IMG/VR virus record: IMGVR_UViG_3300020733_000003 | Span: 1-56,738 of that record | Strand: one strand, 5' to 3' | Length of the DNA: 56,738 nucleotides | Source of the DNA: a virus | Shown: in pieces, positions 1-56,738 of the stretch | Numbering within the stretch: position 1 is the stretch's first letter | Layout: every line of letters begins with the position of its first letter | Translations under genes and position numbers: made by a program | The notes under the pieces: model-generated | Told to the model about the DNA's origin: nothing | What the model saw: the letters and a program-made list of their open reading frames with translations, nothing else | Database searches by the model: none

Positions 1-99
1 GGGGTCAAACCATAGGGTCAAAAGTTCAAGCATGATCCTCTTCAGTTCAAGCTCATCAGAAATTTGATCCCCTTCGACATGATAGTGAAGAAGTGTTGA
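1..99. repeat. Terminal direct repeat, copy 1 (circular contig overlap)
   Basis: Identical base for base to 56640-56738. A perfect 99-base overlap at both ends is the usual signature of a circular or circularly permuted genome assembled with a k-mer near that size. It could also be a true short terminal repeat. One copy should be dropped, leaving 56,639 bp. Confidence 0.95.
23..52. repeat. Iteron-like direct repeat AGTTCAAGC, two copies 21 bp apart
   Basis: AGTTCAAGC occurs at 23-31 and 44-52, start to start 21 bp, about two helical turns. GGGTCAAA is likewise doubled just before it (2-9 and 15-22). A looser third copy, GTTCAAGCAATGAG, lies at 398-411. Same-face repeats in a gene-free region suggest binding sites for a replication or regulatory protein; no binding protein is assigned. 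Confidence 0.5.
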
Positions 100-154
100 A
101 GTTAGACACCTCAAAATCAGCCAAAGAATTTTCCAAAACCTAGTATAGAAGATC

Positions 155-188
155 AAGGGGATCATCAAATGAGCCTCTTGATCCCCTT
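155..188. repeat. Inverted repeat, 10-bp arms with 14-base loop
   Basis: AAGGGGATCA at 155-164 is perfectly complementary to TGATCCCCTT at 179-188. The right arm lies inside the second copy of the 14-bp direct repeat, so the same core occurs in both orientations. It could be a hairpin in RNA or a dyad site for a DNA-binding protein. Confidence 0.6.
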
Positions 189-309
189 CGAGTACCCCCT
201 CTTGCTTATCAGACTCCTCTCTTGCGCCCCTTGACACCATCTGGTATGCTCTTCTCAGCCACCCTGAAGAAGGGGGGAGGGGGGGGATATTGTCTGAATC
301 CAGACCTCC

Positions 310-438
310 ATGAGCGATTTAGCAGGTGGCTACGACCTCGGACCAAACACTGACGACTCTTATTTTTGTATTGGAATCATGCAGTTCTTTAGGAGGGTTC
401 AAGCAATGAGCCCCTTCCAATCTAGTACCCCACAGTAA
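310..438 (+). CDS. Doubtful 42-residue ORF in the origin-like region
   Basis: ATG at 310, stop at 436-438, 42 residues beginning MSDLAGGYDLG. The first ATG has no clear ribosome binding site. An internal ATG at 405 has a strong one (AGGAGG at 391-396) but would yield only 10 residues. Low complexity is absent and composition is protein-like, yet I recognise no family and chance is a real possibility. Confidence 0.2.
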   Translation: MSDLAGGYDLGPNTDDSYFCIGIMQFFRRVQAMSPFQSSTPQ

Positions 439-502
439 AAGTGCTAGTTGGAGCAGGAAGTTGGGAGGTTTCTAAGGATTACTCCAACACAAGAAAGTTT
501 TA

Positions 503-610
503 ATGGCCCGCCCCGAATCATCAAAAATGTATAGTCGCAGGCAGGAAGTGAGCAGTCCCAAGAATTTAGAATCTACTAAGTTTGGGACTGTGGTATGCGC
601 GAGAGGCTAA
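503..610 (+). CDS. Doubtful 35-residue ORF
   Basis: ATG at 503, stop at 608-610, beginning MARPESSKMYSRR and rich in basic residues and serine. It ends two bases before the stop of the convergent gene at 612, which is a tidy fit, but the upstream AAGAAAG is a poor ribosome binding site. No family recognised. Confidence 0.2.
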   Translation: MARPESSKMYSRRQEVSSPKNLESTKFGTVVCARG

Positions 611-611
611 A

Positions 612-782
612 TCAATTGCTAACGATTAGCCGTCTGACCTTATCGCTGATTCCGGTTCCCGGTTTGGACAAGAGCAGTGTTAACTCCTGCTCGTTTAGGT
701 AGATGTTGAAGGCTTTTCGATACCCCTCTGGTGGCTCGGCTTTACCTTTTGGCCGGCCCGGTTTTGACTTGGTTTGGTTCAT
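612..782 (-). CDS. Small AT-hook / ribbon-helix-helix-like DNA-binding protein
   Basis: 56 residues. The N-terminus KSKPGRPKGK contains the GRP core of an AT-hook (minor-groove DNA binding). The rest (FNIYLNEQEL, then SDKVRRLIVS) has the strand-helix-helix pattern of Arc/CopG-type proteins. Its ATG overlaps the stop of the upstream gene (ATGA), so it is the last gene of the early minus operon and sits beside the origin-like repeats. A regulatory or origin-binding role is inference. It is too short for default gene callers. Confidence 0.6.
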   Translation of the reverse strand: MNQTKSKPGRPKGKAEPPEGYRKAFNIYLNEQELTLLLSKPGTGISDKVRRLIVSN

Positions 783-1069
783 AGTGTAACCTCTGCTCCC
801 CCTCGATAAGCAAAAGAATACGTTTGGAAGGATTGGGCATCGGGCGATACTTGCTTGACTTCCGCAAACTCCATGGTTGCCGCGTCGTAATCGTAGTCGT
901 GCGTTATCATATTCAGGGCCTCGATGATACGCGACTGTAAAGATCGGTTAGCATCGAATCCGGTGACTGATCCGAAAGAGCCACAAGGCTCTTCTAAGTC
1001 ACACCAGTCGTTGTTTGGCTGTCCGTTGCCGATGCAACAGACTTCGATTGATCGTAGTGCCTCACTCAT
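779..1069 (-). CDS. Hypothetical protein
   Basis: 96 residues beginning MSEALRSIEVCC; no recognised domain. Four cysteines lie in the first 30 residues (CC at 11-12, C23, C29), but not in a classical CxxC pair, so metal binding is uncertain. Its start lies 8 bases inside the end of the upstream gene and its stop overlaps the next ATG, so it is translationally coupled on both sides in the early minus operon. Confidence 0.6.
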   Translation of the reverse strand: MSEALRSIEVCCIGNGQPNNDWCDLEEPCGSFGSVTGFDANRSLQSRIIEALNMITHDYDYDAATMEFAEVKQVSPDAQSFQTYSFAYRGGAEVTL

Positions 1070-1349
1070 TAATTGCCCCTTCAGTGAGTTTAGTAACGCT
1101 AAGGATTACCACGTCTGGTGACGCGGGATAGTGGTGTTGGTGTTCGTCGTAGCAGTTATCGATGGTGTCGTACGGTAGAACATCGATGTCGATTTCGATA
1201 ATTTCATTGTTGATCTTCTCCAGCGAGACGTCATCCTCAAATGGGAAGTTGAAGGTGTCCTTCAAGGCGTCCTTAAGGTTGTCTGCTTCGACGACGATTT
1301 CAGAATACACTCGGACGTTCCGAGCGAATTGGATGGTGAATTTAGGCAT
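1062..1349 (-). CDS. Hypothetical acidic protein behind hammerhead leader 1
   Basis: 95 residues from the ATG at 1349 (MPKFTIQFARN), chosen because AGGAGAAAACC lies directly upstream. The frame stays open further 5', but that stretch is the ribozyme. The N-terminal half (RVYSEIVVEADNLKDAL) resembles a strand-then-helix module common in small phage proteins with no assigned function. The C-terminus is acidic. Expression is probably linked to the self-cleaving leader at 1369-1431. Confidence 0.65.
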   Translation of the reverse strand: MPKFTIQFARNVRVYSEIVVEADNLKDALKDTFNFPFEDDVSLEKINNEIIEIDIDVLPYDTIDNCYDEHQHHYPASPDVVILSVTKLTEGAINE

Positions 1350-1368
1350 TGGTTTTCTCCTGTCTGAT

Positions 1369-1431
1369 GGACTCATCAGCAGTGGCCTTACCACTGGACA
1401 GAGTAGGCTGTCTACCTGCTCTGTTTCGTCC
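1369..1431 (-). ncRNA. Type II hammerhead ribozyme, copy 1
   Basis: Read 5'-3' on the minus strand: GGAC (1431-1428), GAAA, stem III CAGAGCAGG/CCTACTCTG (one C-A mismatch) with 7-base loop TAGACAG, then UC, stem I CAGTGG/CCACTG with loop TAAGG, CUGAUGA (1379-1373), and GUCC (1372-1369) closing stem II with GGAC. All hammerhead core positions (CUGAUGA, GAAA, U16.1, H17) are present. Predicted cleavage is after C1397. Opening through stem II defines the type II permutation. It ends about ten bases before the ribosome binding site of the gene starting at 1349. Confidence 0.9.
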
Positions 1432-1452
1432 TGTAAGAGTTGCTTAAAGTAG

Positions 1453-1473
1453 AAGGGGGATATGCTCCCCCTT
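1453..1473 (-). terminator. Hairpin between gene 1482 and hammerhead 1
   Basis: AAGGGGGA (1453-1460) pairs with TCCCCCTT (1466-1473), 8 bp, loop of 5. On the minus strand it is followed by CTACTTTAAG, a poor U-run, so termination would be partial. It may instead protect the 3' end of the upstream message released by ribozyme cleavage. Confidence 0.45.
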
Positions 1474-1481
1474 ATGGAGTG

Positions 1482-1691
1482 TTAGGCTGTCAAAGACTTA
1501 GCCAATGCTTTAATCCATTGACCGGGATATTCCGATGCGGACGCTAGTCGTAAAATGTGTTGTTTCCCGTCTTCAGTTTTTGACAATGCGGTCAAAACAG
1601 ATTTAGCCGCTCTGACAAGATGCGGGCACGTTTCAAGGTAGTAGCGGTTATTTGCGGGTGTGGGATTGGTTTTCATGGGTTTTGTAAGCAT
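1482..1691 (-). CDS. Hypothetical protein
   Basis: 69 residues from 1691, or 64 from the second ATG (MKTNPTPANN) at 1676. Mostly helical by composition (HLVRAAKSVLTALSKTEDGK), no recognised domain. The start lies three bases after the stop of the tiny ORF 1695-1766 without a good ribosome binding site of its own, which suggests translational coupling. Confidence 0.5.
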   Translation of the reverse strand: MLTKPMKTNPTPANNRYYLETCPHLVRAAKSVLTALSKTEDGKQHILRLASASEYPGQWIKALAKSLTA

Positions 1692-1694
1692 GCT

Positions 1695-1766
1695 TTATTT
1701 CGAGGATGCTTGGACGTAGACTGCAAAGCCAATTTCGGAAGCAATCTTCCGACACTCTTCGATCAT
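1695..1766 (-). CDS. Tiny ORF (23 residues), possible leader or gene remnant
   Basis: ATG at 1766, three bases after the stop of the gene ending at 1771; stop at 1695-1697, just before the ATG at 1691. The peptide MIEECRKIASEIGFAVYVQ looks like a helix plus strand of a real protein rather than random sequence. It bridges two coupled genes. It may be a remnant of a longer gene or serve only to pass ribosomes on. Confidence 0.35.
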   Translation of the reverse strand: MIEECRKIASEIGFAVYVQASSK

Positions 1767-1770
1767 TCGG

Positions 1771-2163
1771 TTAGCTCGTTATTAGTTCTTCGTGTACCTT
1801 CTTGTCTTGTTCACGTTGTCCGTCAAAACAGTAGTTGGCTAGGGGGAACGTTCTAATCTCGTATGCCAAGTCTCGAAGATGCTGGGCGTAGTAGGCTTTG
1901 TCAAAATGAGGTTCCAGTTCATTCCAGATAGCTTGAATCTGATCCTCTGGAAACAATGCGCAGATCTTGTTCATCCTGATAGTCGTGATGTTGGTATCGG
2001 TGCTGCCGATCACAGTACAGGCTATCAGCCGTGTTCCGAATTCTGGATCGTCTCCAAGGGGATCGGTGGCTGTCTGAGCAGTCTGCAAAGTTAATGTCGA
2101 ACCCATTCCTGTGTGAATGATGCCGATTGATCCAAGTTCGTAGTAGATTTTCATTATGTTCAC
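1771..2163 (-). CDS. Hypothetical protein
   Basis: 130 residues if started at the GTG at 2163, which overlaps the upstream stop (GTGA), or 127 from the ATG at 2154 (MKIYYELGSIG). No recognised domain. The N-terminal half is beta-rich; the C-terminal half is helical with aromatic residues (IWNELEPHFDKAYYAQHL). Part of the early minus operon. Confidence 0.6.
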   Translation of the reverse strand: MNIMKIYYELGSIGIIHTGMGSTLTLQTAQTATDPLGDDPEFGTRLIACTVIGSTDTNITTIRMNKICALFPEDQIQAIWNELEPHFDKAYYAQHLRDLAYEIRTFPLANYCFDGQREQDKKVHEELITS

Positions 2164-2489
2164 GGGATCAAAAGAGATTTGATCTTGGCAATAGCGTCTT
2201 TAACTTGCGACGTGTCAGAAATGTTGACCATGATATAGCCATCATTATTCGATGAATAGCAAGAAGGTAAAGCGTGACCGGAAAAGCGAACTTTCACTCG
2301 TGGGCCATCAATCATATAGCCTTCGGCATCCAATCCCAAATCATCGTTCCAGACCGTAAGATAACGGGAAGCTGACTTCTCGGAATAACTTGCATAAACG
2401 GTTAAACCTGCTTTTTCTAGTTGATTAGACATTCGATTGAATGAAGATGCTAAGCCAGTGAATCCGCTTGATTTCTTGATAAGTGACAT
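2160..2489 (-). CDS. Hypothetical protein behind structured leader
   Basis: 109 residues, ATG at 2489 with CTAGGAGAC as ribosome binding site. Helical N-terminus (FNRMSNQLEKAGLTVYASYSE), then a beta-rich middle (YLTVWNDDLGLD, VKVRFSGHAL), then a C-terminal helix. The pattern resembles small alpha+beta phage proteins of unknown role. The 124-base leader folds into a three-helix junction (2501-2561) in the position where other genes of this operon carry hammerheads. Confidence 0.6.
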   Translation of the reverse strand: MSLIKKSSGFTGLASSFNRMSNQLEKAGLTVYASYSEKSASRYLTVWNDDLGLDAEGYMIDGPRVKVRFSGHALPSCYSSNNDGYIMVNISDTSQVKDAIAKIKSLLIP

Positions 2490-2500
2490 GGTTGTCTCCT

Positions 2501-2561
2501 AGTCCCATCGGAGCAGACTTTGGACTGCTCTTGTGGTTTAACAGCCCAGACTGGCTGGACT
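2501..2561 (-). ncRNA. Structured leader: three-helix junction lacking the hammerhead core
   Basis: On the minus strand AGTCC (2561-2557) can pair with GGACT (2505-2501). Inside lie two hairpins, CAGCC/GGCTG (2557-2542, sharing one base with the outer stem) and GAGCAG/CTGCTC (2530-2511), linked by TTAAACCACAA and CGATG. Layout and position match the hammerhead leaders, but GAAA and CUGAUGA are missing. It could be a decayed ribozyme, another ribozyme class, or a protein-binding leader. Confidence 0.35.
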
Positions 2562-2613
2562 GCCCATCACCATTGACTATGTGGGGAAGATAAGACTTCC
2601 TCTTAGTGAGTGT

Positions 2614-2889
2614 TTAGAAAAATGATCTCGGTCTTACATCTGGCCCGTACTTTCCAGAGTGCCGAGCCACACAAAGAAGTTCGTCTAACCAGCCGTCATT
2701 CACTCTTTCCGCAATCGCGTCAAGAATTTCGGTTTTGGTCATTTTGCGAAGTGGAGCGTAACCCCCAGTGATGGAGCATTCGGTTCCTTCGTTTTCCAAG
2801 AGCAAAACGATTAATCCGCTGTTTTTTGACAAAATAATGTGCCCTCGGTAGTTATCGTGAGTGAAAGAGAATGCTGGTTTCGTGATCAT
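2614..2889 (-). CDS. Hypothetical protein
   Basis: 91 residues, MITKPAFSFTHDNYRGHI. The start is fixed by AGGGGGGCAA immediately upstream, and the gene overlaps the previous one by 38 bases. Beta-rich first half with a glycine/threonine turn, helical second half (KTEILDAIAERVNDGWLDE). No recognised family. After its stop a small GGAAG/CTTCC hairpin precedes the structured leader of the next gene. Confidence 0.6.
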   Translation of the reverse strand: MITKPAFSFTHDNYRGHIILSKNSGLIVLLLENEGTECSITGGYAPLRKMTKTEILDAIAERVNDGWLDELLCVARHSGKYGPDVRPRSFF

Positions 2890-3202
2890 TTGCCCCCCTA
2901 TTGAGCATCTCTGTTTCTAGAGATTGGAAGTATGCTCTTGCTTCTGCTTTACCCTTAAATGACTTACCGAATGTAGCATGGCACAGGTAATCAAAGTGAG
3001 TGACACTCCATTTGCGGTTTGTCCACCGTGCCATTGATCCAGCAGGTTCAAACCCCGGCTCATGCTGTTTGAAGTACCAACATCGGTTATTCTCAGAGTC
3101 CACAAACGCATCGATAATCGATACCTGCGACATCTGGCCTTTGGCGTCAGTGTAGTTAGCTAATAGAATCTTCCCTGCTGGGATTTCTCGTTCTTGAATC
3201 AT
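2852..3202 (-). CDS. Hypothetical protein behind hammerhead leader 2
   Basis: 116 residues from ATG 3202 (MIQEREIPAGKIL), chosen for the AAGGAGACAATAAA site just upstream; the longer open frame runs into the ribozyme. Beta-rich N-terminal half (ILLANYTDAKG, VSIIDAFVDSENNRCWYF), then a helix with GKAEARAYFQSLE. No family recognised. Its message should begin with the 3' product of hammerhead 2 if the ribozyme is active. Confidence 0.6.
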   Translation of the reverse strand: MIQEREIPAGKILLANYTDAKGQMSQVSIIDAFVDSENNRCWYFKQHEPGFEPAGSMARWTNRKWSVTHFDYLCHATFGKSFKGKAEARAYFQSLETEMLNRGANDHETSILFHSR

Positions 3203-3221
3203 TTTATTGTCTCCTTCTGAC

Positions 3222-3282
3222 GGACTCATCAGCAGTGGCCTTACCACTGGACAAGTAGGCTGTTTACCTACTTGTTTCGTCC
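3222..3282 (-). ncRNA. Type II hammerhead ribozyme, copy 2
   Basis: Minus strand: GGAC (3282-3279), GAAA (3278-3275), stem III CAAGTAGG/CCTACTTG (8 perfect pairs, loop TAAACAG), UC, stem I CAGTGG/CCACTG (loop TAAGG), CUGAUGA (3232-3226), GUCC (3225-3222). Cleavage is predicted between 3250 and 3249. Compared with copy 1, stem I is identical while both strands of stem III changed together, evidence for selection on structure. Its 5' arm overlaps the last codons and stop of the gene at 3268-3483. Confidence 0.92.
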
Positions 3283-3483
3283 TGTTACTTGTGAGTGAAA
3301 CTCACAGATATAAGCTTTCTGCTCAATAGGCTTATCCCATGATCCGAACCGTTCTGGTTGATCGATTGGTATTACTGCTTTGCCCATGATTAGCTTTGGA
3401 CTGCTACCAAACGGGAAGAGGATTTGCACACTTCCGAGAATGTAGCTTGGTCCGAGAATCGATTGCTTTAATGTTGGTTTCAT
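3268..3483 (-). CDS. Hypothetical protein, first gene of the early minus operon
   Basis: 71 residues, MKPTLKQSILGPSYILG, with CCGGAGACAAC as ribosome binding site directly after hammerhead 3. Hydrophobic and glycine/proline-rich N-terminal half, no clear membrane helix, no recognised domain. Its final codons (T-G-R-N-K-stop) double as the 5' arm of hammerhead 2, so the 3' end of this message and the start of the next leader are the same bases. Confidence 0.6.
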   Translation of the reverse strand: MKPTLKQSILGPSYILGSVQILFPFGSSPKLIMGKAVIPIDQPERFGSWDKPIEQKAYICEFHSQVTGRNK

Positions 3484-3499
3484 GTTGTCTCCGGCGCCT

Positions 3500-3558
3500 C
3501 ACTCATCAGAGCAGGGTTGGCAATTCCTGCTGACACCAGCAGTTGCTGGTGTTTCGTG
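3500..3558 (-). ncRNA. Type II hammerhead ribozyme, copy 3 (diverged)
   Basis: Minus strand: CAC (3558-3556), GAAA (3555-3552), stem III CACCAGC/GCTGGTG (loop AACT), UC, stem I AGCAGG/CCTGCT (loop of 10), CUGAUGA (3509-3503), GUG (3502-3500) pairing with CAC. Predicted cleavage is between 3532 and 3531. Every helix sequence differs from copies 1 and 2 while all catalytic bases are kept. Stem II is only 3 bp, so its activity is less certain. It leads directly into the ribosome binding site of the gene starting at 3483. Confidence 0.85.
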
Positions 3559-3587
3559 TTTAAAGATCAACTCTATGCAATTGTCAA
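3559..3587 (-). promoter_or_regulatory. Candidate sigma70 promoter at hammerhead 3
   Basis: Minus strand TTGACA (3587-3582), 17-base spacer, TTTAAA (3564-3559). The -35 is perfect and the -10 matches 4 of 6. Initiation here would start within or just before the GAAA of hammerhead 3 and could give a transcript lacking an intact ribozyme, unlike transcripts from the upstream promoter at 3692. Confidence 0.45.
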
Positions 3588-3691
3588 AGTGCGGACTGTT
3601 GGAAAGCGCCTCATCCGTTTCTGATTGTGCGGTTCTTCCGATCCTCAGATCAGCGACTCTCTGTGGAGTCCTCGGTGCGTCTATGGATAAG

Positions 3692-3719
3692 ATCATAGCA
3701 CGATTCACTGTTTATACAA
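3692..3719 (-). promoter_or_regulatory. Candidate early promoter, extended -10
   Basis: Minus strand TTGTAT (3719-3714), 16 bases, TATGAT (3697-3692) preceded by TG one base upstream. The block GTGCTATGAT recurs exactly at the promoter of the other large minus operon (13233-13260). A start near 3685 would give a leader of about 200 bases containing hammerhead 3. Confidence 0.55.
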
Positions 3720-3880
3720 GTGGTTTTAGAATAGATTTTAGTGATGGCAGTGAAATACAGTATTGTTACTAGGTGAGGCTATCGATTGAACCTGTGGGTA
3801 AACCAATGTTTCACAGATGTTTCACAGACAAGAGCAGTCTCAGGGGTTAGGTTCAAAACACCCATTTCTTGCCGTCTGGA

Positions 3881-3898
3881 ATGCCCAAAAGTGGGCAT
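3881..3898. repeat. Inverted repeat ATGCCCA-4-TGGGCAT
   Basis: Perfect 7-bp arms (3881-3887, 3892-3898) with loop AAAG. A related imperfect pair, ATGCC.ATT with AATGGCAT, follows about 35 bases later. Candidate operator or hairpin in the intergenic control region. Confidence 0.5.
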
Positions 3899-3943
3899 CA
3901 AATACCTTGCCTTGTGTTTATATGCCTATTTTAAAAATGGCAT

Positions 3944-3957
3944 CTGAACCGGTTCAG
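3944..3957. promoter_or_regulatory. Perfect 14-bp palindrome, candidate operator
   Basis: CTGAACCGGTTCAG reads the same on both strands. Uninterrupted palindromes of this length in intergenic control DNA are typical dimer-binding sites. No partner is assigned; the double ribbon-helix-helix protein (12850-13200) or the AT-hook protein (612-782) are possibilities only. Confidence 0.5.
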
Positions 3958-4207
3958 TTTGCGATTTGAGCGATTGGCCCCGACGGGCTGGAGCAGAAAT
4001 TCACAGAAAGTAGTAGACAAACAGGTAGAAACCTACGATCTGAGAATCGTTAGGTTGGCTAAGTATCGTGCGAGGATCGTTTGGAACAGGAAACGAGCAG
4101 AAACTGGCGCAGTTGAGTAGTCCACTGCTGACAGACCAGCAGTCGATGAACAGGCTGTCAGACAACCAAGCAGACGTGCTTAATGGTGCGCTGTGCTGTG
4201 GCACCAG

Positions 4208-4263
4208 CAGTCGAGCAGTCGAGCAGTCGAGCAGTCGAGCAGTCGAGCAGTCGAGCAGTCGAG
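4208..4263. repeat. Tandem repeat, 7 copies of CAGTCGAG
   Basis: Seven perfect head-to-tail copies of an 8-bp unit. The period is not a multiple of three and both strands show long open frames only because of the repeat, so it is not coding. Copy number should vary by replication slippage. It lies about 230 bases upstream of the gene at 4489. Confidence 0.95.
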
Positions 4264-4488
4264 CTTACTCTTGGTTGGTTGGTAGGGTTGGTGGATGGGC
4301 TGTCGCTTTCGCTCAAGTATGTCCCCATGCCCACATGCCCCCCCCCCACACACCCGCTGGCCGCCGATCGCCTCCGCTATCGCCCCGATACAAACTGCGG
4401 CCTATTTTTTTGGACAAAAACCTTTTGGGTAGCATTGTTACTATTTCTCATGGTAATCTAGCGCCGCCCACCCGGGCAAGGAGTTTCT

Positions 4489-4797
4489 ATGTTCATAAAG
4501 CTTCATGAGAACTTTGGTGCAGAGACCTCGGAGACCTACTTCAACATGGCGACGGTCACTAAGGTCTTAAAGAGTCGACAGGACTCGACGTTCTTGATCG
4601 TAGGTGATGAGGGGTGCGAGATCACCGAGACGCCAGAGGAGATCATGAATCTTCTCAAGGTTGCCCAATACAATGCGACGGTTTATCCTGTTTTTGGTTG
4701 GACCCAGCCATTGACTATCAACAGTGAAACGCAGTGGAAGGCAATTCCCCAGACACACACTAGCCCTAACATCAGTGGGGAGGGTCCAAAGGAATGA
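4489..4797 (+). CDS. Small protein with FlbD-like N-terminal module
   Basis: 102 residues with a good ribosome binding site (GCAAGGAG). The first 56 residues (MFIKLHENFG, then FNMATVTKVL, then ITETPEEIMNLL) follow the pattern of short FlbD-like or DUF-type proteins: a beta strand, a segment naming the expected location, a strand, then a helix beginning PEEI. The C-terminal 40 residues are low in structure. Function unknown. First of three coupled genes; its stop overlaps the next ATG. Confidence 0.6.
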   Translation: MFIKLHENFGAETSETYFNMATVTKVLKSRQDSTFLIVGDEGCEITETPEEIMNLLKVAQYNATVYPVFGWTQPLTINSETQWKAIPQTHTSPNISGEGPKE

Positions 4798-5216
4798 AAG
4801 CGCCGTGGATGAGGGAAGATGGCCCGGGCTTTGTGTTCCGCAAGTTCGAGCCGAGGGATAAGCCCGATAGTTTTCAGGTCTTCTGCCGCTACCGGGTTGG
4901 CGACAATCGGTCGCTGGGTGTTTACCGGATGGGGAACAAGGGGCCAGTGAAATCGCAGGCTCTGAAGATGTTGACAGACGCGACGCCTGAGACACTGCTG
5001 ATGATCCTGTGGCACTTTATCGAGACGCCTATGCTGATCAAGGGGCCGGGAACCCCTGTTAGCCACAAGAAGGGCAAGTATGATGCGGCTAAGAAGCACA
5101 TCATCAAGGCGCTGGAGATCTTTGTGGAGATCAGGGAGGAGGACGAGGAGGAGGCAAGGAAGCTGGCCGAAGAGGTGAACGGAAAGAAGGAGAAGGTGGA
5201 AGATGATGGGAAGTAG
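4794..5216 (+). CDS. Hypothetical protein with acidic C-terminal helix
   Basis: 140 residues. The N-terminal half is beta-rich and aromatic (GPGFVFRKFEPRD, FQVFCRYRVGDNRSLGVY). Residues from about 100 on form a highly charged helix (KALEIFVEIREEDEEEARKL) likely to be a coiled coil. No recognised family. ATGA overlap with the gene upstream, 14-base overlap with the gene downstream. Confidence 0.6.
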   Translation: MKAPWMREDGPGFVFRKFEPRDKPDSFQVFCRYRVGDNRSLGVYRMGNKGPVKSQALKMLTDATPETLLMILWHFIETPMLIKGPGTPVSHKKGKYDAAKKHIIKALEIFVEIREEDEEEARKLAEEVNGKKEKVEDDGK

Positions 5217-5595
5217 TGAGCCAAGTATTCCCAGGCACAAGTGGCGCGAAGTCACCAGTTATCGTCGGGGGCGACCGGGTGAGCATAAGGTGTTTGCCTA
5301 CGATGTGGACTTGACTCCAGAGGAGATCGAGGCAGGCCATGTGGTGACGCCTACAGTGGTGTACTCGATCCACGCTGGGGACAGCGACGATGTGCTGGCT
5401 GTGCTTAGGTTTGACGAGGTTCTAACCCCAGATGTGGTGTGTGCGATCCTTGACGACCATTTGACGACTAGGGCGAAGACAGAGAACATCAGGATGCTGT
5501 ACGACCTGAATGTGGCGATCGGCAAGATCAAAGAGGCGTTGGTCCACTTGGTCCGCAGGCATGATGCGGTGCCAGTGCAGGAACCTGAAGGATAA
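5203..5595 (+). CDS. Hypothetical protein
   Basis: 130 residues beginning MMGSSEPSIPRHKWR. A basic N-terminus is followed by an alpha/beta segment (HKVFAYDVDLTPEEIEAG) and a C-terminal helical region. No recognised domain. Starts 14 bases before the end of the preceding gene; either of the two adjacent ATGs could be used. A strong hairpin follows the stop. Confidence 0.6.
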   Translation: MMGSSEPSIPRHKWREVTSYRRGRPGEHKVFAYDVDLTPEEIEAGHVVTPTVVYSIHAGDSDDVLAVLRFDEVLTPDVVCAILDDHLTTRAKTENIRMLYDLNVAIGKIKEALVHLVRRHDAVPVQEPEG

Positions 5596-5599
5596 AAAT

Positions 5600-5627
5600 G
5601 CCCCCTACCGGACCAAGGTGAGGGGGC
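5600..5627. terminator. Hairpin between convergent operons
   Basis: GCCCCCT (5600-5606) pairs with AGGGGGC (5621-5627), and ACC/GGT extends the stem past a bulge. It stands just after the plus operon ending at 5595. There is no U-run on the plus side; an A-run at 5594-5598 gives UUUU on the minus side, so it may work best for the opposing minus transcription. Confidence 0.6.
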
Positions 5628-5792
5628 TATGGAGGATACACGTATGGACACCGTGTCCCTTTGTTGCTTGTCATTTTGTACCGACGTCGCTATTTTTGTT
5701 GAAGGAGACCGCGATCTATCGGGGAGTAATGAAACCCAAGCACCTGCAATGGAAGTTATACCATAGATGGTTTTGATTCTGGCGAGACATTG
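5628..5792. other. Short intergenic stretch without a gene
   Basis: Between convergent operons. It contains the small inverted repeat GGACA-CCG-TGTCC (near 5647-5659) and nothing else I can support. Confidence 0.5.
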
Positions 5793-6026
5793 TTAATCTT
5801 CTGAATCTTCAGCAAGAATCCTCTTTAGTTTATCGCTAGAGCGCACAAACATTCCCAGACAAAGAGAAGCGCCACCATGATAACCCATTTTAAACACGGT
5901 CTGATTCTGTAGAATATTATGCTCTTCTAATGCCACAACTGAGGCGATGCCGTATCGTAAAGCCTCATGGCAAAGTTCATCAAACCTATCCATAAAATCA
6001 TCAAAAGAGTTGGGTTCACTCATCAT
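5793..6026 (-). CDS. Hypothetical protein
   Basis: 77 residues, MMSEPNSFDDFMDRFDE. An acidic helical N-terminus is followed by a glycine-rich hydrophobic middle (KMGYHGGASLCLGMF). The first ATG overlaps the upstream stop. Last gene of the long minus-strand accessory operon. No family recognised. Confidence 0.55.
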   Translation of the reverse strand: MMSEPNSFDDFMDRFDELCHEALRYGIASVVALEEHNILQNQTVFKMGYHGGASLCLGMFVRSSDKLKRILAEDSED

Positions 6027-6349
6027 GTTATCTTATGCACCTCCCAATCGCATTCTTCGTCTTCTGCTACCAAGGTTAGTTCGTCGCATCTATCCAATTC
6101 TTGAGTGACGCCATCAAGGGCTTCCTTAATTTGACGAATGCTGAAGTAGTTGAAGCAAGCCGCCGCATTTACATAGCACCAGACTTTGCCGCCGCCCACA
6201 TTCTCTGTGTTCATCAGGTTGAAGCGTTGGCCATTAGCCAACGGAGAGATCCGATCGTTGATGACAGCTAAGGCAAGCAATGACTCCGAGCCATCATTAT
6301 CGTCGCAGTTCAGTGAGAACGCTAGAATAGCGTGGGTAAGGTAGCTCAT
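6023..6349 (-). CDS. Hypothetical protein
   Basis: 108 residues, MSYLTHAILAFSLNCDDNDG. Beta-alpha N-terminal half, then a helix (SIRQIKEALDGVTQELDRCDE) and an acidic C-terminus. The ATG overlaps the upstream TAA (TAATG), so it is translationally coupled. No recognised domain. Confidence 0.55.
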   Translation of the reverse strand: MSYLTHAILAFSLNCDDNDGSESLLALAVINDRISPLANGQRFNLMNTENVGGGKVWCYVNAAACFNYFSIRQIKEALDGVTQELDRCDELTLVAEDEECDWEVHKIT

Positions 6350-6501
6350 TACGCCTGCAACTTCAGAAGCTCTTTGATTTCCGCAAAGTACTTCTCAAAC
6401 TCATGCGGATACTCCGCTGGGTTGACCACCCGAAGGATGACGATGAAGAAGAGAATGACCAGCTTCTCTCTGGTCGTTAGTGGGCCTTTAGATTTGTTCA
6501 C
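6349..6501 (-). CDS. Small protein with hydrophobic segment, GTG start
   Basis: 50 residues from a GTG at 6501 that overlaps the upstream stop (GTGA) and has GAGG eight bases before it. A longer frame from 6549 lies inside the upstream gene and has no such site. A hydrophobic run (KLVILFFIVILRVV) could be one membrane helix, followed by a charged helix. Function unknown. Confidence 0.5.
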   Translation of the reverse strand: MNKSKGPLTTREKLVILFFIVILRVVNPAEYPHEFEKYFAEIKELLKLQA

Positions 6502-6956
6502 AGGAAATACCTCGCAAGCCTCTGCCCCTGTTCTCGCTCGGGTAGACACCCAAAGTTCTCAATGATTGCTAGTGCCTTATGGAATGTAATGTACTTAGTG
6601 AACCAGAGGCTGTAGATACGAGCCAAATGTGGATCCTCTGAACCCACGTAGTAGGTGCAGGTGTGCCCGTTATCCTCTGGAGTCACAAAGCTGACGACGG
6701 CGTGAGGCACCAGTCGCTTGATCAGCTTGCAGAACTCGTTTTCAAACTCAAGGATGTTCATCTCAGTGCCGCGAGCAAGGATCAAATCCTTTATGTCGGC
6801 GTAGGCTTGAGTAAATGATTTGCCCTTGTCCATCTCCTTGTCGAGTAATCCCTTCCATGTCATCCCATCCATTATGGAGTCTGGGTAGTTGTAAAACTTT
6901 GCAAGCTTTTCGAGTTGCTGAACTGCCATACCGAGTGAATCTAGAATTAGTGCCAT
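6498..6956 (-). CDS. Hypothetical protein
   Basis: 152 residues from ATG 6956 (MALILDSLGMAVQQL). The frame is open to 7106, but that part reads through the tRNA-like element, so I start after it. Helical N-terminal region, alpha/beta C-terminal region with several aromatic residues (YSLWFTKYITFHKAL). No ribosome binding site near the chosen ATG, so the start is uncertain. No family recognised. Confidence 0.5.
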   Translation of the reverse strand: MALILDSLGMAVQQLEKLAKFYNYPDSIMDGMTWKGLLDKEMDKGKSFTQAYADIKDLILARGTEMNILEFENEFCKLIKRLVPHAVVSFVTPEDNGHTCTYYVGSEDPHLARIYSLWFTKYITFHKALAIIENFGCLPEREQGQRLARYFL

Positions 6957-7079
6957 AAGTGTGGTGTGGTTAGTAACCCCGGCTCGGCCAACTGACTTAG
7001 CCCTCGCAGAAAGCTTCGCCGGGATCGATTTGCCGCCAGTCTTGCCCTGACAAAAACAAGAACCAGCGGACTTCTTTTG

Positions 7080-7180
7080 TATACATGGCGGGACTTGAAC
7101 CCACATCCTCCATGATCGGTTGCCTTGTCCGGTTACGATCCGGGAGCTTCCGTGGCGTTCTACCGTTGAGTTACATAGAT
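7080..7180 (-). tRNA. tRNA-like element with enlarged anticodon loop (possible pseudo-tRNA)
   Basis: Minus strand: acceptor ATCTATG / CATGTAT (6 of 7 pairs including one GU), TA, weak D-arm (ACTC-AACGGTA-GAAC, GG present), anticodon stem CCACG / CATGG (4 of 5), variable AGGAT, T-arm GTGGG-TTCAAGT-CCCGC. These all fit a normal 72-base tRNA except that the anticodon loop is 36 bases instead of 7. Inside it CCGG-ATCGTAA-CCGG could be an alternative anticodon hairpin (CGT). An intron, an insertion or a decayed tRNA would all fit. No CCA is encoded. Confidence 0.45.
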
Positions 7181-7192
7181 AACAACGCTATG

Positions 7193-7792
7193 TTACACCA
7201 TAAATGTATTCAGGTCAACCTCTTCGGCATTTCCAATCGTTCCAGACTCGGAATATTGCCAAGCGTAGTAGGTCGTGAAGGGCGCTGGGATTCTTGGGAC
7301 CAATACTCCGTACTCAGCGATCCAGAGCTTGAACACAGAAAGGCGCGGGTCGTTGTTCAGTACCTCATCGATGAATGACGGGGATGCATAGAGTCCTACA
7401 CTGTCAATTCCCGTCGAACGAATGATCTGGGATCTCATGTTGAGGAGCAGGTTAATCCGGGTGTCAAGCTCGATTGTCATCCATGGATCTTTCCCCCGAG
7501 ATGATTCGGCGTCAAGAACGGGGAAAAGATTGCCTACCGTGCCATCTAGGGCAGTCAAGAAGTTGACGATCTGCGACTTGGACATGATCGTCGGATCGAC
7601 AAAATGATATGCACCGTGGAGGATCTCATTTGCCTCGGCCTGCTGTCGGAATGTGGCGTAGCTTGGGTCTTTGAACACTGAACCTTGGGAAGCTTTAAGG
7701 TAGCAACGGGTGTAGCCCTGCCGTCTGGCAAGTTGGAAGTCAAATCCTTGTTGGTGGTGGCTGATATCGAATCCTGCGTAGGTGGTTGACAT
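7193..7792 (-). CDS. GH25-family lysozyme (endolysin)
   Basis: 199 residues, the size of a bare GH25 (Chalaropsis-type) catalytic domain, which cleaves the MurNAc-GlcNAc bond of peptidoglycan. Visible hallmarks: GFDISHHQ with D9 at the first strand, FPVLDAE with D94 and E96 at the catalytic strand, and a C-terminal YAWQYSE strand followed by DLNTF. No signal peptide and no wall-binding domain, so it would need a holin; a holin candidate lies at 13643. Confidence 0.88.
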   Translation of the reverse strand: MSTTYAGFDISHHQQGFDFQLARRQGYTRCYLKASQGSVFKDPSYATFRQQAEANEILHGAYHFVDPTIMSKSQIVNFLTALDGTVGNLFPVLDAESSRGKDPWMTIELDTRINLLLNMRSQIIRSTGIDSVGLYASPSFIDEVLNNDPRLSVFKLWIAEYGVLVPRIPAPFTTYYAWQYSESGTIGNAEEVDLNTFMV

Positions 7793-7801
7793 GGCTTGTG
7801 G

Positions 7802-8236
7802 TTACTCCTTTGTGTGTTCAATGTACGGATGTGTGGTCATAAAACGTGGGTTCTTGCCGTTCGGGTTGTGACTGCGGCCAAAAGCTTTCCAGTCGATTGG
7901 GATTCCGCAACCCTCGGCTTCGACTAGGGCGTTGATCTCGCCTTTCAAGCTTTTGATGCGGCTTATAATCGTAGCCATGGCTTCGTAATCGTTGCTGTGT
8001 GATGAGAAGGTGAACCGATAGGCGGCTAGAATTTGGTGGTGATGGCTTGGATCGCCCTCGGTGGGGCGAACTATGTCGATAAGAAGCATCCAGATTCGGT
8101 TCGAGTCGTAGTTTTTATACTCTGGAGACACCATATTCAGTGTCATTCTCGGCGCATTCAGGCTTGCATCGGTTGACAACGAGTAGTTGTGAACCACGGG
8201 CTTACTTTTAGAGAACTTAACCGAGAATGACAGCAT
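7802..8236 (-). CDS. Hypothetical protein
   Basis: 144 residues, MLSFSVKFSKSKPVVHNY. Largely beta-strand with polar loops in the first two thirds, a helix (ISRIKSLKGEINALVEAEG) and a proline/asparagine-rich tail. A HHH run occurs near residue 65. Nine bases before the lysozyme gene. No recognised family. Confidence 0.55.
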   Translation of the reverse strand: MLSFSVKFSKSKPVVHNYSLSTDASLNAPRMTLNMVSPEYKNYDSNRIWMLLIDIVRPTEGDPSHHHQILAAYRFTFSSHSNDYEAMATIISRIKSLKGEINALVEAEGCGIPIDWKAFGRSHNPNGKNPRFMTTHPYIEHTKE

Positions 8237-8281
8237 AATTCGCCTCCAGATATGTACTAGATTAGACGAATCTGAGGTCGA

Positions 8282-8641
8282 TTAGTGTGACCAAGTAGCG
8301 CCAAAAACAAATCCGATCGATTTGCTGTTGACGTCGCTGAGCTGGAACTTCTTCGACACGTCGTAGGCGTCACCAACGCCAGCAAACAGGCTGAAGTTAG
8401 TGGTCTTGGCGTAGTGGAGGACCACACCTGCTCCGAGGGCTGGCTCCTGAGTCGTTGCGTTGGCTCCGAATAGGCCATCGACGGACAATGTGAACGGCCC
8501 TTTATTATAAAGCTGTCGTACAGGCTTGTCAATGACGGCAAATGTGTTTTTACGCTGGATGAAGCTGGCAAATCCGGTTGTGTCGGCCATGATGGAGGAC
8601 GATAGGGTGGCGAGGATCGTGAATGTAATGAGTCTTTTCAT
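8282..8641 (-). CDS. Exported beta-rich protein with signal peptide
   Basis: 119 residues. KR, a hydrophobic stretch (LITFTILATLSSSIMA) and a likely cleavage after SIMA form a standard signal peptide, so the mature part (about 100 residues) is periplasmic or outer-membrane associated. It has alternating-hydrophobic strands (VVLHYAKTTNFSLFAGVG, IGFVFGATW) and ends in an aromatic residue plus SH, like small outer-membrane barrels. An envelope role such as superinfection exclusion is inference. It implies a Gram-negative-type host. Confidence 0.6.
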   Translation of the reverse strand: MKRLITFTILATLSSSIMADTTGFASFIQRKNTFAVIDKPVRQLYNKGPFTLSVDGLFGANATTQEPALGAGVVLHYAKTTNFSLFAGVGDAYDVSKKFQLSDVNSKSIGFVFGATWSH

Positions 8642-8991
8642 ATGGCTACCATTTTGAAGGAGGTTACGACGGATCGGAACAGGACATCTTTAGCTTGCTG
8701 TTCCAGCGGCAATTTATCAAATGGAACTAAGCAAGGATGTGTCTTCGCGCCCGCATCCTTCACCTCACCATAAACCCAACCGTCTTCAATTTTTTGAGCT
8801 GACCATGAGTCGTGATTGGCACTTGCGGGGGCATCGGGATTAGCCAATACAAATTGCACGCCTTTTATGGCGCTGTCTTTTTGCCACGTTGGGGCAAGGT
8901 TCCATTCTGTTTGCGAAAAGTCGCCAAGTGCCGCACAATATGCACGGTTTGCTTCGTGGCATACCCGAGCAATCTGTTCTACTTCGATCAT
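8638..8991 (-). CDS. RyR-domain protein
   Basis: 117 residues from ATG 8991, supported by AAGGAG upstream. The sequence follows the RyR (ryanodine receptor repeat) domain found alone in many phages: IARVCHEANRAYCAALGD, W..AP.WQ, SAIKGVQFVLANPDAPAS, H.SW...K..DGW.YGEVKD, HPCLVPFD.LP.EQ..KD.LF. The domain may bind a small ligand; its phage role is unknown. The stop overlaps the ATG of the exported-protein gene. Confidence 0.85.
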   Translation of the reverse strand: MIEVEQIARVCHEANRAYCAALGDFSQTEWNLAPTWQKDSAIKGVQFVLANPDAPASANHDSWSAQKIEDGWVYGEVKDAGAKTHPCLVPFDKLPLEQQAKDVLFRSVVTSFKMVAI

Positions 8992-9029
8992 AGGTATTTC
9001 TCCTTTTGGAAATATTTTCAAAGCGTAGT

Positions 9030-10127
9030 TTAGCCCTTTGTGGCTTTGTATTTGGACCTTAGAGCCTGTAAATAGATCAAGCCGTCGTCAATGCTGTGAA
9101 AGATGTTGACCTTTTCGATGTCGGATTCGGTCATCGTGTTGACTACAACCATCACTGATGGGCTGATATAGGAAGCCTCAAAGTCTCCCGCGTCGGCGTA
9201 GTCGTCGTGCTTCTTGTACGAGGCTAGGGTGATGGATCTTCCAAGGACTCCACTGTATCCGTTCCTTGTCAAGGTGAATCCAGAGGAGTGAATGTGCCCA
9301 CCGATGGTTACGTCGGCTTTTGACCCCCGGAAATTCTTCTTCAGTGGACCATGCGACGGGTTATACATCGAGTGTCCCTTGTGGTAGTGCCTGATATCAA
9401 ACATGACCTCAGAGGAGCCGCAGATTAGTTTTGCGGCTATGCCGTGGTCGACCCCGAGTATTTTATGCTTCTGACACAGCGTGGCCGCTGTGGATGCCCA
9501 CTTGTCGTGGTTACCAAGAATGACAATCAGCCAAGGGACGTAGGTGATAAGCCACTCCATTAGCTCGATCGCTTCGTCGGCAGTGCCGTGTTGCCTGCCA
9601 TAGAGGTGGCCAAGTGCGCGGATCCAGTTGTTAGTGAGGTCGCCAATGTTGATGCCGTAGACATGGTCGTTGGATTTGATTGCCTCAAGATCCTCGATCA
9701 TCTTCTCGATGTCAGTTCCATCATCGTCAACGTGTGGATCGCCACAGCAGAGAATGGCGTATGGGCCTTCGTCGGAAATGGTAATCGTGACCCCGGATTT
9801 CTTCTGGTCGTAGTGGGCCTTGTTCGCCTTGAATGTTTCGACCTTCTCGGTCAGAATATCCTTGATGGGTCGAGCAAGTTTTGGAAGAGAACTGATCACC
9901 ACACCGGGTTTCAGTTGCTGGGCCACGCTTGGCAGTGGTTCATCTATTGTCGCCGTCTCGATAGGTCTTGGCAGTGGGTTAGAGAGACCCAGTTCTTTTA
10001 CCTTGTGAGTGATCGCCACCCGTGACCGCTTCAGGATATTCCCTATTTCGGAATAGGGAGTGGTCTTATAAAGATCGATGACGAGGTTGATCTCGTCCTG
10101 TGTCCACATCTTTTTCTTTTGGCGCAC
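9030..10127 (-). CDS. HTH domain fused to calcineurin-like metallophosphoesterase
   Basis: 365 residues from a GTG at 10127 with a very good site (AAGGAGG, spacer 6). Residues 7-50 (MWTQDEINLVIDLY, IGNILKRSRVAITHKVKELGL) form a GcrA/SANT-like helix-turn-helix. Residues 122-355 carry metallophosphoesterase motifs: GDPH (D130, H132), GDLTNNW (D163), GNHD (206-209) and GHIH near 280, the two-metal site of phosphodiesterases and nucleases such as Mre11/SbcD. A DNA end-processing or nucleotidase role is possible. DNA targeting by the N-terminus is inference. Confidence 0.8.
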   Translation of the reverse strand: MRQKKKMWTQDEINLVIDLYKTTPYSEIGNILKRSRVAITHKVKELGLSNPLPRPIETATIDEPLPSVAQQLKPGVVISSLPKLARPIKDILTEKVETFKANKAHYDQKKSGVTITISDEGPYAILCCGDPHVDDDGTDIEKMIEDLEAIKSNDHVYGINIGDLTNNWIRALGHLYGRQHGTADEAIELMEWLITYVPWLIVILGNHDKWASTAATLCQKHKILGVDHGIAAKLICGSSEVMFDIRHYHKGHSMYNPSHGPLKKNFRGSKADVTIGGHIHSSGFTLTRNGYSGVLGRSITLASYKKHDDYADAGDFEASYISPSVMVVVNTMTESDIEKVNIFHSIDDGLIYLQALRSKYKATKG

Positions 10128-10140
10128 AAAAACCTCCTTG

Positions 10141-10416
10141 CTACTTGCAGTCCCACTTCCTGAGCGACTTGTTGATTCGGCTGTTCGGATCTTTGGCAGT
10201 CTTCTCGCTGGTCAGCTTTTCTTTCATGCCCTCCATGCGAGAGCAGAAGCTCTTCCTGCGGCCTGCCGCTTTTGGCGAACTGTCGGCTTCCTTCTTTGTT
10301 ACTGGCGGCTTCAGATTGTGGCCCTCTGCCTTTGCCGATGCTCTACCCTTGGCATTCAATCCACCCTTGGGATTTTGCCCTTCCCTTCGTTGCCATGCTG
10401 GTGTCTTCAAGTTCAT
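10141..10416 (-). CDS. DUF6321-like basic phage protein
   Basis: 91 residues, strongly basic. Motifs WQRREGQNPKGGLNAKGRAS, LKPPV and SFCSRMEGM, with final SLRKWDCK, match the DUF6321-type protein seen in many phages, usually near packaging or virion genes. Function unknown; nucleic-acid binding is likely from charge. Ribosome binding site GGAGGTTCC directly upstream. Confidence 0.7.
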   Translation of the reverse strand: MNLKTPAWQRREGQNPKGGLNAKGRASAKAEGHNLKPPVTKKEADSSPKAAGRRKSFCSRMEGMKEKLTSEKTAKDPNSRINKSLRKWDCK

Positions 10417-10472
10417 GGAACCTCCAATGGCAATTCTACAGTATAAGCCGAAATCCTAGTACATTGGCGTGA

Positions 10473-10703
10473 CTACAAAGAAGGAACATACCTACAATGC
10501 CGATTGCTGATGCGCCAGATTTCACCTCGATCGTTGGCAAGCATGAACCAGAGTTCTCCGTCGGGCGAATGCTCGATCGCGCCAAGAACAGCGTAGGTTT
10601 GGCCTTCAGTGAACCCACTAAGGGCTGGAACGGGAGTCAATGGTTGCTGACCGGCAAAAGTTTTGATCGTTACGTGTAGATTAGGTTGAAGGTAAAGAGC
10701 CAT
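10473..10703 (-). CDS. Hypothetical small beta-rich protein
   Basis: 76 residues from ATG 10703 (MALYLQPNLHV), preferred over the ATG 21 bases upstream because GGGGAG lies in between. The second half (FTEGQTYAVLGAIEH, GELWFMLANDRGE, ISNRHCRYV) looks like an SH3-like barrel found in small phage proteins. No function assigned. Confidence 0.6.
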   Translation of the reverse strand: MALYLQPNLHVTIKTFAGQQPLTPVPALSGFTEGQTYAVLGAIEHSPDGELWFMLANDRGEIWRISNRHCRYVPSL

Positions 10704-10779
10704 CAATCTATTCTCCCCAATCATCAGAAACAGTCATACAGACATCCCGTTCAACAAAGCCTTTCGGCTAGGGTTTTAG

Positions 10780-11067
10780 TTACCATCCTGTAATCACCTC
10801 TGCTTGAAAGCCTTTCTCAGATAGCACATCGTAGACCATGCGTCTTAGCGCATCATTGCCGTCTCGGACCTTGGCAATCACAACGCTCCAATATGGTTGG
10901 GAATCTTGCTCCCCAACTCTTTGAAATGACTTGTGAAGTTCCACCGATACGGGTGGAGTTTGGCTTGCATCAAACAAAACCTTCCATTGGTCCGACTCAT
11001 CCCGTAACAACTGATCCACAATTTTGTAGATGCGTTTAGCTTCTTCGGCTAGTTGTTCACTGTTCAT
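10780..11067 (-). CDS. Hypothetical protein
   Basis: 95 residues, MNSEQLAEEAKRIYKIV. Helical N-terminus, beta middle (VSVELHKSFQ, YWSVVIAKVRDG), C-terminal helix and strand. Overlaps the end of the 58-residue gene upstream by 11 bases. A weak hairpin (AGCC-GAAA-GGCT) follows its stop on the minus strand. No recognised family. Confidence 0.55.
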   Translation of the reverse strand: MNSEQLAEEAKRIYKIVDQLLRDESDQWKVLFDASQTPPVSVELHKSFQRVGEQDSQPYWSVVIAKVRDGNDALRRMVYDVLSEKGFQAEVITGW

Positions 11068-11233
11068 TCAAATTCTCCCTTGTACGTTCCTGCTCTTTCT
11101 TGTCTTGTACCGTCCGATTACCTTGGCAGTAGTCGCATAGCCCGTGGTTGCGGCAGTGGGGCGAGACGGCTTTGGCTTTATGGTATGGTTTCCGCTTCTC
11201 TTTACCGTGTTCGATTGCTTTATCTAGGCTCAC
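11057..11233 (-). CDS. Small Cys/His phage protein, GTG start
   Basis: 58 residues, below default gene-caller size. It matches a recurrent phage microprotein: LDKAIEHGKEKRKPYHKAK followed by CRNHGLCDYCQGNR, with Cys and His likely to hold one zinc. Function unknown. The GTG at 11233 overlaps the stop of the upstream gene (GTGA), and the end overlaps the next gene. Confidence 0.75.
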   Translation of the reverse strand: MSLDKAIEHGKEKRKPYHKAKAVSPHCRNHGLCDYCQGNRTVQDKKEQERTRENLNEQ

Positions 11234-11556
11234 CTTCTTGCATTCTTTTGAATGCCCCCATACAAGTACAAGAATTGCAACGAATCAAGGTTGTTTTCCA
11301 GACAATGCTTTTCGTGGCGAATACGTTTATTTTTAGCTTTCCAGTAGGCAATATCCTTCTGGTATTTGTTCTCGTGGTAGTGGATCGCTGATTCTGCTAT
11401 TTGCAGTTGACGTTGTGCGGTGTCTCGTTCCCATTTAAGAAGTTTGATTGCTTGGCTTGCTTTCTTGTTTTCAATAGTGACTATTACCAAAACGACAATA
11501 AGTGATGAACCGCAGAGTAAAGCAAGAGTCATAGCCGACGGGTAGAAATGTGTCAT
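11230..11556 (-). CDS. Membrane-anchored coiled-coil protein (i-spanin-like)
   Basis: 108 residues from ATG 11556 (site GGGGG upstream). One N-terminal membrane helix (MTLALLCGSSLIVVLVIVTI) is followed by a long charged helix (LLKWERDTAQRQLQIAE and onward to about residue 95), the topology of inner-membrane spanins (Rz), which disrupt the outer membrane at lysis. No o-spanin partner is obvious, so the assignment is topological only. ATGA-coupled to the gene upstream. Confidence 0.5.
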   Translation of the reverse strand: MTHFYPSAMTLALLCGSSLIVVLVIVTIENKKASQAIKLLKWERDTAQRQLQIAESAIHYHENKYQKDIAYWKAKNKRIRHEKHCLENNLDSLQFLYLYGGIQKNARR

Positions 11557-11846
11557 TTTTTGCCCCCTACAATGACTTCTGCGGGTTCGTCCAGTTGTTC
11601 TGCGACAATACACCCATCAGGATGTTTTACGCAGTCTTCGACGGCTAATCGAGTTGCATGGTCCACGTAGAAGTACATCTTTCCACGTTTGTTCAGTTGC
11701 CAAACTTCATGTTTGATTGCCGTTGGTGGGTGGTTGACTGCTACCAATGGCTTAAACGCTAGATAAGCAATGATTAAGGCAAGTCCCAATATAATCGCAA
11801 TACCAATCCTTCCCAGCGTTTCAAATGCTTTTCCAATTCCTTCCAT
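11553..11846 (-). CDS. Single-pass membrane protein
   Basis: 97 residues. Membrane helix IGIAIILGLALIIAYLAF at about 14-31, then a soluble domain with beta strands (KMYFYVDHATRLAV) and two cysteines (DCVKHPDGC) that could form a disulphide if periplasmic. Strong ribosome binding site (GGAGGGGGAG). Pairs by overlap with the coiled-coil membrane gene downstream, suggesting joint action, possibly in lysis or membrane modification. Confidence 0.55.
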   Translation of the reverse strand: MEGIGKAFETLGRIGIAIILGLALIIAYLAFKPLVAVNHPPTAIKHEVWQLNKRGKMYFYVDHATRLAVEDCVKHPDGCIVAEQLDEPAEVIVGGKK

Positions 11847-11872
11847 TCACTCCCCCTCCTTTGCCTGTTCTG

Positions 11873-12061
11873 TCATGCCGCCACCTCAAATTCTTTCATC
11901 TCTGTAATAGTCCATCTAATAGACTCTCCAAACCTGTTCGTTACATAGAAGTAATGGGCTTTGTTGCTTGACATGGGCTTCAACACCGTGAAGACAGGAA
12001 ACCCTTCACCCTTGCTTAATTTCTGACCTTTCTTTAGGCTCTTAGCTGTTTCGGTTGTCAT
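11873..12061 (-). CDS. Hypothetical small protein
   Basis: 62 residues, MTTETAKSLKKGQKLSKG. The strand pattern (FPVFTVLKPM, HYFYVTNRFGESIRWTI) suggests a small beta barrel similar in layout to other short phage proteins. AAGGAG upstream fixes the start. The end of the 43-residue gene (12042) lies inside its first codons. Confidence 0.55.
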   Translation of the reverse strand: MTTETAKSLKKGQKLSKGEGFPVFTVLKPMSSNKAHYFYVTNRFGESIRWTITEMKEFEVAA

Positions 12062-12173
12062 TTTGTTCGCATCTCCTTAACGCCTTTAGGCACGCCTCTT
12101 TTAGTTGTTCGTGTTCGTTCATTCCGTTGGCGTCACCGATATGATCCACGTATCCGGGTGGTAAGTTGCTCAT
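12042..12173 (-). CDS. Phage microprotein (43 residues)
   Basis: Begins MSNLPPGYVDHIGDANG and ends in a Cys-containing helix. The MSNLPPG opening is recurrent in short phage proteins of unknown function. ATG at 12173 overlaps the upstream stop (ATGA), and the tail runs 20 bases into the next gene. Coupling on both sides supports that it is translated. Confidence 0.6.
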   Translation of the reverse strand: MSNLPPGYVDHIGDANGMNEHEQLKEACLKALRRCEQNDNRNS

Positions 12174-12496
12174 ACGAACCCCATATTTGATTCAATGATT
12201 TCCCACGTGTTTTTAGACACTCGCTTCCATTTGGCACCACTCAAAGGACCGTAGATCGTGATAATCCATTCATGATCAGGGTCTTTACGTGCTTCACGTT
12301 CTGCCCTTGCTCCCGTCCAAAATGGAGGCCACTTCTTAGAGTGTGGGTGCTTGGTTCTCCATGCTCGTTCACATTCCATTTCGTCGTAAACCGGAACGCC
12401 ATCCTTGGTTACTTGAGCAACCCCAAACCCTACGCAAATATAAGAGCAAAGGTTAAAGTTTCTTTTTGGTGTTCCACCACATATGCAATCGCTCAT
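12170..12496 (-). CDS. Hypothetical protein with N-terminal cysteines
   Basis: 108 residues. MSDCICGGTPKRNFNLCSYIC places four cysteines in the first 21 residues, a possible zinc knuckle. Then come an Arg/Trp-rich helix region (ERAWRTKHPHSKKWPPFW) and a beta-rich tail. ATGA overlaps at both ends. No recognised family. Confidence 0.6.
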   Translation of the reverse strand: MSDCICGGTPKRNFNLCSYICVGFGVAQVTKDGVPVYDEMECERAWRTKHPHSKKWPPFWTGARAEREARKDPDHEWIITIYGPLSGAKWKRVSKNTWEIIESNMGFV

Positions 12497-12681
12497 ACTC
12501 TCCTATCCTCCTTACATCTATCGCACATTCCCTGAAAAGTTCGTCTCTCGTTCAATACATCTGCCCTCTTTTGGGCTAGTTCCTCACTGGCCCACGTCTC
12601 CGAGTGTTGTCCGTTTAATGGCTCTGGATAAACCACTAGCCAGTTCTTACCGCTTTGTTGGATAGTGAAGTGGTTAGGCAT
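12493..12681 (-). CDS. Hypothetical small protein
   Basis: 62 residues from ATG 12681 (MPNHFTIQQSGKNW), with GAGG six bases upstream. Beta-rich N-terminus (WLVVYPEP), a helix (SEELAQKRADVLNERR) and a terminal CDRC pair. The sequence resembles short phage proteins that answer DUF-type profiles without known function. Overlaps the previous gene by 8 bases. Confidence 0.6.
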   Translation of the reverse strand: MPNHFTIQQSGKNWLVVYPEPLNGQHSETWASEELAQKRADVLNERRTFQGMCDRCKEDRRV

Positions 12682-12853
12682 CTTTTGCCTCATGTTTTTC
12701 ATTTTTCACGTACATTGGGTGGTTCATATCGGATGGGATGCGGAAGAAAGACTCTCCACCTGTCAATTTATCGGTCCAAGTCTTCCCGTCAAAACTTCCA
12801 TGCAGTTCAATCTTTCGGGCATCAATCGTGATCCATTTCTGGCCGTTGCTCAT
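12674..12853 (-). CDS. Hypothetical small protein (59 residues)
   Basis: MSNGQKWITIDARKIEL, then FDGKTWTDKLTGGES and a polar tail. Start at 12853 overlaps the upstream stop; stop at 12674-12676 lies inside the next gene (ATGCCTAA). Just too short for a 60-codon cut-off but clearly protein-like and coupled. Function unknown. Confidence 0.65.
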   Translation of the reverse strand: MSNGQKWITIDARKIELHGSFDGKTWTDKLTGGESFFRIPSDMNHPMYVKNEKHEAKDA

Positions 12854-13200
12854 TGGTTTTGCTCCTTTCTAAAGCTTTGCTCAATCGCTTTGCGGGCAAT
12901 GGCAGAGACTGTGATCCCTTCACGCTCGGACCTGCGCTTGATCTCGTTGTACATGGCCTCATCAATATAAATGGTTATGTTGCTACTCCGCTTGGGGGTT
13001 TGCATTACTTGAATAGCAGGCGTCGGCTTGGGTTGAATTTCAACCGTGGACTCATAGTGGCCGACAATAAGCTGACGGATCCAAATTGAGTTGGCAACTC
13101 CCGCGTTATAGGCTTGCTGGTTGACATATTGGGTCATTTCTAGGTTCATCCATACGGCAACTTTGTTTTGCCGTTCATGTTTCATGCAGGTAATCTTCAT
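12850..13200 (-). CDS. Double ribbon-helix-helix transcription regulator
   Basis: 116 residues with two strand-helix-helix units: residues 12-50 (NKVAVWMNLEMTQYVNQQ, then SIWIRQLIVGHY) and residues 73-112 (NITIYIDEAMYNEIKRR, then TVSAIARKAIEQSF). Each resembles a CopG/Arc DNA-binding half-site, so one chain could form an intramolecular RHH dimer. It is the first gene of the operon and sits next to the divergent promoters of the accessory and structural operons, so autoregulation and early/late switching are plausible. Ribosome binding site CCAAGGAAG. Confidence 0.75.
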   Translation of the reverse strand: MKITCMKHERQNKVAVWMNLEMTQYVNQQAYNAGVANSIWIRQLIVGHYESTVEIQPKPTPAIQVMQTPKRSSNITIYIDEAMYNEIKRRSEREGITVSAIARKAIEQSFRKEQNQ

Positions 13201-13232
13201 GGGCTTCCTTGGCTAAACCGCCAATACTAACA

Positions 13233-13260
13233 ATCATAGCACTATCTGGTGCGCTTCAAA
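13233..13260 (-). promoter_or_regulatory. Promoter of the accessory minus operon
   Basis: Minus strand TTTGAA (13260-13255), 16 bases, TATGAT (13238-13233) with TG extension. It shares GTGCTATGAT exactly with the promoter at 3692. Predicted start about 25 bases before the regulator's ATG at 13200. Confidence 0.6.
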
Positions 13261-13315
13261 ATAGAGATATATAAACAAAGCAAAGAAAATGTGCAGGAAT
13301 GATTTGCTCAATTGT

Positions 13316-13343
13316 TTGCTGTGGTCACATTGTCGGTTACAAT
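13316..13343 (+). promoter_or_regulatory. Promoter of the structural operon, probably leaderless
   Basis: TTGCTG (13316-13321), 16 bases, TACAAT (13338-13343). Only 9 bases separate the -10 from the ATG at 13353, so transcription would start at or within a base or two of the start codon. There is no Shine-Dalgarno. The block TCGGTTACAAT plus the 9-base spacing recurs at 49612-49632. Confidence 0.6.
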
Positions 13344-13352
13344 AAAAATGCG

Positions 13353-13646
13353 ATGCCTAGAGTAGAAGACCCGACAAAGACCCCATGGTATAAGCACTGG
13401 TTTCTTGATGTCAGCATAATTGTGGCCTTAATTGGCCTTGTTATGACTGTCATGGCTCAAAGCACAGAGAATGGCCGTGAGAAGCAAAAGATCGAGGACC
13501 GTGTTGGCAACGTGGAGACTAAGGTTAGTGACCACGACACCCGGATTAAGGAGGTCGAAAAGATCCCCATTATCCTCAACCGAATGGACCAAAAATTAAC
13601 CGATATGCACGACTTTTTAGGAGTTCCTCCAAGGAAAACCAAATGA
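13353..13646 (+). CDS. Membrane-anchored coiled-coil protein
   Basis: 97 residues from ATG 13353 (MPRVEDPTKTPWYKHWF). One membrane helix (VSIIVALIGLVMTVMAQ) at about 20-37, then a heptad-rich helix (KQKIEDRVGNVETKVSDHD and onward). The longer open frame begins upstream of the promoter and is discarded. Paired by ATGA overlap with the holin-like gene, suggesting a lysis accessory role; an antiholin or spanin role is speculative. Confidence 0.6.
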   Translation: MPRVEDPTKTPWYKHWFLDVSIIVALIGLVMTVMAQSTENGREKQKIEDRVGNVETKVSDHDTRIKEVEKIPIILNRMDQKLTDMHDFLGVPPRKTK

Positions 13647-13825
13647 CCTTCATTTCAGGCTTGAAGTACGTCGGGGCATTTGTCGTAGGGTTTCTAACTC
13701 CGCTTGTAGGTACCATGGCTACAGGGCATTGGCCTTCTGGCTCAATTTGGCCTATAGCGATCGCTACAGGGCTTACCAATACTGGGTTCTTCCACATGAA
13801 ATCTCCAGCCCAAAAGGATAAATGA
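13643..13825 (+). CDS. Holin-like small hydrophobic protein
   Basis: 60 residues with two hydrophobic segments (LKYVGAFVVGFLTPLVG and IWPIAIATGLTNTGFF) separated by a short polar turn and ended by a lysine-rich tail, the layout of small two-helix holins that open the inner membrane. Position before terminase is common in phages. Overlaps both neighbours by 4 bases. Function is inferred from topology only. Confidence 0.5.
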   Translation: MTFISGLKYVGAFVVGFLTPLVGTMATGHWPSGSIWPIAIATGLTNTGFFHMKSPAQKDK

Positions 13826-14511
13826 ACGAACAAATACCATTGACCGAAATGCAGAGGAAGTTTGCCGAGTCAGTTTTTGCTGGGCATAGCTTGATCGAGT
13901 CTTACAAGATGGCTGGTTATAGTGTAATCAACCGCAAGACGGGCTTGCCTCGCCGGGAAAATGGCATGAGGGTTCATGCATCAAAGCTCCACGCATCGCC
14001 GCAGGTGCAGGAATACCTTAACAACCTAAGGCAGGAAGGTCTCAAGAAAACCATTCTATCGGTCGAAGAGACAAACCGTGGCATGAAGGAAATTACGGTC
14101 GCTGACATTGGTGACTACTTCACTGATGACGGTGAAGGCGGCCAGCGGATCAAGAATTTCCATGAGATGACGCCTGAACAGCGAAGGCCAATTAAGGCTG
14201 TTAAGTTCAAGAATGGTCAGGTTTCCGAATTCTCGTTGGAAGGCAAGTCCCCAGTTCTTTTTAAGGCCGCTGATATCCTTGGGATGGTCACCAATAAGGT
14301 CGAGTTGTCAGTCTCCGACGAGGCAGTCTTCCAGTTCTTTGGTAGAGCGATGGCTCAGGAAGGAATCGATCTCGAGACGGTTAAGAAGATTCTAGCCAAT
14401 GTCAACCAGCAAATATCGGAAGTTCCAAAGGGGCTTGGCATTACGCCAATCATCAATTCGTTTATTGATCGAAACGAGTTAGTTGACGACGAAGTTTCCG
14501 ACGAGGAGTAA
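13822..14511 (+). CDS. terS: Terminase small subunit
   Basis: 229 residues. The N-terminal part (LTEMQRKFAESVFAGHSLIESYKMAGYS, then MRVHASKLHASPQVQEYL) is the helix-turn-helix typical of TerS, which binds the packaging site. The centre resembles small-subunit oligomerisation helices and the C-terminus is acidic for motor contact. It lies directly before the large subunit. Start overlaps the holin-like gene's stop. Confidence 0.8.
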   Translation: MNEQIPLTEMQRKFAESVFAGHSLIESYKMAGYSVINRKTGLPRRENGMRVHASKLHASPQVQEYLNNLRQEGLKKTILSVEETNRGMKEITVADIGDYFTDDGEGGQRIKNFHEMTPEQRRPIKAVKFKNGQVSEFSLEGKSPVLFKAADILGMVTNKVELSVSDEAVFQFFGRAMAQEGIDLETVKKILANVNQQISEVPKGLGITPIINSFIDRNELVDDEVSDEE

Positions 14512-14518
14512 CTAGCCT

Positions 14519-16153
14519 ATGGGTCTTAAGACCACCGACATAGAAAAGCTTGTCACGGACTCGTACAAGCTTGAGGATCGATCGCATCTGCTACCGCTGT
14601 GGAAGGCTCCATACGATCAGGACACGCCAGAGACAGCCTATCGGTTCGTTACGGAGTGCTGTTGGACCTACAACGAGGCTGACGGTCCTATGGAGCTTAT
14701 CCCTGCGAACGAGTATGTCCGTAGGCTTTGCTACGAGTGGTGGGAGTGCAGGAAGACTGGCCGAACACTGATCATCGAAAAGTCGAGGCGACTTGTTGTC
14801 TCTTGGATCTTGCGAGGACTAGAACTTTGGTCGCTTGGCCTCAAGCGAGGCAAACACACAATCGTCGGATTGACTTATCCGAAGGCCGCTGAACACGTCT
14901 GGCGTATTTGGCATCTTTGGGAACAGCTTTGCATTCACTTGCGCTGGCACAAAATTGACGATGCCCAGCACCATGGCGGCAACCCAATGAGCCAGAAGCT
15001 TGACGATGTCATTCTTCCCAACGGAAGTATCGTCGAGAAGATCAACCAAGATGGTGGCTCTTTACAGGGATCTGGCTACTCTGGGGTCACTCATGAAGAG
15101 TTCTCACTGTACAACCTGCCTGCGGCAATGTACAGCCAGTCGAGGTTTGTTACCCAAGGCGCTCCCGGCAATGTTGGTGGCTTTGTCGTCATCGTCACCA
15201 ACTCGGCCCCTAACCCTGAATGGCAAGAAAGAAAGCAGGAAGCGGGTGGGGTAGCTGGGCTTGATGGCAGGATGCCGCACATTAAGGCTCGGCAGATACT
15301 TGGCCTCGATGAGTGCGGAAAGACATCACTACTAATGCAAGGTATGGCCGCAGTCGACACTCGGGCTGGCGACCGATATATTGCACTTCATTACTCTGCC
15401 GACCCACAGAAAGACGGCGCATGGGTGTCCCGAGAAAAGCGAGGACACGGGATGCGCGAATGGGATCAGCAGATGGAGATGATCGAGGAAATCTTCAATG
15501 GGGAGCCTGTCTACAAAGATTATTCGGAGGCAAGACACTCTCCAAAGCTCGTCAGAGAGAAAGGCGTCCCGATCATTAAAGGATCGGTTTACATCGGAGG
15601 CTGGGATATTGGGCTTCAGCCAGCGTTTGTCTTGCTACAGGTGACACCGATCTACCAGATCCAAGCTATCCTAGAAGTAGTATCGATGGGCGGCGAACCC
15701 ATGGAAGCATTTGCTCCTAGAGTTCTCAGGGCAATCAAGGAGCGAATACCGGGACGGTGGGACGAGATTTACCACGGCGCTGACGCAACTGTCATCAATC
15801 GAACTGCGACCACAGGTGATACGGTTCAAAAGGTAGCCCGAGCATTTAACCTCTATTTGCGACCACAGACCAACAATCTTCAGGTCCGACTGTCCAATGT
15901 CACTTGGGCGCTGGTAGACGAGATTGAGGAGCGAACTCCTCGTCTGATTGTGGACCCAATAAACTGTCCAACCCTTGCTACAGGATTTCGAGGAGCCTAC
16001 AAATATGAAGACAACCCAAGGGGAGACTCCACTGGACCGGGTAGAATAACTAACTTACCGTTAAAAAATGGTTACAGTCATATTCATGACGCCTTCCAGT
16101 ATTCGATTACGATAGCAAGGAAATTCTGTGAAGGTAAACTGCGGCTACGATAA
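14519..16153 (+). CDS. terL: Terminase large subunit
   Basis: 544 residues: ATPase and nuclease motor that drives DNA into the prohead. ATPase part: LIIEKSRRLVVSW (85-97) is the Walker A-like KSRR-type loop found in several TerL families, and VTHEEFSLY carries the Walker B/catalytic acids. The nuclease part has GGWDIGLQP, HGADAT and HIHDAFQ, with three acidic metal ligands in the RNase H-like order. Full length. Seven bases after terS. Confidence 0.88.
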   Translation: MGLKTTDIEKLVTDSYKLEDRSHLLPLWKAPYDQDTPETAYRFVTECCWTYNEADGPMELIPANEYVRRLCYEWWECRKTGRTLIIEKSRRLVVSWILRGLELWSLGLKRGKHTIVGLTYPKAAEHVWRIWHLWEQLCIHLRWHKIDDAQHHGGNPMSQKLDDVILPNGSIVEKINQDGGSLQGSGYSGVTHEEFSLYNLPAAMYSQSRFVTQGAPGNVGGFVVIVTNSAPNPEWQERKQEAGGVAGLDGRMPHIKARQILGLDECGKTSLLMQGMAAVDTRAGDRYIALHYSADPQKDGAWVSREKRGHGMREWDQQMEMIEEIFNGEPVYKDYSEARHSPKLVREKGVPIIKGSVYIGGWDIGLQPAFVLLQVTPIYQIQAILEVVSMGGEPMEAFAPRVLRAIKERIPGRWDEIYHGADATVINRTATTGDTVQKVARAFNLYLRPQTNNLQVRLSNVTWALVDEIEERTPRLIVDPINCPTLATGFRGAYKYEDNPRGDSTGPGRITNLPLKNGYSHIHDAFQYSITIARKFCEGKLRLR

Positions 16154-16162
16154 CATGTTATC
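16149..16162. promoter_or_regulatory. Perfect 14-bp palindrome at the terL stop
   Basis: GATAACATGTTATC spans the stop codon of terL and the short gap before the next gene. It is the only gap of this kind within the packaging genes. A dimer-binding operator or a chance palindrome; no U-run follows. Confidence 0.4.
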
Positions 16163-16177
16163 ATTTAGGCACAACCC

Positions 16178-16465
16178 ATGAAGAACGATTCAACTGTCAA
16201 GTTACTAGTGGCGCAGGGGCATACGGCCATCTTGACTGATAAGGACAAGCATTTGATCGCGGCCACTATTATGTCGACACAGCAGACGATCATCGACAAA
16301 TTGGCCGAATGTGTCGCCAATGTAAACAAATTGTCTGAGGCAAAGGAAGGAGAAGACGTTGATCCAGCAAAGGCTGAGATTTTTTCGCTGACAACGGCTT
16401 CATTGACAGCGTTTACGAAAGCCATGGAAATCATGAACACCGTCATGCAGGAGAACCCACTATGA
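16178..16465 (+). CDS. Hypothetical helical protein
   Basis: 95 residues, MKNDSTVKLLVAQGHTAIL; almost entirely helical by composition (SLTTASLTAFTKAMEIMNTV) with a short acidic linker. Between terL and the Tad2-like gene, with an ATGA overlap to the latter. Could be a virion-assembly helper. No family recognised. Confidence 0.55.
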   Translation: MKNDSTVKLLVAQGHTAILTDKDKHLIAATIMSTQQTIIDKLAECVANVNKLSEAKEGEDVDPAKAEIFSLTTASLTAFTKAMEIMNTVMQENPL

Positions 16466-16653
16466 ATTTTGCAGATGCTTGGGGGCAGATGCTCCAGCTA
16501 GGGAGGAAAGTGCGTCGACCTAGTTGGGATGGCGATCGGTTTTGGCTAGTAAAGGGCAAGGATCTTTACGAATCCATCGGCGGCAAGGAAACCTTTAAGC
16601 AAAAGGTCAACACCGAGGACACATTTGCCGATGATTTCGAGGTGGTTGAGTAG
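16462..16653 (+). CDS. Short DUF2829 / Tad2-like protein
   Basis: 63 residues. It opens MNFADAW, LGRKVRRPSWDGDRFWLV and closes TFADDFEVVE, the start and end signature of DUF2829. That family includes Tad2, which sequesters the cyclic ADP-ribose-type signal of Thoeris defence. At 63 residues it lacks much of the usual middle (family members are commonly 70-110), so ligand binding is uncertain. Odd place, inside the packaging operon. Overlaps both neighbours. Confidence 0.65.
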   Translation: MNFADAWGQMLQLGRKVRRPSWDGDRFWLVKGKDLYESIGGKETFKQKVNTEDTFADDFEVVE

Positions 16654-17363
16654 TGGTTACCGATTCGGTAAAAGTCAGGCTTCCAAATGATATCAGTCAC
16701 AACATCGATATTAAGGCGGCTTCCGAAGCAATCGCGGTCGTCGGCAACCGAGTTGTGGTCGAGATGCTTCCAGTTGACAAGCCCACTACGCTCCTACTTC
16801 CAGACAACCTAATCAACTTCTGGCGAGGTTGCGTCGGTGTAGTAATTCAGTCTCCCAATTTCGTGGTTAAAGCCAAAGGAAAGCTGATCGAACCTCCCAT
16901 GGTTGGCGATCTTGTCATTGTTCACCCACAAGATGGAGTGCATATCGACAATGCCGAAATGGGCAAGTACAAAACGTCGAATCAAATCCGAGTTTACGGA
17001 GCTTATGCAGAGTACGTCGGTGAGCCGATTGCCTGCGACTGGTGGGAATCAATTATGGCAAGCATTGACACAAACATGAATCTAAGGGCTTACGGTAACA
17101 AGAGCATCTTCAAGAAGGACAAGGCGGTCGGCGTTTCGGATAACGGAATCTTCCTCCCTGATGGCCATCACCAGCGAAATGAAATGGCAATTATTGTGTC
17201 AAGGGGGCCATTGGCCGATCCAGATGCAAAAGTGGGCGACAGAGTATCGTACAATCCACATTACATAGAACGCGACGGCGTTGATCTCGGCACAGGAGTT
17301 TCGAACTTCGACTACTTCATCGCCAGCGATCTAGCAATCAATTACGTCGTTACTGAGGATTGA
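16653..17363 (+). CDS. Tandem GroES-like fold protein
   Basis: 236 residues from a GTG overlapping the upstream TAG, with GAGGTGG as ribosome binding site. Two GroES/Cpn10-like units are visible. Residues about 28-100: VVGNRVVVEMLPVDKPTTLLLPD, then RGCVGVVIQS, then VGDLVIVHP. Residues about 145-235: a shorter NGIFLPD, MAIIVSRG, VGDRVSYNP, then FDYFIASDLAI like the GroES C-terminus. A phage co-chaperonin for capsid folding is inferred from family precedent (T4 gp31). It sits beside portal and capsid genes. Confidence 0.6.
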   Translation: MVTDSVKVRLPNDISHNIDIKAASEAIAVVGNRVVVEMLPVDKPTTLLLPDNLINFWRGCVGVVIQSPNFVVKAKGKLIEPPMVGDLVIVHPQDGVHIDNAEMGKYKTSNQIRVYGAYAEYVGEPIACDWWESIMASIDTNMNLRAYGNKSIFKKDKAVGVSDNGIFLPDGHHQRNEMAIIVSRGPLADPDAKVGDRVSYNPHYIERDGVDLGTGVSNFDYFIASDLAINYVVTED

Positions 17364-17365
17364 CA

Positions 17366-19027
17366 TTGAAAGACGAAACCCCCAAGAAAATAAAGCTGAC
17401 CGACAAAGGGCTGGTTGATATCCCAGAGCTTGAGGAGCGAAACAAGTTAGCCCTCAAGATCAAACTGGATATTGACGCAGGTATTGAGACCCAAGGCTCA
17501 ATGGGAACTTGGTGGTTGGAGGCCGAACGAGCCTATCTTAACGAGGCTCCTTCGGTGCAGAGTCAGCTTGATCAGGGGCCAAACGATCCCGGTTATCAGG
17601 TCTTTACGATGCCATTGACTCAAACCCGAGTCGATATGCTTTCTGCACAGGTCACGACTGTTGTCACCAAGCAAGATCCGTTGATGACGGATATCAGTGA
17701 CGATGAAGATGTTGCCGAGAAGAGGCAGAAAACACTGCATCGCGTCTGGATGGATGGAAAGTTCCCTGTCGCAGTATCCAAGGTCGCCAATATGTGTGGT
17801 GTCAAGGACATTGGTATCTACCGGATAACTCCGGGCCTTGTGCCGGGGTCCGTCAAGATCGACGCAATCGACCCGCAGGACTGGACAATTTTCCCTGCAA
17901 CCCCAGAAGGAATACAGGCGACGGCTTGTGTTGGTCACAGAACCAACCACCGTCGCATTGTTGTCCAGAGCAAGCAAAAGACTGGCGAGTATTACGAGAC
18001 GGAAGATTTGCCAGAATCTACTCAGGCTGACCACGATGACGACCACGAACAGGTTCACACCAGAAGCGAACTCAGTACAGCTTCTCCAGACAAGAACAAC
18101 CAGTTGATCGAGATTTGGGATGTTGTCGTTCGATTGGATCTGGAAGAGACAGGCAACGAGCAGTTGTACCGAGCCAGCGTTGATTATGAAGGCTGTCAAC
18201 TTCTAAGCCTGCAACCTTACAAGTTTAGCTACATCTGGTATTTCCGGTCGTATTACATCGGCTCCAGCAAGTATTTTTACTCGGGTTCCAGTGTCGCTCG
18301 AAATCTCGATCCCTGCCAGACGGCGAAGAACAACTTGTTCAGCGCCTTCTACGGTGGATCCATGTCGGCGGCTATGCCAAAGACCTTTGGCCCTCCTCTG
18401 GAAAGCGGAGAGAAGTTTACAAAAGCTGGTTACGGCGACTACATTCCGACGGAAGGTGGGCAGACTCCATTTACGCCGGGTGGTCAGTTTAGCGGCCAAG
18501 CATTTCCCCCAATGCTCCAAATCGTTGAGCGAGATGCTGACATGGTCAGCAGGGTAAGCCAGAACACTCAGGGCGCTCAGGCTACAGGACAGACTACGGC
18601 AACCGAGCAAAGTATTATTGCCGCTGGCGTTGCGGTCGGTCTTGAGATGTTTATTGCCAACTTCACCTCTGAGTTTCCAGAAATGGCGGCTCACACCATG
18701 GAGTTGATTGCCGACGACTACGAAGCATTTGAGCAGAGATTTGGAACGATTTACCCAGACCCAACCCCAGAAGAATTGGAAGCACAGCGGCAGGACACGT
18801 TGCAGAAGCTACTTGGCCAAGCAGTTGGGCAACCGCCAATGCCAGATCAAATGCCATCTCCTGACATGAATAGTGGCATGATGCCACAGCATATGCCTCC
18901 GATCGATCAGGGGCAACCTGTTTCTCCGATCCCCGGAGTGCATGGGCCTACTGATGCCGTTGGATTGCCGCTTGATCTGGGACAAGGTGGATCGCTAATC
19001 ACAGGCGCTCCAAGCCACATACTTTAA
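17366..19027 (+). CDS. Portal protein
   Basis: 553 residues from a TTG at 17366, placed 7 bases after GAGG; a TTG at 17360 is too close to that site. The dodecameric portal is the head vertex for packaging and ejection. Family-like features: a long helical N-terminal part, the wing (LIEIWDVVVRLDLEE), an SYIWYFRSYYIGS segment, and the long helices ending in VERDADMVSRVSQNTQG and ATEQSIIAAGV. The tail (after about 500) is Pro/Gln/Met-rich. Gene order supports the call. Confidence 0.82.
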   Translation: MKDETPKKIKLTDKGLVDIPELEERNKLALKIKLDIDAGIETQGSMGTWWLEAERAYLNEAPSVQSQLDQGPNDPGYQVFTMPLTQTRVDMLSAQVTTVVTKQDPLMTDISDDEDVAEKRQKTLHRVWMDGKFPVAVSKVANMCGVKDIGIYRITPGLVPGSVKIDAIDPQDWTIFPATPEGIQATACVGHRTNHRRIVVQSKQKTGEYYETEDLPESTQADHDDDHEQVHTRSELSTASPDKNNQLIEIWDVVVRLDLEETGNEQLYRASVDYEGCQLLSLQPYKFSYIWYFRSYYIGSSKYFYSGSSVARNLDPCQTAKNNLFSAFYGGSMSAAMPKTFGPPLESGEKFTKAGYGDYIPTEGGQTPFTPGGQFSGQAFPPMLQIVERDADMVSRVSQNTQGAQATGQTTATEQSIIAAGVAVGLEMFIANFTSEFPEMAAHTMELIADDYEAFEQRFGTIYPDPTPEELEAQRQDTLQKLLGQAVGQPPMPDQMPSPDMNSGMMPQHMPPIDQGQPVSPIPGVHGPTDAVGLPLDLGQGGSLITGAPSHIL

Positions 19028-19030
19028 GCC

Positions 19031-19477
19031 ATGAGAAAGTTCGATATCACTAAGGCACAGCTTCTTGACCATACGATGTGGGTTCCAACGGGTAAGTCCC
19101 CCGGTAATACCCCGCAGGCAAAGCTACAGACGGCGCAGTTGCTCATGCAAATGGCGGCAAACCCTGCGACGGGGATCGATGCCCATGAGCTTGCCACTGT
19201 AGTCATTCAAAACGGAGCTTTGGCTAACGCCACCAATATTCAAATCCCCAAGGAGCAGATGCAAGCAAATGCGGCGATGGCACAACAACAGCAAATCCAG
19301 AGCGCAGGTAGCGGACCTCTTCCAGATCAAGCAATGGCTGGAAGCCCCGGAGGGCCAGTTGCTCCTCAGCCTATTCCAAATGGAGTTGGAGGGGGCGCTC
19401 CAACGCCTCAGTCGGGTGGACCTGCACCAATCCCCGAACCTCGCATCCCAAGAGCAGGGGAAAATCCAGTGGCTTGA
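19031..19477 (+). CDS. Hypothetical Ala/Gln/Pro-rich protein
   Basis: 148 residues. The N-terminal 75 residues are helical (LLMQMAANPATGIDAHELATVV). The rest is low-complexity Gln, Pro and Gly. It directly follows the portal gene, whose C-terminus has similar composition, so it may be a split-off extension of the portal or a minor head protein. No recognised domain. Confidence 0.55.
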   Translation: MRKFDITKAQLLDHTMWVPTGKSPGNTPQAKLQTAQLLMQMAANPATGIDAHELATVVIQNGALANATNIQIPKEQMQANAAMAQQQQIQSAGSGPLPDQAMAGSPGGPVAPQPIPNGVGGGAPTPQSGGPAPIPEPRIPRAGENPVA

Positions 19478-19484
19478 GAAAGTC

Positions 19485-19580
19485 ATGGACGCAACAGATT
19501 TGTACGATAAACTAAAGGAGCATCATAGAACGTTATGCGAAAACAGCATCAAACAGCAACCATCCCGACGGACTCGGTAG
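19485..19580 (+). CDS. Possible 31-residue ORF overlapping the scaffold gene start
   Basis: ATG at 19485; MDATDLYDKLKEHHRTLCE looks like a real helix, then the frame runs 46 bases into the next gene before its stop. The upstream site is weak (TTGAGAAAG). It may pass ribosomes to the ATG at 19535, whose own GGAG is 15 bases away. Confidence 0.3.
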   Translation: MDATDLYDKLKEHHRTLCENSIKQQPSRRTR

Positions 19581-20326
19581 AGGAAGAATCCACATTGATG
19601 GAAGTTCCTCCCGATTGGACGGGTGAAGAGCCTCTGGTGGACGATGAGCCAGATGGACAGGAACAGGAGCCAGTAGCTCCTCCTATCGACATTGAAGCGA
19701 TCAAGGCTGAGGCTAAGGCTGAAGCGATCAAGGCAGTCGAACTGCGACAGCAGGAAGAGTGGCAACGACAGCAGGCCCAATTGCAATGGCAACAGGCCCA
19801 GCAGTACCAAAACCCAAGTTTCCAACAGCAGTATCAACAAGCTCCGGTTCAATCTAACCAGTACGAGCAACTTGAGCAGAGAATCTTTGCTGGAGATGCG
19901 GCTGGCGCTTTGCGGGATTTGGCAAGCCAGATCCGAGAGGAGGTGCGCCGGGAAGTGCTTGGCGAGGTCAATCAGCGAGTATCCCCGTTGGCAGTTGATC
20001 GAGTCGTGGATGAGATCGCGGGAGATTTTGGGAAGGAAGCTAAGAATCAGATCCGCGAACTGATCCGAACCACAGATACATCAACGCTGACTCCGCAGGG
20101 TAAAGATATTCTTCGACGACTTGCCCGAGACTACGATCGAGAGGCGCAGGAAAAGGTTACCGCTACACAAAAGCGAATGAGACCTGAGCCAGTAGGTCTT
20201 TCTCCTACACGTTTGCAAGTCGACAAGACAGATTTCGATCGCGTTAACAGTGAGCGACGTAGCATTGGGCTACCCCCAATTAATGCTACACAGTACCAGC
20301 AACTCTTGAAAGAGGTTAATCGTTAA
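19535..20326 (+). CDS. Scaffolding-type protein
   Basis: 263 residues. An acidic N-terminus (about 1-50) precedes a long charged Ala/Glu/Gln helix (IEAIKAEAKAEAIKAVELRQQ), a Gln-rich linker, and a helical C-terminal domain with basic residues. This acidic-coiled-basic layout and position between portal and capsid is typical of scaffolds that template prohead assembly. Sequence homology to a named family is not visible. Confidence 0.6.
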   Translation: MRKQHQTATIPTDSVEEESTLMEVPPDWTGEEPLVDDEPDGQEQEPVAPPIDIEAIKAEAKAEAIKAVELRQQEEWQRQQAQLQWQQAQQYQNPSFQQQYQQAPVQSNQYEQLEQRIFAGDAAGALRDLASQIREEVRREVLGEVNQRVSPLAVDRVVDEIAGDFGKEAKNQIRELIRTTDTSTLTPQGKDILRRLARDYDREAQEKVTATQKRMRPEPVGLSPTRLQVDKTDFDRVNSERRSIGLPPINATQYQQLLKEVNR

Positions 20327-20718
20327 TGGCAACCAGCAAAACAGTTGAAAGCGGAACACGCAATCCCCGCTCTGGAGGAGTTGAATTCCTTCCAGATCGG
20401 CACTACCTAAAGGTTCAGCGGGATGTTGCGGCTTTGCAATATGAAAGTCCGCTTGAGAAGTTTCTTGACGAACCATCTATTGTAAATCCAGCAGAACCGA
20501 TGTATCGTGAAGAGATAACCGATGCAAAGGTTACGGGTTCTCGACAGATGGTAATGATTTCTTGTTCAAAGGCTGACTACGAAGCGGCACAAAGACGTTA
20601 CGACGCCGAGGCTGAACGTCGTCAACAAGCAATGAACAAGAAAATTGGGCCGCACGGACAAATTCAAGAAGAAGAAGACTCCTTTGTGCGCTCACGTCAT
20701 GCTATATTATCTGATTAG
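20326..20718 (+). CDS. Hypothetical protein between scaffold and head genes
   Basis: 130 residues, MATSKTVESGTRNPRSG. Polar N-terminus, then a charged helix (SKADYEAAQRRYDAEAERRQQ) and an acidic tail. Start overlaps the scaffold stop (TAATG). Probably a minor head or assembly protein by position. No family recognised. The following gap (20719-20785) contains a short CTCG-TAGG-CGAG hairpin. Confidence 0.55.
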   Translation: MATSKTVESGTRNPRSGGVEFLPDRHYLKVQRDVAALQYESPLEKFLDEPSIVNPAEPMYREEITDAKVTGSRQMVMISCSKADYEAAQRRYDAEAERRQQAMNKKIGPHGQIQEEEDSFVRSRHAILSD

Positions 20719-20785
20719 GGACAACAATTGAATAAGGGCGGCTCGTAGGCGAGGGCTTGCTACTACTTCGTGAGGAAAAACAAAA

Positions 20786-21481
20786 GTGGCAAACATTCGT
20801 GCATTAGGTATTAGAGCGCCCGGTGGCGACTACAAGATGGCAACCTATCCCGTGGCGTCGGGTCAAACCTTCGTCGCGGGAGATTTCGTAACTCTTAACT
20901 CCAGCGGTCAGTTGATTGCCTTGGCTACTGTAGCGAACACATCGGTCGCCGCAGGCACTGCTGTATTTAAGACTCAGACAGGATCGACAACAGCAGGCTT
21001 CACCGGGAACATGATCCTTGGCCAAGCACTGTCCCCAGCATTGGATTCTACGCTCAGTACGTTGAACGCTAGTGTTCCAGTTGCTCTTGCACTTGAAGAT
21101 GTAGAGTTTTTGCTCCCCGGATTCAGTGCCTCACTGACATCCAGCACAAGTGCCGCTACGTTTATCGGTCAAAACTACGGTGGAATTGTTACCTCTGGTG
21201 GTTTCCCTGCGGTGAACCTTGACTACACAGTCGGCTCAAGCAATGCAAACCAGACTCCAAACACTTCGTACCCAGTTGCAACGATCGGCAATTATCTTGC
21301 CTACATCTACACAAATGGTGGTACGGCGGCTGTTGGTAACAACATCTTCTTCCGTGTAACAGACTTGTCGCCGCAGGACTATACGGCTTGGCCTAACTCG
21401 GCGTCCAATCCTTTCGCAAATTATGGCTACGTTTATGCAAGCGTAATCGCATCAGCTTCGCTCGCTACGGCGGCAAGGTAA
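20786..21481 (+). CDS. Head decoration-type protein, GTG start
   Basis: 231 residues from a GTG at 20786 with GTGAGGAAAAAC upstream. The N-terminal segment (YPVASGQTFVAGDFVTLNSSGQL) has the strand-turn pattern of capsid-stabilising decoration proteins. The rest is Ser/Thr/Ala-rich beta sequence. Placed directly before the major capsid gene, as decoration proteins usually are. Confidence 0.6.
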   Translation: MANIRALGIRAPGGDYKMATYPVASGQTFVAGDFVTLNSSGQLIALATVANTSVAAGTAVFKTQTGSTTAGFTGNMILGQALSPALDSTLSTLNASVPVALALEDVEFLLPGFSASLTSSTSAATFIGQNYGGIVTSGGFPAVNLDYTVGSSNANQTPNTSYPVATIGNYLAYIYTNGGTAAVGNNIFFRVTDLSPQDYTAWPNSASNPFANYGYVYASVIASASLATAAR

Positions 21482-21498
21482 TAGGTAGGTAAAGAACA

Positions 21499-22422
21499 AT
21501 GGCAATGCTCGTTGACTCCCTCAGTATCGCCCGTAAGAACATCAACGATTTGTTCTTTATCGAGGCCGAGAAGATCGACCCCCAGTACAAGGATGTTGTT
21601 GGCAAGATCCGGTACACGACTCAGGCTTTTGAGCAATACAAACAGCTTAAGCCGTTGTCCCCGGCAGTAGCCACCCCAGAAGGTGACGAAGCGGTCGAGG
21701 ACGACTGGACTCCGCTGTTTATCAACAACTTCTATCCGATCCTCTATACCAAGATGATCCGATACTCAGAGTTGTTCGACTTCACCAACCAGTACAAGGA
21801 CATGATCTCCAAGCAGGATCAGTTTGCTCTTGCGTTCATGAACGCTCGAAACCAAGCTGGCGCTAACTTGGACAATCTTGGCTTCACTTCGACGACCTAC
21901 GGAATGAACAACGAGTCTCTGTACTCGGCATCTCACTCCATGGGTGGTTCGACTGGTGCAAACATTCCGGTGGTCCCCGGCACGACTACTCCGTTGAATC
22001 TTGCATTTGGCCCACTCGCTCTTGAGCAGGCTATGTACGAGATCCGACGCCAGAAATCGCCTACTGGCCAGCCAATGATGCTCACGGGCAAGCTTCTGCT
22101 CAAAGTTCCACCGGAACTGGAAGGCGTAGCCAACCGTGTCGTCAACTCGATGAACCTTCAAGGTACGAACAACAACGACACCAACGATTGGATCCGACGC
22201 CGAGTCGAAGTAGCAGTCATCGACTACTACACCTCCGCGACGGCTTGGTTCCTCCGAATGGTGGACTCCGCATTCCACAAGTTGTTCTGCTTGAATCAGT
22301 TGCCTTACAAGTGTGATCAGCTTGCCATGGACAGCGCCATGACCTATAAGTGGGTCTGCCGCGAGTCCTACATCTTTGGATGGGAAGACTGGCACGGCAC
22401 TTGGGCAACCGCTGGTCGATAA
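21499..22422 (+). CDS. Major capsid protein
   Basis: 307 residues. Location after portal, scaffold and decoration genes, and composition, fit an HK97-fold capsid protein: N-terminal helix (MAMLVDSLSIARKNINDLFF), long spine-like helix region (YKDMISKQDQFALAFMNARN), P-domain-like strands (GQPMMLTGKLLLKVPPEL), and a C-terminal aromatic strand set. A strong terminator follows, consistent with a need for high, separate expression. Confidence 0.75.
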   Translation: MAMLVDSLSIARKNINDLFFIEAEKIDPQYKDVVGKIRYTTQAFEQYKQLKPLSPAVATPEGDEAVEDDWTPLFINNFYPILYTKMIRYSELFDFTNQYKDMISKQDQFALAFMNARNQAGANLDNLGFTSTTYGMNNESLYSASHSMGGSTGANIPVVPGTTTPLNLAFGPLALEQAMYEIRRQKSPTGQPMMLTGKLLLKVPPELEGVANRVVNSMNLQGTNNNDTNDWIRRRVEVAVIDYYTSATAWFLRMVDSAFHKLFCLNQLPYKCDQLAMDSAMTYKWVCRESYIFGWEDWHGTWATAGR

Positions 22423-22429
22423 GCACTAT

Positions 22430-22463
22430 CGGGGGCGGCTCACACCGCTCCCGGTTTTAATTT
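22430..22463 (+). terminator. Intrinsic terminator after the capsid gene
   Basis: CGGGGGCGG (22430-22438) pairs with CCGCTCCCG (22445-22453), 9 bp with one GU, loop CTCACA, followed by GTTTTAATTT. A classic hairpin plus U-rich tail placed right after the major capsid stop. Confidence 0.85.
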
Positions 22464-22477
22464 AAGAGGAAAAAGAA

Positions 22478-23518
22478 ATGCCCGGAGAATCTACACTCGT
22501 TTTACAAACCCGAAAGACGTTTGTGCCGTACACCCCGTTAGGACGCAAAGTCATTTGGGAAACCACGAACACTGACAGTGGCTCACCCATGGCTGGTGGG
22601 TTTCAAGGTGTCACTGGATCAATTCAGGGATCGTCTATTATCCCTGACGTCACCTATAACCAGACAGCTTCCGTCTTAATGGAAGGAGCAGCAGGTTGCC
22701 CTAGCTCATGCTTGCCCTATCTTGAGCGCATTAGCGCAGCAGTGAACGGCAACACCGCTTGGGCTACGTCATCTACTGGCCTCGCTGGAATTGCAATCGA
22801 GGATACTAATTCAGATCCCTTGCTCTATATTCCAATGAGCGCATTGGTCGTAAATGGCAAGGTCGCAAAGCCAGCCCCGCAGGTTTATGTTGGTCCGCAG
22901 GCTACTGTCGCATCCAGCGGATATAACACATCCACTGGCGTAATGACGTTTGCTGCAAACTCTTTCCCGTCCGCATCAAATGCTTTGGCAAACATTCCGG
23001 GCGTTATTATCGCTGGAACAGGTCAAGGCCAGACATTCTATGTCTCGGCATCGAGCGCAACGTCTTTGACTCCAGTTGGTGGCGCGGCGGCTTTCCCGAC
23101 GGCTTTGGATAATACCAGCGTGGTTCAGCTTGCATATTGGCCAGCGGCTGGTGGTTCAATTGGCACCCCAACTGCCCCAACAGTGACGTCCACAAACTGT
23201 AGCTCAATTCCGACGAACTTGGGTTATGTGGTCTTGGTCGTTGCTGGTCCGGGCGCAGGGCAGTACGGAACGATTGTTTCCAACAGTGCTGGAACGATCA
23301 CTCTGGCGACGACCTCTCCTTGGACGACGGCAACTACGTCGGCTTCGGTCTTCATTGTCACTAACTCGGTAGCCAACCTTGGGGCGGTCGATCTCTCAAT
23401 TGCTTACCAGTGGCCTTCAGCCCAGCTTAATACTGGCTTGCAAGCGACGGTCAAGGGAACGATGACTGGAGGCTCTCCTGCCCGAATCATGTGGCAGGGA
23501 TACTACGCTTACCAGTAG
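22478..23518 (+). CDS. Virion protein of unknown role
   Basis: 346 residues, MPGESTLVLQTRKTF. Almost wholly beta, rich in Ser, Thr, Ala and Gly, with repeats of the type GTITLATTSPWTTATTSASVF seen in capsid decoration or minor coat proteins. Good ribosome binding site (AAGAGGAAAAAG). It lies between two terminators, so it is likely expressed as its own unit next to the capsid. Confidence 0.6.
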   Translation: MPGESTLVLQTRKTFVPYTPLGRKVIWETTNTDSGSPMAGGFQGVTGSIQGSSIIPDVTYNQTASVLMEGAAGCPSSCLPYLERISAAVNGNTAWATSSTGLAGIAIEDTNSDPLLYIPMSALVVNGKVAKPAPQVYVGPQATVASSGYNTSTGVMTFAANSFPSASNALANIPGVIIAGTGQGQTFYVSASSATSLTPVGGAAAFPTALDNTSVVQLAYWPAAGGSIGTPTAPTVTSTNCSSIPTNLGYVVLVVAGPGAGQYGTIVSNSAGTITLATTSPWTTATTSASVFIVTNSVANLGAVDLSIAYQWPSAQLNTGLQATVKGTMTGGSPARIMWQGYYAYQ

Positions 23519-23540
23519 GAATTCCTAACTGGTGTAATAT

Positions 23541-23575
23541 TGGCTCAGGGTATTGACTTATCCTGAGCCATAATT
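23541..23575 (+). terminator. Intrinsic terminator
   Basis: TGGCTCAGG (23541-23549) pairs with CCTGAGCCA (23562-23570), 9 bp, loop of 12, followed by TAATTATTT. It separates the capsid-region genes from the downstream tail genes and would make those depend on read-through or their own promoter. Confidence 0.75.
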
Positions 23576-23582
23576 ATTTGGG

Positions 23583-24689
23583 ATGACGACTTACACCAAA
23601 ACTGCTGGATCAGTCAAAAATGTAACCAAGAGTAGCTCTGTTGGCGCTTGGTCAAATGGTGGGGCTACGTGGAATAGCTCATCAGAAGGGGCAATCAACC
23701 AATTTACTGACTATCTCTGCTACTACAACTTTGGCTTCTCAATCCCATCCAACGAAGTAATAGTTGGTATTACTGTTAACTATGGCGCTCAAAACTCTCC
23801 TAACACGACGGAAACAGCCTGCGACAATTCTGTCGTACTGACAACGAATGCATCGTCACAAATAGGTGGATCTGTTGATCATGCTACGACAACCGCATAC
23901 AACAATGTCAGCCAAACAACTCAGACTCGGGGTGGCACTTCTGATACTTGGAGCAGTAGTTTAACCTACACACAGGCTAACTCCAGCAACTTTGGCTTTA
24001 TGGTCTCATCCAAGATGAAGACCAATGGTACAAGTGGGCCATACGCCACTTCGCAGATTTTGAACTCCACCCCCACAATTGTCATAACGACAACGGTCGT
24101 ATCTCCTCCATCGGCTCCAACTAGCCTGACTGCAAACGTTAGTGGGTTGACCGTAGTATTGAATTGGACAGCCGCTTCTGGCGCGACTGCATATAATGTC
24201 TACCGAGGCTCGACAAGCGGCTCAGAGACACTCTACGCTTCAGGAATCGGCACCACAACTTATACCGACCTTGGAGTGGCATCGGGTGGAACTTACTTTT
24301 ACTACGTCACGGCAACAAACACAGCAGGAGAGAGTAGCGCATCGAACGAAGTTTCAGCCGTTCTAAAGCCAGATCCTCCAACCGGAGTTACAGCGACTGC
24401 CGGGACAACATCGATTACTGTTGCGTGGGCGGCTTCCTCTGGTGCGACAGGATACAATGTCTACAGGTCGACCACTAGCGGCAGTGGATACACTGGCTTA
24501 GGGACGAGGATTTCGACCTTGAGTTACGTTGACTCAACAGCCCTTGAGGGTGTGATGTATTATTACGTTGTCAAGGCTTCAAACTCTGGAGGAACCAGTG
24601 AGTATAGCTCAGAGGCAAGCACGAGGATCACGACGTCCTCTGCGACAAAGATTTTGGCAGGATTCCCCGGCGGCATCAGGAGATTGTAA
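23583..24689 (+). CDS. Virion protein with two fibronectin type III domains
   Basis: 368 residues. After a beta-rich N-terminal domain (about 1-175) two FnIII modules follow: residues about 178-262 (PPSAPTSLTANVSG, VLNWTAASGATAYNVYRG, YVTATNTAGESSAS) and about 265-350 (PDPPTGVTATAG, VAWAASSGATGYNVYRS, YYYVVKASNSGG). FnIII modules on phage surfaces are thought to bind carbohydrate or mucus weakly. The start has only GGG next to it. Confidence 0.8.
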   Translation: MTTYTKTAGSVKNVTKSSSVGAWSNGGATWNSSSEGAINQFTDYLCYYNFGFSIPSNEVIVGITVNYGAQNSPNTTETACDNSVVLTTNASSQIGGSVDHATTTAYNNVSQTTQTRGGTSDTWSSSLTYTQANSSNFGFMVSSKMKTNGTSGPYATSQILNSTPTIVITTTVVSPPSAPTSLTANVSGLTVVLNWTAASGATAYNVYRGSTSGSETLYASGIGTTTYTDLGVASGGTYFYYVTATNTAGESSASNEVSAVLKPDPPTGVTATAGTTSITVAWAASSGATGYNVYRSTTSGSGYTGLGTRISTLSYVDSTALEGVMYYYVVKASNSGGTSEYSSEASTRITTSSATKILAGFPGGIRRL

Positions 24690-24698
24690 GAGAAGAAA

Positions 24699-25217
24699 AT
24701 GGCAGTTCAAGACGCAACAGCATTCCCGGTATACGGGCAAGCCTACCGGGAGGAGATCGCAGTTTACGATGCGACGACTGGCCAGCCTGTCACACTGAAC
24801 CTGTCGACAAGCGGAATCACTATTTCTCTTGCGCTCGATGGAGTGTCAACCAGCCCAACCGGATTGATAACGACAAGTCTGAGTCAAATTACAGGTGTCC
24901 TGATTCTTGATTTGACTGCGGCTTGCATGACGGCAAACACGGTTACGATCTACGTTTCCTGCACAAATATCTCAAACAGCTTCTCCCCCGTGAAGACGAT
25001 CAACCCACTTAAGCTTGGATCGACGGCAAGCAAACCTTGGTGGGAACAGGCTCCGCTATTGTTTGAGCAGATCGCTGTTCAGAACAACGCATTCCTATTC
25101 AACGCAAACCAGACCGTTGGTGGGGCTGTGACTGTCTTTAATAGGGATGGGACAACGCTTGCCACTGGAACTCTCCAAGCAGGTCAAACAGGGACTGTCA
25201 GGAGCCAACTGAGTTAA
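24699..25217 (+). CDS. Virion protein, paralogue A of a tandem pair
   Basis: 172 residues. N-terminus FPVYGQAYREEIAVYDATTG; C-terminus LLFEQIAVQNNAFLFN, then TVFNRDGTTLATGTL, QTGT and RSQLS. The next gene matches at both ends with the same spacing, so the two arose by duplication. Beta-rich, likely a structural (neck, tail or fibre-base) protein. AAGAGAAGAAA upstream. Confidence 0.6.
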   Translation: MAVQDATAFPVYGQAYREEIAVYDATTGQPVTLNLSTSGITISLALDGVSTSPTGLITTSLSQITGVLILDLTAACMTANTVTIYVSCTNISNSFSPVKTINPLKLGSTASKPWWEQAPLLFEQIAVQNNAFLFNANQTVGGAVTVFNRDGTTLATGTLQAGQTGTVRSQLS

Positions 25218-25220
25218 ACC

Positions 25221-25754
25221 ATGTCAGCCCCCTACGTAACTGCATTCCCCGTATATGCCAGCCCATTTCAATTTGAGGCTACGATATACGACATGCAGTC
25301 GGGGAACCCGGAGGCCGGGTTGGTTGTCAGTGTTCTTCCCGCTAACAACGTTGTCGTACAGATTTCCCTTGACAATGGGACACCGATAACACTTGCCCCG
25401 GTTGCTGAGTTTAAGCTGTCTGGCGTACCCGGGACCATCCTGATCACCTTGTCGGCGGCGCATATGACGGCGCATTCCATATTGGTCTCTGTGTCATCAA
25501 CGATCACCAACACCTATAGTCCAATCATCAGTATTCGACCCCTTAATCTCCAATCGATTGCTCCGGTGTGGCAGAGCCAATCTCCAGAACTCTTTGAACA
25601 GATTGACGCTCAAGCCAATGGCTATATGTTCAACCAACAGATTGGCAATACTACTGGCCAAACTCAGACGGTCTATAATAGAGACGGGTCGATCTTGGCA
25701 ACAGGAACACTTGTGCCAACTCAAACAGGAACTACGAGAGGTCAACTATCATGA
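25221..25754 (+). CDS. Virion protein, paralogue B of a tandem pair
   Basis: 177 residues, beginning MSAPYVTAFPVYASPFQFEA. It shares FPVY near the start, LFEQIDAQANGYMFN, TVYNRDGSILATGTL, QTGT and RGQLS with paralogue A, while the middle differs. Three bases after its partner; ATGA overlap with the next gene. A hetero-oligomer of A and B is a reasonable inference. Confidence 0.6.
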   Translation: MSAPYVTAFPVYASPFQFEATIYDMQSGNPEAGLVVSVLPANNVVVQISLDNGTPITLAPVAEFKLSGVPGTILITLSAAHMTAHSILVSVSSTITNTYSPIISIRPLNLQSIAPVWQSQSPELFEQIDAQANGYMFNQQIGNTTGQTQTVYNRDGSILATGTLVPTQTGTTRGQLS

Positions 25755-26023
25755 TTCTTCAGGGTGAACCACCAAATGCGATGGGCGGCAATCTTAGTTC
25801 TTTGGCGGCGGCAAGCTGTATTTGCTCAACCTTGATCTTCACCTACCTGCCAGATTCTGCAGTTTTCAATAGTGCGCTAGTGGTAAAGAATCGAGAAATC
25901 GGTGGTGGATACTGCCAGTTGACTGGTAAGTGGTACCCTCGATCTCAGTTGCAGTTGGATGGCTTAGGCCGGCTTGTTGGCTACGACAATGTTACGACTC
26001 AACCCCAAGTCTGGACGTGGTAA
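25751..26023 (+). CDS. Hypothetical small protein with Cys pairs
   Basis: 90 residues. Hydrophobic N-terminal third with CIC (SLAAASCICSTLIFTYL), then GGYCQLTGKWYPRSQLQLDGLG, a pattern resembling short phage zinc-binding or structural proteins in which C-x-LTGK-W-P marks a small finger. Function unknown; part of the neck and tail gene run. Confidence 0.5.
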   Translation: MILQGEPPNAMGGNLSSLAAASCICSTLIFTYLPDSAVFNSALVVKNREIGGGYCQLTGKWYPRSQLQLDGLGRLVGYDNVTTQPQVWTW

Positions 26024-26026
26024 AGA

Positions 26027-26905
26027 ATGGCACTGTTTACTGTTAATGATGTAATCACAAGGGCAACTCTTCACCTGTCCGACTTTCCCCCTGCGGTCGA
26101 CGGATATTGCACAGGCGGGGTCTCGGGAACTACGTTAACCGTATCCGCTGTTGCCAGTGGGCTTCCGCAGGTTGGACAGACGTTGTCTGGGACTGGAATT
26201 ACTGACGGCACCAAAATCCTTGCTCCGATCTCAGTCGCAGGCGACGGCACAGGCACCTACACGGTCAGTATAAGCCAAACTGTTTCTGGTGGCACTCAAA
26301 TCACACTTGAGAATGCAACAGCTCTCCAGATCATCAACGACGTTCAGGCCGACATCCTTCGCGCCGTCCGACTTTATCCGGTAACAACCCGAACGGTCAC
26401 GCTAATCTCGGGCCAGCAGTTCTACGCACTTGATCCAGACATCTACCGAATCTGGAGTTGCGTTTGGCAGAATAACGCCAACATCACAAGCCAGATCAAG
26501 ATTTTTGAGACCAGCCGAGATGAGCTTGACTATCAGGCTCCAAACTGGCAGGCGCAAAGCCCAACGATTACCTACAAGTATTTCGAGGACGGCGGCAACA
26601 TTGGCTTTGTTCCTCCTCCGCTGATCCCGACCACATCGGGATATCCAATCGTCAAGATTTATTGCACCACTGCCAGTCCATTACTCAGCAATGAGGACAC
26701 ACTGCCCCCGCAGGTTCCAACTCCCGATGCTTGGGTTTGGGGATGCTGTGCAAGGTGGGCTACAATGCAAAGGCGCGATGACGCCGCTGGCTTTGCTGAT
26801 CTCGCCACCGGAGCGAAGGACGACCTCATCCGGTTTGTCAACGGACGGCTTGCACGTCAGAAGAGTCGAGTGATGCAGTCGTACCCAAGGGTACGCAACA
26901 TATAG
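26027..26905 (+). CDS. Neck (head-to-tail adaptor) protein with inserted beta domain
   Basis: 292 residues. The helical start ([16 protein letters not shown]) and the later part ([63 protein letters not shown]) follow podoviral adaptors that sit under the portal. Residues about 30-90 are an insertion of the common phage [29 protein letters not shown] type, a beta module usually seen in tail proteins. Placed after the paralogue pair, before the nozzle-like gene. Confidence 0.65.
26880..26895. repeat. Inverted repeat CGTACCC-AA-GGGTACG inside the adaptor gene end
   Basis: Perfect 7-bp arms at 26880-26886 and 26889-26895, encoding the last residues of the adaptor. The two-base loop is too short for a good RNA hairpin, so a protein site or chance are both possible. 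Confidence 0.35.
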
Positions 26906-26906
26906 C

Positions 26907-26953
26907 GTAGACGGGGAGGGATTGAGCCGCCTAGCCAAACCCAAACCGTCTAC
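26907..26953 (+). promoter_or_regulatory. Inverted repeat leader before the nozzle-like gene
   Basis: GTAGACGG (26907-26914) pairs with CCGTCTAC (26946-26953), and TCTAC-ACT-GTAGA overlaps the right arm, so two alternative hairpins compete. The gap has no obvious U-run, so control of expression by RNA structure is as likely as termination. Confidence 0.4.
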
Positions 26954-26973
26954 ACTGTAGATAAGGCAAAACC

Positions 26974-29922
26974 ATGATCCCCCGACTGAAAAACGCTGGC
27001 ACCAAGATGCAACCCGTGGAAATCGTTCCGATGTTCCAACCGACCAAGATGCAGGGGTTTCAGTCGTACCCTGAGCCATCGAGCCTGCCCCCACAGCTTT
27101 TCTCCTTGATCAACAACGGACGGCTTAGTAAGGGGGTCATTACGGTGCGAGATGGTGATCCAACTTCCACAAATTACATCGACAGCCTGACATCCAGCTA
27201 TCACGTCCGAGGCGTTTATGAGTCGTTGTTCAATGGAGTGCAGACCATCTTTGTAGCGATTGGAGACGGCACATCCACACGTATCTATAAGTCGATTGAC
27301 AATGGCGCGACTTGGTCCGAGATCACCACTACCACAGGCCCATTTGGGAGCACAAGGCTAACCGATACCAGCCCCGTCCCAGTTTTCTTTCAAGTGGTGA
27401 GTCAGAACGATATTTACGGCGACACTCATGATATGCTCGTTGTGCAGAACGGAAAGGCGACGGATTACCCAAGGATTTATGGCTACAACGAAACTGCGCC
27501 TGTAAGTTATCAGATGGCAATTGCCCAAGAGATACCCGCAGTCCCAAGCTCATCCAACCTTTACCAACAGGCCGCATTTGCAAACTTTTTTAATATCTTA
27601 GGGGATTCAATAACTTACTCCACAGGCCCAAGTGGAACAACTCCTACACTCTCCAACGTAACCGCAGGGTCTCCTGCGGTCTTGCAAAACATTGCGCTGA
27701 GTATCCCTGCAAGTTGCGGACAGAATACTTGGGCAAAGATGGTGTTCCCAGCATGGGTCGACTTCAGTAATGCGACACAGTTTGTGCTGATTACCGACCA
27801 ACAGAACTCGGTTACGGTTCAGTCATACAATTCATCGTCCAACCAAATAACCTTAACAACAAGCCCACTTGTTGCGGGGGCGCTTGCTGGATCAACAATT
27901 TACGTTCAATCTGGCACTGGGCTAGGTCAAAGTTTACTGGTTGCCACAAACGGCACCAACACTATTACATTGAACTCAGCACCCGCCGTAGCCCCTGCTA
28001 ACGGAACGGTCTTAGCTATTGCTCAAGACCCAAGTTTATTGCAAACCAAAATTTCATTTTCGCTGGTGGATTCAAGTGGCAAGGAGGCTGAATGTTATAA
28101 CCCGGTCACGTCCGTAGGGAACCTTCTTTCGCTGGCTTATCCTTCAACGATATCGGACTCGGCGGCGCAAATAGCATTTCCTATGCCATCGACCTACCCT
28201 ACCGGGTTTAACGTGGCTCAAATTCAGGGAGTCAAAATTTACTACCGAGCGGCATCGACGGCGGCAATCCCTACGACCATGCAAATTTACTTGATGGCCG
28301 CAGGGGGAAAGACGCAGGGAACTGCCGCATTTGGAGTGGCTTATCACAGTTCGTATTCCCATCAAACTGGACCCGGCACGATCATTACGGACCAACAACA
28401 GATGCCGCTGTCGTCGATGCTTGCTGGCGCTGGCTACGGGAAGCTAACCCTACTTGAAGATCCTCGGTTCTACTACGATTACGTTATCACTTGCCCTACT
28501 CCAACGCTTAATCAGGTTCAAAACAGTGGAGCAGATATCCTGCTTGTCTACCGGGAAGACACTGGACAGACTCAGTATTATTTGGCGACTTTTGGGAGCT
28601 TCGCATCTTACGGTGGATCTCCTGCGGCATGGGCCGTACCATATAGCACAGTTACGGTGGGGTTGCATTTTGGGACAAGCTTTGGCGATTGTGGCCTAAC
28701 CGTCAACTTTGCACAGCCATTGCCATCAGGGGCGGCTTTGACGACCCCTATCGGTACAGCCATGGACTTTATTAATGGTCGATTCTTGATTTGCGGTGGT
28801 TCGACACTTTGGATCAGCGATTATCAGCAACCCTTCCTTTTTACGTTGGCACAACGGTTCCTTTCGCCCGGAGTACCTGATGAACTTTCTGGGACTACTC
28901 AAACAAGACCCGGCGAGACGTTCCAGCAGATCAGCGCATTGGGTGCGATCCCTGCGGCAAGTGGAGTATCGAACAGCCCACTCTCGGGGACTAGTACGGT
29001 CTACATCTGGACTGACAGCAACTTTTATCAGTTGCCGGGATTCTCCACGACGGGGTTGAACACCTTATCGTTTGTCGCCAGCCATGGAACCAATAGCCCT
29101 TACTCGGTGGCGAGGCTCAGGACGGCACTCTACTGGCTTGATAACCAGAATGAGATTTGCACCTTTTCGGCTGGTATGTCAATGCTTTACGGAATTAACA
29201 TTCCTGATATGCAAACCCACGTTCTGTCGCTGTACCGAGTCGACGACCAGACTCTTGGCATCCCTCAGAATAGGCTTGCGTGGGTCAGTGGGGCAGTGAG
29301 GAACAACCGATACTACATGGCCTATAGCGCCCCCAGTGCCTCGACAAACCAACAGGCGTTAGTCTGGAGTGACCAGCAAGGATTCTGGGAGTCGATCGAT
29401 ACCTTTGGTGGGACAGTTGCCAACAGCCAGACAGAGTGTGCCTTTATGATGCCCTACGTCACAGGCACATCTGGGTCTGGCGCAGGATATCAGAAGCTAT
29501 ACTACTTCGGGACTGATGCATCGGGAGTCTACATGGCAGAGCATGAGGTTCCGGGCGACACCAGCAATGTCTCATTCAATGTGACATTCCGAGAACTGAA
29601 CAGCGCCTTCACGAAGCTGATCGAGATGGACACAGTTCAGGTGGCCGCATCCTCGGCACACGGCGCATTCACACTTTACACATCTCGAGTGATCGACGGG
29701 CAGACATCAAACCCAAGCATTGGCATGATGACTTGGCCAGCGGGTGTTATTGCCACCAAGACGGACATGAAGGTTCCGGGTCTGCCCTACTACAAACAGG
29801 TCGGAGGGACGGGCAATAGAATCCTCCTTTCGATCTACAACACGTCTGGCATTCCGGGCGGCACAACAATCTTATCAGTGTCGGCTAAGACCAAGGCGCT
29901 GGAAGGAAGCTACCATCAATGA
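26974..29922 (+). CDS. Large tail protein, podoviral nozzle/hub-like
   Basis: 982 residues, beta-rich throughout. The N-terminal 180 residues (YIDSLTSSYHVRGVYESLFNG, then FQVVSQNDIYGDTHDMLVVQNG) and repeated strand-turn blocks suggest a propeller-like hub as in podoviral nozzle proteins (P22 gp10, T7 gp12 analogues). The middle contains SSNQITLTT and TNTITLNS type inserts. It follows the adaptor gene and precedes the ejection proteins, the order expected for a short tail. No catalytic motif seen. Confidence 0.6.
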   Translation: MIPRLKNAGTKMQPVEIVPMFQPTKMQGFQSYPEPSSLPPQLFSLINNGRLSKGVITVRDGDPTSTNYIDSLTSSYHVRGVYESLFNGVQTIFVAIGDGTSTRIYKSIDNGATWSEITTTTGPFGSTRLTDTSPVPVFFQVVSQNDIYGDTHDMLVVQNGKATDYPRIYGYNETAPVSYQMAIAQEIPAVPSSSNLYQQAAFANFFNILGDSITYSTGPSGTTPTLSNVTAGSPAVLQNIALSIPASCGQNTWAKMVFPAWVDFSNATQFVLITDQQNSVTVQSYNSSSNQITLTTSPLVAGALAGSTIYVQSGTGLGQSLLVATNGTNTITLNSAPAVAPANGTVLAIAQDPSLLQTKISFSLVDSSGKEAECYNPVTSVGNLLSLAYPSTISDSAAQIAFPMPSTYPTGFNVAQIQGVKIYYRAASTAAIPTTMQIYLMAAGGKTQGTAAFGVAYHSSYSHQTGPGTIITDQQQMPLSSMLAGAGYGKLTLLEDPRFYYDYVITCPTPTLNQVQNSGADILLVYREDTGQTQYYLATFGSFASYGGSPAAWAVPYSTVTVGLHFGTSFGDCGLTVNFAQPLPSGAALTTPIGTAMDFINGRFLICGGSTLWISDYQQPFLFTLAQRFLSPGVPDELSGTTQTRPGETFQQISALGAIPAASGVSNSPLSGTSTVYIWTDSNFYQLPGFSTTGLNTLSFVASHGTNSPYSVARLRTALYWLDNQNEICTFSAGMSMLYGINIPDMQTHVLSLYRVDDQTLGIPQNRLAWVSGAVRNNRYYMAYSAPSASTNQQALVWSDQQGFWESIDTFGGTVANSQTECAFMMPYVTGTSGSGAGYQKLYYFGTDASGVYMAEHEVPGDTSNVSFNVTFRELNSAFTKLIEMDTVQVAASSAHGAFTLYTSRVIDGQTSNPSIGMMTWPAGVIATKTDMKVPGLPYYKQVGGTGNRILLSIYNTSGIPGGTTILSVSAKTKALEGSYHQ

Positions 29923-30071
29923 TCACCCTGAAGCCTAACAAGAAACGCATAGCCAAGCGCAATAAGCTGATCCAACACGCCTCACTTGCACAACGAGATT
30001 GGCGTCGTGACCAGATACTGCATCTGTACATGACTCAGAAAAGGCCAAAGTTGAAGACTAAGTTATTCTGA
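29919..30071 (+). CDS. Small basic protein (50 residues)
   Basis: MITLKPNKKRIAKRNKLIQ and a tail PKLKTKLF: about one third lysine and arginine. ATG at 29919 overlaps the tail gene's stop (ATGA), with GGAAGGAAG upstream. It could neutralise packaged DNA or act in assembly. No family recognised. The following gap (30072-30141) contains a bulged hairpin and a doubled TGCACTC. Confidence 0.55.
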   Translation: MITLKPNKKRIAKRNKLIQHASLAQRDWRRDQILHLYMTQKRPKLKTKLF

Positions 30072-30141
30072 GATGGTCTATCATATAGAGTAACTGCACT
30101 CGGACTTAGGCGACCGGAGTTGCACTCAAAGGATGTGACCT

Positions 30142-31197
30142 ATGGTGCCGGGAGCCTTTTCGTACAAACAAAACAATCAACCCGTAGCTCAAACCCCTAG
30201 CTATCCAACAGGAAGTCTTGGCGCTACAGGCGTTGCGGCATTTAGACCAGCGACGGCGGCAACTCAGGGGATGAACACTCCGACCCCTACAGCTTCAAGC
30301 GCATCGAACCCATACGCTGTCAAACCTGCGGCTCAATCTGCGGTGCAGGGCATTTTAGCTAACACTGGATCAACTCCTCCGTCGGTTCAGATGAAGCCAG
30401 CCAGTAACCAAGTTCAAGGCAATCAGGGATACACTAACAACGGTCAGATTGCTCCGATGTCCGCGCAATCTGCCAATAATCCGTCTTACTACCAGAACAA
30501 CCCGTTGCAATATGGATCTTGGTCTGGCAATCCGCTGTTCTCCGAAATTGGATCGATCGGTCGATACCTTGGTCCCCTTGCTGGCCAGCAAGCGCAATTT
30601 GCTGGCCAGATGGAGCCGCTACGACAGCAGGCCATCCAGAACTACTTGAACATGATGTCCCCCGCATCTCAGCAGGCGCAAATTAACACCTACGGCAATC
30701 AAGCGGCGCAGAATGCAAACGTGGGGGCAATGCAGTCTAATGCCATGCAGAAGGCCATGGGCCTTGGCACAGGCTATCAGGCTGGAAATATTGCGGCGGC
30801 AGGACAATCGGCGGCTAACGCTCGAAACCAGTACGCACAGCAAGTGGCTTCTCCGCAGTATCAGCAACAGTTACTTCAGGGAATGCTTGGTGCAATTGGG
30901 CAAGGACAGCAAATGCCAATGATTCAAGAACTGCTGGGCATGAATTCTGGCCTCATGAATCAAGAGCAGTTGAATAATGCAAGTGCTGGCTCCGGTGTCC
31001 TTGGCGGCTTGGCTGGTATTGCCGGGGCTTACCTTGGAGCAGGTGCGCCGGGGCTTTTAAAAGCAAGTAGCGGTGGTGGTAGAGTTATCTCCCAACCCAT
31101 CGCTTATGACCCGTCACAGGCAACCGGACAATGGACAGACGTGCCAGCAGGCAACGGCTTAACACCAGACCAAGCTTATGAGTTTTCACAATATTAA
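30142..31197 (+). CDS. Internal virion (ejection) protein 1
   Basis: 351 residues. The N-terminal 110 are disordered (Pro, Gln, Ser, Thr). Then a long Gln/Ala/Asn-rich helical region (YLNMMSPASQQAQINTYG, MLGAIGQGQQMPMIQELL) and a glycine-rich hydrophobic stretch (VLGGLAGIAGAYLGAGAPG) that could insert in membranes. Such proteins leave the head with the genome in podoviruses. Assigned by composition and order, not by a named family. Confidence 0.55.
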   Translation: MVPGAFSYKQNNQPVAQTPSYPTGSLGATGVAAFRPATAATQGMNTPTPTASSASNPYAVKPAAQSAVQGILANTGSTPPSVQMKPASNQVQGNQGYTNNGQIAPMSAQSANNPSYYQNNPLQYGSWSGNPLFSEIGSIGRYLGPLAGQQAQFAGQMEPLRQQAIQNYLNMMSPASQQAQINTYGNQAAQNANVGAMQSNAMQKAMGLGTGYQAGNIAAAGQSAANARNQYAQQVASPQYQQQLLQGMLGAIGQGQQMPMIQELLGMNSGLMNQEQLNNASAGSGVLGGLAGIAGAYLGAGAPGLLKASSGGGRVISQPIAYDPSQATGQWTDVPAGNGLTPDQAYEFSQY

Positions 31198-31208
31198 ATA
31201 GAACAGCA

Positions 31209-33362
31209 ATGGTAAATCCCAATCTCATTCAATCGCTGGTTGACCAGGCGGCTACTCAGACAGCAAATAACGGAGGCGTGGCCCAAGATGCAGGAACCAC
31301 CCAAACAAGAACTGCGGCATTGAGTGCCGCCGGGATTACTACGCCTCAAGATCAAACAAAGTCTGCTGGCCCATTCCCGCAGTCGACCTACTACGGCACA
31401 TCAAAGCCATTGCATCCGCTACTGATGCCCTATGCGGCCAATATCCACCCTGAGGCGCTGGAGCATATGAACAACGTGTTGTACGGCGATCATGAGCCTG
31501 ACCATACGTTCTTGAACCAGTACCACCCAAATTCCCAGACGCTTGATCTTAACGAGGGAACGCCTGTTCCGGGGCTAAACGCAAGTACAGGGGAGATGAC
31601 TCCATTTTCGCAAACGCCTGCGCCAAGTCAAACCGGGGCTATTGAAAACAAAGTCAAAGGAAACTTAGTTAAGGCTCTCGAGACGGCAGGGGCTGTAAGT
31701 GGGGCTAAGCCAGATAAAAATTTTCAACCTTTACAATTGACAGAAGATGACCTTAAAAAAGCAGGGCTAAGCATTACTAACCAATACACTCCCGCGAACT
31801 CAATTTACGCATCAACAGATGTTTCCGATTTGGGCGCTGGCGTGCAAATAGATCCATTGACCGGGTTGCCTACTAACACAAGAAACCCAATTTGGGGCAA
31901 AGTGAACGAGTTAGAGCGCAGATTAAAATCATTGCAAGAGCCTGTTGTTAATCCAGAACTGGAAAAGAAAATGATTGAGGCTGAAGGGCAAGCAGGTAAC
32001 TTGAGCGCAAGGCAACAACAAGCTTATGCTGACTGGCTTGCCGCACATCCTGCCCCTTCTCCGCATCGGATGACCGGGCTAGAAGCATTGGCTGGTGGCT
32101 TACTTAGTCTTGGAGATCGTTCTGGAGCCGCCGCACATAACTTCCTCCAGAACTACAACGCTCAGAACGAGCAACAGTATCAAAACGCAATGGGCCAATA
32201 TCAGGCTCAGGCTAACCAACTTACTCAGCAACAAAAAGCCGAACTTGCGGCAACCCAAGCAGGCGCTACAAACGCAGAAACAGCATACAAGCTCGGAATG
32301 CTACCAGTCAATGCGGAAATTACTAAGCAAAAAAATCTTGCAACCGAGTACACCAAGCTTGTTGACGAGGCTCGTAAAGCGGACGCAGATATTATGTCTA
32401 CTGCGATTAAATCCGCTTCAAACGCAAATGTTGCCCAAAAGAATTATATGGGGGTCTTGACCAGCCCTAACACAACCCCAGAAAATAAAAGTCTTGCGTT
32501 AGCATGGCTAAGAGAAAACGTCCCAACTTTCACTAATTTAACAGACGATGGAATTGTACGAATTGCAAATGCACAGTCGTCAAAAAACGTTTTAGACTAC
32601 CAAAAAGCGCAACAAGCATTTGAAGTTGGGCGGCTGGCCGGAACAAAAGCTGATAATTGGGCAAGCCAGTTGTCCGCAGATGAGGCAGACAAACTATCTA
32701 GGGCGTACAGCAGTCTTAAAATGGCGGGGAAAACTGATGCCGATATGCAAACGGTTCTCGCGGCTTTGCCTTACGTTGCAAAGGAAAAACAAGCTGAAAT
32801 TGCGGAAAAGGAAGGGCAAGCGGCTTTAGCTAACGCGAACGCAAGAAAAGCGGCAAACGAAATTAATAGGCAAGACCCACAAACAATTACAAACGAATTG
32901 AAACAATTCCAGCAAACCGTAGACATTCAAGAAAGTTTAATTAACACATATAATTCCCAATTACAAACATATAAAAACCCAAAAACGGGTTACCCTACTG
33001 AGGGCGACCCTCAATATGATGGATTTGCTCTTATCCAATCGAGACGGGACAGGGCGATGGCAGACCTTAGGAAAATTCAAAAAGGTCAAGGAGCAACTGT
33101 TCGGTCACTTTCTGACCAACCCGCTTCAGTCCCGCCGCAAAGGAATGGTGCCGCCGTGTCCCAGAACGCGAAGGGGGCGACGGAATCTAGCGGTGGGCAA
33201 TTTAGCTGGATGATGCCCAAAAAATCAACCGTTATTAATTCCCAAACATACAATCGAATTTATGCCCTTACACAAAAAGCGATCCAAGGGGCAAGAAGCC
33301 AATCCGAAGCCGCTGAGATGTTGTCGAAATATTACGGCACGATAACAAAGGAAGGGCAATAA
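31209..33362 (+). CDS. Internal virion (ejection) protein 2
   Basis: 717 residues, mostly helical. Several coiled-coil stretches (ELERRLKSLQEPVVNPELEK, NAMGQYQAQANQLTQQQK, INRQDPQTITNELKQFQQ) are separated by low-complexity Asn/Thr/Gln linkers. Amino-acid use shifts toward AT-rich codons in its second half. Translation ends on a TAATG shared with the giant gene. An ejectosome component is the best inference. No enzymatic motif visible. Confidence 0.55.
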   Translation: MVNPNLIQSLVDQAATQTANNGGVAQDAGTTQTRTAALSAAGITTPQDQTKSAGPFPQSTYYGTSKPLHPLLMPYAANIHPEALEHMNNVLYGDHEPDHTFLNQYHPNSQTLDLNEGTPVPGLNASTGEMTPFSQTPAPSQTGAIENKVKGNLVKALETAGAVSGAKPDKNFQPLQLTEDDLKKAGLSITNQYTPANSIYASTDVSDLGAGVQIDPLTGLPTNTRNPIWGKVNELERRLKSLQEPVVNPELEKKMIEAEGQAGNLSARQQQAYADWLAAHPAPSPHRMTGLEALAGGLLSLGDRSGAAAHNFLQNYNAQNEQQYQNAMGQYQAQANQLTQQQKAELAATQAGATNAETAYKLGMLPVNAEITKQKNLATEYTKLVDEARKADADIMSTAIKSASNANVAQKNYMGVLTSPNTTPENKSLALAWLRENVPTFTNLTDDGIVRIANAQSSKNVLDYQKAQQAFEVGRLAGTKADNWASQLSADEADKLSRAYSSLKMAGKTDADMQTVLAALPYVAKEKQAEIAEKEGQAALANANARKAANEINRQDPQTITNELKQFQQTVDIQESLINTYNSQLQTYKNPKTGYPTEGDPQYDGFALIQSRRDRAMADLRKIQKGQGATVRSLSDQPASVPPQRNGAAVSQNAKGATESSGGQFSWMMPKKSTVINSQTYNRIYALTQKAIQGARSQSEAAEMLSKYYGTITKEGQ

Positions 33363-36300
33363 TGGCAAATTTAGACCCCTCCCAAAATAACAACTCACCT
33401 ATAGATTTCAGTGATATTGTTGCCAAATACAACAAAACACAACCGCAATCGAGCAATGGCGTACAGCCACCAGCGGGTGGCAACTCCACCTCAAATAACA
33501 ACCCACCTATAGATTTCAGTGATATTGTTGCCAAATACAACAATCAAGCCCCGCAACAGCCGCAAAGCGGGTCGCAAGCCATCAGCGGGTTTGCTCCACC
33601 TCCGGGGATGCCTCCTTTACGGGGGCTACTTGGCACACCTAATCCCGATGACGGCGACGTAACAATTGTTCCAGACAGCACGCCCTTCCAATCTCCAAAG
33701 GCAGGTAAACGCAAACAACAATCAGCGCCTGCGTTTTCGATGACGCCATCTACGGGAAGCACTCGGTCTGACCTTATTGCTAGAGCCGTAGCCTTGCACA
33801 ACAATCCCGTTTTAGGGCAAAGTGATCCACAGCACCTTAAGGCGTTAACGGACGTCCTGTCTTATCTTGCGGCGGCCCCGGCCACTGGATTCTTTGGTAA
33901 GTTCCCAGTAAGCGTGACTCAACCACCTGCCCCAACCATCCCAAGAGCGCCCGGCCTTGGTGGCGCATTGCTGGGATATCAAGCTCAGATCACGCCTCCA
34001 CAGGGAGGCTACAACCAAGCGATGGCTGGACTGAACCTTGGGCATCAGTCAGCACCAATGCAGGCCGGGGTTGGCTTGCTTCTTCCGTCATGGGCGACAC
34101 AGCAACCTGTAAACCCGTCGGTAATAAGTCAAGCGGCCACGGGATTGGATCTTGGGCATCAGGGAGCAATTGAAGACCAGCCTATCTCAACAACGGCTCC
34201 AAACTGGCATCCGGGTCGGGGAATGATGTTTGGCGAAGGACAGGGTTACAACTTACCGGAAGGGTACAACCCTGCAACGCCGATCAGTAACGTAGCTCAA
34301 GCCCTTGAACAGCACGGGGCAGACTTCCTTGCGTCGGCAATCAAGCATGGCGGTGGTCATGGCTTTGAAGAGCCGATGTCATACGCAAAGCAATTTGACC
34401 CAGAAACACAACTTGGATCTCGAGACATTCAAATGGCAGGCCAGTTTGGGCGTAGCATCAATACAGCGCACAAACTGGTAGCTCAAAATATCGATACAAG
34501 CAATCCAATCGGAAAGACAACTGCTACAATTGCTCACGGATTGATCGAAGCTGTTAACCAAACTCCAGCCGTCTTGGACCCTATCCAGCGTGTGGCATTC
34601 CCTCTGCAAATTCTGTCCAACATTCCTGAATCTGTGCAGTACGTTGGCAACGCGATGAACGACCTTGCAAGTGGAGATCCGCAGAAGATGGGCGTTGCGG
34701 CAATTCAGGTTGCTGGATTACTCATGTTGGCTCGCCATGGCCTTCATGCCGGTTCCGATATAGCAATCGACTCTGCGCTTAAGTCAAGAGGGTTGACCCC
34801 TGAACAAATCGATGGGGCTAAAACCATACTCGGGGAAGCCAACGACTACGCAAAGCAACACGGGATGGTTGTTGATGCGTCGGGGCAAGTTGTACCTGTC
34901 ACCGCTCCGACTGGAAGGGTTGCCCAACTTATTGGCAATATTCGATCTAAATACAGCCCATTGTTTAGATTTAACCAGTTGTCGGGAATTGGGGATCGCC
35001 TTGGTGAAGCAACCGAACCTACGCAATCTTCCAATCAAGCCCCCGTTGAGGCGGGAACGGCTGAGTCCCCGCTCGGGCCGCAATCAGCTCCAGTTACCCA
35101 GCCCACAACCCCCGCCGAGACGGGAACGGCTGAGTCCCCGCTCGGGCCGCAATCAGCTCCAGTACAGGGCTTCCAAACTGATACTGCTGGGTTCCTTGCT
35201 CACAATACTTGGCAATCGGAAGCGCAACGGCTTCTTGATCAGATGCCACAGCTTAGGCAGGAGGCCAACGCTAGAGGCGAAGGGCGCACAACGTCCAGTC
35301 AACTTCGCAAGATGGAACAAGACTTGCGCCGTGGCCTTGCCACGGGCGTTGCTCCAGATTGGCTTCTCGATCAACTTAGCGATGAGTATCGAAACACCCC
35401 GCAGATTACTCAGCACTCCTTGACAATCACCCCATCGTCTCCGATCGAAGGGGCAAGCCCAAGTGTCACCTTTGCCCATGAAAACTGGAGTACGCTTGGC
35501 CAAGCTTTAGTCGAACACGCCGAAAGAACTGGAGATCCAAATCTTGGATTTATCCGGTCTCAGGCTGAAATATCCGCACGTCAGGGAAGACCCACCCCAG
35601 AACTAATTACAGCCATAGCAGACTGGCACGCTGATCTCAACCCAACGCCTGAGCATCTCGCGGCAATCATCTCATCGATGAACCCAGATGAATTGGCAAA
35701 GATGCAACGCAACATCGGAGTAAACAATGGAACCGAACTCAACGCCGCTATTCAACACAACACAACCCAAAGCGCAACAACAAGTGAAGCAGGGACAGGC
35801 GAGCCATCTCCAGAAGGTGGCAAAACAAATGCAGTCGCAGGGGCGAATGCCAAACCTGCGCCAAATGATCAGGGCGGCGAGGCGCTCAATGGGGAACCGA
35901 CCGCTGTCACCACAGGCGCTGGGGATGCCACCAAGCCCAGACCAGTTATCCCCGCTCCCGAGTCCACCACAGGGGCAACTACCGAACCAACTGCCACCCC
36001 TGCCGCAAATCCAGCCAGTGCCAATGAGCCAACTGGTGGGGCCACAGCAATTGCAACAAGGCCGACCACCGAGGCAGTAACAGAGCATGAAGGGCAGACT
36101 GATTATATTACAGGCGCTCGAAAGTCAGTTACCAGCGCAGAAAGGGCCGCAAGGGGCTTAAGCCCGGTTAGTATGCAGGAATACTCGATGCCACAGCACG
36201 AGTACGAACCAGCACGTCAGGCGATTATGAAGGGCGAGATCCACCCAACCGAGCTTGCCGAGGAGGTTGCAAATAAGCCACGTAACCTTACGCATCTTGA

Positions 36301-39300
36301 ACTTAATGCGCTGGTCTACCATCGAGCTACATTGATTGAGGAGTACAACGCAAACGTAAGGGCGACGGCTGAACATAGCGATCCCAATACAATTGCCGAG
36401 CTAAAGGCCCGAAATGAACTATTGTCTCATCAACTTGACATAAATGAACAAGCTTTAACCCGCAGTGGTCGAGTCACCTCTGCCGCCCTTAATGCTCGGA
36501 AGTTAATGATTAAGCCAGACTACAGCCCAGCCGTAGTCAATGGGCTTGCGGCTCAGGCCAAAGGTCAGCCTCTGACTCCAGAAGAAAGAGCCAAGGCCGA
36601 CAAGGTGGGGCAAGAGAATGTTGAGGCCAAGCAGAAGTTGCAGGATGCAAAGGCCAAGCAAGATGAGGTTAAAGCGCAACGAGTAGCTAAGAAGGCCGAA
36701 TCGTTGCCGATCGACGTTAACCGGGATACGATTGAGCAACTAAAAGCCGAGTTGCGAAAGAACGCTGAGGAGTTCAGAAAGAAGGGCGGGAACCCAAGAG
36801 GGCCAGAGGCTGGTCAGGCGCTTCTTGGCCCAGAATTCCTTGAGTACGCTGGCAAGCAGACGTCTATCTTGGGGCAAATTGTCAAGGAGTACGTCAAGGC
36901 TGGCATCGGAACCGTTGACAGACTTTTGCGCGAACTTACAAAGGAAGGAATTACTGAACTTGTTGGGAGGCCAGTCGACAAGGCAACAGTTAAAAGACTG
37001 TTGGCATCTGACGCAAAATTTACCGTCTTTGATAAAGGCGCATTGCGCTACAAACCATCTGTCTTAGGTGAGTTTGAGGATCTACTTCCTCAACAACAAC
37101 AGGATATTGAATCACTTAAGGCATACGGCAAAGCGGCATTAGCAAAGGTATTAACCCAAGACTCCAAACTTCCCTTAGAAAACCAAAAAGTTGCCCCCGC
37201 ATTAAAGCGGGTTGTGGGCGACATCCTAGCGCAAGGTCAGGTAGGGGATACTCGGTTGGTCGAAACAGAGCTAGACAAACTTGACATTAATCTTGATCGC
37301 TCAGACTTAAAGCAATTCTTAAAGGGCCAAGGCTCAACAGTTGGCGCTTTGGGGAACATTTACAAACGGCCTCTTGGGGAAGCCTCGCTTACTATGTTCG
37401 CCGGGGAGAGGCTTGCTGGCTTCAATGAGCTATGGAAACGTGCATTGGATGCTCACAGTAATGGGGACACGGCCACATTTGACACCATTGCTCGGCACAT
37501 CACAGATCGCACTCAAGCGTTTATGGATCACGTCTTTGCGGGGACAGGTATTGAGGCCAAGGTTAGCCATGGGTTTGGTACCTTCCAAGGAGACTTTGAA
37601 CCAAGTATCCGCGCCGAAATTCATATTCCGGGTTCTATGTCTAACGCGGAGGCCATGCAAATTGTCGAAGCAAGACTTGCCCACATTGGCCAATCAACTT
37701 CGCAAAAGAACATTTATATGCGAACCGATGTTCACCCAGATACTCCAATTGGGGATACAGGGGAGCATGGGGTCACGATTGAGCCGCAATATGAAATTGA
37801 ACTTACAAGGCCAGTAACAAACGAAGAGTATAATCAGGCTGTAGAACAATCAGGCTTGCAAGCGGGATCGTTGACCAACGACCGCAAGTCTATACTTGTT
37901 CATGGGCTAGGAGAAACAGATGCAACAAAAGACGAATTCGCAAGAAAAGTTAGAACCCTCATCAAAGCCTTGCACGATCAGGGACTTCATGGACGCACTA
38001 CAGCAGGAACTATTGAACTCAGGAATCTCGGCTCTAGTGACGCTGAAGTCGGGGGGTTCGGGAACCCAAGAAACCCAGAAGCCTTCAGGAGCTACAAGGA
38101 CATTATCAGTGGAGCTTCACCCGAGCAGAAATTCTCAGGAAGCGCACTCAACGGACCAAGAGACAACGTCTGGATCCGAAAAGACATTAATGCCACTTTC
38201 AGGCGCTTTATCTCCTCAGTCAAGGGGCTAGCTGACGACTCAGTGGGGACTGACTCAGTCCCCGACAACATTAGCTACAAGCGAACACCGAAGGGTACTG
38301 AACAGCAGTACAACGTGGCAGATCACTTTGATGCAATGCCGCAGGATGACACTCATCCTTACGTCAAAAAGGCTTATAAAGAGCTTGTCGACGAACTTGA
38401 TCAGCAGTGGCGTAGCCTAAACCTTCGCGTCGAGTTTATGCCCAAAGGGGAGGACGGCAATATGTCCGACTACTATGGCACTGACTCAAAAAAAGTCTTT
38501 CAAGACATCCGAGATAACAACCATCTCTACATCTTCCCCACAGAGGAAGGCTATGGCGAAGAAGGGCAAGGCGAAAGCAAGAACCCACTTCTTGAGCAAA
38601 GCCCATACAAAACCGCTGACGGCAAGCCTATGCTTTGGAATGACGTCCTCCGTGCCGTACATGACGCCATTGCTCATGGCGCATACGGAGCTTCCTTTGG
38701 CCCCAACGGAGAAGAGTTAGCTTTTGTTACTCATGCGCTGGTTACAAAAAGCCCTTGGGCTATTTGGGCGTTGGCTACAGAAACAAGAGGACAGAACTCT
38801 TGGGTTAACTTTGGGCCGCAGGTGCGGGATGCCAGTGGCAAGTTACTCCCCGAGGGAGAAAGGCCAGCAAAAGCTGACCTAAAATATGCTGATCAGAAGA
38901 GTGGCTTGCTTCCGGTTGATGACCTGAAAACTGGCATCCCTGAAATCGACAACAAGATCAAGACTCTTCCAACTGATTACAACTCCGCGACAGGAGACAA
39001 ACCCGCGACAAATGTTGAGCCTGATGGGTTTAAGTCAGTAGCCGATTCAAAGACTCCCGCCGGGTCATTGGATGCTTCGGAACGTGTTAAGCAAAAGGCA
39101 ACCCCTCGTGTGGCGACCAAGGAAGACCTTGAGCCACATCTTAGGCAGGGCAAAACTCCGGTTAACATCCACATGGCAGACCGCACAATGGTTGGTACTT
39201 ATGTGGATCCAAAGACCGGGGCCACTGCTGAACTACACGGGGGATCAGATTATCCACTGCAACCAGACAAGCTTGGCAAGGTTGCATGGGCAGTAGAAAA

Positions 39301-42300
39301 GCCGGGATTCCGACTTGCGACTCACGACAACCCCGGCCTTGTTATCATGTACGCCGGGGGGAAGGACACTCACCTCGGAGGGCAGGGCTACGATGTAGCG
39401 GCGGCAATTATCAAGAAAGCTGTTGAGCTAAACAAAATTACGGAGCAGGAGGCTGTTGACCAGTACAACAAAGCTATTTCTGCCACAGACGCCGCCAGAA
39501 GCGCCAAATTACCAAAAGCAGAAACCTTGGATGATGTCTTGAATGGGCTTGCAAACTACAAGTCGACATCATTCCAGTCAAGAACTGCAACGATGAAGAG
39601 CCTGTTCCATAAAGATTGGACTAAGGCAAAAGGGCTATCAAACTGGGAAGAAATACGCGATGGGATGGAAGACCCCCGAGCGAAGAAATATGCTCCCGGC
39701 GACATCCTAACGCTACTTCATGTCGATCCAGATGCAGAGTCTACCAGTGCGGAAGAGGCAGGTGTTGAGAAGCACCCCGTTTACTCTTACGTTATTAAGG
39801 GGACATCTCTTGGCCATGTTCCTGAAGGGCATTCTATCGTTACGCTTGTTCCTGAACATTTTGCAACCAAGACCTACAGCAGAGGAGGCAAGTCCTTGGG
39901 TGGCCGTAGCAACTACGCTATGGTGGATACCGATCGCCTAAGCCAAGTCGTAGAGCCGAACCCTGACATTGCGGGAGAAAGGGCAAGAATTGCCGAAAAT
40001 GAAAAGCTTAACCAGCAAAAGGAACGTGCCGAAAAGAATGCTCCAGAAGTCCCAGTAGAGCCACCTAAGATTAAATCTTTGGTTGCTGATTTTCTCAGCG
40101 AAGTTAAGCAACACTACGAAGACATTGGGCGAAACCAAAGCGCCCCAAGGATTAAACGTGAGGGTGGACATGCCTCCATTTTCAACGACATGGCAATCCT
40201 TGGCGCAAAGACTGCATATTCGCTCGGGAAACTTGTCGTAGGGGTTGCCAAGCTTGGATTCAACAGCTTAGATGAATTGCTGACCAACGTAAATGAAGAG
40301 CTAAAGGATCATGACATCCAGATCACAAAGAGGCTCTTGACGCAGGTATTGAACGAGCATGGGCCAAACGTTCTAGCTGAGCATACAAATGACCTCCGCA
40401 AGAAGGCTATCTTGGAGGCCGCAAAGAACGCAAAGTTTGGCGACACACTAAGCGCCATTGCTGACCAAGTCCGACAGCAACATCCAGACACGACGATCGA
40501 TCATGTTGTAGATGCCTTGGCCCCCAAACCGGGAGAGCCAAACCCTCCAACAGAAACGCAGAAAGCCCAAACTGATCTGAGGAAGCAAGCGGCAATCCAG
40601 CGCAGAATAAACGACTTTCAGAACGGGGTTAAGCCAACTAAAACACCAGCCCCAGAAGCAAGCCCTGCTCTGCAAGCCATTCGGGAACAGGAAGCCGTGG
40701 TGAAGGGTGGAGTCAAGCGGGCAACCTTGCAGTCAGCGAAGGCAGGGAAGTTTAACGTTGATGAAATTCTTGCCGATGTCCAAAAGGACTTCCCTGACGC
40801 CACTCGATCAGATGTGATGTCGGCGCTTAAGGATAAAGCCAAGGATACAAAGGCGCTGACGCCAGAGCAATTGAATATCAACAAGGCAAAGAAGATTGCT
40901 ACCCTTACGGGCAAAACCGAGGAGATCAATGAAGCGGTGGCCAACCAGACTTACACTAAGCCTGAAGCCAAGGCAAAAGAAGAAAAGGCAGTTGATGCTG
41001 ACGTTGCAAAAGCTGAGTTTGAATACAAGCAAGCTCAAGATCGTGCAAATCGATTCATCAAGAGCCAAGAGATCACGCCCAAAGCAACTGCGGTTCGTCA
41101 AAAACTAAGAGCGATGATGGTCAGTAGCTTTGGCATTCCCCTTAAAGTTGGTACTTCGTTCTTGATGAAGTCTGCCGCCGATACCGTTGGCGCATTGCCA
41201 GCCAAAGCCTACGACAATCTTTTCAAACAGGTAACCGGGGTTCAGGGCGTTGACATCTCAAGTTTGAGTCACGTCAAGGCAGGGCTTGAGAACGCAAAAA
41301 CCAAATTTAGTATTAACCGACTTATCAATATCCTGAAAGGAGAAGAATCCCCATCAGCGGACGTCGAGACAAGTTTCCATCGCATCAACTCAGGTAAAGG
41401 CAAGTTAACTAAAGCAACCGATGTAGCGGCAAACGCCATTTTTGGAACCCACAGCGCCCTGTACTCTCCACTGCTGGATTACGGCCAAGGAAAAGCGGCC
41501 TCGGAGCTATCTAGCTTGTACGCAAAGAACTTCCCCGGTCAGCAACTGGCCCCCGAACAGGTACGAGCAAATATGCCAGAAGAGTTGGCAAAAAAGGCAA
41601 AAACTGAGGGGCAAGAAGGCATATTGATGAACCCAAACGTGCTGGCAAACGCTTGGATGAATGAGCGACCCTTGAACAGCACAGCGATGGGACAAATCGC
41701 TGGAATTGGATCCACCTTGTTGTTGCCTACCCCCGGTGTTTCGTTCAACTCATTTGGACGATTCTTAGAGCATACTCCGCTTGGGTTTGGCAAAACTGCA
41801 ATTGAACAGGCCGGGGCAATCAAAAACGCAAAGCTTGCAAGGACGCTGGCGGCATCCGGTGACATGGAAGGAGCAAATGCCGCGAGACTCCAAGCAATGT
41901 TCAAACAAAGGGAGGCGTCTAAGACTTTTGGCAGAGCCGCTGTGGGGACCGTAGGGTTGGTCACACTGGGCTATGTGCTTGCCAAGAACGGATACCTCAG
42001 TGGCCTTTATAATAAAGACACCAACGAATCAGCCCCAACACATGGGGTTATTCACGTTGGCCCCATTGATTGGAATATCGAAGAAAGCCCCGTAGGGAAG
42101 GTGATGGCACTTGGTGCGCTGTGGGCAGAGGCTGAAAAGAATGCGCCTAGCGATCCAGAGCAGTGGCTAATGAACGTGCTGACTGCCAATGCCAAACACT
42201 GGGCAAGTGAACTTACGCTCAACGCGATAGCAGAGGCATTCCCGTTGACCAGTCCAGCGCGAACAATCAACAACCTAAGAACCCCCGGCGGCAGAGAGAA

Positions 42301-42469
42301 GGATCTAGAGCAGTTTGGCTCTGAAGCTATCCCCGGTGCGGTTAAGTCTATCGCCAAGGGGTTGGATTACGGCAACGAAAGGCAAGCCAACACATTGCCT
42401 GAAAAGTTGCAGTCAGGAATTCCAATCTTGAGAAATCAACTGCCGCTGAAACCCAAAACAGGACAGTAA
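33362..42469 (+). CDS. Giant polyvalent internal virion protein (3035 residues)
   Basis: Starts with two copies of PPIDFSDIVAKYN-type repeats (about 12-25 and 48-61) in a Pro/Gln-rich leader. Tandem TAESPLGPQSAP repeats lie near 570-600, with a Thr/Pro linker to about 905. Further on come coiled coils, then a domain (about 1755-1850) with LWNDVLRAVHDAIAHGAYG and TETRGQNSWVNFG, a hallmark of phage polyvalent proteins carrying an HD/H motif. A following domain has IMYAGGKDTHLGGQGYDV. One membrane-like helix (VGTVGLVTLGYVLAKNGYL) lies near 2865. Polyvalent proteins enter the cell with the DNA and carry several effector domains. The function of each domain is inferred. Confidence 0.7.
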   Translation: MANLDPSQNNNSPIDFSDIVAKYNKTQPQSSNGVQPPAGGNSTSNNNPPIDFSDIVAKYNNQAPQQPQSGSQAISGFAPPPGMPPLRGLLGTPNPDDGDVTIVPDSTPFQSPKAGKRKQQSAPAFSMTPSTGSTRSDLIARAVALHNNPVLGQSDPQHLKALTDVLSYLAAAPATGFFGKFPVSVTQPPAPTIPRAPGLGGALLGYQAQITPPQGGYNQAMAGLNLGHQSAPMQAGVGLLLPSWATQQPVNPSVISQAATGLDLGHQGAIEDQPISTTAPNWHPGRGMMFGEGQGYNLPEGYNPATPISNVAQALEQHGADFLASAIKHGGGHGFEEPMSYAKQFDPETQLGSRDIQMAGQFGRSINTAHKLVAQNIDTSNPIGKTTATIAHGLIEAVNQTPAVLDPIQRVAFPLQILSNIPESVQYVGNAMNDLASGDPQKMGVAAIQVAGLLMLARHGLHAGSDIAIDSALKSRGLTPEQIDGAKTILGEANDYAKQHGMVVDASGQVVPVTAPTGRVAQLIGNIRSKYSPLFRFNQLSGIGDRLGEATEPTQSSNQAPVEAGTAESPLGPQSAPVTQPTTPAETGTAESPLGPQSAPVQGFQTDTAGFLAHNTWQSEAQRLLDQMPQLRQEANARGEGRTTSSQLRKMEQDLRRGLATGVAPDWLLDQLSDEYRNTPQITQHSLTITPSSPIEGASPSVTFAHENWSTLGQALVEHAERTGDPNLGFIRSQAEISARQGRPTPELITAIADWHADLNPTPEHLAAIISSMNPDELAKMQRNIGVNNGTELNAAIQHNTTQSATTSEAGTGEPSPEGGKTNAVAGANAKPAPNDQGGEALNGEPTAVTTGAGDATKPRPVIPAPESTTGATTEPTATPAANPASANEPTGGATAIATRPTTEAVTEHEGQTDYITGARKSVTSAERAARGLSPVSMQEYSMPQHEYEPARQAIMKGEIHPTELAEEVANKPRNLTHLELNALVYHRATLIEEYNANVRATAEHSDPNTIAELKARNELLSHQLDINEQALTRSGRVTSAALNARKLMIKPDYSPAVVNGLAAQAKGQPLTPEERAKADKVGQENVEAKQKLQDAKAKQDEVKAQRVAKKAESLPIDVNRDTIEQLKAELRKNAEEFRKKGGNPRGPEAGQALLGPEFLEYAGKQTSILGQIVKEYVKAGIGTVDRLLRELTKEGITELVGRPVDKATVKRLLASDAKFTVFDKGALRYKPSVLGEFEDLLPQQQQDIESLKAYGKAALAKVLTQDSKLPLENQKVAPALKRVVGDILAQGQVGDTRLVETELDKLDINLDRSDLKQFLKGQGSTVGALGNIYKRPLGEASLTMFAGERLAGFNELWKRALDAHSNGDTATFDTIARHITDRTQAFMDHVFAGTGIEAKVSHGFGTFQGDFEPSIRAEIHIPGSMSNAEAMQIVEARLAHIGQSTSQKNIYMRTDVHPDTPIGDTGEHGVTIEPQYEIELTRPVTNEEYNQAVEQSGLQAGSLTNDRKSILVHGLGETDATKDEFARKVRTLIKALHDQGLHGRTTAGTIELRNLGSSDAEVGGFGNPRNPEAFRSYKDIISGASPEQKFSGSALNGPRDNVWIRKDINATFRRFISSVKGLADDSVGTDSVPDNISYKRTPKGTEQQYNVADHFDAMPQDDTHPYVKKAYKELVDELDQQWRSLNLRVEFMPKGEDGNMSDYYGTDSKKVFQDIRDNNHLYIFPTEEGYGEEGQGESKNPLLEQSPYKTADGKPMLWNDVLRAVHDAIAHGAYGASFGPNGEELAFVTHALVTKSPWAIWALATETRGQNSWVNFGPQVRDASGKLLPEGERPAKADLKYADQKSGLLPVDDLKTGIPEIDNKIKTLPTDYNSATGDKPATNVEPDGFKSVADSKTPAGSLDASERVKQKATPRVATKEDLEPHLRQGKTPVNIHMADRTMVGTYVDPKTGATAELHGGSDYPLQPDKLGKVAWAVEKPGFRLATHDNPGLVIMYAGGKDTHLGGQGYDVAAAIIKKAVELNKITEQEAVDQYNKAISATDAARSAKLPKAETLDDVLNGLANYKSTSFQSRTATMKSLFHKDWTKAKGLSNWEEIRDGMEDPRAKKYAPGDILTLLHVDPDAESTSAEEAGVEKHPVYSYVIKGTSLGHVPEGHSIVTLVPEHFATKTYSRGGKSLGGRSNYAMVDTDRLSQVVEPNPDIAGERARIAENEKLNQQKERAEKNAPEVPVEPPKIKSLVADFLSEVKQHYEDIGRNQSAPRIKREGGHASIFNDMAILGAKTAYSLGKLVVGVAKLGFNSLDELLTNVNEELKDHDIQITKRLLTQVLNEHGPNVLAEHTNDLRKKAILEAAKNAKFGDTLSAIADQVRQQHPDTTIDHVVDALAPKPGEPNPPTETQKAQTDLRKQAAIQRRINDFQNGVKPTKTPAPEASPALQAIREQEAVVKGGVKRATLQSAKAGKFNVDEILADVQKDFPDATRSDVMSALKDKAKDTKALTPEQLNINKAKKIATLTGKTEEINEAVANQTYTKPEAKAKEEKAVDADVAKAEFEYKQAQDRANRFIKSQEITPKATAVRQKLRAMMVSSFGIPLKVGTSFLMKSAADTVGALPAKAYDNLFKQVTGVQGVDISSLSHVKAGLENAKTKFSINRLINILKGEESPSADVETSFHRINSGKGKLTKATDVAANAIFGTHSALYSPLLDYGQGKAASELSSLYAKNFPGQQLAPEQVRANMPEELAKKAKTEGQEGILMNPNVLANAWMNERPLNSTAMGQIAGIGSTLLLPTPGVSFNSFGRFLEHTPLGFGKTAIEQAGAIKNAKLARTLAASGDMEGANAARLQAMFKQREASKTFGRAAVGTVGLVTLGYVLAKNGYLSGLYNKDTNESAPTHGVIHVGPIDWNIEESPVGKVMALGALWAEAEKNAPSDPEQWLMNVLTANAKHWASELTLNAIAEAFPLTSPARTINNLRTPGGREKDLEQFGSEAIPGAVKSIAKGLDYGNERQANTLPEKLQSGIPILRNQLPLKPKTGQ
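33396..33543 (+). repeat. 40-base direct repeat in the giant gene, copies 33396-33435 and 33504-33543
   Basis: Perfect 40-base identity, in frame (period 108 bases, 36 codons), encoding the repeated PPIDFSDIVAKYN motif. Nucleotide identity implies recent duplication or gene conversion rather than only protein-level selection. Confidence 0.95.
35052..35163 (+). repeat. 43-base direct repeat in the giant gene, copies 35052-35094 and 35121-35163
   Basis: Perfect identity, in frame (period 69 bases, 23 codons), encoding GTAESPLGPQSAP twice. It lies in a flexible linker, so copy number could change without breaking a fold. Confidence 0.95.
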
Positions 42470-42517
42470 CCTCCTAACGCAATAAAATCCCCCCCCCCCG
42501 AGTCGCCAACCTCCATG

Positions 42518-42523
42518 TATAAT
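42518..42523 (+). promoter_or_regulatory. Possible -10 element before the basic-protein genes
   Basis: TATAAT 32 bases before the ATG at 42556, after a C-run at 42488-42499. No -35 at 17 bases upstream, so weak. The leader contains AGGCGGCTC and AAAGAGG as ribosome binding site. Confidence 0.3.
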
Positions 42524-42555
42524 GCAGAGTAGGCGGCTCAAAGAGGATATTACCG

Positions 42556-42858
42556 ATGAAGAAAGTTGAGCCAGCTAAGGGAAAGAAATCCCCTATCCTA
42601 CCGAAAGGTTTTGAGCAATCCAAGTACGACAACGATAAGGGCGTCAAGGAAGGCTCAGCCGCTGACATGAAGCGAGATGTCAAGGAGGCAAAGCAGATGA
42701 AGAAAGACATGGCCCCCAAGGGCAAACCCAAGGGATTGGAAGTCAAGATCGAGGCCAAGCCGATGTCTAAGGACGATATGGCCAAGCGAGAGAAGCAGAT
42801 CCGCGAATCCGTTGGCTCTCCTCGTTCCGACATCATGCCGATGAAGAGGAAGTATTAA
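42556..42858 (+). CDS. Basic Lys-rich protein
   Basis: 100 residues, about one quarter lysine, helical and charged (KRDVKEAKQMKKDMAPKGK, SKDDMAKREKQIRE). Likely a nucleic-acid-associated or virion protein; such proteins are common beside fibre genes in phages. Followed one base later by the next small basic gene. No recognised family. Confidence 0.6.
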   Translation: MKKVEPAKGKKSPILPKGFEQSKYDNDKGVKEGSAADMKRDVKEAKQMKKDMAPKGKPKGLEVKIEAKPMSKDDMAKREKQIRESVGSPRSDIMPMKRKY

Positions 42859-42859
42859 G

Positions 42860-43057
42860 ATGGCCGCCAAGAAGAAAGACGGCGGCAATTGGATTGCCAA
42901 GGCCACCGAGAACAAGGGTGGGCTTCATCGTGCGCTCGGCGTCCCCGAGGGGAAGAATATCCCCAAGTCGAAGGTCGCCAAGGCCGCATCCAAGCCCGGA
43001 AAGGTTGGTAAGGAAGCACGTCTAGCCGAGACCCTGAGCAAGCTTCGCAAGAAGTAG
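42860..43057 (+). CDS. Small basic phage protein
   Basis: 65 residues: GGNWIAKATENKGGLHRALGVPEGKNIP then KVAKAASKPGKVGKEARLAETLSKL, a motif order found in many phage microproteins of unknown function (tryptophan, GGLHR.LGV..GK.IP, basic tail). Start one base after the previous stop region; AAGTATTAAG gives little ribosome binding, so coupling is likely. Confidence 0.65.
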   Translation: MAAKKKDGGNWIAKATENKGGLHRALGVPEGKNIPKSKVAKAASKPGKVGKEARLAETLSKLRKK

Positions 43058-43090
43058 GCCATCCATAATACTCTCGCTGAACAAGCGATT

Positions 43091-43116
43091 AGGCCGCCCT
43101 AAGTTACGGGGCGGCC
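43091..43116 (+). terminator. Strong hairpin after the basic genes
   Basis: AGGCCGCCC (43091-43099) pairs with GGGCGGCCT (43108-43116), 9 GC-rich pairs, loop TAAGTTAC. No U-run follows (CCCAAGATTG), so it may pause transcription or stabilise mRNA ends rather than terminate fully. Confidence 0.5.
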
Positions 43117-43150
43117 TCCCAAGATTGAAACCAGAAGTTAAGGAAACCCA

Positions 43151-43495
43151 ATGAGCCATCCAATGAATACTTTGTGGGAGTTCACGATTACGATCGCGTC
43201 CTCTTCGACTCCGAACTTGATCTTCGATGGATCGTCGGGCATTCGGGCTATGCCGCCCATGCAACTTAGCGGGTTGAGGATCACCAATACCAACCAAGCG
43301 GGGACGGTTTACCTTGGCACCAATGATAGCTTCAGTGGCGCTCCGGGTCTTACGACGACCAACTTCTGGAAGCAACTCGGCCCCCGAGAGGCTCTCCTTA
43401 ATAACGACGTTTTGATGGGGCGAGGCCAAATTCAGCACCTTGCGATCATCTCCGACGGAACATCCTGCACTGTCAGGGTTGAGGTGTTACAGTAA
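43151..43495 (+). CDS. Hypothetical beta-rich virion protein
   Basis: 114 residues. Strands and glycine turns (FTITIASSSTPNLIFDG, GTVYLGTNDSFSGAPG, IQHLAIISDGTSCTVRVEV) resemble small phage proteins adjacent to fibres and could be a fibre-associated cap. TAATG overlap to the following gene couples their translation. Confidence 0.6.
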   Translation: MSHPMNTLWEFTITIASSSTPNLIFDGSSGIRAMPPMQLSGLRITNTNQAGTVYLGTNDSFSGAPGLTTTNFWKQLGPREALLNNDVLMGRGQIQHLAIISDGTSCTVRVEVLQ

Positions 43496-44613
43496 TGCCA
43501 GAAAACGGTGTTTATAATTCAGCTACACAAACCTTTGTTTCGGGATCTGAGGTTCCACTCCAGACTGATGTTAACGGGAACCTCAAGGTTTCCCTCACTG
43601 GTAGCTCAGGTACAAGTAACGTTTCCATCGTCAGCCCTGTCGATGGATCGGGCTATGTAAATGTCGACGTTCAAACTTCGGCACTGCCAACAGGGGCGGC
43701 TACGTCGGCAAATCAGACCAACGGCACACAGCAGGCAAAGATTGCTGACGGAACGAATGTTGCTGGCCCGTTACTTATAGGTGACGTTAACTCTCTTCCT
43801 ATAAGCCAAAATGCAAAAGAGTCTACATACACTTTGACGGGAAGTCCAAACGCCGGGGTAGTAATTGGACCCGGAACATCTGGCTCAATGACGTCAATTG
43901 ATACACTGGGATATACCAGTGTATCAATCCAAGTTATTACGTTTGGGACGGGAGTCACTTCTCTTAGCTATCAAGAGTCAGGCAATAATTCCGCATTCGT
44001 TACTCAGGGGGTTTACCCATGGTCTGGGACGGGCAGTGCTGGAACCATCGCTGGAACTATTAACTCGACTACAACTATTTACACGACGGACCTCCGCAGT
44101 AGATATATCCAATTAATTACAGGGCAGAATCAAACAGGAGGACAAACGCAGGTTGTTGTAACGCTTCGTACCTCATCCATGGCTCGGGGTTCGGTGATGA
44201 CGATCGCTGGATTAGTGGCCGTCCTTGCCAATGCCGCCTCGACTGGCACCGCCCTTGCGTCAGCCGCCCGAACCGCAACCACGACATCAGCCGCGATTAC
44301 GAACAACAACTTCACGAAACTTCGTGTTTACATCAACGTGACCGCCGCATCTGGAACGGGAGGCCTTCAGCTTCAATTGCTTGCAAAGGATCCGGTAACT
44401 GCCGCTTACAATGCCATGCACTCAGCCCAGCCAGCGGCCCCGATTACGGCAATCGGAGAGTATTACTTCGATTACACCCCGGCCGCGGTAGCCGCAATCG
44501 GAGGAGCTTCAGCGGCCTTCAGTATCTTCCCGCCGTCATCCCTCGAGACAAAGATTGTGCATGGAGATGCCTCGAGCTACACGTACTCAGTCGGATACGA
44601 GTTAATCAACTAA
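43495..44613 (+). CDS. Fibre-like virion protein
   Basis: 372 residues. N-terminus GVYNSATQTFVSGSEVPLQTDVNGNL, the usual ALPTGAATSANQT linker found in many phage fibre and baseplate proteins, then Ser/Thr/Gly-rich beta sequence and a terminal domain (FTKLRVYINVTAASGTGGLQL). Likely a receptor-facing or appendage protein. Receptor unknown. Confidence 0.6.
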   Translation: MPENGVYNSATQTFVSGSEVPLQTDVNGNLKVSLTGSSGTSNVSIVSPVDGSGYVNVDVQTSALPTGAATSANQTNGTQQAKIADGTNVAGPLLIGDVNSLPISQNAKESTYTLTGSPNAGVVIGPGTSGSMTSIDTLGYTSVSIQVITFGTGVTSLSYQESGNNSAFVTQGVYPWSGTGSAGTIAGTINSTTTIYTTDLRSRYIQLITGQNQTGGQTQVVVTLRTSSMARGSVMTIAGLVAVLANAASTGTALASAARTATTTSAAITNNNFTKLRVYINVTAASGTGGLQLQLLAKDPVTAAYNAMHSAQPAAPITAIGEYYFDYTPAAVAAIGGASAAFSIFPPSSLETKIVHGDASSYTYSVGYELIN

Positions 44614-44623
44614 GGAGAACGAA

Positions 44624-44818
44624 ATGGCTAACCCAATCTTTCAGGACAATGATGAAGCAGGGAATATCCGTCGTCAATTGGAGCTGGTTGCGACCAACGA
44701 CACCACAGTAACGGTTAATGTGACCTATCCTGATCACCCTGACTATCCTGCTGAAGTGCAAACACCTACAATCGCCGCATGGAACGCAATCAAGGCGATA
44801 GCCGCTCAGATTCAGTGA
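44624..44818 (+). CDS. Hypothetical small protein
   Basis: 64 residues, MANPIFQDNDEAGNIRRQ, mixed beta and a C-terminal helix (AAWNAIKAIAAQIQ). AAGGAGAACGA upstream. Between the fibre-like gene and the exported protein. No family recognised. Confidence 0.55.
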   Translation: MANPIFQDNDEAGNIRRQLELVATNDTTVTVNVTYPDHPDYPAEVQTPTIAAWNAIKAIAAQIQ

Positions 44819-44823
44819 CCCTC

Positions 44824-45057
44824 ATGAAGAAATTTGCATCTCTCTTAATCGGCACTCTCGCTTGCATTTCGCTCTTGGGGACATCGTCGCCAAAACAAGT
44901 TGTTAATGTAAGGACAATTGAATACTACACTTCAGCCATTATGGATTCCGCGACAGTGCAGTCAAATACTCAAAGCACTTGGCAAATTGCCCCAAACTTA
45001 ACAGATATTGGCGGTGGTATTTGGGTTGACGGTAAACTTGTTGACCTGCCTCAGTAA
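44824..45057 (+). CDS. Small exported protein
   Basis: 77 residues from ATG 44824: MKK, hydrophobic FASLLIGTLACISLLG, then a polar mature part. This is a signal peptide; the cysteine in TLAC is one residue off a good lipobox, so a lipoprotein is possible but weak. The longer open frame starts inside the previous gene. An envelope function in the infected cell or a virion surface part are both possible. Confidence 0.55.
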   Translation: MKKFASLLIGTLACISLLGTSSPKQVVNVRTIEYYTSAIMDSATVQSNTQSTWQIAPNLTDIGGGIWVDGKLVDLPQ

Positions 45058-45071
45058 TAAAAGGAGAAATC

Positions 45072-45368
45072 ATGCAAACCAAAGCAACCCTTACAGTCAC
45101 TTCCCCTGAATTCCTCAACCCACTGGTTGTCGATATCCAAGAGAGCTTTTCAATCCCATTTGGTGCTGATCTAGTCATCACCGCTGATTCTCCAACTGGA
45201 ACGGACGTCGAGAACATTACGGCAAGCCTCAAGGTCGCAGGGATCGAGATCGTGAACAACAAGCTCATCGAGCAGTTTAAGATCGATCTTCCAACTCTCG
45301 TTGGTCACTTCATCTCCCAGATCATTGTCGGAGTTGACGCCAAGATTGTTCTTGAGATCAAGAGCTAA
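45072..45368 (+). CDS. Hypothetical beta-rich protein, last gene of the plus operon
   Basis: 98 residues, MQTKATLTVTSPEFLNPL. Strands and a helix (FSIPFGADLVITADS, LIEQFKIDLPTLVGHFISQI). AAAGGAGAAATC upstream. The terminator at 45387 follows. No recognised family. Confidence 0.6.
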   Translation: MQTKATLTVTSPEFLNPLVVDIQESFSIPFGADLVITADSPTGTDVENITASLKVAGIEIVNNKLIEQFKIDLPTLVGHFISQIIVGVDAKIVLEIKS

Positions 45369-45386
45369 TTCGTAGCCATACGATAA

Positions 45387-45428
45387 AAGCCCCTGCGACT
45401 GCCTTAGAACAGCTACAGGGGCTTCTTT
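45387..45428. terminator. Bidirectional terminator between convergent operons
   Basis: AAGCCCCTG (45387-45395) pairs with CAGGGGCTT (45416-45424), 9 bp, loop of 20. TTCTTT follows on the plus side and TTTTAT on the minus side. It separates the structural operon ending at 45368 from the recombination operon ending at 45442. Confidence 0.85.
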
Positions 45429-45441
45429 GTGTCTGAAGAGG

Positions 45442-45687
45442 CTAATTGATCAGGAGTGTCCCAGATTCAGTTCTAGGTGCCGATTCGCATAGCCTGACAA
45501 CTTCCTTTAACTCTTCGATGGTCATGTCGGCAAGCTTGATCTTGTGGCTCCTTATCCCAAGTTCTTTGGCCAGCCATCGGTAGGCTTTGCGCCTCGCGGC
45601 ATTTGACTCCAGTTCTTCTCCTGTTTGCCATAGGCTGTTGAAGAGTGCAAACGCTCGTCTCTTCAGCTTGCGTCGTTCGTTGATCAT
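45442..45687 (-). CDS. DUF3268-like protein without zinc finger
   Basis: 81 residues from ATG 45687, placed two bases after the MBL gene stop with GCAGGAG upstream; an ATG at 45714 lacks a site. KRRAFALFNSLWQTGEEL, RRKAYRWLAKELGI and the final TIEELKEVVRLC match the C-terminal half of DUF3268 phage proteins. The usual N-terminal CxxC zinc ribbon is absent. Accompanies RecT modules in phages. Function unknown. Confidence 0.65.
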   Translation of the reverse strand: MINERRKLKRRAFALFNSLWQTGEELESNAARRKAYRWLAKELGIRSHKIKLADMTIEELKEVVRLCESAPRTESGTLLIN

Positions 45688-45689
45688 GT

Positions 45690-46412
45690 CTACTTTTCTC
45701 CTGCGATAAAGCATGGCCGTCCAGTGGCTTCCTCAACTCTGCGCTTAAAGTTGTCAGCGTTTGAGTTGCCATCGGAAAGATGAAGGAGATGGACCTCCTC
45801 CGTCTTGGATAGGTCGTTGCTCGATAGGATCTTGAGTGCGGTGTTGATCGACATATGGGAATCGAAGACACGCTTGGCGACGATCGGGTCGAGTTTATGA
45901 TTTGCAATGTTCCGCTTGACTATTTCTGGGTCATAGTTTGCTTCAATGGCAAAGATGGTGATCCCCTCGATGCCCGAATAGTCAAAGTAGACGGCGTCCG
46001 TCAGGTAGAGAAGTCTGCCACCGTTGTTGCTGTCGATGACGAAGCCCATGGTCCCGCTGACGTTGCGATCATGCCTGACCTCAAACGGCATCACTTTGAA
46101 TGGCCCAACCTGAACTTGCTCCTCATGATTCAAAAGTCTCACTCGGTGGTGGCCCATGACTTGAAGAGTCCTTGCGGTCTCCTCGCTCGCGTAGCATTCA
46201 ACCCCAGAATCCATGAGCCTCTTGGCTGACTTGCCGTGGTCGCCGTGAGCATGGCTGATCAGACAACCAGCAAGCTTTGTCAGTCTAAACCCGGAAGCGA
46301 TCTGCATTTCCTTGATGCTGACTCCAGCCTCGATTGCGAGGAACTCCTCACCGTTGGTGACGGTGTAGAAGTTCCCCTTAGATCCCGAGTGATGGGGGTC
46401 GAATCTCAGCAT
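45690..46412 (-). CDS. MBL-fold metallohydrolase
   Basis: 240 residues. SHAHGDHG at 53-60 is the HxHxDH metal motif of the metallo-beta-lactamase fold, with LTDAVYF supplying the later aspartate and strand positions like the YycJ/WalJ group of phage and bacterial nuclease-like hydrolases. Commonly found beside phage RecT, where a DNA-processing role is suspected. Starts on the stop of recT (TGATG). Confidence 0.85.
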   Translation of the reverse strand: MLRFDPHHSGSKGNFYTVTNGEEFLAIEAGVSIKEMQIASGFRLTKLAGCLISHAHGDHGKSAKRLMDSGVECYASEETARTLQVMGHHRVRLLNHEEQVQVGPFKVMPFEVRHDRNVSGTMGFVIDSNNGGRLLYLTDAVYFDYSGIEGITIFAIEANYDPEIVKRNIANHKLDPIVAKRVFDSHMSINTALKILSSNDLSKTEEVHLLHLSDGNSNADNFKRRVEEATGRPCFIAGEK

Positions 46413-47437
46413 CAGAAGTCCTCTTCCTCCTGAGTCTGCTCGATAACCTCTCCAGTTTCCTGATCGGCAGTCGACGTCTGCTCCTCTGGCTCCTGAGTTG
46501 GAGGATCCAGCGCAAGCTGTTTCTTCCCAGCGTTCTGATTGATCTCCTCGACCACGTCTGCTTCGATAGCCTCGACGTCAGCGTGTTCCAGCGCAACCAA
46601 GCTTGCGGCATTGACCTTTGCAGGGTCGAGGGGGATGGTCGACGCGACTCGGAGGACGACGGTCTTGTACATCATCTCCTGTCGGAACTTCTCGTCGTAC
46701 TCGGTGCCAGCCTTCTTCCCGTTCTGGTAGACCGTCTGCTCACCACCCCAGAACTCGACACCCTTGGATGCCTTCATCGCCTTCTCAAACTCCCGATACT
46801 GCACGATCACAACCCGGTTCTTCTTGGGATCGGCATACTGAATGTAGCCAAAACCTCCGATGACGGCTCCGGGTTTGAATGGGTTAGTCTGCTTGTAGCT
46901 GTACCACTCGATGCCATCGTCGTTCGTACCGTAGTCAAACTGATCCGTCTCAAAGACAAGCTTGTAGATGACCTTGAGTGGCTCCTCTGAGGCAAACTTG
47001 CGGCGACAGTGATCGACACCCATGTAGCCGATTCGGATATCGAGGTCGTACTTCTGGGTCCGCTTGTTCAGGTAGGGGATGACGTGCAGGTGGTTGGCGA
47101 TTGCGGCGTCCAAGTGCAGGCTAACACGGTTGACAGCATCCAAGGCCAACTTCTCCATGTTGGCGTTTGCCCATGTGATGGCTGGGTTGCCCTTAGTGTA
47201 GTCGTTCCCTGCCCGTTTGATCTCGGCGGCTTGCAGTGCGGCGTCGATCTTGACGTACAGGTGCTGGGCCATTGTCTTTTGCATATCGGACCAATTGACA
47301 CGGGTGCCAAGCTCTGCCTTGAATTGGCGCTCGACCTTGTTGGCAAAGGATAGCGAAGGAGTGATGTCGTTGGTCGCCTTGGCAATGCTTGTGTCGCTTG
47401 CCTTAACGGGTGCCATTTTGTTATTGTTCGTAGCCAT
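46412..47437 (-). CDS. recT: RecT-family single-strand annealing protein
   Basis: 341 residues. RecT hallmarks: helical N-terminus, GNPAITWANANMEKLALDAVNR-type region, then YLNKRTQKYDLDIRIGYMGVDHCRRK, TNPFKPGAVIGGFGYIQY, and a VVLRVASTIPLDP turn before an acidic, disordered tail (EEQTSTADQETGEVIEQTQ). It anneals complementary single strands in phage recombination. Partner exonuclease is not an obvious RecE/YqaJ gene; the SbcC-like ATPase upstream or the nuclease at 49804 may take that part. Confidence 0.85.
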   Translation of the reverse strand: MATNNNKMAPVKASDTSIAKATNDITPSLSFANKVERQFKAELGTRVNWSDMQKTMAQHLYVKIDAALQAAEIKRAGNDYTKGNPAITWANANMEKLALDAVNRVSLHLDAAIANHLHVIPYLNKRTQKYDLDIRIGYMGVDHCRRKFASEEPLKVIYKLVFETDQFDYGTNDDGIEWYSYKQTNPFKPGAVIGGFGYIQYADPKKNRVVIVQYREFEKAMKASKGVEFWGGEQTVYQNGKKAGTEYDEKFRQEMMYKTVVLRVASTIPLDPAKVNAASLVALEHADVEAIEADVVEEINQNAGKKQLALDPPTQEPEEQTSTADQETGEVIEQTQEEEDF

Positions 47438-47449
47438 TGTTTTATCCTT

Positions 47450-47471
47450 GCCCCTGCTTAACGGGAGGGGC
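47450..47471 (-). promoter_or_regulatory. Hairpin just before the recT ribosome binding site
   Basis: GCCCCT (47471-47466 minus strand) pairs with AGGGGC (47455-47450), 6 bp, loop of 10. AAGGATAAAACA with the start codon follows at once. It could tune recT translation or protect the message. Confidence 0.5.
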
Positions 47472-47485
47472 CACCGTGGTCGTAA

Positions 47486-49504
47486 TTAAAACTCGTCGAA
47501 TTCGTCAAACCCTGCCTGTGGCGGTGACTCGACGACGATTGATGGCTCAGTGGCCGTGGTCGACACTGTTGGCTTACCCTCGTATTCAAACCGAAGAACC
47601 TTGTCAGCCTCGGAGACAACAAGCCGAATTTGCTGGCCAGATGTCGGGAGAACCTTGGTTACCGATTCAGCGCCGTCGATAATGATTGGAGGAGTGAACC
47701 CATAAGCTCTGCTCAGGGTGTTGATGATGTCGAGTCCGGCGTTAACACAGGCCGCATGGTTGAGACCTCCGTCGAACGGAACTCCGTTTACTGTCGCTAC
47801 ACAGCAGGGAGCGATGCCTCCGTTGATCTGGGTTTCAAAGAGTCGGAATTCCACGATCTGGAACATGGAATTGACCTTATCGGTGACCATGTCGCAGTGA
47901 GTCTTGATGAAGAGATCAAGCAGATAAAGGTAGTGCTCAGTCGACTCGTAGGCCGATGCAAGTTCCTGTTCCTTGGCTTCCAGTTCAGCGATGCGCTGGA
48001 GTTGAACCTCATTGGTTTGTCGAGTCTGCTCGATCCCCAAGGCATAGGCCAGTGCATCGTTTGCAGTGCTGATCTTCTGATCAGCCTCGGCAACCGCAGT
48101 GTTTAAGGATTCCTTAACTGCTCGGCCCTCAGCGACGATCTCTTCGATCTGTTTGACTAGCTTCTTCCATTTTGGGCTGTCCTCTGGCTTTGGAGCCTCA
48201 TCCAGCGCAGGCATGATGAAAGACCCAACCGCATTCGATGCAATAGAAAGGACGGCCTTGGCCGATTCTAACTGCTGTTCCAGATCCTCCAACGCCGCCT
48301 CCTCTTCCTTGATCTTGCTGGCGGGGCAGACTTGCTTCCCAAGGTTGACCAACGCAGTTCGCTTCGCCGCTTGGCTTGCGTTGTGCTTGGACCGGATCTC
48401 TTCGATCACATCCTCTGGGATCGACTGCTTGCAGGTTGGGCAGATCGAGTCGACCTTAAAATCCTCGGCATCGATCTTAGCAAGGTCAGCCTTGATCTCA
48501 TCTCGTTTTGCCTTGAGCGTTGCGAGGTTAGTCTTGACCCGACTGATCGAGTTACTAATTGTCGTGACGGCATTCTGTGCCTTGCTTTCCTCAACCTGAA
48601 GTTCGCTCAGTTTAAGTTGTGCATCTCGGATCAGGCTGGTGTCGATACTGGAGTTGATATCGTTCTCGATCTTCAGTTTCTGCGCCTCAAGCTCCATCTT
48701 CTTAGCGCGAAGCTCGACCAACTTTGACCCGTTGGTCAGCGATGCCTTTTCCGCTTGGGCCTTCTCAACGTTGGACTTTAGTAGTTCGATGTTAGGCTTT
48801 GCTGTCGGGACATCCTTGACCGCAAGTCTCGCCTCATTGATGCGGACGGGGATCGCTTGGATTTCTCGGTTGATCTCTGGCCTTCGGTTGGCAAGAATCT
48901 TTCGGTACTCCTCAACTGTGTGGCCTTCAAGGATCTGTGTCAATGGAGCAAGCTCAGAGTTTGCGGCAATGACGTCTGCCTCGGATACGTCGCCAGCCAG
49001 CTTGAGCAGTTGCGCTCGTCGGTCCTGCCACTTCATGACTTGGTTGAAGTGCATTGGGTTGGTTAGGACTCTGAAGGTCGACTCTGGGCCTAGGCCATCG
49101 ATGTACTTGCCGAAGTCGCCAACAGAATTCGGAACTCCGTTGATGAAGCAGTCAGTGGTGTGGCCCGTGAACTCCGAGGTGATCGATCCTCGCTTCTTTG
49201 TCCAGATTTCCTTGAAGACTTTCTTGAGCGTGACCTGCTTGCCGCCAACCAAGAGGAGTGCGGCCTCGACCGAATGCTCGAGATTGTGGATGACTTCCTT
49301 TGTCTCTGGATCGATGGTCTTGATATCGTCACCCATCGTGCGGCCTTGGGAATCCTTGCCGAACAGGAGCCAAGAGAAAGCATCAGCGATGGTGGTCTTC
49401 CCAACTCCATTGTCTGCATAGACAGACATATTGGAGGCGTTAGGGTTGATGGCCACGTCTCTAGCGGCCTTGAAGTTGACGAGATGCAATTTAATGAGTT
49501 TCAT
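47486..49504 (-). CDS. SbcC/Rad50-like SMC-family ATPase
   Basis: 672 residues from ATG 49504 (site GGGGGAG). Order: N-terminal ATPase half with Walker A DNGVGKTT (31-38), then a long coiled coil (about 195-345), a zinc hook CPTCKQ (C355, C358) at its apex, a second coiled coil (about 400-520), and a C-terminal half with Walker B IIIDGAE. This is the layout of Rad50/SbcC, which tethers and opens DNA ends, usually with a nuclease partner. No SbcD sits next to it. The HTH-phosphoesterase at 9030 has SbcD-like motifs and is a possible partner. Confidence 0.85.
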   Translation of the reverse strand: MKLIKLHLVNFKAARDVAINPNASNMSVYADNGVGKTTIADAFSWLLFGKDSQGRTMGDDIKTIDPETKEVIHNLEHSVEAALLLVGGKQVTLKKVFKEIWTKKRGSITSEFTGHTTDCFINGVPNSVGDFGKYIDGLGPESTFRVLTNPMHFNQVMKWQDRRAQLLKLAGDVSEADVIAANSELAPLTQILEGHTVEEYRKILANRRPEINREIQAIPVRINEARLAVKDVPTAKPNIELLKSNVEKAQAEKASLTNGSKLVELRAKKMELEAQKLKIENDINSSIDTSLIRDAQLKLSELQVEESKAQNAVTTISNSISRVKTNLATLKAKRDEIKADLAKIDAEDFKVDSICPTCKQSIPEDVIEEIRSKHNASQAAKRTALVNLGKQVCPASKIKEEEAALEDLEQQLESAKAVLSIASNAVGSFIMPALDEAPKPEDSPKWKKLVKQIEEIVAEGRAVKESLNTAVAEADQKISTANDALAYALGIEQTRQTNEVQLQRIAELEAKEQELASAYESTEHYLYLLDLFIKTHCDMVTDKVNSMFQIVEFRLFETQINGGIAPCCVATVNGVPFDGGLNHAACVNAGLDIINTLSRAYGFTPPIIIDGAESVTKVLPTSGQQIRLVVSEADKVLRFEYEGKPTVSTTATEPSIVVESPPQAGFDEFDEF

Positions 49505-49559
49505 AAGTCTCCCCCGATCTGGTCGGATCGGCCCGGATTCCCTTCCGGTTAGGTAGCTC

Positions 49560-49565
49560 ATTATA
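49560..49565 (-). promoter_or_regulatory. Candidate promoter of the recombination operon
   Basis: Minus-strand TATAAT (49565-49560) with TG two bases upstream. The -35 is poor. Transcript would start about 50 bases before the SbcC-like ATG. Divergent from the plus promoter at 49612. Confidence 0.45.
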
Positions 49566-49611
49566 CACAATTCGCAAAGAAATGTGCTAGATCGTTATAA
49601 TTCGTTAGAAA

Positions 49612-49622
49612 TCGGTTACAAT
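49612..49622 (+). promoter_or_regulatory. Leaderless-type promoter of the replication operon
   Basis: TCGGTTACAAT at 49612-49622, then 9 bases, then ATG 49632. Same 11-mer and spacing as at the structural operon (13333-13343, ATG 13353). A second TATAAT lies at 49596-49601. No ribosome binding site is present. Confidence 0.6.
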
Positions 49623-49631
49623 TAACGTGCC

Positions 49632-49811
49632 ATGAACAAAAAGAGGCCCGGAATAAAGGCGGTGTACACAGATGAGCTTGCGGAGCAGGCTTACAACTTG
49701 TACTTCACTCGAAACTTTTCACGCACTTTCGCTGGCGCAGTTCTCAAGCTCAAGCCATCGACGGTGGTCTACCTTGCCAGACGGCACCAGAGGACATTAG
49801 CTAATGCCTGA
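49632..49811 (+). CDS. Small HTH-like protein (59 residues)
   Basis: MNKKRPGIKAVYTDELAEQ, then AYNLYFTRNFSRTFAGAVLKLKPSTVVYLARRHQ: a helix-turn-helix pattern (first helix, S..FAGAVLKL, then STV..LARR recognition helix). It would be the first product of the operon from a leaderless message. The last 8 bases overlap the next gene. Regulation of the divergent operons is plausible. Confidence 0.55.
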   Translation: MNKKRPGIKAVYTDELAEQAYNLYFTRNFSRTFAGAVLKLKPSTVVYLARRHQRTLANA

Positions 49812-50382
49812 CGTGCAGTTAGAGATCGGCCTTGGCATGGAAGATGAGGATCCATTTGCATCAATTGGCAAACCTTTTGAGGTGAGCAATAAGAAAGCAC
49901 TTGAGCCTACCATTGTCAAGTCGGAAGAACTTCTGGACTGCTACCTAACGGAGCCGAAGCAGAAGGTTAAGATGGTCAAGGACAGTAACCAGTTCAAGCG
50001 GTCGATGAAGGACATCAACTTGATCTTTCCCGGCTGGTACTGGAAGACGGAACATTACACCACCCTGCATGGTGGAATGCAGATTAAGCGAGACTACGGC
50101 GGCTTTGCCGACATCGTTGGAGTTTCCAGCGGGAAGCACATTGCCGTTCAAATCACAACCTTGGATCAGGTTGGACCCCACATTCGCAAATACGTGTCGG
50201 ACGCCAAGTCTGGAGGCTTTGGTGACACAACGATTGAAGTGAACCTTCGATCTTACTTGCAGAACGGTGGAACCTTTGTGATCCTTGGCTACTACAAGGA
50301 AGGCGCACGTTGGGCGCACAAGGTCACCTACGTGACTGAAGAAACGTTGGATGCGGCAGTGAGCCGCAAGAGGAGAAAATGA
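49804..50382 (+). CDS. PD-(D/E)XK-superfamily nuclease
   Basis: 192 residues. WYWKTEHYTTLHG (E83), DYGGFADIVGV with D103, then HIAVQITT (Q116, T118) match the E...D...(E/Q)xT pattern of phage PD-(D/E)XK enzymes in which the usual E/K are replaced by Q-x-T. The following R and the beta strand VILGYYK also fit. Likely acts on DNA ends or junctions with the RecT/SbcC-like module. Confidence 0.65.
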   Translation: MPDVQLEIGLGMEDEDPFASIGKPFEVSNKKALEPTIVKSEELLDCYLTEPKQKVKMVKDSNQFKRSMKDINLIFPGWYWKTEHYTTLHGGMQIKRDYGGFADIVGVSSGKHIAVQITTLDQVGPHIRKYVSDAKSGGFGDTTIEVNLRSYLQNGGTFVILGYYKEGARWAHKVTYVTEETLDAAVSRKRRK

Positions 50383-50663
50383 GCAATGACAGACGAAAAC
50401 GAGGCCCAAAGGCTTCAGAGGATCAAGGACCAACGCCAGAGGTCGAACAAATTTTTGGCGTTCAAGAAGGTCAGGAAGATAGAGATGGAGATGAACCTAT
50501 CCCAACCTTTGATGATCTCAGGGTTGGCGACTCGACCCCGATCGGGATCGTCCAAGAGATCGCGCATAAAGGCTCACCGAAGGAGATTGGGCCGCTGACC
50601 AACCGCAAGAAGTGGTACAACGCCGAAGCTTATCGGCAGGCTTGTGAGGAGAGTAAAGAATGA
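50379..50663 (+). CDS. Hypothetical protein
   Basis: 94 residues, MSNDRRKRGPKASEDQG. Polar, disordered N-terminus with a basic patch, then a folded C-terminal part (GIVQEIAHKG, NRKKWYNAEAYRQ). Overlaps both neighbours by 4 bases. Between nuclease and the DUF5405-like gene. No family recognised. Confidence 0.55.
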   Translation: MSNDRRKRGPKASEDQGPTPEVEQIFGVQEGQEDRDGDEPIPTFDDLRVGDSTPIGIVQEIAHKGSPKEIGPLTNRKKWYNAEAYRQACEESKE

Positions 50664-51007
50664 AAACAAAGACGGTGGACGTCCCGGCATTGGATCTGGA
50701 TTTTGGGCCAGATCAGGAAGGCGATGTTCGCATCGCTCGGGAGGATTCGCGCAACTTCGTCGTGCAACGATTGACCAAGATCGAGTCAAAGGACAAGGAC
50801 CGAAAGCCCACCGGAGAGTTTCGGCTTGAGTGGGTGACCGCTGGCTACTATGGAGAGAGACCAGAGGCATTGATTGCGGCGGCTAGAGGAGCCATAGCGA
50901 TGGGTGCAACTGGCAACTCGGCCAAAGACCTGATCGACACTATCCAGCGCACAGAAAAGCGTGTACTTGCCGACATCGCCAAATTGCTTGGCAAGGAATC
51001 GAAATGA
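50660..51007 (+). CDS. DUF5405-like hypothetical protein
   Basis: 115 residues. The order DVRIAREDSRNFVVQRLTKIES, then LEWVTAGYYGERPEALIAAARGAI follows the pattern of DUF5405-type phage proteins found near recombination genes: strand, strand, then ALI-helix. The match is by eye and weak. C-terminal helix LIDTIQRTEKRVLADIAKLL. ATGA overlaps at both ends. Confidence 0.5.
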   Translation: MKTKTVDVPALDLDFGPDQEGDVRIAREDSRNFVVQRLTKIESKDKDRKPTGEFRLEWVTAGYYGERPEALIAAARGAIAMGATGNSAKDLIDTIQRTEKRVLADIAKLLGKESK

Positions 51008-51456
51008 TTGGAGACACGAACACTGCGGAGATGAGCTACATGAAGGAAGCCGCCGCCCACTTCGAGATGGCCGAGTCCATCATCGTCGATAGCGTGGTAA
51101 GCGCCTGCGCCAAGGAAGGCTTCCCGGCGACGGATCACCACATCGGAAGGGCGTTGCTTGACGTCTACGGCCATCTTTCGGCGGTGGTGGCAGTCAGGAG
51201 GAATATTTCCGTTGCCCTAGCCTGTGCTGTCACGGCAGAGGCTCCCGGTACTGCCAAGGAGATGGTTGGAACAACTGCTTACATTGTTGGCCCAAAGCAT
51301 GAGATCCTCGGCGCTATCGTCGGCCTTATCCTCGAGGCGTACACTTGCGACAAGGAAGAACCACCGAAGGACATTCAAGAGGCAGTCGACTACTTTGTCA
51401 ACGAAATCTTGATAGCAGGACTATTCACTCCCGTTGACAACGGATCAGATCAGTAG
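51004..51456 (+). CDS. Hypothetical helical protein
   Basis: 150 residues, mainly helical (MKEAAAHFEMAESIIVDSVV, AVVAVRRNISVALACAVTAEA). Eight-residue stretches of Ala/Val and two cysteines in the first half. No membrane segment strong enough to assert. Precedes a structured gap and the primase-helicase. No family recognised. Confidence 0.55.
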   Translation: MIGDTNTAEMSYMKEAAAHFEMAESIIVDSVVSACAKEGFPATDHHIGRALLDVYGHLSAVVAVRRNISVALACAVTAEAPGTAKEMVGTTAYIVGPKHEILGAIVGLILEAYTCDKEEPPKDIQEAVDYFVNEILIAGLFTPVDNGSDQ

Positions 51457-51468
51457 TAACATGGGTTC

Positions 51469-51516
51469 GCCGTCTTAACCCCCACCAAAAGACGGCCCCG
51501 ACTGGAATCGGGCAGA
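51469..51516 (+). promoter_or_regulatory. Two adjacent hairpins before the primase gene
   Basis: GCCGTCTT (51469-51476) pairs with AAGACGGC (51489-51496), 8 bp. CCCGA/TCGGG makes a second hairpin immediately after. AAAAGGAG follows at 51522. No U-run, so a leader structure that controls the following translation is more likely than a terminator. Confidence 0.5.
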
Positions 51517-51536
51517 ACAAGAAAAGGAGAACGACA

Positions 51537-51656
51537 ATTTTTACCTCACAATCACTTAACCCTCTCGGCGGCAGGAGGCTATCGCAAGGCGTACCGTCTC
51601 CGCGCCATTCCAGTTGCTGTGGCCCCTGCCACCGAGGGGATAGGGTGCAAAGATGA
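51537..51656 (+). CDS. Candidate non-AUG small ORF with a Cys cluster
   Basis: Open for 39 codons from an ATT at 51537, which sits 7 bases after GGAG (51526-51529), to a TGA that overlaps the primase ATG (ATGA, 51653-51656). The C-terminus reads SSCCGPCHRGDRV, a zinc-knuckle-like CC..CH. ATT starts are rare (infC type), so it may be a leader that couples translation, or chance. A second open frame (GGYRKAYRLRAIPVAVA) runs through the same bases. Confidence 0.25.
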   Translation: MFTSQSLNPLGGRRLSQGVPSPRHSSCCGPCHRGDRVQR

Positions 51657-53428
51657 CCCTAGACGATTTTGCCTCCAGAATAGAGAAGGCCAAGCCAAAG
51701 TCGTGGCCACAGGGTAGTGGCTACACAGGGCGATGCCCGTCGTGCCAGTCGAGAGGCGAGGACAAGTCCTGCACCAATTTCCGTGTTCTCGAGAATGATG
51801 GCTGGCTGAAGGTCAAGTGCCTAAAGGGATGCTCCGAGGAGCAGATCATGTCATCGATGGGATTGGCCGAGAAAGACCGATGCGTCAACCCAAGACCAGT
51901 ATCTGCGGCCACCCAAGAGAAACCGAAGGATACTGCCCCCGTCGTCTACACGTATACCGATGCCAACGGGAAGTACCTCTTTGAGAAGCGGCGCGGCGTC
52001 AAACCCGACGGCGCTAAGAAGTTCTTCCAAACAACCAACGATCCAAAGGTCAAGGGCGTCTCGCATCTTGGGGATCAGGCAAAGACTCTCTACAACCTCC
52101 CTGCCGTCCTGAAGGGCGTAGCGGACGGTCAGATGGTCTACATCAACGAGGGCGAGAAGGCTTGTCAAATGTTCTCCAAGCTTGGTTTGATCTCTACCTG
52201 CCAGCCAGCAGGGGCTGGCCCCGGCAAGTGGCTTCCACAGCACACGGCGATCTTCAAAGGGGCATACGTGACCATCGTTGCCGACAGAGATCAGACGGGT
52301 GAGGATTACGCCAGAGAGGTCTGCATCGAGCTTCGCTCGGTGTGTCGATCCGTCCGCATCGTGCAGTCTGCCACGATTAACGCCAAGGACGATGCCTATG
52401 ATCATTTTAAGGCTGGCTTTAGACCAGAGCAGTTTGTCGAGCGCCCGGACCTCATGCCCAAGCGTGGGCTTACGGTCAATCCGATTGAGACCTACCAGAT
52501 CGAAAACCCACAGTTCCTGATCGGGACTCACATCAGGCTGGCACAGATGAATCTACTGGATGCCGAGGGTGCCGCAGGAAAGACCACTGTCGCCCTTGCG
52601 ATTGCGGCGGCGGGATCAAACGGTTGGGATCCTGTCTACAAGAAGAAGACCACTCCGTTCAAGACTCTGTACTTTGGCGACGAGGACTCCGGTGGAGACA
52701 TTCGGTTTATCTATGAGTCGCTCGGCGGCAAGCCCGGATTCTTGATGGACTACCGCGATGCATTTCCCCTTTCCGGTAACGCTTTTCAGTTACTGAAGGA
52801 AACCATCGAAGCGCATGACATCAAGTTTGTCGTCTTCGATGCACTAGCCTACTACCTCCCCGTCAAGGATCTTAACAATGCCGTCGAGCTTGTCAAGCCC
52901 CTCCAAGCACTCAGGGCAGTGGCGATGGAGACGGGCGCGGCAATCCTAAACCTACGACATATCGGTAAGGGTAAGGACGGCAAGCCCATCTCGGAAATGG
53001 GTATCGGATCAGTCCAAATACGAAACAGCCACAGGTCACAGCTTGTCATGCTGAAGCACCCCGACAAGGAAAAGAAGTACGTCAGGGTGATTACTCATGA
53101 GAAGGGATCGATCCGTGTTGAGATGGGCGACCCTTTCGGGTGGGCCTACGAGGACGGAAGATTTACGTGGGTTGACATCGACCCGGCAGAGCTTGATAGC
53201 TCTATTCAGACCAAGGGAGGCAAGGTTGGAGACTGCGAGAAGTGGCTCCGGGCCAACCTGACTGGTCGATTCGCTCAGGTTACGGAGTTCACATCGATCC
53301 TCCGAGACCTTGGCTTTACCGAAAGCACGATCAAGAGGGCAAGGGCCAACGTCGATGTGAAGTGCGTGAAGGACGGGCAGGGCAGATGGTTGGCGACGAT
53401 CGAAAAGCCAGATCCATTTGCGGACTAG
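51653..53428 (+). CDS. Primase-helicase (TOPRIM plus RepA-type ATPase)
   Basis: 591 residues. Zinc-binding start with C28, C31, C56 and C60 (CPSCQ ... CLKGC). TOPRIM part 160-215 with INEGEKA (E166, E168) and VADRDQTG (D211, D213). RecA-like helicase core from 290: LDAEGAAGKTT Walker A (303-312), then IKFVVFDAL Walker B. A winged-helix-like C-terminus (WLRANLTGRFAQVTEFTS). It should unwind DNA and make primers for host polymerase, as no phage polymerase is present. Confidence 0.85.
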   Translation: MTLDDFASRIEKAKPKSWPQGSGYTGRCPSCQSRGEDKSCTNFRVLENDGWLKVKCLKGCSEEQIMSSMGLAEKDRCVNPRPVSAATQEKPKDTAPVVYTYTDANGKYLFEKRRGVKPDGAKKFFQTTNDPKVKGVSHLGDQAKTLYNLPAVLKGVADGQMVYINEGEKACQMFSKLGLISTCQPAGAGPGKWLPQHTAIFKGAYVTIVADRDQTGEDYAREVCIELRSVCRSVRIVQSATINAKDDAYDHFKAGFRPEQFVERPDLMPKRGLTVNPIETYQIENPQFLIGTHIRLAQMNLLDAEGAAGKTTVALAIAAAGSNGWDPVYKKKTTPFKTLYFGDEDSGGDIRFIYESLGGKPGFLMDYRDAFPLSGNAFQLLKETIEAHDIKFVVFDALAYYLPVKDLNNAVELVKPLQALRAVAMETGAAILNLRHIGKGKDGKPISEMGIGSVQIRNSHRSQLVMLKHPDKEKKYVRVITHEKGSIRVEMGDPFGWAYEDGRFTWVDIDPAELDSSIQTKGGKVGDCEKWLRANLTGRFAQVTEFTSILRDLGFTESTIKRARANVDVKCVKDGQGRWLATIEKPDPFAD

Positions 53429-53437
53429 GAGGAAGGG

Positions 53438-53461
53438 ATGAGTAGGGATAAATATGGATAA
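53438..53461 (+). other. Strong start codon followed by an 8-codon frame, with a 10-bp duplication
   Basis: ATG 53438 with AGGAGGAAGGG directly upstream opens M-S-R-D-K-Y-G-stop. The 10-base unit ATAAATATGG is tandemly doubled (53449-53468). With one copy removed, this ATG would read straight into the frame of the next gene (MSRDKYGWND). Either a recent duplication has broken the start, or the stop at 53459 passes ribosomes to the ATG at 53454, which it overlaps. Confidence 0.6.
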
Positions 53462-53693
53462 ATATGGATGGAATGACAGTTATGGAATCGCTAAGTTTAA
53501 AGTGGCGATAGATTGCCTTAAAGGGACATGGTTAACCCTTGGGGGTGATATCTCCCGTATGCCTAATTGGGAGTCTAAATTGCAATCTGCTGTGCTTAAG
53601 GAACCTAGTTTTGAAAAGGCATACATGAATTTGATCGACAAGATAGCTGATGATTTAGTTCGCAAGCAACGTGGATTTCGCTGGTTTGAGTGA
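53454..53693 (+). CDS. Hypothetical protein, last gene of the replication operon
   Basis: 79 residues from ATG 53454: MDKYGWNDSYGIAKFKVAI, then LKEPSFEKAYMNLIDKIAD. Mainly helical, no recognised domain. Its own ATG lacks a site and overlaps the stop of the short 53438 frame; termination-reinitiation is possible. A strong terminator follows. Confidence 0.55.
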   Translation: MDKYGWNDSYGIAKFKVAIDCLKGTWLTLGGDISRMPNWESKLQSAVLKEPSFEKAYMNLIDKIADDLVRKQRGFRWFE

Positions 53694-53708
53694 AGCCTAC
53701 AAACAAGA

Positions 53709-53750
53709 AAAGCCCCCGTCCGTTACTTGGACGGGGGCTTCTTCGTTGCT
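53709..53750. terminator. Strong bidirectional terminator
   Basis: AAGCCCCCGTCC (53711-53722) pairs with GGACGGGGGCTT (53730-53741), 12 bp, loop GTTACTT, TTCTTCGTT on the plus side and TTTTCTTG on the minus. Lies between the convergent ends at 53693 and 53781. Confidence 0.9.
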
Positions 53751-53780
53751 CACTTATGTGTATTTGCAATGTGTACTCGT

Positions 53781-54644
53781 TCATCTTCCTTCTTTCCCTG
53801 CCAAATGCTTCGCATGTAAAGCTTTTAGTTTCTTTGCGGTGATGCCGGGTATATGCTTCCAGTCATCAAACTTGATTGGCTCTGGTTGTTGAAGCAAACA
53901 GCAAAGCGTTTGATATTCTGGGAAGTTAATCTCAAACTCATTTCGCGTTAAGCCTGTGTTCTTGTCAAAGCAAATAACCTTGGGTTCCTCGGAGCAGAAG
54001 AAACCAGCAGAGTAGTTACAGGCATTGCCATTGCCAGTGTTGCGGTTGCCAGTGTTGTAGTTGCCAGTGTTGTAGCCGCCAGTGTTGTAGCCGCCAGTGT
54101 TGCGGTTGCCAGTGTTGCGGTTGCCAGTGTTGTAGCCGCCAGTGTTGTAGCCGCCAGTGTTGTAGTCGCCAGTGTTGCGGTAGCCAGTGTTGCGGTAGCC
54201 AGTGTTGCGGTAGCCAGTGTTGCGGTAGCCAGTGTTGCGGTAGCCAGTGTTGCGGTTGCCAGTGTTGTAGTCGCCAGTGTTGCGGTAGCCAGTGTTGTAG
54301 TCGCCAGTGTTGTAGTCGCCAGCATGGATAATCTCTTCTACCAACCGGATAAACCGAGCAACACGCTTAAAATCAGCACCCGGTTCTTTGGGAACTTCCA
54401 AAACCATCTTGGCCTCAACCTTCCATATTCGTGTACCTGCGGCCTGGTAGTAAGCCCAAGGACCAGACGGTTGTTCGCAGAAGTGGAATCCATTTGCACA
54501 GGGGATCAGTTCACCTTCGCATTCGTACCACTGGCCTACTTCAAAGGTAAAAGGCTTGCCGTCTGGATTGCAAGTTAGGTTTGCGTCAGTGGCTTTGTAG
54601 CCAGTCATAAAATCAATGTATTTGGGTTTGTTTGTAATTGTCAT
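53781..54644 (-). CDS. Pentapeptide-repeat protein with DUF7666-like N-terminus
   Basis: 287 residues from ATG 54644 (AAAGGAGACATTGAT upstream). Residues about 15-105 (GYKATDANLTCNPDGKPF, VGQWYECEGELIPCANGFHFCEQP, YYQAAGTRIWKVEAKMVL) match the DUF7666-type start of phage pentapeptide proteins. Then 19 consecutive xxNTG units (DYNTG, YRNTG, GYNTG, NRNTG) form a right-handed beta helix, ended by FFCSEEPKVICFDKNTGL and a folded tail. Such helices can mimic DNA or act as shields. Function unknown here. Confidence 0.85.
   Translation of the reverse strand: MTITNKPKYIDFMTGYKATDANLTCNPDGKPFTFEVGQWYECEGELIPCANGFHFCEQPSGPWAYYQAAGTRIWKVEAKMVLEVPKEPGADFKRVARFIRLVEEIIHAGDYNTGDYNTGYRNTGDYNTGNRNTGYRNTGYRNTGYRNTGYRNTGYRNTGDYNTGGYNTGGYNTGNRNTGNRNTGGYNTGGYNTGNYNTGNRNTGNGNACNYSAGFFCSEEPKVICFDKNTGLTRNEFEINFPEYQTLCCLLQQPEPIKFDDWKHIPGITAKKLKALHAKHLAGKEGR
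54030..54325 (-). repeat. 15-bp tandem repeat coding the xxNTG helix
   Basis: About 20 near-identical 15-base units (GCCAGTGTTG plus a variable five) on the plus strand, with two main alternatives that specify YN or RN. Nucleotide-level sameness makes it slippage prone; copy number should differ among relatives and in short-read assemblies. Confidence 0.9.
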
Positions 54645-54663
54645 ATCAATGTCTCCTTTGTTA

Positions 54664-55014
54664 TCAATACTTTGAGTTTCCGTGTTTCGACTTCCCTTGC
54701 CGCAGGTCAGCCAGTAGTAGTTCGATCCTCTGTCCCTCCCCCTCAGTGACAAGGAAGGACCGGACCCGCTTCAACTGCGAAATGGGTTGGGTCAGTCTCT
54801 CCTCCCCGGTGAAAGATTCGGCCTCCAGCGGGTCGGGGATCATGACTTCGATGACATCGAAAGTGCGGTGCTGGAACTTCGCCTTTCGGTCCCCCTCGGT
54901 CTTTAGTTCGATGACGTGGTGCTGGCCGTCCAGTGGATCGATCACGATCCCATGTGGGCGGCCCTTCACATCCGTCAGCTTGGTGGCCACGATCTTTGCC
55001 TTCTCTGCTGTCAT
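54664..55014 (-). CDS. Hypothetical protein
   Basis: 116 residues, MTAEKAKIVATKLTDVKG. Beta-alpha pattern with a conserved-looking HGIVIDPLDGQHHVIELK stretch and a C-terminal helix (ELLLADLRQGK). Overlaps the gene upstream by 4 bases. No family recognised. Confidence 0.6.
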   Translation of the reverse strand: MTAEKAKIVATKLTDVKGRPHGIVIDPLDGQHHVIELKTEGDRKAKFQHRTFDVIEVMIPDPLEAESFTGEERLTQPISQLKRVRSFLVTEGEGQRIELLLADLRQGKSKHGNSKY

Positions 55015-55298
55015 CTGAGCCTCCCTGCAAGGGCTAGGACTATTCCAACCCCTATTGCCCCGTATAGGGCCAGCAAACCTAAAAGACGGAGCAAGGAGAG
55101 GGCAAGGTTGGGTCGAGGCTTCAGTGTCTGGACCATTCCCTGCTGAAGTTTGATCCGTTGTTGCGCTGGCTGGTTGGTCACGCTCTCCGGTGTGGCCCCG
55201 CTTTGGATGTCGATGTCCCTAAAAAGGACGGGTAAGAGCTTGGTGGTGTAAGGGCTGAGGATTTCAGCCCTTGAGATTTCTGTTGGTTTCTTAGACAT
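55011..55298 (-). CDS. Small protein with C-terminal membrane helix
   Basis: 95 residues from ATG 55298 (GAGGAAGACCCA upstream). Polar N-terminal domain (SRAEILSPYTTKLLPVLF) and a tail-anchor helix (LALSLLRLLGLLALYGAIGV). Tail-anchored topology with the soluble part in the cytoplasm. Function unknown; coupled to the downstream gene. Confidence 0.6.
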   Translation of the reverse strand: MSKKPTEISRAEILSPYTTKLLPVLFRDIDIQSGATPESVTNQPAQQRIKLQQGMVQTLKPRPNLALSLLRLLGLLALYGAIGVGIVLALAGRLR

Positions 55299-55385
55299 TG
55301 GGTCTTCCTCATTTGTCGGTTGGTCGCAGGTCAATAACCCCGTAAAGGTTGGGCGAGAAGCACATCATCTGGCTTAGGATGAAGA

Positions 55386-56186
55386 TCATCTCTTCCACCC
55401 CGCTTTAATCCCCGGCAGTGTGTCGAGCTTCCACTCCTCGACCTTTTGCTTGTAGAACTTAAGGTCAGACTCGGCCTGACCTAGTCGTCGATTCAGTTCA
55501 CCTAGTCGAGCTACCTGCATCTTAGGGTAGCGGAGATCGTCGTTTGGCACCCATTGGATGCACTGGTTGGGCAGCGAGATCGGGACAAATCCACCATCCT
55601 CGGTCTTCTGGATCAGTCCCCTAATCTTGATCATATCGGACTGGAGTCGGAGGATGGCCTTCTCGCATCCCGACGGGGATAGTTCGTAAGGGAGCGTGTC
55701 GACTCCAATACATTGGCCCCGGAAGTAGCCATCGCCTTTGGTGTAGCCGTGGAGTACCATGCCGCCCTCGTCTGTCCGCTTGATGTTGCGGAGGCAGACC
55801 GGGCAGGTGCCTGTGTTCTCTCTTGTGCGTCGATCCCAGATCGGATCTTCCTTCAGGACTCGGCCCTTGACGACGATCTTCTTAGCCTCCTCGACCAATT
55901 CCCAGACTGGTTCCCACTTGGCGATAAACTCATCGACCTTGGGAGTCGTAGGAATCTTGCCTGCCTCAATTCGGCGCTTGAATCTCTTCAAGTTGAAGAG
56001 GTTGTACGGCATGGCGAAGTACAGGTTGCGGAGATCGTGGTCGTGGGCGATCAGTCTGCTGATCTCATTTGAGTCTGTCTCAAACCTGCTGTTGGCGTGG
56101 TTCTTCAGCACGTCCAGCGCACTGTTTGGGATGGAGCCAGCTTCAATGTGGCCCCTGAGTGCTTCGATAATTTGGTCTCTTATCAT
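55386..56186 (-). CDS. Zinc-finger-type hypothetical protein
   Basis: 266 residues. Helical N-terminal part, then a metal-binding block at about 125-175: TCPVCLRNIKRTDEGGMVLHGYTKGDGYFRG then CIGV and PSGC, as seen in a widely spread but uncharacterised phage family. A C-terminal helix pair (ELNRRLGQAESDLKFYKQKVE) could be a coiled coil. Its ATG overlaps the stop of the 55-residue gene. Confidence 0.65.
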   Translation of the reverse strand: MIRDQIIEALRGHIEAGSIPNSALDVLKNHANSRFETDSNEISRLIAHDHDLRNLYFAMPYNLFNLKRFKRRIEAGKIPTTPKVDEFIAKWEPVWELVEEAKKIVVKGRVLKEDPIWDRRTRENTGTCPVCLRNIKRTDEGGMVLHGYTKGDGYFRGQCIGVDTLPYELSPSGCEKAILRLQSDMIKIRGLIQKTEDGGFVPISLPNQCIQWVPNDDLRYPKMQVARLGELNRRLGQAESDLKFYKQKVEEWKLDTLPGIKAGWKR

Positions 56187-56350
56187 GGTGTCTCCTTAGA
56201 GTGTCTTGTCCTCTGCCCGACAAATTCCAGTTCGTAGGCTTTGATGTCCTGCTCAGATAGTGGTGTGGGGTAGTTCACCTTGTAACCCCACTCATACTGA
56301 ATCTCTTGAGCGATGGTGCGAATAGGTCGTGCTGTTGTCGAATTGTCCAT
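56183..56350 (-). CDS. Small protein (55 residues), first gene of the right-end operon
   Basis: MDNSTTARPIRTIAQEIQY then WGYKVNYPTPLSEQDIKAYELEFVG. Start fixed by AGGAGACATCAA upstream; stop overlaps the next ATG (TGATG-type). Below default gene-caller size but follows a near-consensus promoter at 56383. No recognised family. Confidence 0.65.
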   Translation of the reverse strand: MDNSTTARPIRTIAQEIQYEWGYKVNYPTPLSEQDIKAYELEFVGQRTRHSKETP

Positions 56351-56382
56351 TTGATGTCTCCTAGTTGGTGGTCCTGTTATTT

Positions 56383-56411
56383 ATTATAAAGGTGCCTTAT
56401 CATGCCGTCAA
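56383..56411 (-). promoter_or_regulatory. Near-consensus sigma70 promoter
   Basis: Minus strand TTGACG (56411-56406), 17 bases, TATAAT (56388-56383). Five of six and six of six matches with ideal spacing. A start near 56376 precedes the 56350 gene by about 26 bases. Strong host-type promoter at the edge of the origin-like region. Confidence 0.85.
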
Positions 56412-56639
56412 GCCTTGATTCTCAAAGCAACCTGCGAAAATTAACACTGCTGTGCTGGTCATGGCCCTAGATAGGGCAAGAGTGGGTCGTTGCTAGATGC
56501 TCCAGCGGTCAATGCGGCGGCCACAAGTGAGCAATCATCACATCGATGTCTCCATCAGATATGCAAAATCTGTTACCAATCAAGGCAGTCCGTCTGCATA
56601 CCCATATTCTTGTTTCAAATTGCAACCTAGTATTTCTAT
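56412..56639. other. Gene-free region leading to the circle junction
   Basis: No supported gene. Contains GCCCTA-GA-TAGGGC (56464-56477) and CAGAT-7-ATCTG inverted repeats. Continues across the junction into 1-611. Confidence 0.6.
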
Positions 56640-56738
56640 GGGGTCAAACCATAGGGTCAAAAGTTCAAGCATGATCCTCTTCAGTTCAAGCTCATCAGAA
56701 ATTTGATCCCCTTCGACATGATAGTGAAGAAGTGTTGA
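56640..56738. repeat. Terminal direct repeat, copy 2
   Basis: Same as 1-99, including both AGTTCAAGC iterons. Redundant if the molecule is circular. Confidence 0.95.

Follow-up and report, generated by a model that had tools for sequence, protein, structure and literature searches.

Serial ribozyme leaders in an uncultured phage operon: three type II hammerheads, a Twister-P5 ribozyme and an apparently new core-complementary tail

What do small self-cleaving ribozymes do in front of phage genes? The role of bacterial and phage hammerheads has been a question since 2011, when clusters flanking single genes in prophages led to the inference that messages are processed into single-gene mRNAs (Perreault et al. 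2011, PMC3088659). Tandem hammerhead arrays cleave in vitro, and for one of them cleavage was demonstrated in E. coli as well (PMC3088659). Hammerheads flank small non-conserved genes (PMC6155905), and bacterial hammerheads and twisters are co-enriched, both around shared genes and in the neighbourhood of each other or of other ribozymes (PMC10085705). Here we investigated one minus-strand operon of the IMG/VR virus record IMGVR_UViG_3300020733_000003, whose whole analysed stretch of 56,738 bases is called the window. Its ribozymes and the genes behind them, all located by computation, were:

3500..3558, minus strand: HH3, type II hammerhead, the operon's first leader; predicted cleavage after 3532 (motif scan)
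3268..3483, minus strand: gene behind HH3, 71 aa, no family match
3222..3282, minus strand: HH2, type II hammerhead of the short-loop subclass; predicted cleavage after 3250 (motif scan)
2852..3202, minus strand: gene behind HH2, 116 aa, overlapping the next gene (2614-2889)
2513..2571, minus strand: Twister-P5 ribozyme (Rfam RF02684, 45.2 bits, cutoff 37.6); cleavage predicted, by analogy with known twisters, between U2540 and A2539
2160..2489, minus strand: gene behind the twister, 109 aa, followed by 1771-2154 and 1482-1691
1369..1431, minus strand: HH1, type II hammerhead of the short-loop subclass; predicted cleavage after 1397 (motif scan)
1062..1349, minus strand: gene behind HH1, 95 aa, overlapping 779-1069, which itself overlaps 612-782

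A strict type II motif scan, demanding CUGAUGA, GAAA, UH and closed stems I, II and III, recognized exactly three hammerheads in the 56.7 kb, all on the minus strand (matches at 3500-3558, 3223-3281 and 1370-1430); the same scan gave no match in 100 Markov-shuffled windows. The core (GAAA, UH and CUGANGA in the stem-II-open order) was complete in all three copies, and no type I or III permutation was found in the window. The covariance model R1, trained on 40 other phage hammerheads with the window left out, matched at the places of HH1 (58.7 bits, E 7.9e-20), HH2 (58.9 bits, E 6.6e-20) and HH3 (28.5 bits, E 3.7e-8), and nowhere else in the window. A sequence-only reading had claimed three type II hammerheads with intact cores, and motif scan and R1 gave exactly those minus-strand places. 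Its cleavage sites agree with the motif, and each copy does lie, as it had said, upstream of a Shine-Dalgarno sequence (SD) and an ATG (1349, 3202 and 3483).

The fold z-scores were -3.0 for HH1, -5.0 for HH2 and -2.2 for HH3. All three helices were present and covaried among relatives; although the selection criteria partly impose the pairing itself, they do not dictate how diverse the pair types are. HH1 and HH2 were 97% identical over 38 nt (stem I, core and tail). Judged by their sequences, they are paralogous near-copies and not fully independent evidence. Their stem III differs in sequence, yet is paired in both. Probably one leader was copied and then diverged under structural constraint.

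Compared with the Rfam family Hammerhead_II (RF02276), the open stem II, the core and the cleavage site are alike. HH1 and HH2 differ from it by a stem-loop I of 17 nt in both, a UCAG tail, and the lack of a visible loop I-tail pseudoknot, which most short-loop relatives also lack. Type II hammerheads are known to use this pseudoknot (PMC3088659), and among viral type II hammerheads in general we counted 17 loop I-tail pairings of at least five Watson-Crick pairs with the copy's own tail vs 1.8 with swapped tails. HH3 has a candidate, as in the published type II consensus:

3519-3522 with 3495-3498, minus strand: possible loop I-tail pseudoknot of HH3, UGCC with GGCG, 4 bp including one G-U, read from the sequence

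The sequence-only reading had named an Rfam hit above threshold as its check, and the lack of one as counting against it. No hammerhead of the window reached the gathering score: HH3 had 31 bits against RF02276 (cutoff 37), and HH1 and HH2 were below the gathering cutoff of the Rfam hammerhead model. This threshold is a curators' cutoff and no biochemical definition. In 14 viral array loci with 85 motif copies, Rfam recovered 11/85. Because Rfam misses most motif matches in these loci, we did not count its failure against HH1-HH3; the sub-threshold scores are a limitation of the model and not evidence against hammerheads.

The earlier list of three ribozymes was correct as far as it went and incomplete, having overlooked both the Twister-P5 and the core-complementary tails described below. 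The twister match spanned the full model (positions 1-58 of 58), with no difference seen from the family. It shares the operon with the hammerheads and precedes the gene at 2489 by 23 nt. With the window as positive control, Twister-P5 was found in 0/98 other hammerhead-bearing virus records. No twister-P1 scored above cutoff in 50 records, and a pattern derived from the window's twister had no other match in viral contigs. Arrays mixing hammerheads and twisters are thus uncommon in this sample.

On the minus strand, the operon runs HH3, 3483-3268, HH2, 3202-2852, 2889-2614, the twister, 2489-2160, 2154-1771, 1691-1482, HH1, 1349-1062, 1069-779 and 782-612. Where ribozymes sit between genes, the gaps measure 65, 124 and 132 nt. 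The internal junctions mostly overlap or nearly touch (-38, 5, 79, -8 and -4 nt), the 79-nt gap being without a ribozyme. Behind HH2 come two overlapping genes, behind HH1 three, and behind the twister about three as a block. All four ribozyme-led genes have the SD form GGAGANAA in common. No convincing family was found for any product of the operon, and a promoter scan at the leaders gave nothing above chance.

Further elements were recognized within and around the operon. Just upstream of HH1, on the minus strand, there is a terminator-like GC hairpin (1456-1471), which may shield the 3' end of the upstream piece. Seven copies of an 8-bp repeat (AGCAGTCG) stand in tandem at 4206-4264, in the stretch of ~1 kb that separates the leader operon from the divergent gene at 4489. 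At 7080-7180, minus strand, a tRNA-like element with a good T arm scored 26.7 bits (cutoff 29), with about 40 nt where the anticodon region is expected; ARAGORN found no tRNA there, and the fold was no better than shuffles.

A related phage with the same operon was not found among cultured-phage DNA, viral contigs or relatives of the terminase TerL. The operon DNA had no match in cultured phages, the gene behind HH1 had no relatives in viral contigs, and the RecT-like gene had no protein match. The motif scan gave no hammerhead in the TerL relatives (L392-L429), of which the closest contigs are short fragments, and the 14 of their records that were searched had no Twister-P5.

Serial hammerhead leaders are nevertheless widespread in uncultured phages. 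When viral contigs were scanned for type II motifs whose stem II reads GGAC or GGTC, at least about 120 stretches matched. Among the matches listed, 432 copies differed in their downstream gene and formed the comparison set, 415 of them with enough sequence. An SD and a start followed within 80 nt in 360/415 (median 23) among the matches listed, vs 532/2075 (26%) for random same-strand positions under the same criterion. All copies lay on a single strand in 108/109 multi-copy loci, with up to at least 12 copies per locus, again among the matches listed. Two records of related phages stood out. One of 25 kb (L242) had seven matching hammerheads in series and one of 95 kb (L440/L438) had eight, nearly all with the core-complementary tail.

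What would such leaders do? We infer that the minus-strand operon 3558-612 would be transcribed as a single message that would cut itself at 3532, 3250, 2540 and 1397. Just downstream of every cut would lie a strong GGAG-type ribosome binding site (RBS), followed by one gene or by several that overlap. A hammerhead cut would leave stem III as a hairpin at the end of the upstream piece, and the 5'-OH of the mRNA downstream would sit on the base with which pairing in the stem I hairpin begins. That two unrelated ribozyme folds occupy equivalent slots argues that the cut itself is selected. The sequence-only reading had proposed messages cut into single-gene units with 5'-OH ends. The twister slot and the leader placement across viruses back the cutting; “single-gene” does not hold, several leaders heading blocks of genes.

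The reading with the best support, division of a polycistronic phage message into units, was already put forward by Perreault et al. (2011). As in the prophage clusters of that study, for example the Agrobacterium triple array around ardA, there are several hammerheads per operon, with small genes. The Agrobacterium array cleaves in vitro and in E. coli (PMC3088659); what the window adds is a twister and a core-complementary tail on two copies. Hammerheads and twister alike extend known ribozyme classes by new members, and the way they are arranged is of a known kind too. The early message of phage T7 is processed by RNase III between genes into units with hairpin ends. Here a polycistronic phage message would likewise be cut between genes, with the difference that the RNA would cut itself, leaving 5'-OH and 2',3'-cyclic phosphate ends.

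The ribozymes might instead be decayed or selfish insertions with no function for the phage. In favour, a single leader seems to have been duplicated recently to give HH1 and HH2, and no function is known for the genes that follow these two. Against it stand cores intact in every copy, a stem III that differs between HH1 and HH2 but stays paired, the exact leader placement before hundreds of unrelated genes and a twister in an equivalent slot. We regard this explanation as very improbable.

Beyond message cutting, HH1 and HH2 carry a feature absent from HH3. The bases after stem II are AUCAG in HH1 and GUCAG in HH2, both complementary to the core CUGAU. Each tail could form a hairpin with the core, supported by covariation in relatives:

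3217..3232, minus strand: alternative hairpin of HH2, CUGAUG-AGUC-CGUCAG, core with tail, N7-N' being U-G
1364..1379, minus strand: alternative hairpin of HH1, CUGAUG-AGUC-CAUCAG, core with tail, N7-N' being U-A

A tail N'UCAG complementary to the core CUGAN was found in ~15% of unselected phage type II hammerheads. From the second base past stem II, UCAG was the top 4-mer with 67 copies, the next having 11, in a set that includes loci fetched for the tail. Position N7 of the hammerhead core can vary freely. Among copies chosen irrespective of their tail, N7-N' was U-A in 27, C-G in 25, U-G in 2 and A-U in 1, with 4 mismatches. Pairing was thus present in 55/59; 20,000 shuffles averaged 41.3 paired copies and never exceeded 49. 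A complete scan for GTCC+NTCAG, counted per gene cluster, gave 39 U-A, 11 C-G, 2 U-G and no mismatch. A general bias of N7 and tail base does not account for this, since C7 with A was the commonest combination in tails without UCAG. Both pair types also occur within single phages: L030, L162 and L244 have U-A and C-G copies side by side, as does L242, with four of the former and three of the latter.

In a spacing variant, the tail base is also part of stem II, with T-T-A in 11/21 and C-C-G in 7/21. The stem II partner changes with the tail base, so one base serves both folds. Pairing was kept in 92/95 copies with hairpin loops of 5-10 nt and in 1/4 with longer loops; complementarity reached into stem I in only 13/63. 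Because CUGA is invariant anyway, only N7-N' varies freely, and the alternative helix rests on this one varying pair, its continuity and the variable loop. A second tail type (GACU with the stem II AGUC) gave 18/3 vs 3/5 (p = 0.019), which is weak, and we do not claim it.

Matches to the tail-bearing pattern in genome_contigs were limited to two similar leaders (L388 and L389) of the Acidobacteria MAG SZAS-4; the tail-bearing form is nearly confined to virus contigs. The tail does not appear in the text of the 2011 paper (PMC3088659), and we found no description of it in the open-access papers searched; it may have been described elsewhere. The core-complementary tail is apparently new.

The core-tail helix uses bases that the active hammerhead core requires. 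It is therefore an inactive state, incompatible with the active fold. In nearest-neighbour energies, which do not count tertiary energy, the alternative hairpin was favoured over the active fold even before cleavage in HH1 (-29.2 vs -26.6) and HH2 (-29.4 vs -28.8), and it was already the lowest-energy fold of HH2. Once the 5' product is gone, only the alternative hairpin remains in the computed folds, abutting stem I. We consider it quite likely that many phage hammerhead leaders are bistable, with a tail selected to pair with the core, giving the ribozyme its own off switch, either as a post-cleavage lock or as control of cleavage.

Could the tail act in the active ribozyme instead, as a tertiary contact (an N7-tail pair or docking with loop I) that substitutes for the loop I pseudoknot? 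The use of that pseudoknot by type II hammerheads and the distribution of N'UCAG, rare in the long-loop class (3/53) and common in the short-loop class (93/379, a set partly selected for the tail), would fit. We find this improbable: the complementarity covers the whole CUGAN, bases needed in the active core, pairing persists over loops of 5-10 nt, which is hardly compatible with a fixed contact, and most short-loop ribozymes have no tail.

Since the energies favour the hairpin even before the cut, it could inhibit cleavage rather than follow it. The main rival to a lock is accordingly a regulatory OFF state, in which cleavage would be conditional on melting of the hairpin by a 30S subunit at the adjacent RBS, a protein or a second RNA. 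The near-equal computed pre-cleavage energies of the two folds and the distance of only 2-3 nt between tail and SD in HH1 and HH2 speak for it, against a tail that is transcribed only after the entire ribozyme, no visible ligand domain, and ~85% of comparable leaders without a tail. We hold such a switch to be unlikely, though less so than a tertiary contact.

We favour a lock that follows cleavage, the 3' product probably locking its own core. The tail AUCAG or GUCAG would then pair with the core CUGAU and destroy the catalytic core of the 3' product, which would help to shed the 5' product and prevent religation. This would leave two adjoining hairpins before the RBS, with the 5'-OH end buried, and nucleases that begin at free, phosphorylated 5' ends should be hindered there. 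Viroid and satellite hammerhead cores are hidden in a rod structure after cleavage. The core would here likewise be sequestered by pairing after the cut, with the difference that a short core-adjacent tail in a phage mRNA leader would act. Overall, we think it likely that one message cuts itself at four places and that the tails of HH1 and HH2 then lock the core; message stability or translation may be affected.

With arrays of up to at least 12 copies, one per leader, the processing idea becomes testable at scale. The Rfam type II model overlooks most short-loop phage copies, and present hammerhead counts are therefore low. The core-tail helix, a defined feature open to mutation, can tell the models apart: it should alter religation, the release of the products and the 5' end of the mRNA. 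Confirmation would make it a natural one-way switch of about five bases.
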